A stretch of 52,184 nucleotides of DNA from a candidate division WOR-3 bacterium (lineage in GTDB: Bacteria; Hydrothermota; Hydrothermia; Hydrothermales; JAJRUZ01). This document shows, in pieces, positions 1-52,184 of the stretch. Every line of letters begins with the position of its first letter. The stretch's first letter is position 1. A program made the position numbers and the translations under genes. The notes below the pieces were generated by a model. That model saw only the letters and a list, made by a program, of their open reading frames with translations. It ran no database searches and was not told the origin of the DNA. The DNA is taken from NCBI GenBank assembly GCA_039804025.1, contig JBDRZP010000016.1, forward strand, positions 9,331 through 61,514, in the 5' to 3' direction.

Positions 1-1690
1 TTTCCATTGCAATTTTTCTCATAATTTCACCAATCTTCCTTTCAAGTTGTCTTACACCAGCCTCTCTCGTATATTCATTTATTATTTTTTCTAATGCTTT
101 TTTTGTAAAGTTAATATTCATACCATCAAGACCGTTTTCCTTTTTCTGTCTTGGTATTAAGTATCTGGTTGCTATAAATAATTTTTCCTTATCCACATAC
201 CCTGGAATTTCAATAATTTCCATTCTATCAAGTAAAGGAGGCGGAATTGTATAAAGAGTATTGGCAGTAGCGATGAAAAATACCTGTGATAAATCAAAGG
301 GCACTTCTATATAGTGATCACGGAAGGAATAGTTCTGTTCAGGATCAAGAACTTCTAAAAGAGCAGATGCAGGATCACCTCTAAAATCAAGACCAATTTT
401 ATCCACTTCATCCAGCATAAATACAGGATTTTTCGTCCCAACCTGTCTTATCCCTTGGATAATTCTACCTGGTAATGCACCAACATATGTTCTCCTGTGA
501 CCCCTTATTTCTGCTTCATCTCTTATACCACCAAGAGCCATCCTTATGAATTTTCTCCCTAAGGCTCTTGCTATACTTTTACCAAGAGAAGTTTTACCAA
601 CACCAGGAGGTCCAATAAAACAAAGAATAGGACCTTTCAGTTTTCCTTTTTTGATTATTCTCACTGCAAGAAATTCAAGAATTCTTTCCTTGACTTTTTC
701 TAAATTATAGTGATCCTCATCAAGGATTTTTTTCGCTCTTTCTAAATCAAGGATATCCTCAGTTTCTTCACTCCAAGGAAGAGCAATTAACCAGTCTATA
801 TAATTCCTTGATACAGAATATTCTGGTGAGGCAGGGTGTATTCTTGAAAGTTTATCTAATTCTCTTAAAGCCACTTCTCTTGCCTCATCAGGCATTTTCT
901 TTTCTTCTATTTTTTTTCTTAATTCCTGAATTTCCTTTTCAGTTTCATCAAGTTCTCCTAATTCTTTTTGAATAGCCCTTAACTGTTCTCTCAATATATG
1001 TTCTCTTCTTGTTTTCTCAATTGATTCATCTACTTCTTCTTTTATTTTTTTCGAAAGAGAAGCAACCTCCTTTTCAGCAGTTAAAAAGGATAAGACTTTT
1101 TTCATTCTTTCTTCTAAATTAAGGGTTTCAAGTAATTTTTGTTTTTCAAGAGGTTCTATATTTATGGAGGATGCAACCATATCGGTGAAAATTGAATAAT
1201 CTTCTATACCTGATAAAAATATAAGTGCTTCTTCAGGAATATAAGGAACTGCCTGAATAATTTCTTTTAATGTTGAAAGGATACTATGTTTTAAAGCCTC
1301 AAGAATTTTATTATCCTTCGGAAGCTCATCCTGTAATATTTTAACTTTTGCATAGAATCCTATTTCTTTTTTCACAAATTCAAGAATTTCAATTCTCTTT
1401 ATACCCTGAATAAAAAGCCTCATTGAGCCATCAGGAGCTCTGAACATCCTGTGAATATACACTGCAGTTCCTATTTTAAAAATATTTTCAGGCTCAAATT
1501 CTCTTTTTTCCTCTTTTTGTAAAAATGAGCCAAATATTTTATCCTGCTTTAAAGCCTCATCTATTAACTTTTGATAAGTTTCTTCTTTTATTGTAAAAGG
1601 AATTGCTATTCCAGGGAAAATTACCCCTCCTTTAACAGGAATAACTGGAAGAACTTCAGGAATATGGGATTCAAATTCTTTTTCTTCCAT
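1..1690 (-). CDS. lon: ATP-dependent Lon protease, C-terminus cut by window edge
   Basis: Lon is a cytoplasmic AAA+ serine protease that degrades misfolded and regulatory proteins. About 563 codons are visible from an ATG at 1690 to the left edge. The N-terminal substrate-binding domain comes first, then a charged helical region, then the AAA+ module with Walker A GPPGVGKTSLGKS at residues 360-372, a Walker B of LDEVDK type and the sensor-2 motif YTREAGVRQLER close to the edge. The Ser-Lys protease domain, normally the last 200 or so residues, lies outside the window, so catalytic integrity cannot be judged. The start codon directly follows the stop of the small heat-shock gene (TAATATG), so the two are translationally linked in one operon. 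The identification is secure. Confidence 0.97.
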   Translation of the reverse strand, partial: MEEKEFESHIPEVLPVIPVKGGVIFPGIAIPFTIKEETYQKLIDEALKQDKIFGSFLQKEEKREFEPENIFKIGTAVYIHRMFRAPDGSMRLFIQGIKRIEILEFVKKEIGFYAKVKILQDELPKDNKILEALKHSILSTLKEIIQAVPYIPEEALIFLSGIEDYSIFTDMVASSINIEPLEKQKLLETLNLEERMKKVLSFLTAEKEVASLSKKIKEEVDESIEKTRREHILREQLRAIQKELGELDETEKEIQELRKKIEEKKMPDEAREVALRELDKLSRIHPASPEYSVSRNYIDWLIALPWSEETEDILDLERAKKILDEDHYNLEKVKERILEFLAVRIIKKGKLKGPILCFIGPPGVGKTSLGKSIARALGRKFIRMALGGIRDEAEIRGHRRTYVGALPGRIIQGIRQVGTKNPVFMLDEVDKIGLDFRGDPASALLEVLDPEQNYSFRDHYIEVPFDLSQVFFIATANTLYTIPPPLLDRMEIIEIPGYVDKEKLFIATRYLIPRQKKENGLDGMNINFTKKALEKIINEYTREAGVRQLERKIGEIMRKIAME

Positions 1691-1691
1691 A

Positions 1692-2081
1692 TTATTCCTC
1701 CTTTACTTCAATTTCTATAATTTTTTTTATCCTTTTAGGTATTCTTATTTTTAAAATTCCATTTCTGTAACTCGTAGATATTTGAGAAGACTCTATTTCT
1801 TTTGGTAATTCAATTATTCTCCTATACTCTGAATAGGGCCACTCATAACAGTGATGGCACATTGCTAACTCTTCACTTTTTTCTTTTTTTGCTTCTACCT
1901 TTAATATCTCATCTTCTAAAACCACTTTAAGAGAATTTTTTTCAATTCCAGGCATAATAAGTTCAATTATCCACTCATTTTCAGTTTCATAAACATTTGC
2001 AGGCGGTGCAAGAAACCTTGAGGGAGCCTCCTCCCTCATTGTTCTTACTATTTGAAAAATAAATCCCTCCTCAAATTTCAT
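1692..2081 (-). CDS. Hsp20 / alpha-crystallin small heat-shock protein
   Basis: This 129-residue protein is an ATP-independent holdase that should bind unfolding proteins and pass them to DnaK or to proteases. The alpha-crystallin domain runs from about residue 25 to the end: it begins PPANVYETENEWIIELIMPG, contains the ELPKEI strand, and ends with the IRIP form of the I-X-I anchor. The mid-domain loop carries CHHC at residues 75-78, which is unusual in this family and could bind a metal or form a disulfide. The N-terminal arm is short. It is cotranscribed with lon, whose start codon abuts its stop, and 20 bases separate it from the peptidase gene upstream. An AAAGG ribosome site precedes its ATG. 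Confidence 0.93.
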   Translation of the reverse strand: MKFEEGFIFQIVRTMREEAPSRFLAPPANVYETENEWIIELIMPGIEKNSLKVVLEDEILKVEAKKEKSEELAMCHHCYEWPYSEYRRIIELPKEIESSQISTSYRNGILKIRIPKRIKKIIEIEVKEE

Positions 2082-2101
2082 AATAAATAATACCTTTATT
2101 T

Positions 2102-3928
2102 TTAAATTTTTTCCATAAATTTAATTTTCTCAAGTATATCTATTGCAAAATGAACATCTTTAATTTTCAATTTTCCTATTTCAAGATTTAAAGTGTTTAA
2201 GATTTCTTCGAAATCTCTTTTTCCATCAGCAAGATAGGAAATTAAATCAATAAGAAGAGGTAAGTTTTTTATTTTTTCCCTTTTATTATCATAAATTTTT
2301 CTTTCTTTCAAATCCAAGTGAAGTGATAATGAAAGGGGTACACCCTTTTCTTTTTTTCTTAGGATAAATTTCTCTTTTGTCTTTATTCTTTCAATTTTCT
2401 CTTTTTTTATTTTTTCTTTTTCTATAAATTCTTCAATTTCCTTTAAATCATCTTTAATACTAATATTTTTTTCAAGTTTATTTAAAGATTTAAAAGCATT
2501 TATAAGACCAAAATATTCCCTTATAAATTCTTCTTTTTTTACTTCTTTTATTTTCAATTCAAATATTTCTCTTTTAAAAATTTCTTTCATTTTTTCTTTT
2601 AAAAATAAAACATCTTCTTTTTCAAAGTTTAGAAGAAAGTATAAATAGGCATAGGCAAGAGAAAAAGAATTCTTTAAGGAAATTTCTGAAATCTTATCTG
2701 TTGTATCAGCTGTTGTGTGATAAAATTTATCAGGCCAGTAATTTATCATACATGAGGGGATTCCAAATTCAGGTGAAATTAAAATATAATGGTCTGAACC
2801 ACCTGAGTAATCTGACATTGTTTTTCTGAAAAGAGGTATTTCTGATGTTCCTCTGAAATTTTTAGCCCCTTCAGGTAAATAGTTCATTATTAAACCTGCA
2901 AGATACCCTGCAAAACTTCTTATAAAAAATGGTTCTTTTTCAACCGTCATAACACTTTTACACTTATCCTGGTCCTCTCCTACCATATCAAGGTTTAATG
3001 CTGATATAACTTCAATATTTTCATTGAAGAATTCTTTCAAAAAGGCTACTGTTCCTGTCATTTCGGGTAGAAGTAGTATTCTTAAATTTCTCTTAAGTTT
3101 TGCTTTATTTTTCTTTATAAGTTCGTTAATGTATTTTGCAATTCCAAGAGAAACAGCCACACCTGAGAGATTATCGTTTGCAAAGGGCGAGGGATGGCAA
3201 AAGTGAGATACAAGCCATACTTCCTTTTTATTTTCTTCTCCTTTAAAAAATATATCAACTATTTCAATAAAACCTTCTCCAAATTCAGAAACAATTTCTA
3301 TCTCAGCCTTTAATTTTTTATGTTTTTTTAAAATTTTTTTTAATTTTTTGCCCTTTCTTGGTGATATTGAAAATCCAAAAAAGCCTTCTTCCCAGAAAGA
3401 AACATAGTGTATTGAATCTTCAAGATCACCCTCTTCCCTTACTCCTTCAATTTCAGGCATCCCGAAATAAAGTATTCCAGCATCATAACCTCTTATTTCA
3501 TAGAAAGTTTTTCTGAAGTTCTCTGTTAAAAAAATTTTTTTATCTTTTTCTCCCTTATATTTTTCAAAATCAACAATTTCGTAAATACCGTAAGTTTTTT
3601 TGCTTCTCGGAATTATTGAGAGTGGAATTTCCCTGTAATCTGCAATAATTTCTGTAAAGGGTTCAATTATTTTTAAATACCCTTTATTAATTTTCCAGTA
3701 AGGAAAGAATTTCTGAAAAAAATATTTGGAATTTTTATTAAAGGGAAGTTTATGAATTCTAAAATTTATTTCTTCATTTTTTAAAAGATAAGATAGTTCT
3801 GAAATAGCTTTTGAATATTCTTCTGAGACCTGTATTCTATGAAATCTTGAAAAATCATTTATAATTGATTTTATAAAGTTTAAAGGTATATTTTTTTGTG
3901 ATTCTTTTATAAGTTCTTTGATATTCAT
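2102..3928 (-). CDS. DUF4910-type M28-like zinc aminopeptidase
   Basis: The 608-residue product has the DUF4910/peptidase M28 fold. Zinc-ligand-like motifs occur in the expected order: HFCHPSPFANDNLSG (His and Asp), LLLPEMTGT (Glu), LNLDMVGED (Asp) and FYHTTADTTDKIS (His). These predict a co-catalytic di-zinc aminopeptidase. The last 150 or so residues are charged helices followed by a small domain that resembles the winged-helix tail often found in this family. No signal peptide is seen, so it is probably cytoplasmic. It is the first gene of a minus-strand set with hsp20 and lon, which fits peptide recycling after protease action. The substrate is unknown, and the family assignment is more certain than the activity. 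Confidence 0.8.
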   Translation of the reverse strand: MNIKELIKESQKNIPLNFIKSIINDFSRFHRIQVSEEYSKAISELSYLLKNEEINFRIHKLPFNKNSKYFFQKFFPYWKINKGYLKIIEPFTEIIADYREIPLSIIPRSKKTYGIYEIVDFEKYKGEKDKKIFLTENFRKTFYEIRGYDAGILYFGMPEIEGVREEGDLEDSIHYVSFWEEGFFGFSISPRKGKKLKKILKKHKKLKAEIEIVSEFGEGFIEIVDIFFKGEENKKEVWLVSHFCHPSPFANDNLSGVAVSLGIAKYINELIKKNKAKLKRNLRILLLPEMTGTVAFLKEFFNENIEVISALNLDMVGEDQDKCKSVMTVEKEPFFIRSFAGYLAGLIMNYLPEGAKNFRGTSEIPLFRKTMSDYSGGSDHYILISPEFGIPSCMINYWPDKFYHTTADTTDKISEISLKNSFSLAYAYLYFLLNFEKEDVLFLKEKMKEIFKREIFELKIKEVKKEEFIREYFGLINAFKSLNKLEKNISIKDDLKEIEEFIEKEKIKKEKIERIKTKEKFILRKKEKGVPLSLSLHLDLKERKIYDNKREKIKNLPLLIDLISYLADGKRDFEEILNTLNLEIGKLKIKDVHFAIDILEKIKFMEKI

Positions 3929-4085
3929 TTTGCCTTAAAAAAATTTTAAAAAAACTTGATTTTGCTTTTCAATTTTTGAAAAATAGGTAGTGAGTCAAGA
4001 AAAGATGCTTTTAGAGTTAAAAAGGACTACACGATATTAATCCTTACCAGTTTAAAATGTTATGGTATTTTTACAATCCTGATTT

Positions 4086-4898
4086 TTAATCTTTTTTGTA
4101 AAACTTTATTCCAAAAACTTTACACTTTTCCTTTGCTTCTTCCCTTATATAAGGAGAAACTATAAAAAGCTCCGGTTTTACCCCTGTTTTTTTCTCATAA
4201 AACTCCCCAATTTTTTTTAACTTCAAAACATCACCATCCGATACACTACTTTTTATCTCTATTAAATAATGTTTATCATCTTTTATAACAAGATCTACCT
4301 CAACTATCGATGGATAACCAAAAATCATCCCCTCATTATCATATTCCTCCCATTTCTCAACATTATAGAATCCAAGTTCTTTTAAAATATCTTTCATACT
4401 CTCTCTAAAAGCTTCCTCTGCAAAAATACCCCATCTTGCCCCTACTGCGGTTATGGCATCTCTTAAAGTCTTAAAACCATCCCTCATTTCCTTTGTTAGA
4501 AGTTCAAACCTCCTGTCAACCTCTTCAAATCTTTTATTTATTTCTTCAAATCTTTTATTTATCTCCTCAAATCTTTTATTTATCTCCTCAAATCTCTTAT
4601 TTATCTCCCCAAATCTCTTATTAGTGTCTTCTCTTAATTCTTCAAATCTTTTATTTATTTCCTCAAATCTCTTATTAGTGTCTTCTCTTAGAGCCTTTAA
4701 TTCCTCTCTTTGTAATTTTAATTCCTCTCTTTGTGCTTTTAATTCATTTAGTATTTCTTTTATTTCCTCTCTTGTTACTGCTCTTTTATCTATTATTTCC
4801 TCAATTTTTAGCCTGAAAAGTGGCGATTTTTCCATGATCTCCGGTAGTTTTTTCTCAATTATTTTTATAACATCCTCTTCACTTAAGATTTTTTTCAT
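4086..4898 (-). CDS. Coiled-coil protein with C-terminal PD-(D/E)XK-like nuclease fold (DUF3782-like)
   Basis: The 270 residues fall into three parts: a helical N-terminus (1-45), a long coiled coil (about 50-145) and a compact C-terminal domain. The coil is built from 7-residue units, seven of them containing NKRF and one DRRF, interspersed with REDT spacers. The C-terminal domain has the restriction-endonuclease-like signature: an upstream Glu near FAEEAF, an Asp in EVDLVI, and EIK in HYLIEIKSSVSDGD. This matches DUF3782-type proteins, which are common in thermophiles and cyanobacteria and have no settled function. The gene stands alone, with 157 bases downstream and decayed sequence upstream. 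Nuclease activity is inferred from the fold only. Confidence 0.75.
   Translation of the reverse strand: MKKILSEEDVIKIIEKKLPEIMEKSPLFRLKIEEIIDKRAVTREEIKEILNELKAQREELKLQREELKALREDTNKRFEEINKRFEELREDTNKRFGEINKRFEEINKRFEEINKRFEEINKRFEEVDRRFELLTKEMRDGFKTLRDAITAVGARWGIFAEEAFRESMKDILKELGFYNVEKWEEYDNEGMIFGYPSIVEVDLVIKDDKHYLIEIKSSVSDGDVLKLKKIGEFYEKKTGVKPELFIVSPYIREEAKEKCKVFGIKFYKKD
4521..4680 (-). repeat. Tandem 21-bp coding repeats (heptad coiled coil)
   Basis: Seven near-identical 21-base units of the pattern CTTCAAATCTTTTATTTAT (as read on the plus strand) encode the NKRFEEI heptads of the coiled-coil gene. They are interrupted by two short units encoding REDT. The near-identity at DNA level suggests recent expansion by slippage or unequal recombination, so copy number may vary between strains. 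Confidence 0.8.
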
Positions 4899-4922
4899 AA
4901 TTTAATTATAAAGAAAAAAACT

Positions 4923-5379
4923 TTGATAATTCAATTACTTGAAGATAAAATTAAATTAAATTTATCAAAAAAATTTTCAATATATTTTTGGTGGCTTGAA
5001 CTTTCAGGTGGTGACCCATATAGAGCAATTCCACATGTTGAAAGGATTGAAAATAAAGATAAAATTTCAATAACTCCATATGATAAAAATACTTCCCTAA
5101 TTTTGTTTTTCTTTGAGGATAAAAAAGGTAAATTCATCTTGGATTCTATATAAACCGGTACCTTATGCGCTTTCCTTCCTTGGCTATTTTTATTTCTCTC
5201 AAGATGCTATTTTTGCTAATTACAAGAAATTTGAAGCCTTATGGACAAAAGAAAAAGAATATTATAAATACCATTATGATTTTATGGATGAGCTGTATTC
5301 TTTTGCACTAAAAATTGGAAAGAAAAAAATAATCCTTCCTTTTTACACGCAGCATACTTTACAAGTCAATGGGTTTTAG
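4923..5379 (+). pseudogene. Decayed N-terminal part of a thioredoxin-like exported protein
   Basis: Two reading frames here look coding but do not connect. The first (4923-5153, possible TTG start) reads FWWLELSGGDPYRAIPHVER and LILFFFEDKKGKFILDS, a beta-sandwich-like pattern. The second (from about 5150 to 5379) continues with YALSFLGYFYFSQD and ANYKKFEALWTKEKEYYKY, an amphipathic helical pattern. The join at about 5140-5160 looks like a frameshift. No signal peptide precedes the first part, so the 5' end is also missing. It lies just upstream of, and on the same strand as, a broken TlpA-like thioredoxin segment. The simplest reading is one gene with N-terminal accessory domains now in pieces. 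The family of this half is not recognised with certainty. Confidence 0.4.
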
Positions 5380-5426
5380 AGGTATAGCGCTATTGTCAGC
5401 ATATTTATCCCAACCAGAAAGTTTAA

Positions 5427-5798
5427 TTATATGACTTAAAGAAAGAGAAAAAAAGTAACTTCTGGAGCACAGGATGCAGTTTCTGTGTTAAAGAAATTCC
5501 ACAGCTTAATGAACTTGTTAAAAAGTTTAAAGATAAAAAGGATGTTGTTTTTATTGCGATAACACATGAAAGTAAAGAGGTAATAGAAAATTTTTTAAAG
5601 AAACAGAATTTTGATTATCTTCTTGCGGTTGAGGATAAAGATTTACACAGAAAACTTAATATTTCTTCTTTTCCCACTCACATCATAGTTGATAAAAAAG
5701 GAAGAATTGTATGGAAAATATTAGGGGCATTACCTGATATAGATAAAGAAATAGAAAAGAAAATATATAAACTTCTTCTATTTCAGAAAAAGTATTGA
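5427..5798 (+). pseudogene. TlpA/ResA-like thioredoxin domain remnant without start
   Basis: An open stretch ending in TGA at 5796-5798 encodes a recognisable thioredoxin fold: NFWSTGCSFCVKEIPQLNEL (a WxxxCxxC active site), then KKDVVFIAITHE, then the cis-Pro region NISSFPTHIIVDKKGRIVW. It is about 120 residues long. The frame opens straight after a stop at 5424-5426 with no start codon or ribosome site, and the strand before the active site (normally a GKxVLVNFW pattern) is replaced by the charged string KKEKKSNFW. This points to a deletion that removed the signal peptide and first strands. Intact homologues are exported thiol-disulfide reductases that receive electrons from CcdA; a ccdA gene lies about 8 kb away. 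Expression as a functional protein is unlikely. Confidence 0.7.
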
Positions 5799-5994
5799 CA
5801 ATATGGCGACAATATAGCAAAGGATGCTTTTTGGGGTTAAGAAGGATTGGAATATATTTATGGAAAAAGCAAAATCAAGAACATTTTGTAGTAGGCACTC
5901 AATGTAATCTAATTGAGTCAGAAAAATTCAAAATGCTTATCAATAATCCTTATAGGTTGGAACCCTCTATACCCAAACAACGCTTTTTATTTTC
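5799..5994. other. Non-coding or fully decayed spacer
   Basis: About 200 bases between the thioredoxin remnant and the Asp-box gene. Fragments in different frames look weakly protein-like, such as DNIAKDAFWG and KKDWNIFMEKAKSRTFC, but stops interrupt each of them. They may be remains of another gene. An inverted repeat is present at 5897-5903 and 5912-5918 (ACTCAAT, 8-base loop, ATTGAGT). No T-run follows on either strand, so it is not a convincing terminator. Nothing functional can be supported. Confidence 0.4.
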
Positions 5995-8121
5995 TTATTT
6001 ATTTATATAAACTTGTTTGTAAATCCTGTTTTTAAACTTAACAAAATAAATTCCCCTTTTTAGATTTTTTATAGTTGATTTCCTACCTGAATAATCAAAA
6101 AGTAAAAATTTAAAAGAATTATAACCACTGATATCTGAAACAATAGTTGGAATTCTTAAATTTTCCTTCTCTGTTTTGTATTTTTCCGAAGTATTTAACT
6201 TTATTATTGAAAAAGGACCATCACTTGTATCAAAGGAACTATTCCACACATAATCTTTTGCATCAACCCTGAATAAAACGTTATTTGAAGTTGTATCTGG
6301 AATTATCCATTCAAAAAGAGTATCAAAATGAAAAATTGAATCAATTTTTATAAAGGAATTTCCTCCATCAATTGAATAGTGGAAATTTATTAAGGAAATA
6401 CCAGAATTATCATAAAGACTGTACTTTACATAAATTGTATCTCCTGCATAAAATGTTTCTTCACCATTAGGAAAAATAACAGAAACTTGAGGGGGTGTTT
6501 TATCCCTTTTTAATCTTGCAAACCATATATCATCAGATGTGTAGTTTATGTCAGAATGACAAAAATCTGTTCCCACAATATAATCTTTTGTGCAAACTTC
6601 TATGTAATCTCCTATGAAATTCTGCCTGTAGGGTTTTCGTGCTCTATCAGTTACTTTAATTTCATTTGAAAAATTTAACCCGAAATCTTTTGAAACTCTG
6701 TAATATAATTCAAGACTGTCAATACTTTTTCTTGTATCATACCATACAACATGAACATATCCTGAGTCATCCACAGACACTGAGGGAAAGAATTGACTTC
6801 TCACTGTATTCAGGTTAAGTCTTTGTGGAACTGAAAAACTTTGCCCACCGTCAATTGATCTTGTAAAATAAACATCAAATTGAGTATGAGATGGATCAGA
6901 AGAATGATAAACCACATAAAGATTACCATTTTTCCTGTCAACATCAAAGGAAGGTAACACATAATCTCTCCATGGAAGTATCGAGTTATAGTAATAATCA
7001 GCTACATGAATTGGTGAACCAAAAGTATTTCCTCCATCAACTGATTTTATTAACCATATCCCATAATCATAAGCTGGATTTTGAGGAGAATCATAAGTCC
7101 AGAGAACATAAATAGTATCACCCCTTCCTTTCCTTGGTATGGGTGCCATACCTGATGAAGTTAAATACAGAGGTGAAGAAAAACTATTACCCCCATCTGT
7201 AGATTTCATGAGATAAACACCATAAGTCGAACTAATAACATCCCACACAATAAAAATTGTATCACCATACACACTCATCCAGGGTTTGTCATCAAGGTCA
7301 AAAGGAGTATTTGTTAAATTTATTGGAGTTTCCCATGTTTTACCTCCATCAAAAGATCTGCAAAATCCGAGGTCTCCGGTAAAACTTCCACGATTAAAAC
7401 TTATAAAGGTAAAAAAAACTGTGTCACCATTCCCGAAATCTATAACAGGATCACCCTGATTGGAATCAGCCATAAGACCCCTTGCAGGAAAAAGGTTATT
7501 ACCAAAAGTAATACCACCGTTATGAGAGTAGGTTGTTCCAACAGTTACATATCCAGGGTATCCCCTATAATCATTCCATCCGCATACAATTTTATTTTTA
7601 TTTATTGATATTGTAGTTTCGTTTTGATTTTTATTGTCAGGTGGTTTTATTATATCAATATTTTGATCAAAGGGTAAAGAGAAAATATTCAAGGAATTTT
7701 CATTTTCATATTTTATATCAAAGTTTTCTTTTTCCTTTAAGTAATCCAAAATTTTTCTTTCAATTATCCCTTTGGATTCTCTTTTTAAATAAGTTGGTGG
7801 TATAAAAACTTTATCGTACCATCCAAAAACTTCTGCTTCAGAATTTAATATTATCTCAGTTTTCTGAGGTGATAAGGGATTCATTTTGAATTCAATTTTC
7901 ATTTTCAATTCTTTAAATATAAATTTTCTTTTTATGTCTTTTTCAGCTAGTAATATGAAATTTTCGATATCCTTTTTAAAAATTAGAGTAAACTCAATTT
8001 CTCTTTCAGATTTTTCTTTCAGGGTAAAAAAATTATTCAGCTTTTCCTTTATTTGATACGGATTTTTAACCAGGGTATCCTTGATTAAAACTCCAAAAAT
8101 TAAAAGTTTTATTATATCCAT
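5995..8121 (-). CDS. Secreted Asp-box (sialidase/BNR-like) beta-propeller protein with Por-type C-terminal tail
   Basis: The 708-residue protein contains seven Asp-box turns, including SFDGGKTW, STDGGNSF, SVDGGNTF, SIDGGQSF and a final SIDGGNSF. These indicate a BNR-type beta-propeller (about residues 160-540) followed by an Ig/FN3-like segment with PNGEETFYAGDTIYV. The C-terminus resembles a Por/type IX secretion sorting domain: a conserved Gly-Arg turn in FDYSGRK, then GIYFVKF and KQVYINK. The N-terminus has a short hydrophobic stretch (LLIFGVLI) that may be a weak signal peptide. Asp boxes alone do not prove sialidase activity, and no Arg triad could be assigned. It is probably an extracellular or surface carbohydrate-binding or structural protein. 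It stands alone, divergent from miaB. Confidence 0.78.
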   Translation of the reverse strand: MDIIKLLIFGVLIKDTLVKNPYQIKEKLNNFFTLKEKSEREIEFTLIFKKDIENFILLAEKDIKRKFIFKELKMKIEFKMNPLSPQKTEIILNSEAEVFGWYDKVFIPPTYLKRESKGIIERKILDYLKEKENFDIKYENENSLNIFSLPFDQNIDIIKPPDNKNQNETTISINKNKIVCGWNDYRGYPGYVTVGTTYSHNGGITFGNNLFPARGLMADSNQGDPVIDFGNGDTVFFTFISFNRGSFTGDLGFCRSFDGGKTWETPINLTNTPFDLDDKPWMSVYGDTIFIVWDVISSTYGVYLMKSTDGGNSFSSPLYLTSSGMAPIPRKGRGDTIYVLWTYDSPQNPAYDYGIWLIKSVDGGNTFGSPIHVADYYYNSILPWRDYVLPSFDVDRKNGNLYVVYHSSDPSHTQFDVYFTRSIDGGQSFSVPQRLNLNTVRSQFFPSVSVDDSGYVHVVWYDTRKSIDSLELYYRVSKDFGLNFSNEIKVTDRARKPYRQNFIGDYIEVCTKDYIVGTDFCHSDINYTSDDIWFARLKRDKTPPQVSVIFPNGEETFYAGDTIYVKYSLYDNSGISLINFHYSIDGGNSFIKIDSIFHFDTLFEWIIPDTTSNNVLFRVDAKDYVWNSSFDTSDGPFSIIKLNTSEKYKTEKENLRIPTIVSDISGYNSFKFLLFDYSGRKSTIKNLKRGIYFVKFKNRIYKQVYINK

Positions 8122-8199
8122 AGTATATTTTACCTTATAAAAATTTTATTTGCATTTTTAATCTGTATTTTTTTAATTTATAATTTAAAGGATAAAAAT

Positions 8200-9513
8200 A
8201 TGGGAATAAAGAAATTTTCTATAATTACTTTCGGTTGTCAGATGAATGTCAGGGATTCTGAGACAATGAGAAGTATTTTACTAAAGAAAGGTTTTATAGA
8301 AGATACCCCAGAAAATGCAGATATTGTTCTTATTAATTCCTGCTCTGTAAGAGGAAAGGCTGAAAAGAGAGCAAAAATTTATGCAAGAGAATTTAAAAGA
8401 AAAGGTAAAAAGGTAATTTTTGCAGGGTGTGTGGCTGAAAGTGAAAAGGATAAAATTTTTGAACTGGGAGTCGATGCAATCTTAGGAACAAGAAAAATTC
8501 ACAAGATTTCTAATATAGCTGAAGCCCTAATCGAAGAAAATAAAAAAATTATAGAAGTTGGATTTGATGAAATTCCTGAATATAAAGATATACCTGAACC
8601 AACCCACCCTGTTACTTCCTATGTGAATATTTCAATAGGATGTGATAATTTCTGTTCCTTCTGCATTGTTCCATATACAAGGGGAAGGGAAATTAATAGA
8701 AGCTATAGCTCTATATTGAAAGAATCTCAGGAATTAGTTAATAAAGGTTCAAAGGAAATATTTCTTTTAGGCCAAAATGTGAATTCCTACTTTGATGAAG
8801 AGACAGGTTTTGATTTCGCTGACCTTATTTATAATCTTGATAAAGATTTAAAGGGTAACTTCTGGATTAAATACTTATCTCCAAACCCAAGGGATTTCTC
8901 CTATAAGGTTTTTAAAGCAATAAAAGAAAGTTCACATATTTCCCACTGGTTCCATTTACCCCTTCAGTCTGGTTCAACAAAAATTTTAAAAAGAATGAAA
9001 AGGGATTATACAAAAGAAGAATTCCTTGACCTTTGTTATATGATAAGGGAAGAATTTAAGGATTCAACAATAACAACTGATATAATAGTAGGATTTCCAG
9101 GTGAAGATGATAAGGACTTTGAAGATACACTTTCTGTTGTAAAAAGTGTAAAATTTGAAATGGCTTTTATGTTTAAATATTCTGAAAGACCCAATACACC
9201 TGCAAGAAGATTTAAAGATAAAGTTCCTGAAAATATTAAAGAAGAAAGACTAAAAATTCTTATTGAGGAAGTAAATAGAATAATTGAGGAAAAAAGAAAG
9301 GAAATGTTGGGAAGGAGATTTCTTGTTTTAACCGAAGGAGAATCTGAAAAGTTTGAAAATTTTTCAAATGTTAAAACAAGAGAAAATATTAAAGGTATTA
9401 TTAAAGGAAATTTTAAACCAGGTGAATTTCTCATAGCAAGAGTTATAGATATTAAAGGACACACCCCTTTATTTGAGTTTGAAAGATACTGCAATTATAA
9501 GGGAGATATTTAA
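8200..9513 (+). CDS. miaB: tRNA-2-methylthio-N6-isopentenyladenosine synthase MiaB
   Basis: MiaB is a radical-SAM methylthiotransferase that adds the 2-methylthio group to i6A37 of tRNAs reading UNN codons. At 437 residues it has the family's usual length. The N-terminal UPF0004 domain carries the auxiliary-cluster cysteines C13 (FGCQMN), C48 (NSCSVR) and C77 (AGCVAE). The radical-SAM cluster is C148-x3-C152-x2-C155 (CDNFCSFCIVPYTRGRE). A TRAM RNA-binding domain forms the last 60 or so residues. The GCQMN and ARRF motifs favour MiaB over MtaB or RimO. An AAAGGA ribosome site precedes the ATG. Its stop overlaps the stop of the convergent nucleotidyltransferase gene by a few bases. Confidence 0.95.
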   Translation: MGIKKFSIITFGCQMNVRDSETMRSILLKKGFIEDTPENADIVLINSCSVRGKAEKRAKIYAREFKRKGKKVIFAGCVAESEKDKIFELGVDAILGTRKIHKISNIAEALIEENKKIIEVGFDEIPEYKDIPEPTHPVTSYVNISIGCDNFCSFCIVPYTRGREINRSYSSILKESQELVNKGSKEIFLLGQNVNSYFDEETGFDFADLIYNLDKDLKGNFWIKYLSPNPRDFSYKVFKAIKESSHISHWFHLPLQSGSTKILKRMKRDYTKEEFLDLCYMIREEFKDSTITTDIIVGFPGEDDKDFEDTLSVVKSVKFEMAFMFKYSERPNTPARRFKDKVPENIKEERLKILIEEVNRIIEEKRKEMLGRRFLVLTEGESEKFENFSNVKTRENIKGIIKGNFKPGEFLIARVIDIKGHTPLFEFERYCNYKGDI

Positions 9514-10487
9514 GAGATAATTTTGCTTTTATTTGTTATAAAAATTTCTTCTGATTTTAAATTTTCAATTACCGAATAATCGCCTATAATTCCCCTTTTA
9601 ATTATTGAATTTAATATTTTCGTCCCTTTATAAACTATCGCACCTTCAATTTTTGAATTTTTTATTTCACATTCAGTTTCAATTGATACGAAAGGTCCTA
9701 TTTCTGAATTTTCTATAATTACATTTTTATCAATCCATACAGGTGGAATTATTTTTGTATTTTTAATATTTTTCTTTTCAAGAATTTCCCTTTTCTTTAA
9801 AATTTTTTTGTGAGTTTCAAGAATTTCATCAAGAGTTCCTGTATCAAACCATTTTTTTACTTTTAAAGGATAAATTTCTTCGCCCTTTTCTAAAAGTATT
9901 TTAAAAGCATCAGTTAACTGAAACTCACCTTTTGTTTTTAAATTCCTTTTTTCTATTTCTCTTAATGCTGAAAAAAGAATTTCAATTTTTCTTAAATAAT
10001 ATATTCCGCATATTATAAGATTTGTTTTTGGTTTCTCCGGTTTTTCTTCTACTTGAGCTATTTTATTATTATCAAGAACTACAACACCAAATCTCCTTGG
10101 GTCCGGATGATTGAAAACTCCTATGTAATTTTTATTCTTATTAAAATTTTTAATATCTAAATCAATAATAGAATCACCAAGAACTATTAAGCATTTTCCC
10201 TTTTTAACTTTTTCTTCAGCACATAAAATTGCATCACCAAGACCAAGGGGTTTGTTCTGAATCACAAAATCGCATTTTAAATTATTTATTTTTTTAATTT
10301 CATCAATAGATTCAATTAAATTTGGTGATATAACATAAACTACTTTTTCTATATTAAATTTTTTTAAAATTTTTGTGACATAATAAAGGGTTGGTTTTCC
10401 TTTGATTCTTAAAAGTGGTTTTGGTGTTGCAAAAGATAGAGGATATGTTCTTGTTCCTTTTCCTGCAATAGGAATTATAGCTTTCAA
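9510..10487 (-). CDS. Sugar-1-phosphate nucleotidyltransferase with left-handed beta-helix tail
   Basis: The 325-residue enzyme should join a sugar 1-phosphate to an NTP to make an NDP-sugar for surface glycan synthesis. The nucleotide-binding signature is at the N-terminus (IPIAGKGTRTYPLSFATPKP, residues 6-25), the metal-binding Asp lies in LIVLGDSIID, and the catalytic-lysine region follows at VEEKPEKPK. Residues from about 245 onward are a hexapeptide-type left-handed beta-helix (for example NVIIENSEIGPFVSIE), as in archaeal and bacterial RmlA-long or GalU-like proteins. Whether the base is UTP or dTTP cannot be told from sequence. Its start overlaps the stop of the upstream isomerase gene by 4 bases, so the sugar-phosphate isomerase and nucleotidyltransferase are made together. 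Confidence 0.85.
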   Translation of the reverse strand: MKAIIPIAGKGTRTYPLSFATPKPLLRIKGKPTLYYVTKILKKFNIEKVVYVISPNLIESIDEIKKINNLKCDFVIQNKPLGLGDAILCAEEKVKKGKCLIVLGDSIIDLDIKNFNKNKNYIGVFNHPDPRRFGVVVLDNNKIAQVEEKPEKPKTNLIICGIYYLRKIEILFSALREIEKRNLKTKGEFQLTDAFKILLEKGEEIYPLKVKKWFDTGTLDEILETHKKILKKREILEKKNIKNTKIIPPVWIDKNVIIENSEIGPFVSIETECEIKNSKIEGAIVYKGTKILNSIIKRGIIGDYSVIENLKSEEIFITNKSKIIS

Positions 10488-11461
10488 TCTAAAAGAGCCT
10501 TTTTTAAACTTTCAATTCTTTTTATTTCAAGGGGATTAACTTTATTCAATTTTGCAAGGTGAATTGAAACATAATCAAAAAAGTAAATTGTATAAAAAAT
10601 TTCCTCTAAAAGTTTTTCTCCTTCAGGCTCAAAAACTGTTATCCCCATTACTTCATCTTCAATAATTTTTATTGTTTCATCAATCCTTTTTTTATTTCTA
10701 TCATTTATATATTTTCCTTTTATAAAAATAACCCAAGCTCTTTCAATAATTTCAGCTGGTTCCTTTAAGCCTTCAATCTCATTATGATTCATTTCAGGTA
10801 TGAAATCTATGTGAACAAAATGTTTTGAATTTTCATTAAACTGAGTTTTTATTCTAAAAACACAACCTGAGTAAGGATACGATGTATAAATAAAAAGAGG
10901 TCTTTTATAAATTTTCTGAGCCATTTCCATACATTCTCCTTCAATTGATGAGAATTTTTCTCTTTTTTCTTCTAAAAAATTTTTTAAATCATCTAACTCC
11001 TCTAATTTAAAATTTATATGGTCTGAAAGAATAAAACTCAAAAGGGAAAACATAAGAGGTAAGGCACACCTTGGAGGATAACCTTCTGGAAGTTTAAAAT
11101 GGGGTAAATTCTCCTTTTTAAAAAGTTCTTCTAATTTTCCACCTGAAGAGATTCCTATAATTTTTTGCTTTTTAAGGGGCTCAAAAAAACTTATTGTTTC
11201 TTCTGTATTACCTGAATAACTTATGAGAATGTTTAAAGATTCATTACTTATTAAATCGTAATAGTAATCATTTATAACATTATGTTTTATTTTTAAAAAG
11301 GGAGAAAGAATTTTACCTCCAATACCAGAACCACCCATTCCGATAAAATTAACTTCCTTAAAATTTAATAAAATTTTTTCTTTAAAATTTTTGTAAAAAA
11401 TAAGTTCTTGCGGAAAATAGTAAAGAAATTCTTCCATACTTTTAAATTTATAATTTTTCAT
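10484..11461 (-). CDS. Bifunctional phosphoglucose/phosphomannose isomerase (SIS domain)
   Basis: This enzyme interconverts fructose-6-phosphate with glucose-6-phosphate and mannose-6-phosphate. The 325-residue protein carries the archaeal/thermophile-type PGI/PMI signature: GMGGSGIGGK at residues 41-50, the SIS phosphate-binding motif ISYSGNTEETI near residue 80, and the C-terminal catalytic block KTQFNENSKHFVHIDFIPE with EMNHNEIEG. It is a distinct family from classical Pgi. It sits between valS (12 bases upstream) and the nucleotidyltransferase (4-base overlap), and so supplies hexose phosphate for NDP-sugar synthesis. No phosphomannomutase or phosphoglucomutase is adjacent. Confidence 0.9.
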   Translation of the reverse strand: MKNYKFKSMEEFLYYFPQELIFYKNFKEKILLNFKEVNFIGMGGSGIGGKILSPFLKIKHNVINDYYYDLISNESLNILISYSGNTEETISFFEPLKKQKIIGISSGGKLEELFKKENLPHFKLPEGYPPRCALPLMFSLLSFILSDHINFKLEELDDLKNFLEEKREKFSSIEGECMEMAQKIYKRPLFIYTSYPYSGCVFRIKTQFNENSKHFVHIDFIPEMNHNEIEGLKEPAEIIERAWVIFIKGKYINDRNKKRIDETIKIIEDEVMGITVFEPEGEKLLEEIFYTIYFFDYVSIHLAKLNKVNPLEIKRIESLKKALLD

Positions 11462-11473
11462 AGTTGACTCCTT

Positions 11474-14065
11474 TTATTTTAAATACTTTTTTAAACTGTT
11501 AAGTTTTTCCTCAAAAATTCTCTTTTTTTCCTCTGTTTCTTTGATAACTTTTTCTGGCGCTTTTTCTAAAAATTCGGGATTCTTTAATCTTTTTTCAATA
11601 CCAGCAAGTAGACTTTCGAGTTCCTTTATTTCCTTTTCTATTCTAATTTTTTCTTCCTCAATATTAATCCTTTCAGGAAATTCAACAATTATTTCCTTTT
11701 CATTTATTACATAACCGAGATAATTTTTTTCAGGTTCTTTTTCAAGAACTAAAGCCTTTGCAAGATAATTGAGTAATTCTTTAAATCTTTTTTCTTTTTC
11801 TTCTCTAATAAATATCCTTATATTTTCCTTCAAAGGAATCCTATAAATACCTTTTATTTCCCTTAAAAGCTCTATTAATTTTATCAAAAACTCAAATTCT
11901 TCCTTTTCCCTTTCAAAATTGATATCAAATTCAGTAACCCATTCTGTTAATGATATACTTTCCTTTTCTCTTTTAAAAGGAAGTTTATGCCATAATTCCT
12001 CAGTTATAAAAGGTATTACGGGGTGAGCCATCCTTAAAAATTTTTCAAATACAATTAAAGCAACTTTTAAGGCATTAGTTTTTCTTTTTTCATCTTTCAA
12101 CCTATCCTTTATTGCTTCAAGATAATAATCACAATAATTTAACCAGAAAAAGTTATATATTGACTTTGCCAGTTCTGGGTAATCATAGTTTTCAAGACTT
12201 AAATTTACATTTTTTAAAGCTTCATTAAACTTCATTAAAATCCATTTATCCTCAAACTCAAGATTTTTTGGCAATTCATATTCTAATACCTTTCCTTCAT
12301 CTATGTATGTTAAGAGAAGTCTTAAGGCATTCCACATTTTATTACAGAAGTTTCTGCCGATTTTCATTTTTTCCTCACTGAAAATAATATCTCTACCTTC
12401 TGGAGCAATTGAAATAAGAGAGAACCTCACTCCATCAACACCGAACTCATCAAATAAATCCTCAGGATCAGGTGAATTACCAAGTGATTTTGAGAGTTTT
12501 CTTCTTTTTTCATCTCTTAAAAGACCATGAATTAGAACATCCTTAAAAGGAACTTCTCCAAGAAATTCAATACCAGCCATAATCATCCTTGCTACCCAGA
12601 AGTAGAGAATATCCCATGCACTTACAAGTAAAGAGCCGGGATAATATCTTTCTAAATCAGGGGTTTTTTCAGGCCATCCAAGAGTTGAAAAAGGGAATAG
12701 CCATGAAGAAAACCAGGTATCAAGAACATCCTCATCCTGTTTTATTTTTGTTGAAGAACATTTATCACATTTTGAAGGTTTATTTGTGCTTACCATTTCA
12801 TTTTTGCAGTTTTCACAGTAATAAACAGGTATCCTGTGACCCCACCATAACTGTCTTGATATTACCCAGTCTCTAACATTTAAAAGCCATAAATCATAAA
12901 GTTTTTTCCATGAAGGTGGGTAAAATCTAACTTCTCCTTTTTCACCTGCTTCATAAGCCTTTTGCGCCATTTCTTTCATTTTTAAAAACCATTGTTCAGA
13001 AAGATAGGGTTCAATTACTGTATCACATCTATAACATTTACCGAGATTAATTTTATAGTCCTCAACTTTTTCAAGAAGTCCCATACTTTGGAGCCTTTTT
13101 ACTATCTCTTCCCTTGCTTTAAATCTATCAAGACCTTTAAATTCTCCGCCTTCTTCATTTATTATTCCTTTTGTATCCATAATAGTAACAAAGGGTAGAT
13201 TGTGTCTCTTTGCTATTTCAAAATCAACAGGATCATGAGAGGGGGTAACTTTAACAGCACCTGTTCCAAATTCAGGATCCACTGATTCATCCTCTATTAT
13301 TTTTAGTTTTCTTCCAATAAAAGGTAAAATTGCATATTTTCCCACAAAGTCCTTATATCTTTTATCCTCAGGATGAACAGCAACTGCTGTATCTCCAAGC
13401 ATAGTTTCAGGTCTTGTTGTTGCGAGAGTAACAAATTTATCTTTTTCCTCAAGTGGATATTTTATGTAATAAAGTTTTCCATTTACTTCTTCTCTTTCCA
13501 CTTCTTCATCTGATAAGGTTGTTTCACATCTTGGACAGAAATTAACAATATATTTACCCCTGTAGATTAGTCCCTTTTTATAAAGTCTAACAAAGGCTTC
13601 AAGAACAGCTTTTGACATAATTTCATCCATTGTGAATCTGTACCTTGTCCAGTCACAGGAGCAACCGAGTCTTCTAAGTTGAGATTTAATTATTTCTTCG
13701 TACTTTTCTTTCCATTCGTATACTCTTTCTACAAATTTTTCTCTACCCAGCTCAAATCTTGTTTTTCCTTCTTTTGCCAATTCTTTTTCAACCACATTCT
13801 GAGTTGCAATACCAGCATGGTCTACACCAGGGAGCCATAAAACATCGAATCCTTTCATTCTCATATACCTTGCATAGATATCCTGTAAAGTATTATTTAG
13901 AACATGACCCATATGTAACATTCCTGTGACATTGGGAGGAGGCATCATTATAACATAGGGTTTTTTATTTTTACCCTTTCCAGCCTGGTATAGATTTTTT
14001 TCAGTCCAGAATTTTTCCCATTTGGGTTCAACCTCTTTTGGATTGTATTTTTTGGGTATTTCCAT
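11474..14065 (-). CDS. valS: Valyl-tRNA synthetase
   Basis: A class I aminoacyl-tRNA synthetase of 863 residues charges tRNA-Val. The HIGH element is in PPPNVTGMLHMGHVLNN near residue 45 and the KMSKS element is KLSKS at residues 523-527. The editing (CP1) domain shows TTRPETMLGDTAVAVHP and the GTGAVKVTPSHDP motif. Two CxxC pairs (YYCENCKNE and KCDKCSS) suggest a zinc knuckle in the catalytic insert. The C-terminal 70 or so residues form the coiled-coil arm typical of bacterial ValRS. It heads the minus-strand run with the isomerase and nucleotidyltransferase and is divergent from ccdA across a 51-base gap. Confidence 0.98.
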   Translation of the reverse strand: MEIPKKYNPKEVEPKWEKFWTEKNLYQAGKGKNKKPYVIMMPPPNVTGMLHMGHVLNNTLQDIYARYMRMKGFDVLWLPGVDHAGIATQNVVEKELAKEGKTRFELGREKFVERVYEWKEKYEEIIKSQLRRLGCSCDWTRYRFTMDEIMSKAVLEAFVRLYKKGLIYRGKYIVNFCPRCETTLSDEEVEREEVNGKLYYIKYPLEEKDKFVTLATTRPETMLGDTAVAVHPEDKRYKDFVGKYAILPFIGRKLKIIEDESVDPEFGTGAVKVTPSHDPVDFEIAKRHNLPFVTIMDTKGIINEEGGEFKGLDRFKAREEIVKRLQSMGLLEKVEDYKINLGKCYRCDTVIEPYLSEQWFLKMKEMAQKAYEAGEKGEVRFYPPSWKKLYDLWLLNVRDWVISRQLWWGHRIPVYYCENCKNEMVSTNKPSKCDKCSSTKIKQDEDVLDTWFSSWLFPFSTLGWPEKTPDLERYYPGSLLVSAWDILYFWVARMIMAGIEFLGEVPFKDVLIHGLLRDEKRRKLSKSLGNSPDPEDLFDEFGVDGVRFSLISIAPEGRDIIFSEEKMKIGRNFCNKMWNALRLLLTYIDEGKVLEYELPKNLEFEDKWILMKFNEALKNVNLSLENYDYPELAKSIYNFFWLNYCDYYLEAIKDRLKDEKRKTNALKVALIVFEKFLRMAHPVIPFITEELWHKLPFKREKESISLTEWVTEFDINFEREKEEFEFLIKLIELLREIKGIYRIPLKENIRIFIREEKEKRFKELLNYLAKALVLEKEPEKNYLGYVINEKEIIVEFPERINIEEEKIRIEKEIKELESLLAGIEKRLKNPEFLEKAPEKVIKETEEKKRIFEEKLNSLKKYLK

Positions 14066-14116
14066 AGATTTTATTATAAATACTTATAAAAAGCCCTTGC
14101 AAATTAATATTTTATA

Positions 14117-14830
14117 ATGTTATTATTACCTGTGGAAACACCCTCTATATTAACAGCTTTTTTGGGAGGATTATTATCTTTTCTTTCTCCCTGTATATTG
14201 CCTTTAATTCCCGCTTATATATCCTATATAACAGGTGCATCTATTGAAGAATTAAAGAATAGTAATTCTTTTTCTTTTGGTATTCTAATTCATTCTCTTT
14301 TATTTGTTTTTGGTTTTTCAACAATTTTTTTATTCCTTGGATTTGCTTCATCTTTTATTGGATCTTTTTTTATTGAAAAAAAATTTATTCTGGAAAAAGT
14401 AGCGGGAATTTTTATAATTCTTCTTTCCTTACATCTTATTGGGATATTAAGATTTAAGTTTCTTGATGTGGAAAAAAAATTAAATCCAGTTAAATCAAGT
14501 TTACCTTTTTTAAGGTCTTTTCTTGTTGGATTTGGATTTGGTTTTGGCTGGACTCCGTGTATTGGTCCAATTCTTTCCGCAATACTTGCTCTTGCAGCCA
14601 CTTCAGCTTCTCCTTTAAAAGGAACTTTTCTTTTAGCTTTCTATTCCCTTGGTCTTGCTATTCCCTTTATCATTTCAGGTCTTTTTATTAATTTCTTTTT
14701 CTTAATGTTTTTAAAAATTAGAAAGCATTTAAGAAAAGTTGAAATTATAGCTGGTCTTTTTCTTTTTATTCTGGGTATTTTACTTTTATTTGGTATTTTC
14801 TCAAAAATTACCTTTACACTTTCCCTTTAA
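14117..14830 (+). CDS. ccdA: CcdA-type membrane thiol-disulfide electron carrier
   Basis: CcdA carries electrons from cytoplasmic thioredoxin across the membrane to exported thioredoxin-like reductases. The 237-residue protein has about six transmembrane helices. The two redox cysteines lie in the conserved contexts LSPCILPLIPAY (C26) and GWTPCIGPIL (C148), as in DsbD's central domain. The chosen ATG at 14117 overlaps a TATAAT at 14113-14118; if that is the real -10 element, a later in-frame start would be used. No intact exported thioredoxin partner is in the window, only the decayed one near 5.4-5.8 kb. No cytochrome c maturation genes are adjacent. Confidence 0.92.
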   Translation: MLLLPVETPSILTAFLGGLLSFLSPCILPLIPAYISYITGASIEELKNSNSFSFGILIHSLLFVFGFSTIFLFLGFASSFIGSFFIEKKFILEKVAGIFIILLSLHLIGILRFKFLDVEKKLNPVKSSLPFLRSFLVGFGFGFGWTPCIGPILSAILALAATSASPLKGTFLLAFYSLGLAIPFIISGLFINFFFLMFLKIRKHLRKVEIIAGLFLFILGILLLFGIFSKITFTLSL

Positions 14831-14883
14831 TTATCTTAAAATAATTATGATGGTTCAATCCCTTTTAGTTTGGAGGTAATAAA

Positions 14884-15240
14884 ATGGATATCTATGAAAG
14901 TGCTTCAAAGGGAACAGGTTGGATTAAATTTTTTGGTATAGTTAATATAATAGCAGGTATTTTAGAGGCAATAACCATAATAGGTATACTTATTGCGTGG
15001 ATTCCTATATGGATAGGAATAGTTGCACTTCAGGCAGCTTCATCAGCAGAAAGAGCTTCCATATCAAAAAGTGAAGCTGACTTAATTCAATATCATTCAA
15101 AAATTAGATTTCTTTTTCAGTTAATTGGAATTTTAATAATTGTGGGAATAATTTTAGGTATTATTATTTTCATTGTAGCAATAGTAGCTTCTGCATTTTT
15201 TGCGTCAATGCTTTCAGGGTTGGGAGGATTTAACTGGTGA
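14884..15240 (+). CDS. Small two-helix membrane protein (DUF5362-like)
   Basis: The 118-residue protein has a short polar N-terminus, a first hydrophobic pair (about residues 17-50, including ILEAITIIGILIAWIPIWIG), a polar loop rich in Ala, Ser and Glu (QAASSAERASISKSEAD) and a second hydrophobic region (about 78-112). This pattern matches DUF5362-type proteins, which have no known function. A strong GGAGG ribosome site precedes the ATG. Its TGA overlaps the GTG start of the first GWxTD gene (GTGA), so the genes are translationally coupled and the protein may act with the envelope-associated GWxTD proteins. Confidence 0.65.
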   Translation: MDIYESASKGTGWIKFFGIVNIIAGILEAITIIGILIAWIPIWIGIVALQAASSAERASISKSEADLIQYHSKIRFLFQLIGILIIVGIILGIIIFIVAIVASAFFASMLSGLGGFNW

Positions 15241-16397
15241 TATTTTTTTTTAAGATTTTTTATTTTACTTTTATATACTCCTATATAACTCCTGATACAA
15301 TTAATTTTTACGTTATTAAGAAAATTCATGAAGATGGAGATTCAATTTTAATAAATATTAAAATTTCTCCTTACATTCTTGTTTTTAAAAAAGAGGAAAA
15401 GGAATTTTCAGGAGGAATTAGGATTGATATAAATAGCACAACAGAAGATAAGGATGAATATTTTGTAAGGTTTTTTAAAAGGTTCTCCTTTGAAAAATAT
15501 GAGGAAACAAGAGAAAGGGAAAATAAAATTGTTTTTGAAAAATGGATTACTGTTTCAAAAAGTGTAAATAAAATAAATATTGAAGTTACTGACCTTAATT
15601 CTCAAAAAAGATGGAGTTTTTCAAAGACTTTCATTAATAAAGATTTTGTTAAATTTGGTGATATAATTTTCTTTAAAAAAAATGGAGACACTGTATTATA
15701 CAAGAAACCGCCACTTTCGGATTCTCTTTATAATATTTTGATAAATTTTGATTCAAAAGAGGAAGGAAAGGGTGAGATTATATTTTTTAAAAAAAATGAA
15801 ATTTTTAAAAGTTTCTCCTTTGAATTTAAAAGAGGAATAAATAGGATTTTTGAAACTCTCAACCTTTTAGAATTTAATGAAGAAATTTTGAAATATAAGG
15901 TAAAACTTAATTCAGAAAAAAGAAAGGTTGAATTTGAAGATGAGTATTTATTAAAAAATTTAGATTTGTTTTCAATTTATGAATGGGATGATATTGTAGA
16001 TGCTTTAAACATAATATTTCAGAGGAGTGATATTGAAGAACTTTTAAATGTTAAACCCGAGGAAAGGGAAAAGGCTTGGAGAGATTTCTGGGATAGAAGA
16101 GATATAGATCCTGTAACACCCTACAATGAACTGGAAATTAAATTTCTTGAAAGATTTCAATATGTAATGAAGAATTTTTCAGGTCCAATTAAAGGATATA
16201 AAACTGATAGAGGAAGGATTTATATAAGATTCGGTCCTCCAGATTTTATAGAAGACCATCCCTTTGAATTTGGTTATTATCCTTATCAGATTTGGTATTA
16301 TACCAACCTCAGATTGAGATTTATTTTTGTTGATAAAACAGGTTTCGGTGATTATAAGCTTATTAATGATTTAAGAGAAATAGATCCACAATACTGA
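15237..16397 (+). CDS. GWxTD domain-containing exported protein, first copy
   Basis: The 386-residue protein starts at GTG, overlapping the previous stop, with an N-terminal hydrophobic segment (MIFFFKIFYFTFIYSYI) that looks like a signal peptide. The first 240 or so residues are beta-rich. The C-terminal GWxTD domain (about 280-386) contains RDFWDRRDIDPVTP, the name motif in the form GYKTDRGRIYIRFGPPD, and a closing WYYTNLRLRFIFVD strand. This domain is widespread in FCB-group and acidobacterial genomes and its role is unknown, but it is generally found in exported proteins. A paralogue follows after one base. The pair precedes murJ, which hints at an envelope function. Confidence 0.85.
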   Translation: MIFFFKIFYFTFIYSYITPDTINFYVIKKIHEDGDSILINIKISPYILVFKKEEKEFSGGIRIDINSTTEDKDEYFVRFFKRFSFEKYEETRERENKIVFEKWITVSKSVNKINIEVTDLNSQKRWSFSKTFINKDFVKFGDIIFFKKNGDTVLYKKPPLSDSLYNILINFDSKEEGKGEIIFFKKNEIFKSFSFEFKRGINRIFETLNLLEFNEEILKYKVKLNSEKRKVEFEDEYLLKNLDLFSIYEWDDIVDALNIIFQRSDIEELLNVKPEEREKAWRDFWDRRDIDPVTPYNELEIKFLERFQYVMKNFSGPIKGYKTDRGRIYIRFGPPDFIEDHPFEFGYYPYQIWYYTNLRLRFIFVDKTGFGDYKLINDLREIDPQY

Positions 16398-16398
16398 T

Positions 16399-17661
16399 AT
16401 GTTTGTGTTTCTTCTTATTTCAGAGGTTTTTTTATCAACGGGGAATTTTGAGTTTCATCTTTTCCCCTTTGCAGTTTATAAAGGGAAAGTTTTTACAGTT
16501 GAATGTTACTACTCCTTGAATGTTAATCAGATTTCCCTTGAAAAAAAGATGGGTTTTGAAGAGGGTAAATTTGATATTGAGGTTATTTGGAAAGAAGTTT
16601 CACGGGGAAAAGGGGGAAGTGAAAAGTGGACAAAGACTTTTAAAATAGGAAAAACGACTGAAGAAACAAAAATTTATGATGTTTTTGCTTTAAACCTTGA
16701 AGATGGTAATTACGAGATAAAGGTTAAATTTTCAACAAAAACAAAAATTGGAGAGGTGAATTTTAGGAAAGACTTAAAAATTAATTTTCCTTTTATTTCT
16801 GACATATTTATAACCCCTCAAATAGGAAAGAAGGAGGATTATTTCTTTAATAGAGAAAATTTTGGATTTGAAATAAGATTGCCATTTTTATTTGTTTTTC
16901 CTGATACTTCCTTACACTATTTTTATGAACTTTATGGTTTTGAAGGTGATGAGATATTAAGATATGAAATTTTTAAAGATGGAGAAAAAATTTATGAACA
17001 AGAAGAAAAAGCTCCTCCAGTTCAAAGGGGTGAAACAAGTGCAAGGATACCCTTATATAAACTGGGAACAGGTGATTTTAATTTAGTGATAAGTGTGATT
17101 AAAAATGGGAATATATTATTTTCTAAGGAAGAAAAATTCAGTTATGTTTCTCAGAAAAAACTTCAAGAAGAAAATGTGAGAAAGTTTTATGAAAATTACC
17201 TATTTTTTATAGATTATTTTGCTTCAAATGAAGAAATGGAGGAGTTTAAAAGAATAACTGATTTTAATGGGAAAAAACTCTTTGTCCAAAAATTCTGGAA
17301 AAAGTTTGATCCTGATCCAGAAACAGAAGCAAATGAATTTATTACCGAACTTGTTAACAGAATAAATTTTGCTGATCAAAATTTTTCTATGGGTTTAAAA
17401 CTTAGAGGGAGAAATACAGATCGTGGTAGAATACTTATAAAATATGGTAAACCCTCTTATGTTAATAATTCTTATTATCCTGAAAGTGAAAGAGCCTGGG
17501 AATCCTGGATTTATACCGGTGAAAGAAAAATTCAATTTATTTTTGTGGATATAAATCTTGATGGTAATTATCTTTTGGTTTATTCATCAATTCCTGAAGA
17601 ACCATCAAGAGCAGACTGGAAAAAATGGATTCCAGAGGATATAATAGAGGTCAAAAAGTAG
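16399..17661 (+). CDS. GWxTD domain-containing exported protein, second copy
   Basis: The 420-residue paralogue of the preceding gene begins with a hydrophobic stretch (MFVFLLISEVFLSTG) consistent with a signal peptide. A beta-rich N-terminal region (about 20-250) is followed by the GWxTD domain with KFWKKFDPDPETEANEF, then RGRNTDRGRILIKYGKPSYV and WIYTGERKIQFIFVD. The glycine and tryptophan of the name motif have drifted (LRGRNTD). The two copies are clearly related in the C-terminal domain but diverged in the N-terminal part. Its last 37 bases overlap the start of murJ in another frame. Confidence 0.85.
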   Translation: MFVFLLISEVFLSTGNFEFHLFPFAVYKGKVFTVECYYSLNVNQISLEKKMGFEEGKFDIEVIWKEVSRGKGGSEKWTKTFKIGKTTEETKIYDVFALNLEDGNYEIKVKFSTKTKIGEVNFRKDLKINFPFISDIFITPQIGKKEDYFFNRENFGFEIRLPFLFVFPDTSLHYFYELYGFEGDEILRYEIFKDGEKIYEQEEKAPPVQRGETSARIPLYKLGTGDFNLVISVIKNGNILFSKEEKFSYVSQKKLQEENVRKFYENYLFFIDYFASNEEMEEFKRITDFNGKKLFVQKFWKKFDPDPETEANEFITELVNRINFADQNFSMGLKLRGRNTDRGRILIKYGKPSYVNNSYYPESERAWESWIYTGERKIQFIFVDINLDGNYLLVYSSIPEEPSRADWKKWIPEDIIEVKK

Positions 17662-19112
17662 GGTCAAAAACTTTAAAAAACCTTTTAATTTTTGGAACAG
17701 GAACTTTATTTTCAAGGATATTTGGTTTTTTAAGGGAAATGTTCCTTGCTTATTCTCTGGGTGCCACACATCTTTCAGATGTTTTTTATGCTTCTTTCAG
17801 AATAATGAACTTTTTAAGAATTTTTATTGGAGAACAGATGATGCAGGTTTCCCTTGTTCCTTTATTTGTGGAAAATAAAAAAGATCTTGTTAAATATGAA
17901 AGATTTATTGGTTCGACCTTTACAATTTTTTTCTCAGTTTCTTTATTTTTTACTATTATTGGAATATTACTTTCACCAATTTTGATTTTAATTTTTGCAC
18001 CGGGTTTTAAAAATTTTGAATTTAAATTTATTTATGCAAAAAATACTCTTCTAATTATGTTTCCCTTTGTTTTCTTTATTATTTTAGCAGGTTATTTTGG
18101 TTCTATTTTAAATTCTGAGAAAAAATTTTTTCCTGTTTCCTTTGCACCTTTTTTCTTCAATCTTACTTTTCTTGCCATAGGAATTTTTACATATTCTTTT
18201 CTTCGTTTAAAAGGTAAATATTTTCTCTATTCTCTTTCCATTGCTGTTGTTGCAGGGTCTTTTTTTCAGGCTTTCTTTCAATTTATTTTTGTAATAAGAA
18301 AAATAAAATTATTTCTTACAAAAAATATTTTAATTCCTGAAATCAAAGATTTTTTTAAACTTTTAATTCCTGTTTTATTTGCAATGTTAACAAATGAAAT
18401 TATCATAATTTTTACAACATTCCTTGCCTCCTATTTACCTGAAGGAGAACTCTCCTATCTATCCTATTCTTTCAGATTGAGACATTTCCCAATTGCAATA
18501 CTCGGAATAGGTCTTGCAACAGTTTCCCTTCCCTATATGAGTGAAAGTGAAAGAAAACTCGATTATCTTAAAAAAATTTACAAATTTTCCTTAATTGTTT
18601 TATTTCCTTTATCTTTAATTTTGATTATTCATTCTGATTTTATTGTGAAATTATTTTTTGAAAGGGGTAAGTTTACAACCCTTGATACTTATAAAACTGC
18701 TCTTGCTTTTATAATGTTTTCAATTGGTATTCTTCCTTCCTCTCTTTTTAATGTTCATTTGAATTATTTTTATTCACAGAAAAAAATTCTTGAGGCAAAT
18801 ATTTCCCATTTTAATATGCTGACCTCCTTTTTAGTTTTTGCTCCTTTACTTTTTAAATTTATGGGTTATGTAGGACTTGCACTTGCTTCTTCAATTTCTT
18901 CTTTTTTTGCTTTAATATCAATATGCTTTTATACACCTAAATTTATTGATGTAAAGGAATATCTTTTTTTCATATCTTTTTCTTTAATTTTTTCCCTTAT
19001 AACATTTATGAGATTCTTTCAAAATAATTTCCTTGAATTTCTCTTTGATTCTTTTTTATCTTTAATATTCTTTTTATATTTTAGAGAAAAATGGAAGATG
19101 AAAGGTCTTTAA
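17625..19112 (+). CDS. murJ: Lipid II flippase MurJ (MviN family)
   Basis: MurJ moves lipid II across the inner membrane for peptidoglycan synthesis. The 495-residue product has about 13-14 predicted transmembrane helices and the family's N-terminal signature GTGTLFSRIFGFLREMFLAY, with the conserved Arg residues in SRIFGFLRE. Conserved FAPGF and LPYMSESE segments follow. The chosen ATG lies inside the preceding GWxTD gene (37-base overlap), and a slightly later start is possible because the first 15 residues are not conserved-looking. Its 3' end overlaps scpB by 22 bases. Confidence 0.93.
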   Translation: MDSRGYNRGQKVGSKTLKNLLIFGTGTLFSRIFGFLREMFLAYSLGATHLSDVFYASFRIMNFLRIFIGEQMMQVSLVPLFVENKKDLVKYERFIGSTFTIFFSVSLFFTIIGILLSPILILIFAPGFKNFEFKFIYAKNTLLIMFPFVFFIILAGYFGSILNSEKKFFPVSFAPFFFNLTFLAIGIFTYSFLRLKGKYFLYSLSIAVVAGSFFQAFFQFIFVIRKIKLFLTKNILIPEIKDFFKLLIPVLFAMLTNEIIIIFTTFLASYLPEGELSYLSYSFRLRHFPIAILGIGLATVSLPYMSESERKLDYLKKIYKFSLIVLFPLSLILIIHSDFIVKLFFERGKFTTLDTYKTALAFIMFSIGILPSSLFNVHLNYFYSQKKILEANISHFNMLTSFLVFAPLLFKFMGYVGLALASSISSFFALISICFYTPKFIDVKEYLFFISFSLIFSLITFMRFFQNNFLEFLFDSFLSLIFFLYFREKWKMKGL

Positions 19113-19591
19113 AAAGAATTATTGAGGCATTGCTTTTTGCCTCATCAAAGCCTCTTACCTTAAAGAAGATTTCAAATATTACAGGATTTGGGGAGGAAAG
19201 GGTAAAGGAGGAAATAGAGAAATTAAAGGAAGAATATAAAGAAAGAGCTTTTGGAATATTTGAAGTTGCTGGTGGTTATGTAATGTATACGAAAGAAGAT
19301 TATGCTGATTATGTAAAGAAATTAAGAGGGGAGAATTCTTTTAGAATTTCAAAAGCAATGCTTGAAACTCTTGCAATAATAGCTTATAAACAGCCTATTA
19401 CAAAAGCTGAGATAGAAATTTTAAAGGGAGCATCTGCAGATTTCACACTTAGAAGTTTGCTTGAAAAAGGACTTATAAAGGTTGTGGGAAGAAAAAAAAT
19501 AAAAGGAGCTCCTTTACTTTATGGAACTACAGAGAAATTTTTGAAAATGTTTGGTTTAAAAAGCCTTGATGAACTTCCAAGAGTAGAATAG
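19091..19591 (+). CDS. scpB: Segregation and condensation protein ScpB
   Basis: ScpB is the winged-helix (kite) subunit of the bacterial SMC condensin. The 166-residue protein begins with ERSLKRIIEALLFASSKPLT and has the conserved core ETLAIIAYKQPITKAEIE, in which the second winged helix starts. The GRKKIKGAPLLYGTTEKFL segment matches the family's GRxxxxGRPxLYGTT signature. Length is near the lower end of the family. The usual neighbour scpA is not here. The start lies inside the end of murJ (22-base overlap). Confidence 0.93.
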   Translation: MEDERSLKRIIEALLFASSKPLTLKKISNITGFGEERVKEEIEKLKEEYKERAFGIFEVAGGYVMYTKEDYADYVKKLRGENSFRISKAMLETLAIIAYKQPITKAEIEILKGASADFTLRSLLEKGLIKVVGRKKIKGAPLLYGTTEKFLKMFGLKSLDELPRVE

Positions 19592-19609
19592 TAATTTTAA
19601 AAATATTTT

Positions 19610-20386
19610 TTAAACAGAATTTTCAAGTATTTTTTTCATTCTTCTTGCATTTTCCAGCATGGAATGATTGTTGTTAAAAAATACATAAATTTTTTCTGGT
19701 TTTGTTTTCATAATTCTTTCAGCAATTTCTTTTAATTCTTCATCTTCATAACAATGGGAGTACCAGTCTGTTCTACCGTGCATTCTTAAATAGACTATTC
19801 CGTTAAGATTTATAATATCTCTTGGAAATATAGGTGCATCCATTGAAACCCAAGTAATATTTAGATTTTTTGCCCATTTATAATTTTCCTTTTTAAACCA
19901 GGATTCTTCTCTTGGCTCAAAGGCAAACTTTTCCTTTAAATTTGTAAATTTTATAAATTTTTCCAATTTTTCTCTATTTTTATCAGAAAAATTAGGTGGT
20001 GTTTGAAATAGATAAAAATCTATGAAGTTTTCAAGGGGTTTAAAGAGATTTTTAAATTTTTCCCATGTAGAAAAAGCTTTTTCAGAAAATTTAAAAACAT
20101 GAGTTATAAATTGATTCACCTTAACACTCCATCTTAAATTAAAAGTTTTCTTTGCCCAGGAATTTATATGAGAAGAAAGTGGAAATCTGTAAAAGGAAGC
20201 ATTTAATTCAATAGCATTTAAACTGCTTTCTTTAACAAACCATTCAAAATTACCTCCTTCATTCCATGAATAAGCCCAGCCCGATGTGCCTACAAATATT
20301 TTATTCTCTACGGAACTTTTCAACCCCTTGTTCAAATAGGTTGTTTCCGTAAGCATCAATTGCACAAATTGTTGGAAAATCCTCAA
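19610..20386 (-). CDS. DUF72 family protein (YecE-like TIM barrel)
   Basis: The protein belongs to the DUF72 family of TIM-barrel proteins. Motifs include FVGTSGWAYSWNEG near the N-terminus, AIELNASFYRFP, FAFEPREESWF, YLRMHGRTDWYSH and a C-terminal VFFNNNHSMLENA. The open frame reaches back to an ATG at 20386 inside the fumarase gene, but homology-like sequence begins only at about residue 28. A TTG at 20323 just after AAGGGG is a more likely start and would give a 237-residue protein overlapping the fumarase stop by about 23 bases. The biochemical role of DUF72 is not established. It is cotranscribed with the fumarase subunit on the minus strand. Confidence 0.87.
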   Translation of the reverse strand: MRIFQQFVQLMLTETTYLNKGLKSSVENKIFVGTSGWAYSWNEGGNFEWFVKESSLNAIELNASFYRFPLSSHINSWAKKTFNLRWSVKVNQFITHVFKFSEKAFSTWEKFKNLFKPLENFIDFYLFQTPPNFSDKNREKLEKFIKFTNLKEKFAFEPREESWFKKENYKWAKNLNITWVSMDAPIFPRDIINLNGIVYLRMHGRTDWYSHCYEDEELKEIAERIMKTKPEKIYVFFNNNHSMLENARRMKKILENSV

Positions 20387-20855
20387 CTTCCAGCTCTCTT
20401 ATTGCCTCAGGTCCAAGATCTTCATAAGCAATAACTCTAACCCTTTTTATTGTTCTTGAAATTAAAGCACCTGCCCCTCCTACTGCAACAAGATAAAGTG
20501 CTTTAAACTTCTTAAGAGACTCAATAACTGGAGGAGTCCTTTCTCCTTTTCCAATTGTTGCCTTTACGCCCATTTCAAGGATAAAAGGAGTATAGGGATC
20601 CATTCTTATTGAAGTGGTTGGACCTGCAGAACCTATTACCTGTCCGGGTTTGCTTGGAGTTGGACCAACATAATATATTATCTGACCCTTTAAATCAATA
20701 GGAAGACCTTTACCACTTTTATAATCTTCAAGCATCCTTTTATGAGCAGCATCTCTTGCTGTGTATATAATACCTGAAATATAAACTGGATCACCTGCTT
20801 TTATTGATAAAATTGTTTCTTCATCAACTGGTGTTTTAATTTTTATATCTTTCAT
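20301..20855 (-). CDS. Class I fumarate hydratase, beta (C-terminal) subunit
   Basis: The 184-residue protein matches the C-terminal domain of iron-sulfur (class I) fumarases and L-tartrate dehydratase beta subunits. Signatures are AGDPVYISGIIYTARDAAHK, GPTPSKPGQVIGSAGPTTSIRMD cut into its two conserved halves, and VAVGGAGALISRTIK. In two-subunit enzymes the alpha subunit binds the 4Fe-4S cluster and this subunit completes the active site. No alpha-subunit gene is adjacent, unlike most genomes, so it must be encoded elsewhere. Fumarate or tartrate specificity cannot be told from this half. The downstream DUF72 gene overlaps its 3' end. Confidence 0.88.
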   Translation of the reverse strand: MKDIKIKTPVDEETILSIKAGDPVYISGIIYTARDAAHKRMLEDYKSGKGLPIDLKGQIIYYVGPTPSKPGQVIGSAGPTTSIRMDPYTPFILEMGVKATIGKGERTPPVIESLKKFKALYLVAVGGAGALISRTIKRVRVIAYEDLGPEAIRELEVEDFPTICAIDAYGNNLFEQGVEKFRRE

Positions 20856-20938
20856 TATTTGTTTTTTAATCTTGCTTTTTTTATAATAGTAGGGATAGAA
20901 CCAGGTTCAACTCCAAAATAAAATTATAATAAAAAATT

Positions 20939-21580
20939 ATGTTTTTTACAACAATTTTTTTTATTTTATCTCAAACCCAGATAGATATTGATGAATTTAA
21001 AATTAAGGTAAAGGAAAAATGGGAATCTATAAAAACCTGTATATGTGAATATAACACCTTTCAGAAAAAAGGTGATAAAATTGAAGAGGCTTCTTATTTT
21101 GTTTACTTTAAAAAACCCTTATGGACAAGATTAAAAGTTCTAAAAGGAAAAAATAAAGATTCAGAAGCAATGTATAATCCTGAAAAAAATATAGTTAGGG
21201 GCAGAAAGGGTGGTTTAATTAAAGGTATTGTATTAACTTTAAAACCTGATGATGGAAGAGTAGTATCTATAAGGGGGTTTAAAACTTATGATGCTGGAAT
21301 AAGTGGTGTCTACCTTAGATTTTTAAAATACATGGATGAAGGGTATGAAATGGAATATATAGGTAATTTTGAAGAAAAAGGTTTTAAGGGTAAAAAAATA
21401 AAGGTTAAAATTTTAAATCCTGAAAAATTCTATGGTTTTAATGAAGAAATATTCTGGTTTACTGAAGATTATGTGCCTTATAGATTAGAGGGTTTTGAAA
21501 AGGGAGAAAAAGTTCTTGATTCGCAATTTTATATGTTTAAATTAAATGTAGAAATTGAAGAGGAAATCTGGCAGCTTTAA
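20939..21580 (+). CDS. Exported LolA-like / DUF1571-like protein
   Basis: The 213-residue product has a short hydrophobic N-terminus (MFFTTIFFILSQTQ) that looks like a signal peptide. An alternating beta-strand pattern follows: SIKTCICEYNTFQKKGD, YFVYFKKPLWTRLKVL, NPEKNIVRGRKGG, then FKGKKIKVKILNP, TEDYVPYRLEGF and QFYMFKLNVEI. This layout fits the LolA/LppX/DUF1571 fold of outer-membrane lipoprotein-sorting proteins. It is expected in the periplasm, binding lipid or lipoprotein. It stands alone on the plus strand between two minus-strand groups, with only four bases separating its stop from the convergent LutB-like gene. TATAAT at 20925-20930 is a possible -10 element very close to the ATG. 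Confidence 0.6.
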   Translation: MFFTTIFFILSQTQIDIDEFKIKVKEKWESIKTCICEYNTFQKKGDKIEEASYFVYFKKPLWTRLKVLKGKNKDSEAMYNPEKNIVRGRKGGLIKGIVLTLKPDDGRVVSIRGFKTYDAGISGVYLRFLKYMDEGYEMEYIGNFEEKGFKGKKIKVKILNPEKFYGFNEEIFWFTEDYVPYRLEGFEKGEKVLDSQFYMFKLNVEIEEEIWQL

Positions 21581-21584
21581 AAAT

Positions 21585-23174
21585 TTAATCTTCTATCTTA
21601 ATAAAGGTTCTCCAGGGTCCATGAACACCAAGTATTAATTTTTTTTCTATATCAGCAGTTCTTGATGGTCCGCTGACAAAAAGTAAATTCCCATTAAAGT
21701 TAAATTTTTCCTCAAAAAAATTTTCAAAATAATCTAATATTTTTTCCCTTTTTATCCTGAAAAATACTTCCTCTTCATTAAAGAAATCTTTAAAATCCCT
21801 TGAATTTAAAATGCAGGTTCCTGTTTCAGAAATAGCATACTCTAATTTGAATTCTTTTCCCCTTTCCCCAAATTCCCCTTTTACCTCTTTCCAGTTCTTT
21901 TCAAAGTTTTTTTCATGTTCTGTTTTTTCTTCTTCCTCTGTAAAATCTTCAAAATATTGATAATGAATTTTTTCTTTATTTTTTAAAATTTGACTTACAA
22001 TTGAAATTGGAATTTTTTCTGAGAGAGTTTTTAGTAAAGATGGATAATTATTCAAAATTGAATAAATTTTTAAAAATAGTTTAATTTTGAAAGGTAAATA
22101 TTTTTCTTTTCTTATTCTTTTAATTTTCTCAGAGATTTTTATCTTAACAGGGCATACAGTATCACAAAAACCACATAAGGTGGAATAGAAAGCATTTGAG
22201 TAAAAGTTATATAAAAGAGCATTCCATAATATCCCTATTGGTCCTTTATAAGGTCCTTTGTAATTTTCAGCTTCTTCAACTCCATACACAGGACATATAT
22301 TTGAACAGGCTCCGCATCTTATACAGTAAAGTATCTCTCTAAATTCTTCACTCATTGCAATTTCTCCTCTTTTACCTTCAAGAATTACTATATACCAGTT
22401 TCCCTCATTTTTTTCTGAAAGTAAATGCACATAAGATGTTATTCTCTGACCCGTTGCACTCCTTGGTAAAATTCTTAAAAACACTGGAAAGTCTTTGACT
22501 GATTCAACAAATTTTTCAATACCGAATATTGTTATACAGGTTTTTGGAAAATAAAAAGTTTTTCCAAGGTTACCTTCATTTTCAAAACATCCAATTATTC
22601 CTTCTTTAGCGAAAACAAAGTTTGCTCCTAAAATGCCTGTATCAGCCTCTTCGAAAATTCTCTTTAATCTTATTCTCGCAAAATTTGTAAGTTCCTCTAT
22701 ATTTTCACTTAACTTAACATTAAATTTTTCTTCAAAAAGATTTTTAACATCAAATCTTGAAAAGTGTATTGCAGGAGCTACAATATGTTTAGGTGGTGAA
22801 CCTGCAAGGTCACATATCCATTCACCCAAATCAGTTTCGTTAAACTCATAACCCTTCTTTCTTAAAAATTTTTTTAACCCAATTTCTTCTTGAGTCATAG
22901 ATTTTGAAGCAACTATTTTTTTTGATTTTTCCTTTTCAAGAATTCCTTTCACTACGCTTTTTACCTCTTCCGGTGTTCTGGCTAAAAAAACCTTTGCTCC
23001 TTTTTCTTCCATTTTTTTTATGAAAATTTTTAGAAGTTCTTTATAATTCTTTATAGAGTTTTCTTTTATATTTCTTGCCCTTTCTCTTAATTCCTCAAAA
23101 TTTATTTCCTTGATTGCATTGTTTCTTTTATCAAAAGCCCTTTTTATATTTATTAAAACTCTGTTACTTTCCAT
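21585..23174 (-). CDS. LutB-like LUD/ferredoxin protein with LutC-like C-terminal segment
   Basis: The 529-residue protein resembles LutB (LldF), the iron-sulfur subunit of the non-flavin L-lactate utilisation complex. The LUD domain occupies about residues 55-290 (for example IVASKSMTQEEIGL and GILGANFVFAKEG). The 4Fe-4S region has CIRCGACSNICPVYG and LCGFCDTVCPVKI. Residues from about 430 to the end are not normal for LutB: they contain ISETGTCIL and VSGPSRTADIEKKLILGVHG, the signature of the LutC LUD domain. The gene therefore looks like a LutB-LutC fusion with a shortened LutC part. It overlaps the LutA-like gene by 11 bases, forming a complete two-gene lut-type operon. Lactate is the likely but unproven substrate. 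Confidence 0.88.
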   Translation of the reverse strand: MESNRVLINIKRAFDKRNNAIKEINFEELRERARNIKENSIKNYKELLKIFIKKMEEKGAKVFLARTPEEVKSVVKGILEKEKSKKIVASKSMTQEEIGLKKFLRKKGYEFNETDLGEWICDLAGSPPKHIVAPAIHFSRFDVKNLFEEKFNVKLSENIEELTNFARIRLKRIFEEADTGILGANFVFAKEGIIGCFENEGNLGKTFYFPKTCITIFGIEKFVESVKDFPVFLRILPRSATGQRITSYVHLLSEKNEGNWYIVILEGKRGEIAMSEEFREILYCIRCGACSNICPVYGVEEAENYKGPYKGPIGILWNALLYNFYSNAFYSTLCGFCDTVCPVKIKISEKIKRIRKEKYLPFKIKLFLKIYSILNNYPSLLKTLSEKIPISIVSQILKNKEKIHYQYFEDFTEEEEKTEHEKNFEKNWKEVKGEFGERGKEFKLEYAISETGTCILNSRDFKDFFNEEEVFFRIKREKILDYFENFFEEKFNFNGNLLFVSGPSRTADIEKKLILGVHGPWRTFIKIED

Positions 23175-23754
23175 GAAATAAAATTTTTTCTAAAGGATGA
23201 ATTATTTCAAATCCCTTTGATTTCATGTGAAGGGAACATCCTGGTTCTATTGAGATAATTTGCTTTTCTTTATATTTTGCTTTAAGAATTTTTTCAGAGA
23301 TTTTAGGATAAATGGATGAGAATACACCACCGAAACCACAGCAACCAAGAAATTCTGGTCTTTTGTTTTTAAAAATTTTAAAATGACAGGAAGTATGAAA
23401 ATAATAAGGTAATTCAATTATTTTCTCTTTGATTAAAAAATTTGTAATTTCTTCAGCATAAAAAGAAATTTTTTTCTCTGTAAGTAAGGGTAAATTTTCT
23501 AAGACATATTCAAGACAGGAGCCGGAAAAGAATAAAATTTTTTTGTTTTCCCATTCCTTTAAAATTAAGTTCCCAATTTTTTTTGCTTTTTTAAAGTTTC
23601 CGGTATTATAAAAAACCTGTCCACAGCAAAAAGGTTTATTTAAAATTTGAGTTTCAAATTCTTTTTCTTGAAGAAATTTTTTTGTTTTTTTAATTAAATT
23701 TTTATAAATTAAATTTCCAAGGCAGGTAGGGAAGATGTAAATTTTTTTGTTCAT
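23164..23754 (-). CDS. LutA-like CCG-domain iron-sulfur protein
   Basis: The 196-residue protein matches the two-CCG-domain family of LutA (LldE) and heterodisulfide reductase subunit B. Motifs are FPTCLGNL at the N-terminus, FCCGQVFYNTGNFKKAKK, FHTSCHFK and GCCGFGGVFSSIYPKIS, then IEPGCSLHM. Family members bind an iron-sulfur cluster through the two CCG motifs and act in lactate oxidation with LutB and LutC. The protein is shorter than typical LutA (about 240 residues), mainly in loop regions, but all conserved Cys motifs remain. It is the first gene of the pair; the LutB-LutC-like gene begins inside its 3' end. Confidence 0.87.
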   Translation of the reverse strand: MNKKIYIFPTCLGNLIYKNLIKKTKKFLQEKEFETQILNKPFCCGQVFYNTGNFKKAKKIGNLILKEWENKKILFFSGSCLEYVLENLPLLTEKKISFYAEEITNFLIKEKIIELPYYFHTSCHFKIFKNKRPEFLGCCGFGGVFSSIYPKISEKILKAKYKEKQIISIEPGCSLHMKSKGFEIIHPLEKILFHGK

Positions 23755-23772
23755 TATTTTATAATTATAAGT

Positions 23773-24468
23773 GTGTTAAAATCTATTATTAAAGATATTT
23801 TAAATTTCTTTTTTCCTCCTCTTTGTTTAATCTGTGAAAATTTAAAAGAAGATAAATTTTTCTGCAAAAGTTGTTTAGAACTTATTTTAAGGTCAAAAAT
23901 ACATCCACCTTTTTGTAAAAAATGCGGAAGGAGTTTAAAGGGTCATAAATGCAGTATTAAATTAAAATATATTGATGAAGTTTATGCAATTTTTAATTAT
24001 AATGATATAATTAAAGAGCTTATAGAAAGTTATAAATTCAGAAGGTATACAAAAATTTCAGAATTTTTTGTTCCCTTTGTGATTGAAAGAATTGAAAAAG
24101 TTTTGCCTCCATTTGATGTGATAATTCCAGTCCCACTTCATCCTTCAAAGGAAAGGGAAAGAGGATTTAATCAGAATGTTTTAATTCTTGAAAGTGTTAA
24201 AAAAATTTTTAAAATAAATTATAGAAATGATATTTTAATAAGACTGAAACCAACAAGACCTCAGTCAAGAATTAAAGAATTTAAAAAAAGGGAAGAAAAT
24301 GTATGGGATGCTTTTAAAGTTATTAAAAGCAATGAAGTAAAATATAAAAGAATCTTACTTTTTGATGATGTTTTAACCTCTGGGAAAACCCTTGAAGAAT
24401 GTGCGAAGGTTTTAAAATCAAAAGGTTCTGAAAAAGTTTTTGCACTTTCAATTGCCACTGGTTCATAG
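23773..24468 (+). CDS. ComF family phosphoribosyltransferase-like protein
   Basis: The 231-residue protein has the ComF layout: an N-terminal double zinc ribbon (CLICEN, FFCKSCLE, FCKKCGRS and a fourth Cys in HKC) and a type I phosphoribosyltransferase domain with the PRPP loop LLFDDVLTSGKTLEECA near residue 195. The segment VIIPVPLHPSKERERGFNQN is also characteristic. ComF is needed for DNA uptake in naturally competent bacteria and may help a helicase handle single-stranded DNA. The start is a GTG at 23773 (a second GTG lies 2 bases upstream out of frame). It stands divergent from the lut pair across 18 bases. Confidence 0.88.
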   Translation: MLKSIIKDILNFFFPPLCLICENLKEDKFFCKSCLELILRSKIHPPFCKKCGRSLKGHKCSIKLKYIDEVYAIFNYNDIIKELIESYKFRRYTKISEFFVPFVIERIEKVLPPFDVIIPVPLHPSKERERGFNQNVLILESVKKIFKINYRNDILIRLKPTRPQSRIKEFKKREENVWDAFKVIKSNEVKYKRILLFDDVLTSGKTLEECAKVLKSKGSEKVFALSIATGS

Positions 24469-24522
24469 TTTGTTTTATAATCATTTATTAAGGTTCTAAC
24501 CCCTTTAATATTATTTTGTAAA

Positions 24523-25668
24523 ATGAATGTTTACATAATAGGAGTGGGAATTGCTTTAAGAGGTAAAATTTCTCCTGATGTAAGTTTTAGAGAACTTATT
24601 TACGAAGCAGCAGAGAAAGCCTATCTTGATGCTGGAATAGAACCAAGAGATGTTGATACTTTCGTTTCTTTATCAGAAGATTTTGAAGAAGGAACATCAA
24701 TTTTTGATGAATATGTTCCTGATCAACTTGGTGCGGTATTGAAGCCAGTTCATACAATTTGCGCTGATGCAATTACAGGTATTGCTTCTTTATATGCTCA
24801 AATTAAAACAGGATATTTTAAAATTGGTGTCCTTGAAGCTCATTCTAAATTATCAAATATTAAAAATCATCATCATTTATTTGCAATGGCTTTAGACCCT
24901 GTATATGTTAGACCTCTTGAAATAAATCCTTATGCACTTATAGCTCTTGAAATGGCAATGTTTCTTGATTCAAGAGGTTATGATGAATTGGATACTGCTC
25001 ATGTGGTTGCAAAAAATAAGGCAAATGCTTTATTATTTGGGAGAAGTCCTTTTGGTTCTATAATTTCTCCTGAGGAAGTTCTTCTTTCAAAACCTGTATC
25101 TGAACCTTTAAGGGAACTTGATATTTCTCCCAATGCTGATGGAGCATGTGTTATTGTTTTAGCAAATGAAGAAATAGCAAAAGAAAGAAATAGAGACTTT
25201 ATAAAAATCCAGGGAGTTGGTTTTGGAATGTTTACACCCAATATTGAAAGATGGGATGGTGATGCGGAATATTTGAGTGTTGCAGCAAGAAAAGCTTATT
25301 CAATGGCAGGTATTAGAAATCCTATTAAAGAAATTGATTTTGCAGAGATTGATGATACTTTTTCTTACAAGGAATTACAGCATCTTGAAGCATTATCTCT
25401 TGCAAGGTATGGAGAGTCAGCATGGCTAATGAGAGATGGTTTTTACGATTTAAGTGGAGAATTACCTGTGAATACTACAGGTGGAAATTTAGGTAATGGA
25501 AATTTTTCTTTAATGAATGGTGCAAGGGCTATATATGATGCTATTTTACAGTTGAGGGGAAGTGCTTCAAATGTTCAATTAAGAGAACCTGAGACGGCTT
25601 TAGTTGCGTCATGGAAAGGATTTCCTTCTGCAAGTGGAGGAGTTTTAATTTTAAAAAGGGAGGGTTAA
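24523..25668 (+). CDS. Thiolase-like protein, copy 1 (keeps nucleophilic Cys, lacks catalytic His residues)
   Basis: The 381-residue protein belongs to the SCP-x/archaeal acetyl-CoA acetyltransferase branch of thiolases. The nucleophile position is intact: HTICADAITG with Cys at residue 80. Two other catalytic positions differ from active thiolases. The VHDxF histidine is Asp277 (AEIDDTFSYKEL) and the GHP histidine is Asn327 (GGNLGNGNFS). The general architecture, including SPNADGACVIVLA, is kept. It precedes a second thiolase-like gene by one base and two DUF35 genes, an arrangement seen in archaeal thiolase/HMG-CoA synthase complexes and in benzoylsuccinyl-CoA thiolase BbsAB. The reaction is unknown. 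A normal claisen thiolase is doubtful, and a decarboxylating, acyl-transfer or structural role is possible. Confidence 0.82.
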   Translation: MNVYIIGVGIALRGKISPDVSFRELIYEAAEKAYLDAGIEPRDVDTFVSLSEDFEEGTSIFDEYVPDQLGAVLKPVHTICADAITGIASLYAQIKTGYFKIGVLEAHSKLSNIKNHHHLFAMALDPVYVRPLEINPYALIALEMAMFLDSRGYDELDTAHVVAKNKANALLFGRSPFGSIISPEEVLLSKPVSEPLRELDISPNADGACVIVLANEEIAKERNRDFIKIQGVGFGMFTPNIERWDGDAEYLSVAARKAYSMAGIRNPIKEIDFAEIDDTFSYKELQHLEALSLARYGESAWLMRDGFYDLSGELPVNTTGGNLGNGNFSLMNGARAIYDAILQLRGSASNVQLREPETALVASWKGFPSASGGVLILKREG

Positions 25669-25669
25669 A

Positions 25670-26842
25670 ATGGCACAGAAAGTTGCAATTCTTGGTGCAG
25701 GGATGACAAAATTTATGAGAAGAGCAAAAGAAACAGGTAAGGAGCTTAGCTTTGAAGCAGCAAAGATGGCTCTTATAGATGCAAAAATGGATATAAGTGA
25801 GATTGATTGTGTTGTAATGGCAACAGCACCTGATACTTTTGATGGAGTTCATATGAAAGGTGATTGGCTTTCAGATGGAGCAGGTGGTAAAAGAAAACCC
25901 TATATGAGGTCTTATGTTGGAGGAGGTTCTGGTGTTTTTTCAATAATTCATGGTTTTTATCTTGTTGCAAGTGGTATTTTTGATACATGCCTTGTTGTTG
26001 CTGAAGAAAAAATGTCTTCCTGTATGCCACATCCTCAAGGTGCTTTTAACTCCATTTATGATCAGTTCCTTGAAAGACCATTAGGAGTAAATCTTTTATG
26101 GATATTCTCTCTTGAAATGATGAGATATATGAAAGTTCATAAAATACCCCTCGAAACAATTGCTCTTGTGTCTGTAAAGAATAAGAAAAATGGAATGGAT
26201 CACCCATGCAGTCAGAAGGGAATTGCTGGTGAGTACACTGTTAAAGATATTCTTGATTCAGAAGTTATTGCCTATCCAGTTTACAGATTAATGGTTTCAC
26301 CTGTAACAGATGCGGCTTGTGCTATTGTAATTGCATCAGAACATGAAGCAAAAAGAAGAACTGACAAACCCATATGGATTGAAGGAGTAGGATGGTGTCT
26401 TGATACTTCTTACTGGACAAATAGGGATCTTTATTATCCAAAATATGTAGAGTATGCAGCAAGGATGGCCTATGATATGGCAGGAATAAAAGATCCAAGA
26501 AAAGAGATTCATGTAGTTGAACCTTATGATCCTTTTGCTTACAAGGAACTTCATCATCTTGAAGGTCTTTTGCTTGCTGATAAAGGTGAGGCACCTAAAT
26601 TACTTGAAAAAGGTTTCTGGGACAGGGATACGGAAAATGGGATTCCTTCATGTCCTTCAGGTGGTCTTTTAGGAGTTGGGAATCCGATAGCAGCTGCCGG
26701 ACTTATGAAGGTTATTGAAATTTATTTGCAATTAAAAGGAGAAGCAGGTAAGAGGCAGGTTAAAAGAGAGGTAAAGAGAGGTTTAGCACAGGCATGGGGA
26801 GACTTGATGCAGGTTGGAACAGTTGTTATTTTATCTAAATAG
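25670..26842 (+). CDS. Thiolase-like protein, copy 2 (all three classic catalytic residues replaced)
   Basis: The 390-residue paralogue has the same thiolase fold, with GVGMTKF-like start IGAGMTKFMRR-type sequence (ILGAGMTKFMRRAK), PVTDAACAIVIAS and a C-terminal GEAGKRQVKREV. The nucleophilic Cys is replaced by Gly85 (RSYVGGGSGV), the HD motif His by Tyr286 (VEPYDPFAYKEL) and the GHP His by Asn338 (GVGNPIAAAG). A canonical thiolase reaction is therefore not expected. It may be a partner subunit of the first copy, contributing to a mixed active site or a structural interface. GGAGG precedes the next gene, a DUF35 protein, 11 bases downstream. Confidence 0.82.
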   Translation: MAQKVAILGAGMTKFMRRAKETGKELSFEAAKMALIDAKMDISEIDCVVMATAPDTFDGVHMKGDWLSDGAGGKRKPYMRSYVGGGSGVFSIIHGFYLVASGIFDTCLVVAEEKMSSCMPHPQGAFNSIYDQFLERPLGVNLLWIFSLEMMRYMKVHKIPLETIALVSVKNKKNGMDHPCSQKGIAGEYTVKDILDSEVIAYPVYRLMVSPVTDAACAIVIASEHEAKRRTDKPIWIEGVGWCLDTSYWTNRDLYYPKYVEYAARMAYDMAGIKDPRKEIHVVEPYDPFAYKELHHLEGLLLADKGEAPKLLEKGFWDRDTENGIPSCPSGGLLGVGNPIAAAGLMKVIEIYLQLKGEAGKRQVKREVKRGLAQAWGDLMQVGTVVILSK

Positions 26843-26853
26843 GAGGTAAAAAA

Positions 26854-27369
26854 ATGGAATTTAAAGGAACACCACTGGATACAAAAGATTTTGAAAAAGT
26901 TTTTAAAGTGGAATGGAAAAGTAAACTTGAGTATGAATGGGATTGTGGAATAGCTCTAACTAAATTTTTTGAGGGTTTAAAACAGGGTAAAATTCTGGCA
27001 AGAAAGTGCTATTCCTGTAATAGGGTTCTTATTCCGCCAAGGATGTTCTGTGAAATCTGTTTCAGACCAACTGATGAATGGATTTTACTAAAAGATGAAG
27101 GTGAAATTCTTACCTTTTCTGTTTCTTATGTTAACTGGGATGCTTCAAGAAGAGAGGAACCAGAAATTCCTGCTGTAATAAGACTTGATGGTGCTTCAGA
27201 AAATATAGGAATATTACATAAAATAGGTGAAGCAGGTGATTCCTTGGAAGAGATTTTAAAAAATATTGATATAGGTGTAAGGGTAAAAGCAGTCTGGAAA
27301 AAAGAACATGAAAGGGAAGGAGCAATCACAGATATTTTATATTTTAAACCGATAAAAAGGAGGAAATAA
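26854..27369 (+). CDS. DUF35 / OB-fold zinc-ribbon acyl-CoA-associated protein, copy 1
   Basis: The 171-residue protein has the DUF35 layout: an N-terminal helix (ALTKFFEGLKQGKI), a rubredoxin-like zinc ribbon with CYSCNRVLIPPRMFCEICF, then an OB fold with GEILTFSVSYVNWD and a Pro-rich PAVIRLDG strand. DUF35 proteins form complexes with thiolases and HMG-CoA synthase in archaea, where they bridge the active sites and hold the CoA substrate. The gene lies directly after the two thiolase-like genes and shares their operon; its stop abuts the next DUF35 start. Confidence 0.88.
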   Translation: MEFKGTPLDTKDFEKVFKVEWKSKLEYEWDCGIALTKFFEGLKQGKILARKCYSCNRVLIPPRMFCEICFRPTDEWILLKDEGEILTFSVSYVNWDASRREEPEIPAVIRLDGASENIGILHKIGEAGDSLEEILKNIDIGVRVKAVWKKEHEREGAITDILYFKPIKRRK

Positions 27370-27831
27370 ATGCCCTTTAAAGATTTTATTGAAAGATTAA
27401 GTGATGTAAAAGTGCAAAAAGGTGATATTCCGGTTTGGTGGCTTTATACTGTGGGAAATGGTGGAGAAATTTTTTATAATGGGTTAAAAGAGGGAAAAAT
27501 TAAAGGAAGTTACTGTGAGAATTGTGAATCAATAATTTTGCCTCCAAGAATTTATTGTGAGGATTGTTTTGAGAGAATTGAGAAATTTGTTGATGTTGAA
27601 GGTCCCTTTGTTGTTCTTGCTATGACTCAATCTTATCTTGATTTAGATGGAAATCCTCTTGATAAGCCTCAAAAAATTGCCCTAATTGGTGTTCCTGATG
27701 CTAAAGGTGGAATAATACATTTTCTTGATCCTGATACTGAGATAGATACAGGGGACATAGTTGAACCAATTTTTAATGAAGATAGAGTTGGTTCACTTAA
27801 GGATATAAAATACTTTACAATAAAGAAATGA
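27370..27831 (+). CDS. DUF35 / OB-fold zinc-ribbon acyl-CoA-associated protein, copy 2
   Basis: The 153-residue second DUF35 protein has the helix EIFYNGLKEGKIKGS, the zinc ribbon YCENCESIILPPRIYCEDCF and an OB fold in which VVLAMTQSYLDLDG and KIALIGVPDAKGG are the main strands. Together with the preceding gene it gives two thiolase-like and two DUF35 proteins in one operon, which suggests two distinct thiolase-DUF35 pairs or one hetero-oligomer. Its TGA overlaps the ATG of hslU (ATGA), so hslU is translationally coupled to this unrelated-looking set. Confidence 0.87.
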   Translation: MPFKDFIERLSDVKVQKGDIPVWWLYTVGNGGEIFYNGLKEGKIKGSYCENCESIILPPRIYCEDCFERIEKFVDVEGPFVVLAMTQSYLDLDGNPLDKPQKIALIGVPDAKGGIIHFLDPDTEIDTGDIVEPIFNEDRVGSLKDIKYFTIKK

Positions 27832-29132
27832 TTGAATATTATAACGAGGAAAAGACCCCTTTTGAGATAGTTGAGGAGTTAAATAAATATATTGTTGGAC
27901 AAGAAGAAGCTAAAAAAGCAGTTGCTATTGCTTTGAGGAATAGGTGGAGAAGAATGAGAGTAAAGGGTAAGATAAGAGAAGAGATTCATCCCTTTAATAT
28001 TCTTATGATAGGACCAACAGGTGTTGGAAAAACTGAGATAGCAAGGAGACTTGCTCAGCTTACTGGTTCGCCTTTTTTAAAAATTGAGGCTACAAGATAC
28101 ACTGAGGTTGGGTATGTTGGGAAGGATGTAGAGAGTATGGTTAGAGATTTAGTGGAGGTTGCTTTTAATATGTTGAGACAGAAAAAAGTGAAAGAAGTGG
28201 AAAATAGAGCAAGGGAACTTGCAGAGGATAAAATTATAGAAATACTTGCAGGAACTCAGTTTTCTCCAAGAGAGACAATAAGAGAACATTTAAGAAGGGG
28301 ATTTTATAATGATAGAGAAATTGATATTGAAGTAAAACAATCTCCTGTTTCTGTTATTCCAGTACCCTTGGGTCAGGATACAATTGCTCAGAGTTTACAG
28401 GATGTTATGGAAGATATTTTCCCAAAGAGGACAGTTATAAAGAGAATGAAAGTTAAGGATGCACTTGAATATTACACTCAAGAAGCTGCAAATAAGCTTA
28501 TCAACATTGAAGAAGTAAAACAGGAAGCACTAAGGCTTGCACAGGAAAAAGGTATAATTTTTATAGATGAGATTGATAAAATAGTAGGTAAGGGGGAAGA
28601 GCATGGACCGTCTGTTTCAAGAGAAGGTGTTCAGAGAGATCTTTTACCAATTGTGGAGGGAACAAGTGTATGGACAAAGTATGGTGTTGTAAAAACTGAT
28701 AATATTCTTTTTATAGGAGCAGGTGCTTTCAGTAAATGTTCACCTCAGGATTTGATACCTGAACTTCAAGGAAGATTTCCTATAAGAGTAGAGTTACATC
28801 CACTTGGTGAGAAGGAATTCGAGAGGATTTTGGTTGAACCTGAAAATTCTCTTTTGAAACAGTTTAAAGCTTTATTTGAGGCAGAGGGATTTACTTTAGA
28901 GTTTGAGGAAGAGGCAATTAAAAATATAGCGCATTACGCCTACCTTGCAAATCAAAAAATGGAAGATATTGGAGCAAGAAGATTGCAAACTGTGATGAAC
29001 CTTGTTCTTGAAGATGCTTTATTTAGAATGCCTTATTTAGACAGAAATCCTTATGTGGTTACAGCTTCCTATGTTGATGAAATATTATCAAAAGCATTAA
29101 AGGAGGAAGATGTATCAAGGTATATCTTATGA
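27828..29132 (+). CDS. hslU: HslU, ATPase subunit of the HslVU protease
   Basis: HslU (ClpY) unfolds proteins and feeds them to the HslV proteolytic ring. The 434-residue product has KYIVGQEEAKKAV, Walker A GPTGVGKT at residues 62-69, an intermediate domain, Walker B IIFIDEIDKIVGKG and sensor motifs including LIPELQGRFPIRVEL and GARRLQTVMN. The C-terminal tail DVSRYIL retains the family's terminal residues that dock into HslV. No hslV lies next to it: the upstream neighbour is a DUF35 gene, whereas hslV normally directly precedes hslU. The peptidase must be elsewhere or missing. The stop overlaps the next start by 4 bases. Confidence 0.96.
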   Translation: MIEYYNEEKTPFEIVEELNKYIVGQEEAKKAVAIALRNRWRRMRVKGKIREEIHPFNILMIGPTGVGKTEIARRLAQLTGSPFLKIEATRYTEVGYVGKDVESMVRDLVEVAFNMLRQKKVKEVENRARELAEDKIIEILAGTQFSPRETIREHLRRGFYNDREIDIEVKQSPVSVIPVPLGQDTIAQSLQDVMEDIFPKRTVIKRMKVKDALEYYTQEAANKLINIEEVKQEALRLAQEKGIIFIDEIDKIVGKGEEHGPSVSREGVQRDLLPIVEGTSVWTKYGVVKTDNILFIGAGAFSKCSPQDLIPELQGRFPIRVELHPLGEKEFERILVEPENSLLKQFKALFEAEGFTLEFEEEAIKNIAHYAYLANQKMEDIGARRLQTVMNLVLEDALFRMPYLDRNPYVVTASYVDEILSKALKEEDVSRYIL

Positions 29133-29938
29133 ATATTAGAAAACCTGCAGTAAGTGGTGCTTTTTATCCCTCAGAAAAAAAAGAACTTGAAAATTTAATA
29201 GGTATGCTATTTGAAAATGTTGAAGATATTGATTTAAAAATTAAATCAGCTATAACACCTCATGCAGGCTATATTTACTCAGGAGAAACAGCTTCATATG
29301 TTTATAAAAATCTTAAAAATTATTATGAAAGAATAGTAATTTTAGGTGTTTCTCATCATTATTCTTTTAATTATGCTTCCCTTGATGAAAATGAGAGATG
29401 GCAAACTCCCTTAGGTGAAGTAGAAATTGATTTAGATTTTGAAAAAAGATTGAAAAATTACGATGTATTTAAATTTAATTCTATTTATCACAGTAATGAA
29501 CATTCCCTTGAAGTTCAGGTTCCCTTTTTACAGTATAAATTTAAAGATAAATTTAAATTGGTTCCTATTCTAATAGGAACATTCAAAAGAGAAACTCTTG
29601 ATATTATAGCAGAAGTTTTAAAAAAGGAAATAGATGATAAGACACTTGTAATTGCAAGTTCGGATTTTTATCACGGTTATTCTTATAGAGATTGTAAAAA
29701 TGTGAATATACATTCAAAGGAAATACTTGAAAGAGGTGATCCCCAAGAATTTTTTAATGGAATAATGGAGGAAAAGATTATGGCCTGTGGAGCTTCTGCA
29801 ATATATGTTCTTTTAAAAATTTTTAGAAACGGTAAATTTGGAAGGAAAGTTTTATATATGACAACCTCACAAGATGTTATAAAAGAAAAATCATGGGGTT
29901 ATGTTGTTGGTTATATATCTTTTGTAATATATGAATAG
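29129..29938 (+). CDS. MEMO1 / AmmeMemoRadiSam system protein B
   Basis: The 269-residue protein belongs to the MEMO1 family, related to class III extradiol dioxygenases. Conserved segments include RKPAVSGAFYP at the start, ITPHAGYIYSG, LGVSHHYSF, SLEVQVPFLQY, IASSDFYHGY and MACGASAIY. The His, His and Cys of PHAGY, SHHY and ACGA correspond to the metal-binding triad of human MEMO1. In prokaryotes the family is often encoded with an AMMECR1-domain protein and a radical-SAM enzyme, but neither is present here. The substrate is unknown. It is translationally coupled to hslU upstream and overlaps the next gene by 8 bases. Confidence 0.9.
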   Translation: MNIRKPAVSGAFYPSEKKELENLIGMLFENVEDIDLKIKSAITPHAGYIYSGETASYVYKNLKNYYERIVILGVSHHYSFNYASLDENERWQTPLGEVEIDLDFEKRLKNYDVFKFNSIYHSNEHSLEVQVPFLQYKFKDKFKLVPILIGTFKRETLDIIAEVLKKEIDDKTLVIASSDFYHGYSYRDCKNVNIHSKEILERGDPQEFFNGIMEEKIMACGASAIYVLLKIFRNGKFGRKVLYMTTSQDVIKEKSWGYVVGYISFVIYE

Positions 29939-32900
29939 GGCTCAAAAAGTTTTTGATTTTTTTAAAAAACTTTACGAACTCGGTCTTTATGTTTTTGGAG
30001 AAAGAGATAAAATTGAGAATATAAAAATTCGCACACAGAATGAGCTTAAAAAAATGACTGACATGTTCAAAGAAATGGAGGATGTAACATTAAAAATAGG
30101 CGATATTTCCAGTAAAGTTGAAGGAGAGTTACTTAAAATCTATAATAAGTTACCTCTTTATCTTTCCTTTTACAACAAAGAAATTGAGAGGATAGAAAAG
30201 GTTTTAAGATTCTTTGAGAAGTTGGGAGAGAATACTGAAAAATTGCTAGAAGAGATTCACTATATAGAGATTGTTTCAAGAAATTCTGAAATAAAGGCTT
30301 ATCATCTTGGAGAGAAAGGTAAAGGTTTATCTGTGGTTTCTCAAGAATTATCAAAATTAGCACAGAGGATTATATCGCATGCAAAAATTCTTTCTTTGGA
30401 TGTTGGAAAGATTAAAGATAATTTTGAGTCTTTAAAACTAAAACAAAACAAAATTCTGGAGCTGGTTGGAGAATTAAATAAATATGAAAAAATTTTAAGC
30501 GAGATATTTGAAAAATTAAAAGAATCTATAAAGAATTTTTTGAATACTCTAAAGGATCTTGTTTTTATATATTCAGAGAGAAAAACTCTTTTAGATGAAT
30601 TGTTTAGGAACATAATAGATCTTGAAACAAAAAGTACCCTCCTTTTTAATGATGCCGAGAAAGTGCTTATTTATTCAGAGATTTTTAAAGGGAATGAAGA
30701 AATTCTTGAATCTCTTTATGAAATAATGGATTTAGCTTCCTCATCACCTACTTATCTTAAAAAGAGACTAAAGAATAAGATCGAGTTTTTTTCAAATAAT
30801 ATAGACTTAATTATAAAAGAATTAAGTGGTAGATTTTCTAATTTTGAAAAGAGTAAGGATGAATGGGAGAAAAAATTAGATATTTTAAGGAGTATTGTTG
30901 GAAAAATTAAAATCCAGGATAAAAGGATAAAGGACTTAGAAGAGTTAACTCTTAAAAATTTCAAGTTAAATGTTTCTTACTATCTGGATCAAATTAATAA
31001 TATGGATAAAGTTATAAATGAGTTTTTTTCCTATTTAATTTCCTATCGAGAATCTTTTAATTTTGAAAGAACCGATTTTAAATTTTTAAAGTATTTGAGA
31101 CAGATGAAAGAAGATTTAAAAGACGGAGAAATTCTCTCCCTTTACTCATCAGTTGAAACAGCAAGGGCAGGTATAAAAGAAGATCCCCTATCTATGGAGC
31201 TCAAAGAAAGAGTCAGAAATTCTATATCTTTGTCAGATGAGATTATAGGATTTATAAAAGAAATTACAAGCTTAGCGATAGCTAAAGAGAGTTTATTTAC
31301 TGAGTATGAAAAGGACATAAGTTTTTTTGATATGAAAAAAGAAATTGAGATACTTGAAGAAAGTTTTGATAAGATAGGGGAAATGACAGATATTATAGGA
31401 AGGGATATAGAAAAATTTAAGGACACCTTTGAGATGCTTGAAGAATTCATAAATCAATTGACACTAAAATTCAAGGATATTGAAAAGCTGATGGGAGATA
31501 CAAAGAGGAATATATCAGATGTTAAAGAGGATACAATAAGGAGATTACCGCATATTGATTACCTTGAAGAAAAATCTGTAGAGGAAATTGTTTTGAGGTT
31601 ACCTCTAAATAGTAATCCTGCTAATTTGAATCCCTACATGGCAACGGATGCTACAAGTAACACAATTCTTGAAAATATTCACAGGTCTTTATTTATGGTT
31701 TCTCCAATTTCAAGTAAAGTAATACCTTTTCTTGTCGAAAAATTTGAAATAGAAAAAGAGGGTAAACTATATATTTTTTACCTTAGAAAAAATGTAAAGT
31801 TTCATAATGGAGAAATTATGACATCCCATGATGTCAGAGATTCTTTGATGAGAACTTTAAGAGGAAATTACAGAAATTATTTTGATATGATAAAAGGAGC
31901 TAAGGATTTTATTGAAGGAACAAAAAATTTTGTTGAGGGTATAAGAATTGTAGATGATTATAGAATAGAAGTAGAACTTGAGTATCCTTTTGTTCCTTTT
32001 ATTTATAATCTTTCTCTTGTCAATGCAGCTATTACAAGAGAGAAAAATGGTGATTTAATAGGTTTGGGTCCTTTTATTCTTAAAGATTATAAAAAGGATG
32101 AGTATATAGAACTTGTGGCTTTTGATGATTATTTTGCAGGAAGAGCTAATGTGGATAGGATTATCTTTTTAATTAAAGAAAAAGAAACAATAAGTTTTTT
32201 AAATATGTTTTTAAAAGGCGAATTAGATGTGCTTGAGCCTTCCTATGAAGAAGAAGAAATTTTAAAGGAAAAAGCACCTAATTATTTCCAGAAAATAAAA
32301 ACAGTCCCAGAACTTTCAATTCATAGGCTTGATTTTAATAACAGGAAGTATCCCTTTAATAACATTCACTTTCGTAAAGCTTTGAATTATGCTTTTGATA
32401 AAGAGAAATTTATAAAGGAAATATTAAAAGGTAGATCAATAAAGGCTAATGGAATTTTTGCTCCTTCATCAGAGGTTTATAATCCTGATTTAAAAGGATA
32501 CGAGTTTGATATTGAGAAAGCAAAAGAGGAATTTTCTAAGTCTGGAGTGAAATTACCCATTAAAATAAAACTTACTGTTTCTGAAAGTATAGCATACAGG
32601 AGAAATGCTGAGTTTATTAAAGAGTGTTTTGAAAAGCTTGGAATTGAAGTTCAACTTGAAGTAAAACCATGGAAAGAATTTCTTGAATCTATTCATTTAG
32701 ATAAAACTGAATGTCATACAATTGGTTGGGTAGCAGACACTGGTGATCCTGACAGTATTGTTTATCCAATGTATCATTCAAATTCTATTAAATCAGGAGC
32801 TAACGAAGCAAAATATTCAAACCCCCTTGTTGATAAATTGATTGAAGAAGCAAGGAGAGTTAGAATACCTGAAATAAGGAAGAAAATTTATCAGGAGATA

Positions 32901-33041
32901 GAAAAGAAAATATTAGAAGATGCACCTTGCATATTTTTATATCACCCCTATGAAAGGGTTCTTTTGTCTGATAAAGTTCTTGGAATTTGGCCCCATCCAT
33001 TGGGACACTTCAGATTGGAGATTGCTTTTAAATTCCCATAA
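29931..33041 (+). CDS. Chemoreceptor-like coiled coil fused to a family-5 solute-binding domain
   Basis: The 1036-residue protein has two clear parts. Residues 1 to about 540 are long helices. At 109-146 they carry a sequence like the hairpin tip of methyl-accepting chemotaxis proteins: RNSEIKAYHLGEKGKGLSVV followed by SQELSKLAQRI, comparable to the NAAIEAARAGE...GFAVVA...EVRKLA tip. From about 549 to the end is an extracellular solute-binding protein family 5 domain (peptide/nickel/oligosaccharide type), with NPANLNPYMATDATSN, FYLRKNVKFHNGEIMTSHDV and ALNYAFDKEKF. No signal peptide, lipobox or transmembrane helix is visible, so it is predicted cytoplasmic, as in the SgrR regulator where the same domain senses sugar phosphates. 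The ligand is unknown. It overlaps the MEMO1-family gene by 8 bases. Confidence 0.82.
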   Translation: MNRAQKVFDFFKKLYELGLYVFGERDKIENIKIRTQNELKKMTDMFKEMEDVTLKIGDISSKVEGELLKIYNKLPLYLSFYNKEIERIEKVLRFFEKLGENTEKLLEEIHYIEIVSRNSEIKAYHLGEKGKGLSVVSQELSKLAQRIISHAKILSLDVGKIKDNFESLKLKQNKILELVGELNKYEKILSEIFEKLKESIKNFLNTLKDLVFIYSERKTLLDELFRNIIDLETKSTLLFNDAEKVLIYSEIFKGNEEILESLYEIMDLASSSPTYLKKRLKNKIEFFSNNIDLIIKELSGRFSNFEKSKDEWEKKLDILRSIVGKIKIQDKRIKDLEELTLKNFKLNVSYYLDQINNMDKVINEFFSYLISYRESFNFERTDFKFLKYLRQMKEDLKDGEILSLYSSVETARAGIKEDPLSMELKERVRNSISLSDEIIGFIKEITSLAIAKESLFTEYEKDISFFDMKKEIEILEESFDKIGEMTDIIGRDIEKFKDTFEMLEEFINQLTLKFKDIEKLMGDTKRNISDVKEDTIRRLPHIDYLEEKSVEEIVLRLPLNSNPANLNPYMATDATSNTILENIHRSLFMVSPISSKVIPFLVEKFEIEKEGKLYIFYLRKNVKFHNGEIMTSHDVRDSLMRTLRGNYRNYFDMIKGAKDFIEGTKNFVEGIRIVDDYRIEVELEYPFVPFIYNLSLVNAAITREKNGDLIGLGPFILKDYKKDEYIELVAFDDYFAGRANVDRIIFLIKEKETISFLNMFLKGELDVLEPSYEEEEILKEKAPNYFQKIKTVPELSIHRLDFNNRKYPFNNIHFRKALNYAFDKEKFIKEILKGRSIKANGIFAPSSEVYNPDLKGYEFDIEKAKEEFSKSGVKLPIKIKLTVSESIAYRRNAEFIKECFEKLGIEVQLEVKPWKEFLESIHLDKTECHTIGWVADTGDPDSIVYPMYHSNSIKSGANEAKYSNPLVDKLIEEARRVRIPEIRKKIYQEIEKKILEDAPCIFLYHPYERVLLSDKVLGIWPHPLGHFRLEIAFKFP

Positions 33042-33047
33042 AAATAA

Positions 33048-34088
33048 ATGGATATAATTAGTTTACCTTTACATTCCGGAAAAGCACCGGAATGGCTTTT
33101 TCAAAAAATGAAAAAATTATCATCCCTGATTGTTGAATACATGCTTGAAGAGTTTGACACAGAATTAATATTGGAAAAGTTTTCTGATCCTTTATGGTTT
33201 CAAAGCTTTGGTTGTTTCCTTGGATTTGACTGGCATTCTTCAGGACTTACAACAACTCTAACAGGTGCTTTGAAAGAGGGTTTTAGAGAGAGAAATATCC
33301 CCATATACATAACTGGAGGAAAAGGTAAAGTAGCTTTAAAAACACCTGAAGAAATTTTAAAACTTAGTGATAAAGTTAATATTAATTCATCTGAATTTAT
33401 CAATCTTTCCCGTTTAACTGCGAAAATTGATAATATTTGTGTTCAGGACGGGCACACTCTCTATCATCATACCTTCTGGTTTGATAGTAAAGGAAACTGG
33501 TTAACTATTCAGCAGGGAATGAATCCTTTGAAAAGAACTGCAAGAAGATATCATATTTTTTCCAAAAATTTGGTAGATTTAACGAATGAACCTCATTCAG
33601 GAATAATTGCTGAAAAAAAAGAAAAATCAGTTTTAAATCTTGTGTCTGAAAGGAATAAAAAAATAAGAGAAAACATTTTGAAATTGATTAAAGAAGGGGG
33701 AATTAAGGAAATTTATAAAATGCCCTTTAGACATGAAATCAAATTAAGTGATTTAGATAAGAAAAGAATTTATCAGATTAATATAAATTTTTATAAGAAA
33801 AATATTGATAAATTTGAAAATATTCTTTTAATAAAAGGAGTGGGTGAAAAAACTTTAAGAGCCTTAACCCTTCTTTCAGTTATTTTATATGGAGAAAAAC
33901 CGGATTATACAGATCCTGCAAGGTTTTCTTTTGCCCATGGAGGAAAGGATGGAACTCCTTATAGAATAAGTAAAAGGGAATATGATAAAACTATTGAAAT
34001 ACTTGAAAGAATTATATCAAAAAGAAGAGGATTTGAAAGGGAAGATAGAACCTTTTTGCTTAAAAGATTATACTTTTTTGTAAGATGA
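33048..34088 (+). CDS. DUF763 family protein
   Basis: The 346-residue protein is a full-length DUF763 member, a family mostly found in archaea and thermophilic bacteria. It begins ISLPLHSGKAPEWLFQKMKK and has the typical LWFQSFGCFLGFDWHSSG and TTTLTGALKEG segments, then DGHTLYHHTFWF and QQGMNPLKRTARRYHI. Residues 262-275 (IKGVGEKTLRALTL) resemble a helix-hairpin-helix DNA-binding turn. Function is unknown; the HhH-like turn and the nucleic-acid-neutral neighbourhood allow only a weak suggestion of DNA or RNA binding. Its TGA overlaps the dtd start (ATGA). Confidence 0.9.
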   Translation: MDIISLPLHSGKAPEWLFQKMKKLSSLIVEYMLEEFDTELILEKFSDPLWFQSFGCFLGFDWHSSGLTTTLTGALKEGFRERNIPIYITGGKGKVALKTPEEILKLSDKVNINSSEFINLSRLTAKIDNICVQDGHTLYHHTFWFDSKGNWLTIQQGMNPLKRTARRYHIFSKNLVDLTNEPHSGIIAEKKEKSVLNLVSERNKKIRENILKLIKEGGIKEIYKMPFRHEIKLSDLDKKRIYQININFYKKNIDKFENILLIKGVGEKTLRALTLLSVILYGEKPDYTDPARFSFAHGGKDGTPYRISKREYDKTIEILERIISKRRGFEREDRTFLLKRLYFFVR

Positions 34089-34537
34089 AAATAGTTATTG
34101 AAAGAATAAAAGAAGGTTATGTAAATATTAATGAGAACAAAGTTTTGAGTATCAATAAGGGTCTTCTTTTATTTGTGGGTATCTGTAAAAATGATTCGAT
34201 TCAGGAGATTGAGTGGGCAGTTAATAAAATTTTAAATTTGAGAATTTTTGATGACAATCAGGGAAAGTTGAATTTGAGTGTTTTAGATGTAAGTGGAGAT
34301 ATACTTGTCATCTCTAATTTTACCTTATGTGCAGATATTAAAAAAGGTAATAGACCTTCCTTTGACAATTCTGAAGAGAAAGTAAAGGCGATTGAGAAGT
34401 TTAATTTTTTTGTTAGTAAATTAAAAGAAAGTAATTTGAGAGTTATAGAAGGCGAGTTCGGGGCTTATATGGAAGTTTATCATGTTAATTCAGGTCCTGT
34501 TACAATTGTTCTGGATACTAAGGAAAAATTCAGGTGA
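34085..34537 (+). CDS. dtd: D-aminoacyl-tRNA deacylase
   Basis: Dtd hydrolyses D-amino acids (and glycine misacylated onto tRNA-Ala) from tRNA, protecting translation. The 150-residue protein has the standard length and motifs: [18 protein letters not shown] (the SQxxL-type motif, here SNFTL) and [12 protein letters not shown] (the cross-subunit Gly-cisPro loop NxGPVT). The Gln of the usual SQ motif is Asn here, which is uncommon but near the substrate pocket. The start overlaps the DUF763 stop. Confidence 0.95.
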
Positions 34538-34541
34538 TACC

Positions 34542-36077
34542 ATGGATAAATTTGAAAAATTAAAAAAATTAAGAGAAGAAGCCCTTAAGGGAGGGGGAGA
34601 GGAGAAAATAAAAAAACATAAGGAAAAAGGTAAAAAGACAGCAAGAGAGAGAATAGAACTTCTTGTAGATGAAGGTAGTTTTCAGGAAATTGATATGTTT
34701 GTTACACACAGAATCACAGAATTTGATCTCCCCAAGATATTAGGTGATGGTGTTGTTACAGGTTTTGCTAAGATACATGGAAGAGATGTTTTAGTATTTT
34801 CACAGGATTTTACAGTTTTTGGTGGCACACTTTCACTTGCTCATGCGGATAAAATTAAAAAGATTCTTGATATTGCATTAAGGATTGGAGTACCTGTAAT
34901 TGGTCTTAACGATTCAGGTGGTGCAAGAATTCAGGAAGGTGTGGCTTCTCTTGCAGGTTATGCAGAAATATTTTTAAGAAATACTCTTTTATCAGGTGTT
35001 GTTCCACAGATTTCAGCAATTTTAGGACCCTGTGCAGGTGGGGCAGTTTATTCTCCTGCTTTAACAGATTTTATTTTTATGGTAAGAAAAACAAGTTACA
35101 TGTTTATAACTGGTCCTGATGTTATAAAGGCAGTAACACATGAGGATGTTACTTTTGAAGAACTTGGTGGAGCTGATGTTCATGCAGAAAAAAGTGGTGT
35201 TGCTCATTTTGTTTATGATAGTGAGGAAGAAGTTATGGGTGGAATAAGAACGCTTTTGACTTATTTGCCTCAGAACAATATGGAGGAGCCGCCTTTCATA
35301 GATACAGGAGACCCTGAAGAAAGAGAAGATCCAGAGCTTGATGATATTATTCCTGAAGATCCAAATGCCCCCTACGAAATGAAGGAGATAATTAAAAGGG
35401 TTGTTGATAATGGAGTTTTTTTTGAGGTTCATGAAAAATATGCACCAAATATAATAGTTGGATTTGCAAGAATTGGGGGTTTCAGTGTAGGAATAGTTGC
35501 TCAGGAACCAATGCATCTTGCAGGTGCTATTGATGTTGATGCTTCAATTAAAGCAGCAAGATTTGTTAGATTCTGCGATGCTTTTAATATTCCTATAATT
35601 ACCTTTGAGGATGTTCCCGGATTTTTACCAGGTGTTTATCAAGAGCATAGGGGAATTATAAAGGAAGGGGCAAAACTTCTTTATGCTTATTGTGAAGCAA
35701 CAGTTCCTAAGATTACAGTAATAACAAGAAAAAGTTATGGGGGGGCTTATTGTGTGTTATCTTCAAAACAGGTAAGGGGAGATATAAATTTAGCTTGGCC
35801 AACTGCAGAGATTGCTGTTATGGGACCTGAAGGTGCAATAAACATTATTTACAGAAAAGAGATCCAGGAAGCAGAAAATCCGGAGGAATTAAGGAAAGAG
35901 CTTGCAAAAATGTACAGGGAAAAATTTGCTAATCCTTACTATGCGGCAGCTTACGGTTATATTGATGATGTTATTGAACCTCGTAAAACAAGAAAATGGA
36001 TTATAAAAGGTTTAAAACTTTTAAAAAATAAAAGACAGGGTTTACCACCAAAGAAACACGGAAATATACCTTTATAA
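34542..36077 (+). CDS. Acyl-CoA carboxyltransferase (PccB/MmdA type)
   Basis: The 511-residue protein is the carboxyltransferase subunit of a biotin-dependent acyl-CoA carboxylase or methylmalonyl-CoA decarboxylase. Motifs include [68 protein letters not shown] and a C-terminal KKHGNIPL. The oxyanion holes are intact. The ATG at 34542 is preferred over an upstream in-frame ATG at 34482 that lies inside dtd, because family homology begins at [14 protein letters not shown]. No biotin carboxylase, biotin carrier or decarboxylase membrane subunit is nearby, so propionyl-CoA carboxylase and decarboxylase roles cannot be separated. Confidence 0.93.
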
Positions 36078-36114
36078 ACTTGAAAAAAATTTACTTTAAT
36101 AGTATTTAAATATA

Positions 36115-36666
36115 ATGGAAAAAAAGAAATGGCTTGAAAGAATTAAAGAAGAATTACTTTTTAATTATAAAGAAGCAGAAGAGTTTAGAGAACTCTATAC
36201 CCGTGCAATTATGGATTTTAACAAATTTAAAAAAAGAAAAGAAGAAGAGTTTAAAGGAGCTAAAAATGAAGGAAAAAAAGAATTGATTCAAAAGTTTTTT
36301 TTAGCAATTGATAATTTAGGAAGAGCATTAGAAATAATTAATGAAAATAATAATGATACTCTTAATCTTAAAAAAGGTGTAGAAATGATTTACAAACAAT
36401 TTATTAATATATTAAATGAGGAAGGGGGTGAGATAATAGAACCAGTAGAAGGCGAGGATTTTAATCCAGAGTTTCATGAAGCTATTGATTTAAAGGAAGT
36501 TTCTGATAGAAGTTTAGACAAAAAAATAATAAAAAGTGTTCAGAGAGGATTAAAATTTATGGGTAAAGCAATAAATCCAGCTAAAGTGATTGTAGGTGTT
36601 TTTAAAGAAGAAAAGAAAGAAATGGGTTCAATTCCCGAAAAATCTGAATTAGAGAAGGAGGAATAA
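36115..36666 (+). CDS. grpE: GrpE nucleotide exchange factor
   Basis: GrpE releases ADP from DnaK and may act as a thermosensor. The 183-residue protein has the N-terminal long helix (YTRAIMDFNKFKKRKEEEF) and the C-terminal beta-domain signature EDFNPEFHEAIDL, then GLKFMGKAINPAKVIVG. It is slightly short at the N-terminus. It leads grpE-dnaK-dnaJ, with 3 bases to dnaK. No hrcA gene precedes it and no CIRCE element is visible in the 37-base upstream gap. A TATAAT overlaps the ATG at 36111-36116, probably coincidental. Confidence 0.95.
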   Translation: MEKKKWLERIKEELLFNYKEAEEFRELYTRAIMDFNKFKKRKEEEFKGAKNEGKKELIQKFFLAIDNLGRALEIINENNNDTLNLKKGVEMIYKQFINILNEEGGEIIEPVEGEDFNPEFHEAIDLKEVSDRSLDKKIIKSVQRGLKFMGKAINPAKVIVGVFKEEKKEMGSIPEKSELEKEE

Positions 36667-36669
36667 AAT

Positions 36670-38598
36670 ATGGCAAAGGCGGTTGGTATAGATCTTGGAA
36701 CCACAAACTCCTGTCTTGCAATTATGGAAGGAAATGAGCCAAAAGTAATTCCGAATAAAGAAGGTGGAAGGGTTACCCCTTCTGTTGTTTCTTTTAGAGA
36801 AACAGGAGAGATAATAGTGGGAAGCATAGCAAAAAGACAGGCAATTGTTAATGCTGAAAATACAGTTTATTCTATAAAGAGATTTATGGGTAGAAGGTAT
36901 GATGAGGTTCTGGAGGAGATTAGGAGAGTTCCCTATGAAGTTGTAAGAGGTCCGCATGATGATGCAAGAGTTAAAATAAGAGATAAAATATATTCCCCTC
37001 CTGAAATTTCTGCATTTATTTTAAGGTATTTAAAAGAAAGTGCTGAAGAATATCTTGGTGAAAAGATAACTCAGGCTGTAATAACAGTTCCAGCATATTT
37101 TAATGATGCTCAGAGACAGGCTACAAAGGATGCAGGTAGAATAGCAGGGCTTGAAGTTTTGAGAATTATTAATGAGCCTACTGCTGCTGCTCTTGCTTAT
37201 GGTCTTGATAAGCAGAAAGATATTAAAGTTGCTGTATATGATTTAGGTGGAGGAACATTTGATATATCAATCCTTGAACTTTCAGAAGAGGGAGTTTTTG
37301 AAGTAAAATCAACAAATGGTGATACTCATTTAGGTGGTGATGATTTTGATCAGAGAATTATAGACTGGCTTGTTGAGGAGTTTTTAAAAGAGGAAGGAAT
37401 TGATTTGAGAAAGGATAGATCTGCAATGCAGAGATTAAAGGAAGCTGCGGAGAAAGCCAAAATTGAACTTTCAACAATGATGACTACAACTATATCACTT
37501 CCTTTTATTGCAGGTCCCAAACATCTTGAAAGAGAATTAACAAGGGCAAGATTTGAAGCAATGGTAAGAGATTTGATAGATAGAACAATAGAAATATGTA
37601 AGAGGGCGCTTGAGGATGCAAAATTGAGACCTTCTGATATAAACGAGGTGATTCTTGTTGGAGGAATGACGAGAGTTCCAGCAGTTCAGGAAGCTGTAAG
37701 AAGTTTCTTTGGAAAAGAACCTCATAAAGGTGTTAATCCTGATGAAGTAGTAGCAATGGGTGCAGCAATTCAGGCAGCAGTTCTTGCAGGTGAAGTAAAA
37801 AGAGATATTGTCCTTCTTGATGTTACACCTCTTTCTCTTGGGGTAGAAACACTTGGAGGTGTTATGACTGTTATAATTCCAAGAAACACTACTATTCCTG
37901 TCAGAAAATCTGAAATTTTTACAACTGCTCAGGATAATCAAACTGCTGTTACTATTCACGTATTACAGGGTGAAAGACCAATGGCTAAAGATAATAGGTC
38001 TCTTGCAAGATTTGAACTTTACGGTATACCACCTGCTCCAAGGGGTGTTCCTCAAATTGAGGTTACATTTGAAATTGATGCTGATGGAATTTTACATGTA
38101 TCAGCAAAAGATCTTGCAACAGGAAGAGAACAAAAAGTAAGAGTTCATTCTTCATCAGGTTTAACTGAGGAGGAGATTCAAAGAATGATAAAAGAAGCAG
38201 AAATGCATGCGGAGGAGGATAGAAAAAGAAAAGAACTTATAGATACAAAAAATCAGGCAGATTCATTTATTTACACTGTAGAAAAATCACTCAGAGATCT
38301 TGGTGATAAGATTGATTCCAGTAAGAAAAGCAGAGTAATGGAGAAGTTGAATGAACTGAGAGAAGCTATGAAAAAAGATGATGCGGGTTATATTAAGGAT
38401 AAAATGAAAGAATTACAAGAAGTCTGGTATCAGGCAACAGAGGAAATTTATCAGCGTGGAAGAGGTGCTGAGTTTTATTCAGGAAGAGGAAGAAGTGCAG
38501 AGGGTATGAGGACTCCACCAGAAGAAAAAGTAGAAGAAAAAAAGGAGGATAAGGGAAAAGATAAAACAGTAGATGCAGATTACGAGGTTATTGATTAA
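36670..38598 (+). CDS. dnaK: Molecular chaperone DnaK (Hsp70)
   Basis: DnaK binds exposed hydrophobic segments in an ATP-driven cycle with DnaJ and GrpE. The 642-residue product has all standard elements: [80 protein letters not shown], the interdomain linker [17 protein letters not shown] and the C-terminal DADYEVID. The substrate-binding domain includes [14 protein letters not shown]. Nothing unusual was seen. A GGAGGA ribosome site precedes the ATG. Confidence 0.98.
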
Positions 38599-38605
38599 AA
38601 AATAG

Positions 38606-39739
38606 ATGAATAAGAAGGATTATTATGAAATACTCGGGGTTAGTAGAGATGCAACGCAGGAGGAGATAAAAAAAGCATATAAGAGATTAGCTTTAAAATA
38701 TCATCCTGATAGAAACCCTGATAATAAGGAAGAAGCAGCAAAGAAATTTATGGAGATATCAGAGGCTTATGAGGTATTGAGTGATCCGGAGAAAAGAAAG
38801 ATTTATGATAGATATGGGCATGAAGGATTAAAAGGTGCAGGAGTTTTTAGAGAAGGAGATTTTACGTGGAGAGATTTTTCTCATTTTGAAGATCTTGAAG
38901 ATATTTTTGGCGATATAGGAAGAATTTTTGAAGAGTTTGGTTTTGGTTCCTCAATTTTTGATTTTCTTTTTGGAGGGAAGAGAGAAAGAGAAAAGAGTGA
39001 ATATTTCATTCAAGAACCTGGTGAAGATTTAAGAATAAAAATATCTTTAACTTTACAGGAAATTGATTCAGGAGTATCTAAAAAAGTTCTTGTAAAAAGA
39101 TTTGTAAGGTGTGATACCTGTGGAGGCACGGGCTCTAAATCTAAATCATTTAAAACATGTGAAACTTGCAGAGGGACAGGTTATATTAGAAGGGAAAGTA
39201 GAACACCTTTTGGACATTTTGTGACTCAATCTACATGTCCCACATGTAGAGGAGCTGGAAAAGTGATAGGAGATCTATGTGAAGTTTGTAAGGGTACAGG
39301 AAGAGTAATGAAAGAAGAAATGATTAAGATAAATATTCCAGCAGGAGTTGAAGAAGGCCAAATGTTGAGATTAAAAGGTATGGGTAATGCAGGTTTAAGA
39401 GGAGGTAAATCTGGAGACCTTATAGTTGTAATTAATGAGATAAAAGATGATAGGTTTGAAAGAAGGGGTAAGGATTTGAAAATGAAAGTAAAAGTTCCTT
39501 ACCCAGTTCTTGTGTTGGGAGGAGAATTATCAATAGATTCTTTAAATGGTAAAAAGCTGAAACTTAAAATTCCCCCTGGAACTCAAACTGGAGAAATTCT
39601 AAGAATTAAAGGTCAAGGATTAAAGGATTTAAATGGTAATAAGGGTGATCTTTTTGTAGAGATTGATGTAGAGATTCCAAAGGAAGTTTCAAGAGAAGAA
39701 AAAGAAATTTTAAAAAAATTATTGGAAATTAAAAAGTAA
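38606..39739 (+). CDS. dnaJ: Chaperone DnaJ (type I Hsp40)
   Basis: DnaJ delivers substrates to DnaK and stimulates its ATPase. The 377-residue protein has a J domain with the HPD motif ([16 protein letters not shown], residues 29-44), a Gly/Phe-rich region ([20 protein letters not shown]) and four CxxCxGxG zinc motifs ([32 protein letters not shown]). The two C-terminal beta domains follow. Seven bases separate it from dnaK, and its last A is shared with the rsmE start codon (TAATG). Confidence 0.97.
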
Positions 39740-40464
39740 TGGATATAAGATACTTTTATGTTAAAAAAAGTGATATAAAAGATAATAAAGTTTTTATTGT
39801 TGGTGAGGAGTATAACCATCTATATAGAGTTTTAAGGAAAAAACCAAGAGATATAATAAAAGTTGTAAATGGAGAGGGTGATGAATATTTAGTTTTGCTT
39901 ACTAAAACTGAAGATGGTTATGCAGAGGGTGATATTATTGAAAAAAGAAGAAAACCTAATGAAATACCCTTTGAACTTTCATTTGCTTGTGGTATTTTGA
40001 AAGGTGAAAGAATGGAACTTTTGATAGAGAAGGGGACTGAACTTGGAGTTAGTAAGTTTATTCCCCTTTTAACTGAAAGAACAGAGGTAGAACCAGGGGC
40101 GGGAAAGTTTTTAAGATGGAATAAGATAGCAATTTCAGCTATGAAACAATCAAGGAGAAGTGTATTACCATTAATTGAAAAACCTATGAAATTAGAAGAA
40201 TTTTGTGATTATGTAAGTGACTATGATTTTAAAATTCTATTGAATGAAAGGATAAAAGCAATGCCTGAATTGAAGGAAAAGAATTTTAATAAGGCTGTTA
40301 TAGTAGCAGGTCCTGAAGGTTCTTTTACAGATGGAGAAATAAATTATTTGAGAAAGAAAGGTTTTAAAGAGTGGAATCTTGGATTAAGAACTTTAAGAAC
40401 AGAAACCGCACTTTTATTTGCAGGAATCATTTTACTATATTTAACTGAAAGGAGGAATGTATAA
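39739..40464 (+). CDS. rsmE: 16S rRNA (uracil-1498-N3)-methyltransferase RsmE
   Basis: RsmE methylates N3 of U1498 in 16S rRNA, using SAM and a SPOUT trefoil-knot fold. The 241-residue protein has an N-terminal PUA-like domain ([18 protein letters not shown]) and the knot motifs [36 protein letters not shown] and [17 protein letters not shown]. It is commonly found next to dnaJ in bacterial genomes. It shares one base with dnaJ and one with the following HIT gene, showing tight coupling. Confidence 0.94.
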
Positions 40465-40802
40465 TGGCTTGTATTTTTTGTAAAATCATAAAAAAAGAAA
40501 TAAATTCAAAAATTGTATATGAGGACGACTTATCTTTAGCATTTGAGGATATAAATCCACAGGCTCCAGTCCACATTCTGATTGTTCCCAAAAAGCATAT
40601 TAGTGCTTTAAGAGATGTGAAAGAAGAAGATAGTTATTTAATTGGGCATTTGTTAAGAGTTGCAAGTAAAATAGCACTTGAAAAAAATCTCGGAGAAGGT
40701 TATAGAATTGTTATAAATGATGGCAAAGAGGCGGGGCAGAGTATTTTTCATTTACATTTTCATATACTGGGAGGCAGAATTTTGGGATGGCCTCCTGGAT
40801 AA
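40464..40802 (+). CDS. HIT-family nucleotide hydrolase (HinT-like)
   Basis: The 112-residue protein belongs to the HIT superfamily, the HinT branch, which hydrolyses nucleoside phosphoramidates and related adenylates. It starts with [20 protein letters not shown], contains [12 protein letters not shown], and ends with the histidine triad [10 protein letters not shown]. The zinc-site form of the first motif (CIFCKI) fits the HinT type. It overlaps rsmE by one base and sits 40 bases ahead of rpsU, with no clear terminator between. Confidence 0.93.
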
Positions 40803-40842
40803 AGGGTTCTATTCCCGTTAAACTGCAAGGAGGAAAAAAGTT

Positions 40843-41052
40843 ATGACAGGAGTAAAACTAAGAGAAGGAGAAAGTTTTGAAGAAATGTTAAGAAGATTTA
40901 AAAAAATTTTAAACAGAGATAAGATTATGGATGAGGTAAAAAGATTAGAACATTATGAAAAACCATCTGAAAGGAGGAAAAAGGAGCTTGCCACAGCAAG
41001 GAGAAGAGTTCTTAGAAGATTAAAGCAAATTCAGGAAAAACTTAAGAAATAG
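40843..41052 (+). CDS. rpsU: Small ribosomal subunit protein bS21
   Basis: The 69-residue basic protein is bS21, which helps early steps of translation initiation on the 30S subunit. It matches the family: VKLREGESFEEMLRRFKK, then the KRLEHYEKPSERRKKE segment and a lysine/arginine-rich tail. A strong GGAGG ribosome site precedes the ATG. It begins the classic rpsU-dnaG-rpoD macromolecular-synthesis order, here with mutS2 inserted. Confidence 0.95.
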   Translation: MTGVKLREGESFEEMLRRFKKILNRDKIMDEVKRLEHYEKPSERRKKELATARRRVLRRLKQIQEKLKK

Positions 41053-41055
41053 TAT

Positions 41056-43227
41056 TTGAAGAGAATTTTAGAATTTATTTCCCAATATTTACAGACCGAA
41101 GGTGGATTGGATTATTTAAAAAATATTAGTGAAGAAAATGATATCGAAAAAATTAAAGAAAGGTTTGAAGAGTTTAAAAGATACAGTGTTTTACTAAGAA
41201 AGAAAAACTTTTCTTTACCTGATTTTAAAAAATTAGAAGCAGGGACATCTATTTCCAGATATTTTGTATGGTTCAGAAATTATTTAAGATATGTAATTGA
41301 GATAAGAAGAGAGATAGAAAATCTTAAAGAAGATGCAGATTTATATTTACCTTTCGATTATGAAATTTTATCTTTTTACCAGAAACTTGAAATGACTTTT
41401 GATGATGAGGGTAATATAAAGGATACTGCATCTCAAGCATTGAGAGAGATAAGAGAAAAGAAGAGAGAGCTTTATCAGGAAATAGAAAGAAGGATTAAGA
41501 TTTCTATTGAAAAGTACAAAAAGGAAAATATCTTAAGGGATGAAGAAATCTATTATAAGGAAGGTAGATTTACCATATGTTTAAAAACTTTACCTCAAAA
41601 TGTAAAACTTATCGCCTATTCAAGGAGCGGAGAAAGTTATTTTGTTGAACCTGAAGACATAGTAACCCTTAATTCTAAGTTTAGACATTATGAAGATATG
41701 GAAAAAGAAGAGGAAAGAAAAATAGTGAATCAAGTTTTTTCTGAATATAATGATTTAAAGGAGGAAATTTCTGAACTGGTGTATTACATTTCAAAACTTG
41801 ATTATTATACTTCCCTGTTTTTGTTTACAAATAAGATTTCAGGTGAGATTCCACAATTTGGAAAAGAAAAGAAATTCAAATTGATAAATACTTATCATCC
41901 TTTACTTAAAATAAAACTACAAAATAAATGTGTTCCGTACACAATAGAAATTCCTGAAGAAGAGAGTGTTTTACTTGTTACAGGTCCAAATGGTGGAGGA
42001 AAAACTACTTTTCTTGAAACCATTTATCTTTTGATAGAAATGATTAAAAGAGGAATACCTGTTCCCTCATCTTCACAAAGTTATTTTTATATTCCAGAAA
42101 AAATTTTTATGGCTGGATTTGAAGAGAGAAGCAAAATAGAGGAAGGTTTTTCAAGTTTTACTCTTTATCTTGAAGAAATAAAAAAATCCTTTTCTGAAAG
42201 TTTTAAGGATAAACTTGTTCTTCTTGATGAATTCATGGGGAATACTGACCCAGAAGAAGGTGGAAATCTTGGTATTGGTATATTAAGAGAATATAGAGAT
42301 AAAAATATTAAAACTATATGTGCTACTCATAATGATAAAATTAAATCTTATTTAAGAGAAGAAAAAGGAGTCTTGATTTCCGCTTTTACACTTGATCTTG
42401 AAGCTCTATCACCTACATATAAGATTGAGGTAATGAAAATTTCTCCCAGTTATGCATTGCTCGTTGCAAGAAAATGTAATTTACCTGAATCAATTTTTGA
42501 AAAAATGCCTGAATCTACAGAAATAATTGATAGGATTTATAGAATGAAAGCTGAGATAGATAAAGAAAAGAAGGAGCTAGAAAAGGAAAGAGAAAATTTA
42601 AAAAAAGAAAGAGAAAAACTGGAATCTGAATATAAAAAGGAACTGAAAAGAAAAATTGAAGAATGGAACAAAGAAATAAGTAAGATTTTAAAGGAATTTG
42701 AAGAAAAAAAGGATAAAAGAATTTTAAAGAAAGCGATTCAAAAGATAGAAGAAAAAAAGAGCGAAGTTGAAGAAAGAATCCCCTCAAGGTTAGAAATAGG
42801 TAGCTTTTATTCAGTTAAGGAAAGTTCAGTAACAGGTAAACTTTTGGAAATTAAAGGTGATAAGGCGGTTCTTGATGTAAAAGGTAAAAAAATGGAAGTT
42901 CCTGTGAGTTATTTGAGAGAACCGGTTGAAGAAAAGATTCATAAGGAAATTGATATTAACCTTTATTCTATTCCCTTACCTTCCAGAGTTTTATCAATAA
43001 GGGGAATGGAAAAGGAAGAAGCTGAGGAACTTGTTGAAAGGTTCCTTTATGATGCAAGAGCAGCAGGTTATAATGAAGTTAGAATTGTGCATGGTGAAGG
43101 GAAAGGTATCTTGAAAAAAATGGTTTTTGATGTTATTAAAAATATAGATTTTGTAGAGGAATATTTTCACCCTTCATGGAATGAAGGAGGTGATGGAGTA
43201 ACTGTTATTAGATTTAAAAAAACATGA
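41056..43227 (+). CDS. mutS2: MutS2 endonuclease/ATPase with Smr domain
   Basis: MutS2 is a MutS homologue without the mismatch-recognition domain, linked to suppression of homologous recombination and ribosome rescue. The 723-residue product starts at TTG (41056), three bases after rpsU. It has the core domains, Walker A TGPNGGGKTTFLE, Walker B LVLLDEFMGNTDPEEG, and a long coiled coil at about 495-575. The C-terminal Smr domain is present (VHGEGKGILKKMVFDV), with the usual LDxHG-type region slightly altered. It is somewhat shorter than typical MutS2 (about 780 residues). The stop overlaps the dnaG start by 4 bases. Confidence 0.93.
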   Translation: MKRILEFISQYLQTEGGLDYLKNISEENDIEKIKERFEEFKRYSVLLRKKNFSLPDFKKLEAGTSISRYFVWFRNYLRYVIEIRREIENLKEDADLYLPFDYEILSFYQKLEMTFDDEGNIKDTASQALREIREKKRELYQEIERRIKISIEKYKKENILRDEEIYYKEGRFTICLKTLPQNVKLIAYSRSGESYFVEPEDIVTLNSKFRHYEDMEKEEERKIVNQVFSEYNDLKEEISELVYYISKLDYYTSLFLFTNKISGEIPQFGKEKKFKLINTYHPLLKIKLQNKCVPYTIEIPEEESVLLVTGPNGGGKTTFLETIYLLIEMIKRGIPVPSSSQSYFYIPEKIFMAGFEERSKIEEGFSSFTLYLEEIKKSFSESFKDKLVLLDEFMGNTDPEEGGNLGIGILREYRDKNIKTICATHNDKIKSYLREEKGVLISAFTLDLEALSPTYKIEVMKISPSYALLVARKCNLPESIFEKMPESTEIIDRIYRMKAEIDKEKKELEKERENLKKEREKLESEYKKELKRKIEEWNKEISKILKEFEEKKDKRILKKAIQKIEEKKSEVEERIPSRLEIGSFYSVKESSVTGKLLEIKGDKAVLDVKGKKMEVPVSYLREPVEEKIHKEIDINLYSIPLPSRVLSIRGMEKEEAEELVERFLYDARAAGYNEVRIVHGEGKGILKKMVFDVIKNIDFVEEYFHPSWNEGGDGVTVIRFKKT

Positions 43228-44897
43228 ATATTTATGATGAAATAATATCTTCAATTTCTCCTCTTGAAGTAGCTCAGAGATATCTTGATTTGAAAAAGAG
43301 CGGTAAAAATTACCAATCTTTATGTCCCTTTCATCCTGATACAAAACCTTCCCTTTCTTTTGATCCTGAAAGAGGTCTTTTTTATTGTTTTGGGTGCGGA
43401 AAGTCAGGGAATTTAGTTCATCTTATCTCTGAAATAGAAGGTATATCAAAGTATGAAGCCTTAAAAGAACTTGCAAAAGATGCTGGAATAAAATTAAAGG
43501 AAGATAGAATCTCTGAGGATAGGGAAATTTTAAAGCTTTTTGAGGTTCTTGAATTTGCTCTTAATGAGTATGAAAAGATTTTATTTGAAAGAGAAGGAGA
43601 AAAAGCACGAAACTATCTTGAAGAAAGGGGTTTTAAGTTAAATACAATAAGGAGATTTAGAATAGGTTATGCACCATCTTCTGGTGATTATATTCTTAAA
43701 AAAGCAAGAGAAAAGGGGATAAACCCCTCACTTCTCCTTGAAGTTGGTCTTATTACAGGTTTAGGAGGGGTATTAAAGGATTTTTTTAAGGATAGAATTA
43801 TTTTTCCTATTTTTAATACTTTTTCTAAGTGTATAGCTTTCGGAGGAAGAGCCTTTGAGGGTGAACCCAAATATTTGAATTCTCCAGATAGTAAGATTTT
43901 TAAGAAAAGTAAAAATCTATATGGAATTGATATTGCCAAAAATAAGGCAAAAAAGGAAAATACCCTTATACTTGTAGAAGGTTATACGGATGTAATGAGG
44001 ATGGTTGAAAATGGTTTTGAAAATACTGTGGCACCACTTGGAACAGCTTTCTCAGTTGAACAAGCCTTGATTATGAAGAGATTTGCTGATATTATTATAA
44101 TACTATTTGATGGAGATAATGCAGGAAAACGTGGAATGAAAAGAACTTTGCCTTTTTTACTTAAAACGAATTTGAAGGTTAAAATCGCAGAACTGCCTCC
44201 TAATGAAGATCCTGATTCTTACCTAAAAAAAGAGAGTAGGGAAGAAATGGAAAAAGTTTTGAGTTCCTCTAAAAATTTTCTTGATGCTCTTCTTCCAGAA
44301 AATATTCCTTATGATCCTTATGCTCAGAGTATTCTCCTCAATGAAATGATAGAGTTTATATCCAATATACCCTCTGAGCTTGAGAGAGAATTGTTTATTA
44401 AAAGAGTTTCAGAAAAATTTTTAATATCTCCGGAATATATAAGGTCAAAAGTTAAATTTTTAGGAGAAGAAAAAAATGAAAGTAAGGATGCTTTACCTTC
44501 AGAGTTCAGTCTTTTTGGTATAATAGCTTCTTTTAATAAATTTAATAAAGAAGAAATTGAAAAAAGAGGTATAGATGAAAGGGTATTTAAGAGTGAGCTT
44601 TTAAAAAGAATTTTAATTAAAATTCGAGAAGGAAACACACTGGAGGAGCTTCTTTTTGAGTTAAGTGATAATGAAAGGAAAAAGGTGGTGGAAGCAATAT
44701 TTAAAGCAAGAGAAAAGTTTTTAAATTTTGAAAAAAAAGGAGAGGTTGAACCTTACGAGTTTGCTTTTGAGAAGCTTGAGAAAAAAATGAAGAGAATATT
44801 GAAAAAAGAAAAAATTTTTAAGGAGTGGAATGAGTATAAGGAAAGTAAGGGTTCAAATCCTATTAGCCAAAAAGAAAAGGAGGAAAAATGTCAGTGA
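43224..44897 (+). CDS. dnaG: DNA primase DnaG
   Basis: DnaG makes RNA primers for DNA replication. The 557-residue protein has the CHC2 zinc-binding domain ([25 protein letters not shown]), the catalytic core with [11 protein letters not shown], and the Toprim motifs [11 protein letters not shown] and [12 protein letters not shown] that hold the metal-binding Glu and Asp residues. The C-terminal helicase-interacting region is present but degenerate, as is usual. It lies within the rpsU-mutS2-dnaG-rpoD run, overlapping mutS2 by 4 bases and rpoD by 10. Confidence 0.96.
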
Positions 44898-46570
44898 AAA
44901 ACAGTAAAAGAATTAAAAATAAAAAAAATAATGAAATAGAAGGAAAAGAGATTGAACAGATGTTAATTCAGAGTGTTATAGATAGGATTATGGAAAAAGC
45001 CAAAAAAAATAAACAAATAAGACAGGAAGATTTAAATGACCTAACAACCAATTTACCTCCTAATCTTGTTGATGAGGTTATTGAGGCACTATTTGCAGAA
45101 GGAATAGAGATTGTTGAAGAAGATGAAAGAAAAAAAGAAAGAGAGATTGAGGAACCTGAGATTAAGGTAAAGGATGACCCTGTCAAAACTTACTTAAAGC
45201 AGATTTCCAATTTAAGACTTCTGACAAAGGAAGAAGAGGTAGCTCTTGCAAAGACTATTTTTGATTCTAAGGAAAAAATGAAGGAGATTCTTTTTAAAAC
45301 TGATTTTGGGTTAAAAAGATTTGTTTTTTTCCTAAGAAAAGTTAAGGACCTTGAATTGCAGCCTGAGGAAATACTGGAAGTTGATTCAAGCTACTGGACA
45401 AATAAGGTTGTTAACAGAAAAGAAAAGAAGAGAGTACAAAAGGGTATAGAGGAATTTTTGAAATTTTATGAAGATGTTTTTGAAAATAAAAAGAAAAATT
45501 TAAAGGATTTAGATGGGGAAGAAAAAAAAGAACTTGAAAAATTATTTACAAAAATAGTTCCGAAATTCAGTTATGTTCAGGAAAATGTTGATAGATTATA
45601 TGAAGAGATAAAAACCCTTGAAAATTTAAATTTAGAATATAAAAGATTAAAAGAGGAATTAGAGGAAAAGGAGAAAGATAATTCAAATAATGACCCTGTA
45701 ATAAATAAAGTTAAGGAGACATTAAACGTTTTAAAAAATTCAATAAGAGAATATGAAAAGAAACTTGGTTTTTCTTACAAAGAACTTGAAAAAATTAAAG
45801 AAGAAATAGAAAAAGCAAAAGAGGCTTATAATTATGCAAGGAAAAAGATGGTTGAAGGAAATGTTAGATTAGTGATAGGGACTGCTAAGAAGTTTATGAA
45901 TAGGGGAATTGAATTTCTTGATTTAATAGAAGAAGGAAATATTGGTCTTTTAAAAGCTGTAGAAAAATTTGATTACAGAAAAGGTTATAAATTCTCAACA
46001 TATGCTACTTGGTGGATAAGACAGGCAATAACAAGGGCAATTGCTGATAATTCAAGAACTGTAAGAGTTCCTGTTCATATGATAGAAACTTTAACAAAAA
46101 TTTCAAAAGCACAAAAGGATTTCTTACAAACTTACGGAAGAGAACCAACTGTTAGGGAACTTTCAGATATTTTAGGTTTGCCTGAAGAAAAGGTAAAACA
46201 AGCTCTTGATGTTTCCCATCAGCCTCTTTCTCTTGATAAACCTATAGGAAAAGATGAAGAGGGAGTTATGGAAGAGGTAATTGCTGACCAGTTTACAAAA
46301 TCTCCCTCTGAGCTTGCCCGAGAGGCAATTATTAAAAAAACAATTGAAGAAGTTCTATCAACTTTAACAAAGAGAGAACAAAAGGTTATTAAGTTAAGAT
46401 TCGGTCTTGGTAATCATCCACCAATGACACTTGAACAGGTAGGTAGAATATTTGGAGTTACAAGGGAGAGGATAAGACAGATAGAAGCCCAGGCATTAAA
46501 AAAATTGAGACATCCAAAAAGAGCTGAAAAATTAAGATCCCTACTTGAAAAACTGGAAAGAAGAGACTGA
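44888..46570 (+). CDS. rpoD: Primary sigma factor RpoD (sigma-70)
   Basis: RpoD directs RNA polymerase to housekeeping promoters. The 560-residue protein has a lysine-rich region 1.1-like N-terminus, region 1.2 ([20 protein letters not shown]), a non-conserved spacer of about 150 charged residues, region 2 ([20 protein letters not shown] and [19 protein letters not shown]), region 3 and region 4 with the -35-binding helix ([20 protein letters not shown]). The intact regions predict standard TTGACA/TATAAT recognition. An AAGGAGGAAAA ribosome site lies within the end of dnaG. Confidence 0.97.
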
Positions 46571-46596
46571 AAAATATTTTTGAATTATTTTAATTG

Positions 46597-47349
46597 ATGT
46601 TCAACATAACAGGTGTAATAATTTCTCTTGATGCTGAAAATACAATTGAAAAAGCAATTGATTCTCTCTCCTTCTGTGATAAAATAATAGTTGTTGATGG
46701 AGGTTCTAAAGATAATACGATTGATATAGTAAAGAGAAAAAATTGTTTGTTATTTGAAAGAAAATTTGATAATTTCAAAAATCAGAGAGAGTTTGCTCTT
46801 TCAAAAGTAAATTCTGATTGGGTAATTTTCCTTGATGCTGATGAAGTCCTTGAAGATATTCTTATAGAAGAAATTAAAAGAGAAATAAAAAAAAATGAAG
46901 TTGATGGATTATTTTTGAATAGAATTTCTTATTTTCTTGGAAAATTAATATATCATGGAGGATGGTATCCTGATTTTTCTTTAAGGGTTTTTAAAAAAGG
47001 AAAAGCAAGAATTTCTGATAACATTGTTCATGAAAAAGTTTTAATTTACGGAAAAACTAAAAGAATAAAAAAAGGCAGGATTATCCATTATACAGATCCT
47101 GATCTTTTTCATTATTTAAAAAAGTTAAATCTTTACACAGAACTCTCAGCAAGAGAACTTTTTGAAAAAGGTAAAAGAGTGAGTATTTTTGATTTAACCT
47201 TAAGACCTTTTTATTTTTTTGTAAGAATGTATTTTTTAAAACTCGGATTCCTTGATGGATTTCAAGGTTTCATACTTGCTGTATGTTCTGCCTTTCATAC
47301 TTTTATTAAATATGCAAAATTGTGGAATTTGAGAAATAAATTAAGATAA
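46597..47349 (+). CDS. Family 2 glycosyltransferase (WaaE/KdtX-like)
   Basis: The 251-residue protein is a GT-A glycosyltransferase of the type that adds a hexose to lipopolysaccharide or other envelope glycans. It shows ITGVIISLDAENTIEKAIDS at the start, the nucleotide-binding IIVVDGGSKDNT, the DxD-like metal site in IFLDADEVLED, and a following GWYPDFSLRVFKKG segment. The ATG at 46597 is chosen over the TTG one codon upstream. The acceptor cannot be told. It follows rpoD after 26 bases and may be cotranscribed with it. Confidence 0.88.
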   Translation: MFNITGVIISLDAENTIEKAIDSLSFCDKIIVVDGGSKDNTIDIVKRKNCLLFERKFDNFKNQREFALSKVNSDWVIFLDADEVLEDILIEEIKREIKKNEVDGLFLNRISYFLGKLIYHGGWYPDFSLRVFKKGKARISDNIVHEKVLIYGKTKRIKKGRIIHYTDPDLFHYLKKLNLYTELSARELFEKGKRVSIFDLTLRPFYFFVRMYFLKLGFLDGFQGFILAVCSAFHTFIKYAKLWNLRNKLR

Positions 47350-47358
47350 AATTCTTTT

Positions 47359-49050
47359 ATGGAAAAAATAGCAGATATTTTTTTGAGAGGTTACTCCATT
47401 TCAAAAGATCAAATGCTTTCAAGGATAAGGAGGGGAAATACCTTTGAAACTTTCACATATTCGCAGGTTCTTGAAATGATAAAATCTATTGGGGGTTATC
47501 TTAAATCAAAAGGCTTTGTAAAGGGTGATAGAGCAGCAATTTTAGGTGAAAACTGTCCTGAGTGGGGAATTTCTTATTTGGGAATACAATGGGCAGGTGG
47601 AGTTTGTGTTCCTCTTGATGCAAGAGCAAGTCCTTATGACTGGGAGCATTTTATGAGACATTCAGAATGTAAGTTTATTTTTGTGAGTGAAAGATTTGTG
47701 TCTGATATTCTTGAAATAAAAGATAAAATTGAGAGTTTAAAAGGGATAATTTCTTTTCCTAATGGAAAAGAGAGCACTTTTTCTTTTAAAGAAGTTTCTT
47801 TTTTTAAAGAAAAACTTGAATATCCTGCTATAAGAGATGAAAATGAGCTTGCAATAATCCTTTACACATCAGGGACAACAGGAACATCAAAGGGTGTAAT
47901 GCTTTCTCATAAAAATATTATTAGTAACATTGAAGCAGTTTTAAAGGTCTTTGATTTTAATGAAAATGATCATCTTTTTTCTGTTTTGCCTATTCATCAT
48001 GTTTTTGAGGGAACATGTGGTTTTCTTGCACCTTTATATGTAGGGGCAAAAATAACTTATGCAAGGTCTTTAAAGCCAACTGAGCTTCTTGAAGATTTGA
48101 GAGAAACAGAGCCTACAATATTTCTTACAGTGCCATTATTGCTTGAAAAGTTGTTTAATGGTATTCAGAAAAATATAAAAAGCCTTTCACCTGGTAAGAA
48201 GGCTTTCTTTAAGTTTATGTCTCTTTTAACAAATTTTTTAGATCCTATAACAAGAGAGAAAACTTCAAAGATTTTTTTTAAAACAGTAAGGGAGAGAATT
48301 GGGTTTGGAAAGATCAGATATATAATCTCAGGTGGTGCTGCTTTGCCACCATGGGTAGGTAGGGGATTCAAGAAATTAGGATTTCCTATATATCAGGGTT
48401 ATGGTCTTTCAGAAACTTCTCCTGTGGTTTCAGTTAATCCTCCAAAAGGTAAAAATAAAATTGAGTCTGTTGGACCACCTATTCCTGGTGTTGAAGTAAA
48501 AATCATGGATCCTGATGAAAATGGAATTGGTGAAATAGCTGTTAAAGGTGACATTGTTATGTTAGGATATTACAAGGATAAAAAGGCAACAGAAAAAGTT
48601 TTTAAAGATGGTTGGTTTTTAACAGGAGATTTAGGGTATATAGATGAGGATGGTTATATTCATATTACAGGAAGGAAAAAATCAGTTATAGTAACAAAAG
48701 GTGGTAAAAATATATATCCTGAAGAAATAGAAGAAAAATTACTTGAATCTCCTTTTATTAAAGAATGCATTGTTCTGGCAAAAATTCACCCAAAAACTAA
48801 AACAGAAATTATACATGCTATAATATACCCCAATTATGAGGAAATTGATAGTAGAGCAAAAGAACTAAATGTTGATGTTACTGAAGATTTGGTAAGGGAA
48901 TGGATTGAAAAAGAGATAGAAGAAGTGAATAAAAAACTTGCTGATTATAAAAAGATAAGATCCTTTTCCCTGAGAGATGAGGAGTTTCCAAAAACAACAA
49001 CACAGAAAATAAAAAGATATCTATTTGAGGAGGGGGGTATTGAAATTTAA
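47359..49050 (+). CDS. Long-chain acyl-CoA synthetase (AMP-forming)
   Basis: The 563-residue enzyme of the ANL superfamily activates a fatty acid to acyl-AMP and then acyl-CoA. The P-loop-like motif is IILYTSGTTGTSKGVMLSHK, the A5 motif is YQGYGLSETSPVVSVNP and the hinge region is FLTGDLGYIDEDGYIHITGR, with the catalytic Lys in TTTQKIKRYLF. This is the FadD/long-chain type rather than acetyl-CoA synthetase. No signal peptide or membrane segment is present. It precedes the OmpA/MotB-like gene, whose ribosome site lies in its 3' end. Confidence 0.93.
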   Translation: MEKIADIFLRGYSISKDQMLSRIRRGNTFETFTYSQVLEMIKSIGGYLKSKGFVKGDRAAILGENCPEWGISYLGIQWAGGVCVPLDARASPYDWEHFMRHSECKFIFVSERFVSDILEIKDKIESLKGIISFPNGKESTFSFKEVSFFKEKLEYPAIRDENELAIILYTSGTTGTSKGVMLSHKNIISNIEAVLKVFDFNENDHLFSVLPIHHVFEGTCGFLAPLYVGAKITYARSLKPTELLEDLRETEPTIFLTVPLLLEKLFNGIQKNIKSLSPGKKAFFKFMSLLTNFLDPITREKTSKIFFKTVRERIGFGKIRYIISGGAALPPWVGRGFKKLGFPIYQGYGLSETSPVVSVNPPKGKNKIESVGPPIPGVEVKIMDPDENGIGEIAVKGDIVMLGYYKDKKATEKVFKDGWFLTGDLGYIDEDGYIHITGRKKSVIVTKGGKNIYPEEIEEKLLESPFIKECIVLAKIHPKTKTEIIHAIIYPNYEEIDSRAKELNVDVTEDLVREWIEKEIEEVNKKLADYKKIRSFSLRDEEFPKTTTQKIKRYLFEEGGIEI

Positions 49051-49672
49051 AAATATTTTATTGTTTTTAATATTTCTAATTCTCATCTCTTTATTGATAT
49101 TCGGTTATTTTTTTGTAGTTGTCCCTTTACAGCTTGAAAATAAGGATTTAAAAAGGGAAAATGAATTTTTAGTTTTAAAAATTTCAAAAGAATTGGAAAA
49201 TCTAAATCCTATGAAAAAAGATACATTTTCTCTTAATTTACCGGAACCTCTTCTAAAGGCAAAAGAGGAGCTATCAAAAGAATTTAAAGTAATATCAGAG
49301 GGGAGTTTGATGAAAGTGATAATTCCAACTGATGAAATCTTTTTACCAGGTAATTATGTGATTTCAAAACAGGGTGAAGAAAAGCTTTCTAAACTTGCCA
49401 AAATTATAAAGGAATTTCCTTATAAAGAATTGGAAATTCAGGTCCATACCGACAATATTCCTGTTCAAACGAAAAAGGATTTATTTCCAACAAACTGGGA
49501 GCTATCAGCAAGAAGAGGAACCGAGATTGTAAGATTTTTAATCACAAAAGAGAATATACCACCTGAAAGAATTTATACTTCCGCTTTTGGAGACTCAAGA
49601 CCTTTGGTTAATGAAAACACAAAAGAAGCAAGAGAGAAGAACAGAAGAGCAGAATTTATAATAAAATTCTGA
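49040..49672 (+). CDS. Membrane-anchored OmpA/MotB-like peptidoglycan-binding protein
   Basis: The protein has one N-terminal transmembrane helix (ILLFLIFLILISLLIFGYF), a short coiled coil (LENKDLKRENEFL) and a C-terminal OmpA-like domain. The HTDNIPVQT, TNWELSARRGTEIV and AFGDSRPLVNENTKEAREKN segments match MotB/OmpA peptidoglycan-binding domains. The start is taken as TTG at 49040 because AGGAGGGGGG lies at 49029-49037 at good spacing; an earlier TTG at 49025 is in frame. No motA or exbB partner lies next to it, so a structural envelope anchor is as likely as a motor stator. It overlaps the acyl-CoA ligase 3' end by 11 bases. Confidence 0.88.
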   Translation: MKFKNILLFLIFLILISLLIFGYFFVVVPLQLENKDLKRENEFLVLKISKELENLNPMKKDTFSLNLPEPLLKAKEELSKEFKVISEGSLMKVIIPTDEIFLPGNYVISKQGEEKLSKLAKIIKEFPYKELEIQVHTDNIPVQTKKDLFPTNWELSARRGTEIVRFLITKENIPPERIYTSAFGDSRPLVNENTKEAREKNRRAEFIIKF

Positions 49673-49673
49673 A

Positions 49674-50315
49674 ATGTTTGATATTGTAAACCTTTTGATT
49701 TTTTTACCTGGAATTTTAATAGCACTTACAATACATGAGTTTTCGCATGCTTTAGTTGCATACAAATTAGGTGATCCTACAGCGAAATTTTCAGGAAGGT
49801 TAACTTTAAATCCACTTTCCCATATTGATCCTCTTGGTTTTATATTTTTATTTCTTGTTCACATTGGATGGGCGAAACCTGTTCCTGTTGATCCCTTTTA
49901 TTTTAAAAACCCTGAAAAGGATATGGCGAAGGTTGCAATTTGGGGTCCTCTTTCCAATTTAATTCTTGCCTTTATAATTTCCCTTATTTTGAGAATCTTC
50001 TTTCTTTTTCCTTTTACAGAAAATCTTTTTTTATTTTATCTTTATAAAATTTTTCTCTCAGCTTATGTAATAAACTTGATTCTTGCTTTTTTTAATTTAT
50101 TGCCCATACCTCCTTTAGATGGTTCAAAAATTCTTATACTTTTTTTACCCTTTGAATGGAAATTAAGATATAAGGAGATTGAGCCTTATGGATTTTTTTT
50201 ACTTGCAGGGCTTATATTTATTTCAAGTTTTTTGAGAATACCCTTATTTGAAATTTTAGTTTTTTTACCTGCCAGTTTGGTTTCCCGTCTTTTTCTTGGA
50301 ATGAGTCCTTTTTAA
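49674..50315 (+). CDS. Site-2 protease family (M50) membrane metalloprotease
   Basis: The 213-residue integral membrane protein has the zinc motif HEFSH in LTIHEFSHALVAYKLGD and the second conserved site NLLPIPPLDGSKIL, as in the short YwhC-type M50 family. About five transmembrane helices are predicted. The LNPLSHIDPLG segment is also typical. These proteases cut membrane-embedded substrates. The substrate is unknown and no PDZ domain is present. The gene begins one base after the OmpA-like stop and is convergent with the umuC-like gene, with 3 bases between the stops. Confidence 0.92.
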   Translation: MFDIVNLLIFLPGILIALTIHEFSHALVAYKLGDPTAKFSGRLTLNPLSHIDPLGFIFLFLVHIGWAKPVPVDPFYFKNPEKDMAKVAIWGPLSNLILAFIISLILRIFFLFPFTENLFLFYLYKIFLSAYVINLILAFFNLLPIPPLDGSKILILFLPFEWKLRYKEIEPYGFFLLAGLIFISSFLRIPLFEILVFLPASLVSRLFLGMSPF

Positions 50316-50318
50316 TAT

Positions 50319-51575
50319 TTATAAAACTTTTACCCCTTTTATCTCTTCCCATCTTGTTGTATACCTTCTTGATCTATAAATTTGTTTCATGTCCCATTTT
50401 TTTGTTATAAATTCTCCAGCAAGATAAATGGTTTCTCTTCCAAATATTTTATTTATTTTATCTATAGTAAAAATTATCTTTTTCTTTTTTTCAGTAAAAG
50501 TGAATTTGTCAGAAAATATGTTTTTTATTTTTTTCTCATCCTTTATAAGTCCGCAAAAGTAAATACCTGCTTTTTTATATTTGATTCCTTCTTTAAAAAT
50601 TATTTTTAAAACTTTTTCAGCAAATTTAACAAGATCCGGTGTATAAGCTGTTGGAGATGGTAAATTTATTCCCATATCTTTAAAATAAAAATTTTTTTCA
50701 AAGGGGGAGCTCATTATAAAGATATGAAGTTTAGAGGCAAGAAGGTTTTCGCTTCTTAATCTTTCTGCTGCTACTGATATAAGGTATGTAATTGCTTCCT
50801 TTAGTTCTTCAAATTTTTCTATTTTTTCTCCAAAGGTTCTTGACGAACTTATACCTTTTCTTTCTAAATTTTCTTCTATTTCAAAACATTTTATTCCTTT
50901 AATTTCTTTAAGTATTTTTAATCCTCTGAGAGTGAGGTTTTTTCTTACCCATTCCTCATTCAAATTTTTAAATTGATAGGCATTAAAAATTCCTTTTTCT
51001 CTTAAAAATTTTGCTGATACAGGTCCTATTCCCCATATATCTTCCACATCTATTTTCTTTAATAATTCATCTTTTTCAGGATGATTTATTATATTAAAAA
51101 TTTTTTTATTTTCATTTTTTTTGGCAAATTTTAGAGCAATTTTTGCAAGAACCTTTGTTTCACCTATTCCTATGGAAACAGGAATTTTTACCCATTTTTC
51201 AATTTTTTCTTTAATATTTTTTAAAAACTCTTCTTTATTTTCAATTCCTTCAAGGTCAATAAAGGCTTCATCAATAGAATAAACTTCTATTTTTTTTGCA
51301 AAACTTTTTATTATTCCCATTACCCTATTTGAAATTTCTTCATAAAGGGTGTAGTTTGATGAGAATAAAAAGATATTATTTTTTTCAATTATATTCTTAT
51401 ATTTAAAATAAGGAGCACCCATTGGAATACCCATTTCCTTAACTTCCTTTGACCTTGCTATTATGCAGCCATCGTTATTTGAAAGAACAATACATGGAAC
51501 TTTTTTAAGATCAGGTCTAAAGATTCTTTCACAGGAAACATAAAAATTATCACAATCAATAACACCTATAGCCAT
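50319..51575 (-). CDS. umuC: UmuC-like Y-family DNA polymerase
   Basis: The 418-residue protein is a translesion polymerase of the UmuC (Pol V catalytic subunit) type. The palm motifs are DCDNFYVSCERIF (metal Asp at 7) and VYSIDEAFIDLEG (Asp102-Glu103). IVLSNNDGCIIARSKEVK and the GIGPVSAKFLREKG helix-hairpin-helix follow. The C-terminal tail with IYRSRRYTTRW matches the DUF4113 end of UmuC rather than DinB. It is cotranscribed with, and starts one base after, an atypical UmuD-like gene, which suggests a working Pol V-type complex. Confidence 0.94.
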   Translation of the reverse strand: MAIGVIDCDNFYVSCERIFRPDLKKVPCIVLSNNDGCIIARSKEVKEMGIPMGAPYFKYKNIIEKNNIFLFSSNYTLYEEISNRVMGIIKSFAKKIEVYSIDEAFIDLEGIENKEEFLKNIKEKIEKWVKIPVSIGIGETKVLAKIALKFAKKNENKKIFNIINHPEKDELLKKIDVEDIWGIGPVSAKFLREKGIFNAYQFKNLNEEWVRKNLTLRGLKILKEIKGIKCFEIEENLERKGISSSRTFGEKIEKFEELKEAITYLISVAAERLRSENLLASKLHIFIMSSPFEKNFYFKDMGINLPSPTAYTPDLVKFAEKVLKIIFKEGIKYKKAGIYFCGLIKDEKKIKNIFSDKFTFTEKKKKIIFTIDKINKIFGRETIYLAGEFITKKWDMKQIYRSRRYTTRWEEIKGVKVL

Positions 51576-51576
51576 T

Positions 51577-51939
51577 TTAAAGCTTCCTTATTAGAAAAGT
51601 TATAATACCAAAAACTTCAAACTCAATGTTTTCTTTTATTTCTTCCTTTATACTTTTTGAAATAAAAAATTTTTTACCTTTTTCTTTTATAATTCTTCCT
51701 ATTACAAAATCACCTTTAAATTCTGCCACAATTAATCTATTTTCAAATTTTTCAATTGATGCATCCACAACAATTATATCACCCTTTTTAATACCCTCCC
51801 TTTCAAAATCTTCTTCTACTCTCATAAAGAAAGTGGAAAAGGGATTTGAAACTATAAATTTATTTAAATCAAGAGGCTTTTCTTCATAATCCCTTGCAGG
51901 TGAAGGAAAACCAGTATAAATAACTTTTAGTTTTTCCAT
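51577..51939 (-). CDS. UmuD-like S24-family protein lacking the autocleavage residues
   Basis: The 120-residue protein aligns with the part of UmuD that remains after self-cleavage (UmuD'). It starts nine residues before the usual Cys-Gly cut, which here is Thr9-Gly10 in IYTGFPSPARDY, so the removable arm is essentially absent. The catalytic Ser of the GDSM motif is replaced (VEEDFEREG, Phe45) and the Lys of FTVKRL is Gly81 (DFVIGRI). The rest of the fold is kept, including KPLDLNKFIVSNPFSTFF and GDIIVVDASI. It may be a permanently active UmuD' form, partner to the adjacent umuC. It is divergent from an XRE regulator gene with two palindromic sites between them. Confidence 0.82.
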   Translation of the reverse strand: MEKLKVIYTGFPSPARDYEEKPLDLNKFIVSNPFSTFFMRVEEDFEREGIKKGDIIVVDASIEKFENRLIVAEFKGDFVIGRIIKEKGKKFFISKSIKEEIKENIEFEVFGIITFLIRKL

Positions 51940-51951
51940 ATTTTAATTTTA

Positions 51952-51964
51952 ATCCAAATTGGAT
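51952..51964. promoter_or_regulatory. Palindromic operator copy 1
   Basis: ATCCAAATTGGAT is a near-perfect 13-base palindrome (ATCCAA, one central base, TTGGAT) 12 bases upstream of the UmuD-like start. A second copy lies 29 bases away centre to centre, and the flanks are shared (TTAATCC and TTGGATAAAT). It is probably bound by the divergent XRE regulator. Confidence 0.72.
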
Positions 51965-51980
51965 AAATAAAATCAAATTA

Positions 51981-51993
51981 ATCCGAATTGGAT
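51981..51993. promoter_or_regulatory. Palindromic operator copy 2
   Basis: ATCCGAATTGGAT differs from copy 1 by one base and lies 31 bases upstream of the XRE ATG, about where a -35 element would be for the TATAAT at 52013-52018. Binding here could block transcription of the regulator, while copy 1 lies at the UmuD-like promoter. Confidence 0.72.
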
Positions 51994-52012
51994 AAATTTA
52001 AATTTTTTACTA

Positions 52013-52018
52013 TATAAT
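52013..52018 (+). promoter_or_regulatory. Probable -10 element of the XRE gene
   Basis: TATAAT ends 5 bases before the ATG at 52024, so the transcript would have almost no leader. No TTGACA-like -35 stands out; the TTGGAT half of operator copy 2 (51988-51993) is at a 19-base spacing. The assignment is tentative. Confidence 0.45.
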
Positions 52019-52023
52019 TAAGA

Positions 52024-52184
52024 ATGGATATTATTGGGAAAAAAATAAGGGAATTGAGGGAAAATAAAGGTTTGACGCAGAAGGAGTTTGCTTCTTTGCT
52101 TGGTTATAAGTTGCTAACGGTTTCAAGGTGGGAGAGGGGAGAGAGGAAGCCCTCTTTTTCTGATTTAAAGAAGCTTTCTGATAT
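52024..52184 (+). CDS. XRE-family helix-turn-helix regulator, C-terminus cut by window edge
   Basis: About 53 codons are visible. The sequence IGKKIRELRENKGLTQKEFA followed by SLLGYKLLTVSRWERGERKP is a standard HTH_3 (lambda Cro/CI-like) domain, with helix 2 at TQKEFASLLG and recognition helix near LLTVSRWERG. The rest of the protein is beyond the edge, so it is not known whether an S24 self-cleaving domain or a metallopeptidase partner site follows. It is divergent from the umuDC-like pair across 84 bases that hold two palindromic sites, the usual layout of a repressor controlling both its own gene and its neighbour. Confidence 0.85.
   Translation, partial: MDIIGKKIRELRENKGLTQKEFASLLGYKLLTVSRWERGERKPSFSDLKKLSD

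Follow-up and report, generated by a model that had tools for sequence, protein, structure and literature searches.

An umuC-linked UmuD′ made without cleavable arm or protease, and the probable shift of RecA-triggered cleavage to a divergent S24 repressor

Cleavage of UmuD is the textbook second lock on the mutagenic polymerase Pol V. In the genome of a candidate division WOR-3 bacterium (G000), a stretch of 52,184 nucleotides that we analysed as a whole (the window) encodes a UmuD-like protein from which this lock is gone, while RecA control is probably retained. The cleavable arm and the Ser-Lys dyad are absent from this protein, while the product of a divergently oriented XRE-S24 repressor gene keeps a cleavage bond (Ala79-Gly80) and both catalytic residues (Ser126 and Lys162). 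For this reason we consider it likely that RecA-triggered cleavage has moved from UmuD to the adjoining repressor, in a probably acquired Pol V module whose UmuD′ would be born active. The polymerase genes and the codons of interest are as follows.

50319..51575, minus strand: umuC gene, 418 amino acids, with the catalytic Asp/Asp/Glu, a RecA-NT-like motif and the C-terminal YTTRW tail kept (profile searches, alignment, the genome's own RecA N-terminus)
51577..51939, minus strand: umuD′ gene, 120 amino acids, armless from the start and without the Ser-Lys dyad (ORF list, phmmer, alignment, AlphaFold2/Foldseek)
51697..51699, minus strand: Gly81 codon, aligned with the catalytic Lys97 (alignment)
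51805..51807, minus strand: codon of Phe45, at or beside the place of the catalytic Ser60, with a one-residue deletion here (alignment)
51910..51915, minus strand: codons of Thr9-Gly10, at the place of the E. coli scissile bond Cys24-Gly25 (alignment)

The umuD′ frame reads on the minus strand from an ATG at 51939 to its end at 51577. Its product matched E. coli UmuD/UmuD′ at 2e-14 to 3e-13 (phmmer) and the Pfam S24 family at 2.8e-9, and its AlphaFold2 model (mean pLDDT 87) had the UmuD′ structures 1umu and 1ay9 as best Foldseek matches (TM 0.71-0.81). Both the GFPSPA arm and the S24/UmuD′ fold are present, in sequence and predicted structure, in agreement with the initial annotation, which had described the UmuD fold as kept. 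The NCBIfam models for UmuD (2.6e-25, 88.7 bits) and HumD (2.4e-20, 72.8 bits) were matched below their curated cut-offs of 110 and 120 bits, respectively. Assembly artefact was ruled out, as the protein and its neighbours recur, without a contig break, in G002, another species of the genus.

Only nine residues precede the cleavage-site Gly, so that the protein does start near the normal self-cleavage site, as the initial annotation had stated. It had also named an upstream extension carrying the arm as a finding that would speak against it; such a hidden arm is ruled out by in-frame stops directly 5′ of the ATG ('D*N*NMEK'). These stops also exclude an N-terminal fusion, and no HTH was found in the protein by Pfam profile search. 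The alignment places Thr9 at the site Cys and Gly81 at the catalytic Lys, both as had been read. The replacement of the catalytic Ser by Phe45 was borne out in part. The Ser is gone, but the region is one residue shorter than in E. coli (KASGDSMIDGGI versus RVEEDFEREGI), and the alignment is equally compatible with substitution of Ser60 by Phe45 plus deletion of a neighbour or with deletion of the Ser itself. No Ser is left of the GDSM motif, and no substitute was found between residues 36 and 60. On the sequence, RecA-stimulated self-cleavage of the 120-residue UmuD′ is excluded, as had been claimed, because the protein has neither an arm that could be cut off nor the Ser-Lys dyad. The protein can be classed from these data as UmuD′-like in fold and setting, outside both the autoproteolytic UmuDs and the curated HumD score.

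The gene lies 1 nt from umuC, confirming that umuC follows directly, and this pairing with an intact umuC is that of a Pol V subunit. The window pair has in common with E. coli UmuD/UmuD′ the S24 fold, the GFPSPA arm, the position right before umuC, and the RecA-NT motif and C-terminal tail of UmuC; it differs from E. coli UmuD in lacking the N-terminal arm with its Cys/Ala-Gly bond and the dyad. The RecA-NT motif of UmuC has been taken as ground for the need of the mutasome for RecA (PMC6511836, PMC11791011), and in models the UmuD′ arm enters UmuC near the active site (PMC11791011). Since the window UmuC keeps a RecA-NT-like motif, the mutasome should still need RecA. Final activation by RecA would be expected to proceed as in E. 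coli, given this motif and the retained UmuD′ arm.

On the other side of umuD′, an 84-bp gap separates it from the divergent repressor gene. The features of this region are listed below.

51952..51964, unstranded: operator-like palindrome ATCCAAATTGGAT (pattern search)
51981..51993, unstranded: operator-like palindrome ATCCGAATTGGAT, overlapping the candidate -35 box of the repressor (pattern search)
51989..52018, plus strand: candidate repressor promoter TGGATA-18-TATAAT (by consensus match alone; 3 such matches in the region against 1.2 expected)
52024..52184, plus strand: 5′ part (53 amino acids) of the divergent XRE-HTH + S24 repressor gene, where window and contig end (ORF list, profile searches)
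Contig C24 (L003:189-806) and G002 (L021:4642-5259): full repressor gene, 205 amino acids

The G000 assembly consists of 47 contigs, and the contig of the window (C16) stops inside the repressor gene. C16 was joined to C24 through an overlap that contains about ten differences; the locus is unbroken in G002. Window positions 51834-52184 and G000:C24:1-352 differ by about ten mismatches or indels, and the assembly may mix two strains.

The repressor consists of HTH_3 and Peptidase_S24 domains, and it matched phrog_4, a family of phage repressors, at 9.7e-39. The gap holds two near-identical palindromes, ATCC(A/G)AATTGGAT, and 0.01 such pairs were expected in the window. A search of the whole genome with the looser pattern ATCCNNATTGGAT returned the 84-bp gap (in both contig copies) and one site inside a coding gene. 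The palindromes were seen in no other promoter of the genome and not at recA. A regulon wider than the cassette was ruled out, as the sole further operator match sits inside a coding gene. The promoter call is weak evidence, and the second palindrome overlaps it; the repressor start codon lies 5 nt past the -10 box, and the transcript is possibly leaderless.

RecA is encoded in G000, where only two S24 proteins exceeded the Pfam cut-off: UmuD′ and the repressor. None of the genomes G000 to G004 reached the LexA cut-off (TIGR00498), and the only match of the lexA model in G000 and G002, below that cut-off, was the divergent repressor itself. The confinement of the palindromes to the promoter region of the cassette, the presence of RecA and the failure to find LexA support the conclusion that cleavage has shifted to the repressor.

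The mechanism that we propose runs as follows. The small subunit would be translated straight as UmuD′, with no arm and no protease, and UmuD′2C would assemble at once. The repressor would bind the two palindromes between both promoters and repress itself and umuD′C. Upon DNA damage, RecA filaments would cause its cleavage at Ala79-Gly80, both promoters would be released, and ready-made UmuD′2C would appear, to be finally activated by RecA through the RecA-NT motif of UmuC. We infer the DNA binding and cleavage of the repressor, the induction and the polymerase activity from this analysis; the trigger of the repressor could be something other than RecA. The initial annotation had concluded that control would be at transcription only. 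This stands insofar as UmuD′ self-cleavage is excluded, but is not supported for the system as a whole, which has an adjoining S24 repressor with intact site and dyad and a UmuC with a RecA-NT motif. Mutagenesis without RecA, which had been put forward as a test, is predicted to be probably negative, because RecA should have two points of action, the repressor and the mutasome.

HdiR and FddR, together with LexA, serve as models for RecA-filament-triggered self-cleavage of a repressor with release of its promoters (PMC8565304, PMC13148647). HdiR (Streptococcaceae) and FddR (Francisella) are S24 repressors of LexA-less bacteria with few targets, including translesion polymerases, and FddR is divergent to its targets and acts on a palindrome (PMC8565304, PMC13148647). 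The window repressor resembles them in type and in its LexA-less setting: it has an HTH and an S24 domain with Ala-Gly, Ser and Lys, and palindromes in its own divergent promoter region, its cleavage being predicted. HdiR and FddR control UmuC homologues or DinB, whereas the partner of the window repressor is a UmuD′ born processed. In Acinetobacter, whose genome lacks LexA, umuDC operons are under the control of the S24 protein UmuDAb (PMC8565304, PMC7273328). There, repressor and UmuD-like part form one protein; in the window they are encoded by two genes. Precedents therefore exist for each half (HumD, discussed below, and HdiR/FddR), which had been known only apart, and their combination is a new variation. 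In the literature searched, the coverage of which is incomplete and gives no proof of absence, we found no such repressor beside a doubly dead, umuC-linked UmuD′ on a chromosome. A chromosomal Pol V without the UmuD lock, beside a repressor that keeps the kindred protease, indicates that the lock can be transferred from one level of control to another. It also allows a test of what is gained from the UmuD arm, and from its slow cleavage, when the repressor is already cleaved.

Relatives with a dead UmuD, for which the initial annotation had proposed to look, were found. The G002 protein is 96% identical to that of the window, with the same losses and neighbours. A strict UmuC search (E below 1e-60) of 147 genomes of the phylum was positive in eleven. 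All seven of those outside the class of the window (including G143) have a UmuD with active-protease motifs, and the four within it (G000, G002, G007 and G014) all have a dead UmuD, a split that was noticed post hoc. The dead state of G007 and G014 is due to other substitutions (Gly for Ser, Arg for Lys). In a set of 80 UmuDs from elsewhere, spanning many phyla, Ser was kept in 79 and Lys in 77, and both were lost in one, from a Cyanobium MAG; as this set was picked by similarity to the dead forms, it is not biased to active ones by design. The Cyanobium UmuD (L115:2477-2875) has Ala for Ser and Arg for Lys, its arm and Ala-Gly bond being seemingly kept.

G007 belongs to another family of the class and has GC-rich DNA, and it shows the same layout of umuC, dead umuD′ and divergent XRE-S24 repressor. 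Its repressor (220 amino acids; Ala94-Gly95, Ser141, Lys177) is 29% identical to that of the G000 type over the full length (2e-32), and its palindrome pair (TACCC-N3-GGGTA or near it; 0.04 expected in the locus) differs from that of the window. This repetition of the layout, with a UmuD dead by other substitutions and with different palindromes, supports a shift of cleavage to the repressor, as does the fact that a simple phmmer screen detected no divergent XRE-S24 gene upstream of umuD at 157 other loci. At four of these 157, umuD is preceded by a LexA-like gene in the same orientation. The divergent XRE gene at L089 was rejected as a repressor, as it lacks an S24 motif and resembles one member of a toxin-antitoxin pair. 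In G014, dead umuD′ and umuC are preceded by a NUDIX-like gene, with no adjoining S24 repressor, which counts against the shift. A LexA-like winged-HTH protein of the same genome (L260:1441-2121) has seemingly lost the usual Ser motif of its S24 domain.

A wider reading is that these loci represent a recurring mobile Pol V module, retained by two or more lineages of a single class with differing dead residues and operators, in which the RecA-sensing protease has moved whole to a divergent S24 repressor, the checkpoint form UmuD2C is never formed, and repressor cleavage and RecA binding are the sole controls on mutagenesis. We regard the chances for and against it as evenly balanced. In the phylogeny of UmuC, G000/G002 are separated from G007/G014 and the dead state needs three changes. 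Independent origins were not upheld, as a single clade of the four was not rejected (p-AU 0.33), and there may have been one origin or two.

As to its origin, the cassette measures about 2.3 kb, and its three genes lie in G002 exactly between rsmG and an M50 peptidase gene, which adjoin without it in G001, of the same genus, and in G003, of the same family. Because the site is empty in these relatives, the cassette was probably acquired horizontally as a self-contained three-gene unit, the alternative being clean losses in G001 and G003. The presence of the whole cassette on one G002 contig, together with the empty site, also favours the shift of cleavage within an acquired module.

We considered the possibility that the gene is of the HumD type, that is, a phage or plasmid gene whose UmuD′ serves a mobile element under an outside repressor. 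HumD of P1, which the initial annotation had not mentioned, has been characterised as a shortened UmuD in the activated state from the outset (PMC7092418), and complementation of UmuD′ by it is noted in the P1 record. Its family (KO2 gp23, N15 gp26) is likewise made as UmuD′ and shares with the window protein the loss of the G-x-S-M motif and a one-residue deletion, although one residue precedes GFPSPA in HumD and nine do so here. The near-armless start and the deletion in the Ser region, the NCBIfam HumD match, the phrog_4 match of the repressor and the insertion-like cassette all agree with such an origin. Yet the HumD score is under the curated cut-off, and nearly all armless phage forms compared have lost GDSM with a one-residue deletion but mostly kept the Lys, which is gone here. 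The phage genes lack umuC and stand under host LexA, a LexA site being found upstream in P1 and KO2; the window gene, by contrast, is chromosomal, with flanks common to G001 and G003, adjoins umuC and has its own predicted repressor. In both G000 and G002, the cassette is bordered by ordinary chromosomal genes, and no phage or plasmid genes accompany it. No close relative of the protein or of the repressor was found in genomic or viral contig collections. A HumD-type gene is accordingly an improbable explanation.

Decay, in which the polymerase would be out of use and a UmuD that had lost its protease would be drifting, is very improbable. The loss of the two catalytic residues and of the one at the cleavage site, and the length of the UmuC branch that leads to G000/G002 (1.3 changes per column), are what decay would produce. 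However, the frames are open and dN/dS between G000 and G002 indicates purifying selection in all three genes (umuD′ 0.30, based on 11 changes; umuC 0.15; repressor 0.20). Decay is also at odds with the retention of the GFPSPA arm and of the UmuC catalytic residues, RecA-NT motif and tail, with the like loss beside an intact repressor in G007, and with the occurrence of the entire module where relatives have an empty site. The constraint on the three genes and the conserved features of UmuC argue, in turn, for the shift of cleavage to the repressor. Members of the S24 fold dimerise through the S24 domain, and UmuD/UmuD′ heterodimers are known in E. coli; that UmuD′ is held by pairing with the S24 domain of the repressor, which has the same fold, or is controlled by another protease, is nonetheless the least probable explanation, as the protein has no removable arm and nothing specific points to pairing.

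Variant forms were also noted in other loci. Two deltaproteobacterial UmuDs (L089:2426-2851 and L109) keep the Ser, but their catalytic Lys is replaced by Arg (K97R in L089). The UmuDs of L086:2477-2860 and L105:2489-2863 have very short arms (13-15 residues) with intact dyad and Ala-Gly bond, and may stand midway from UmuD to the form that is born processed. Fusions of a LexA-type winged HTH to a UmuD-like S24 domain with intact dyad occur in a different family of the phylum (TVEAGFPSPAEEE; L026:4421-6678 in G058, L027:5564-7392 in G052, L035 and L036). A Y-family polymerase gene directly follows the fusion in G058 and G052, an arrangement like that of UmuDAb, distant from Acinetobacter.
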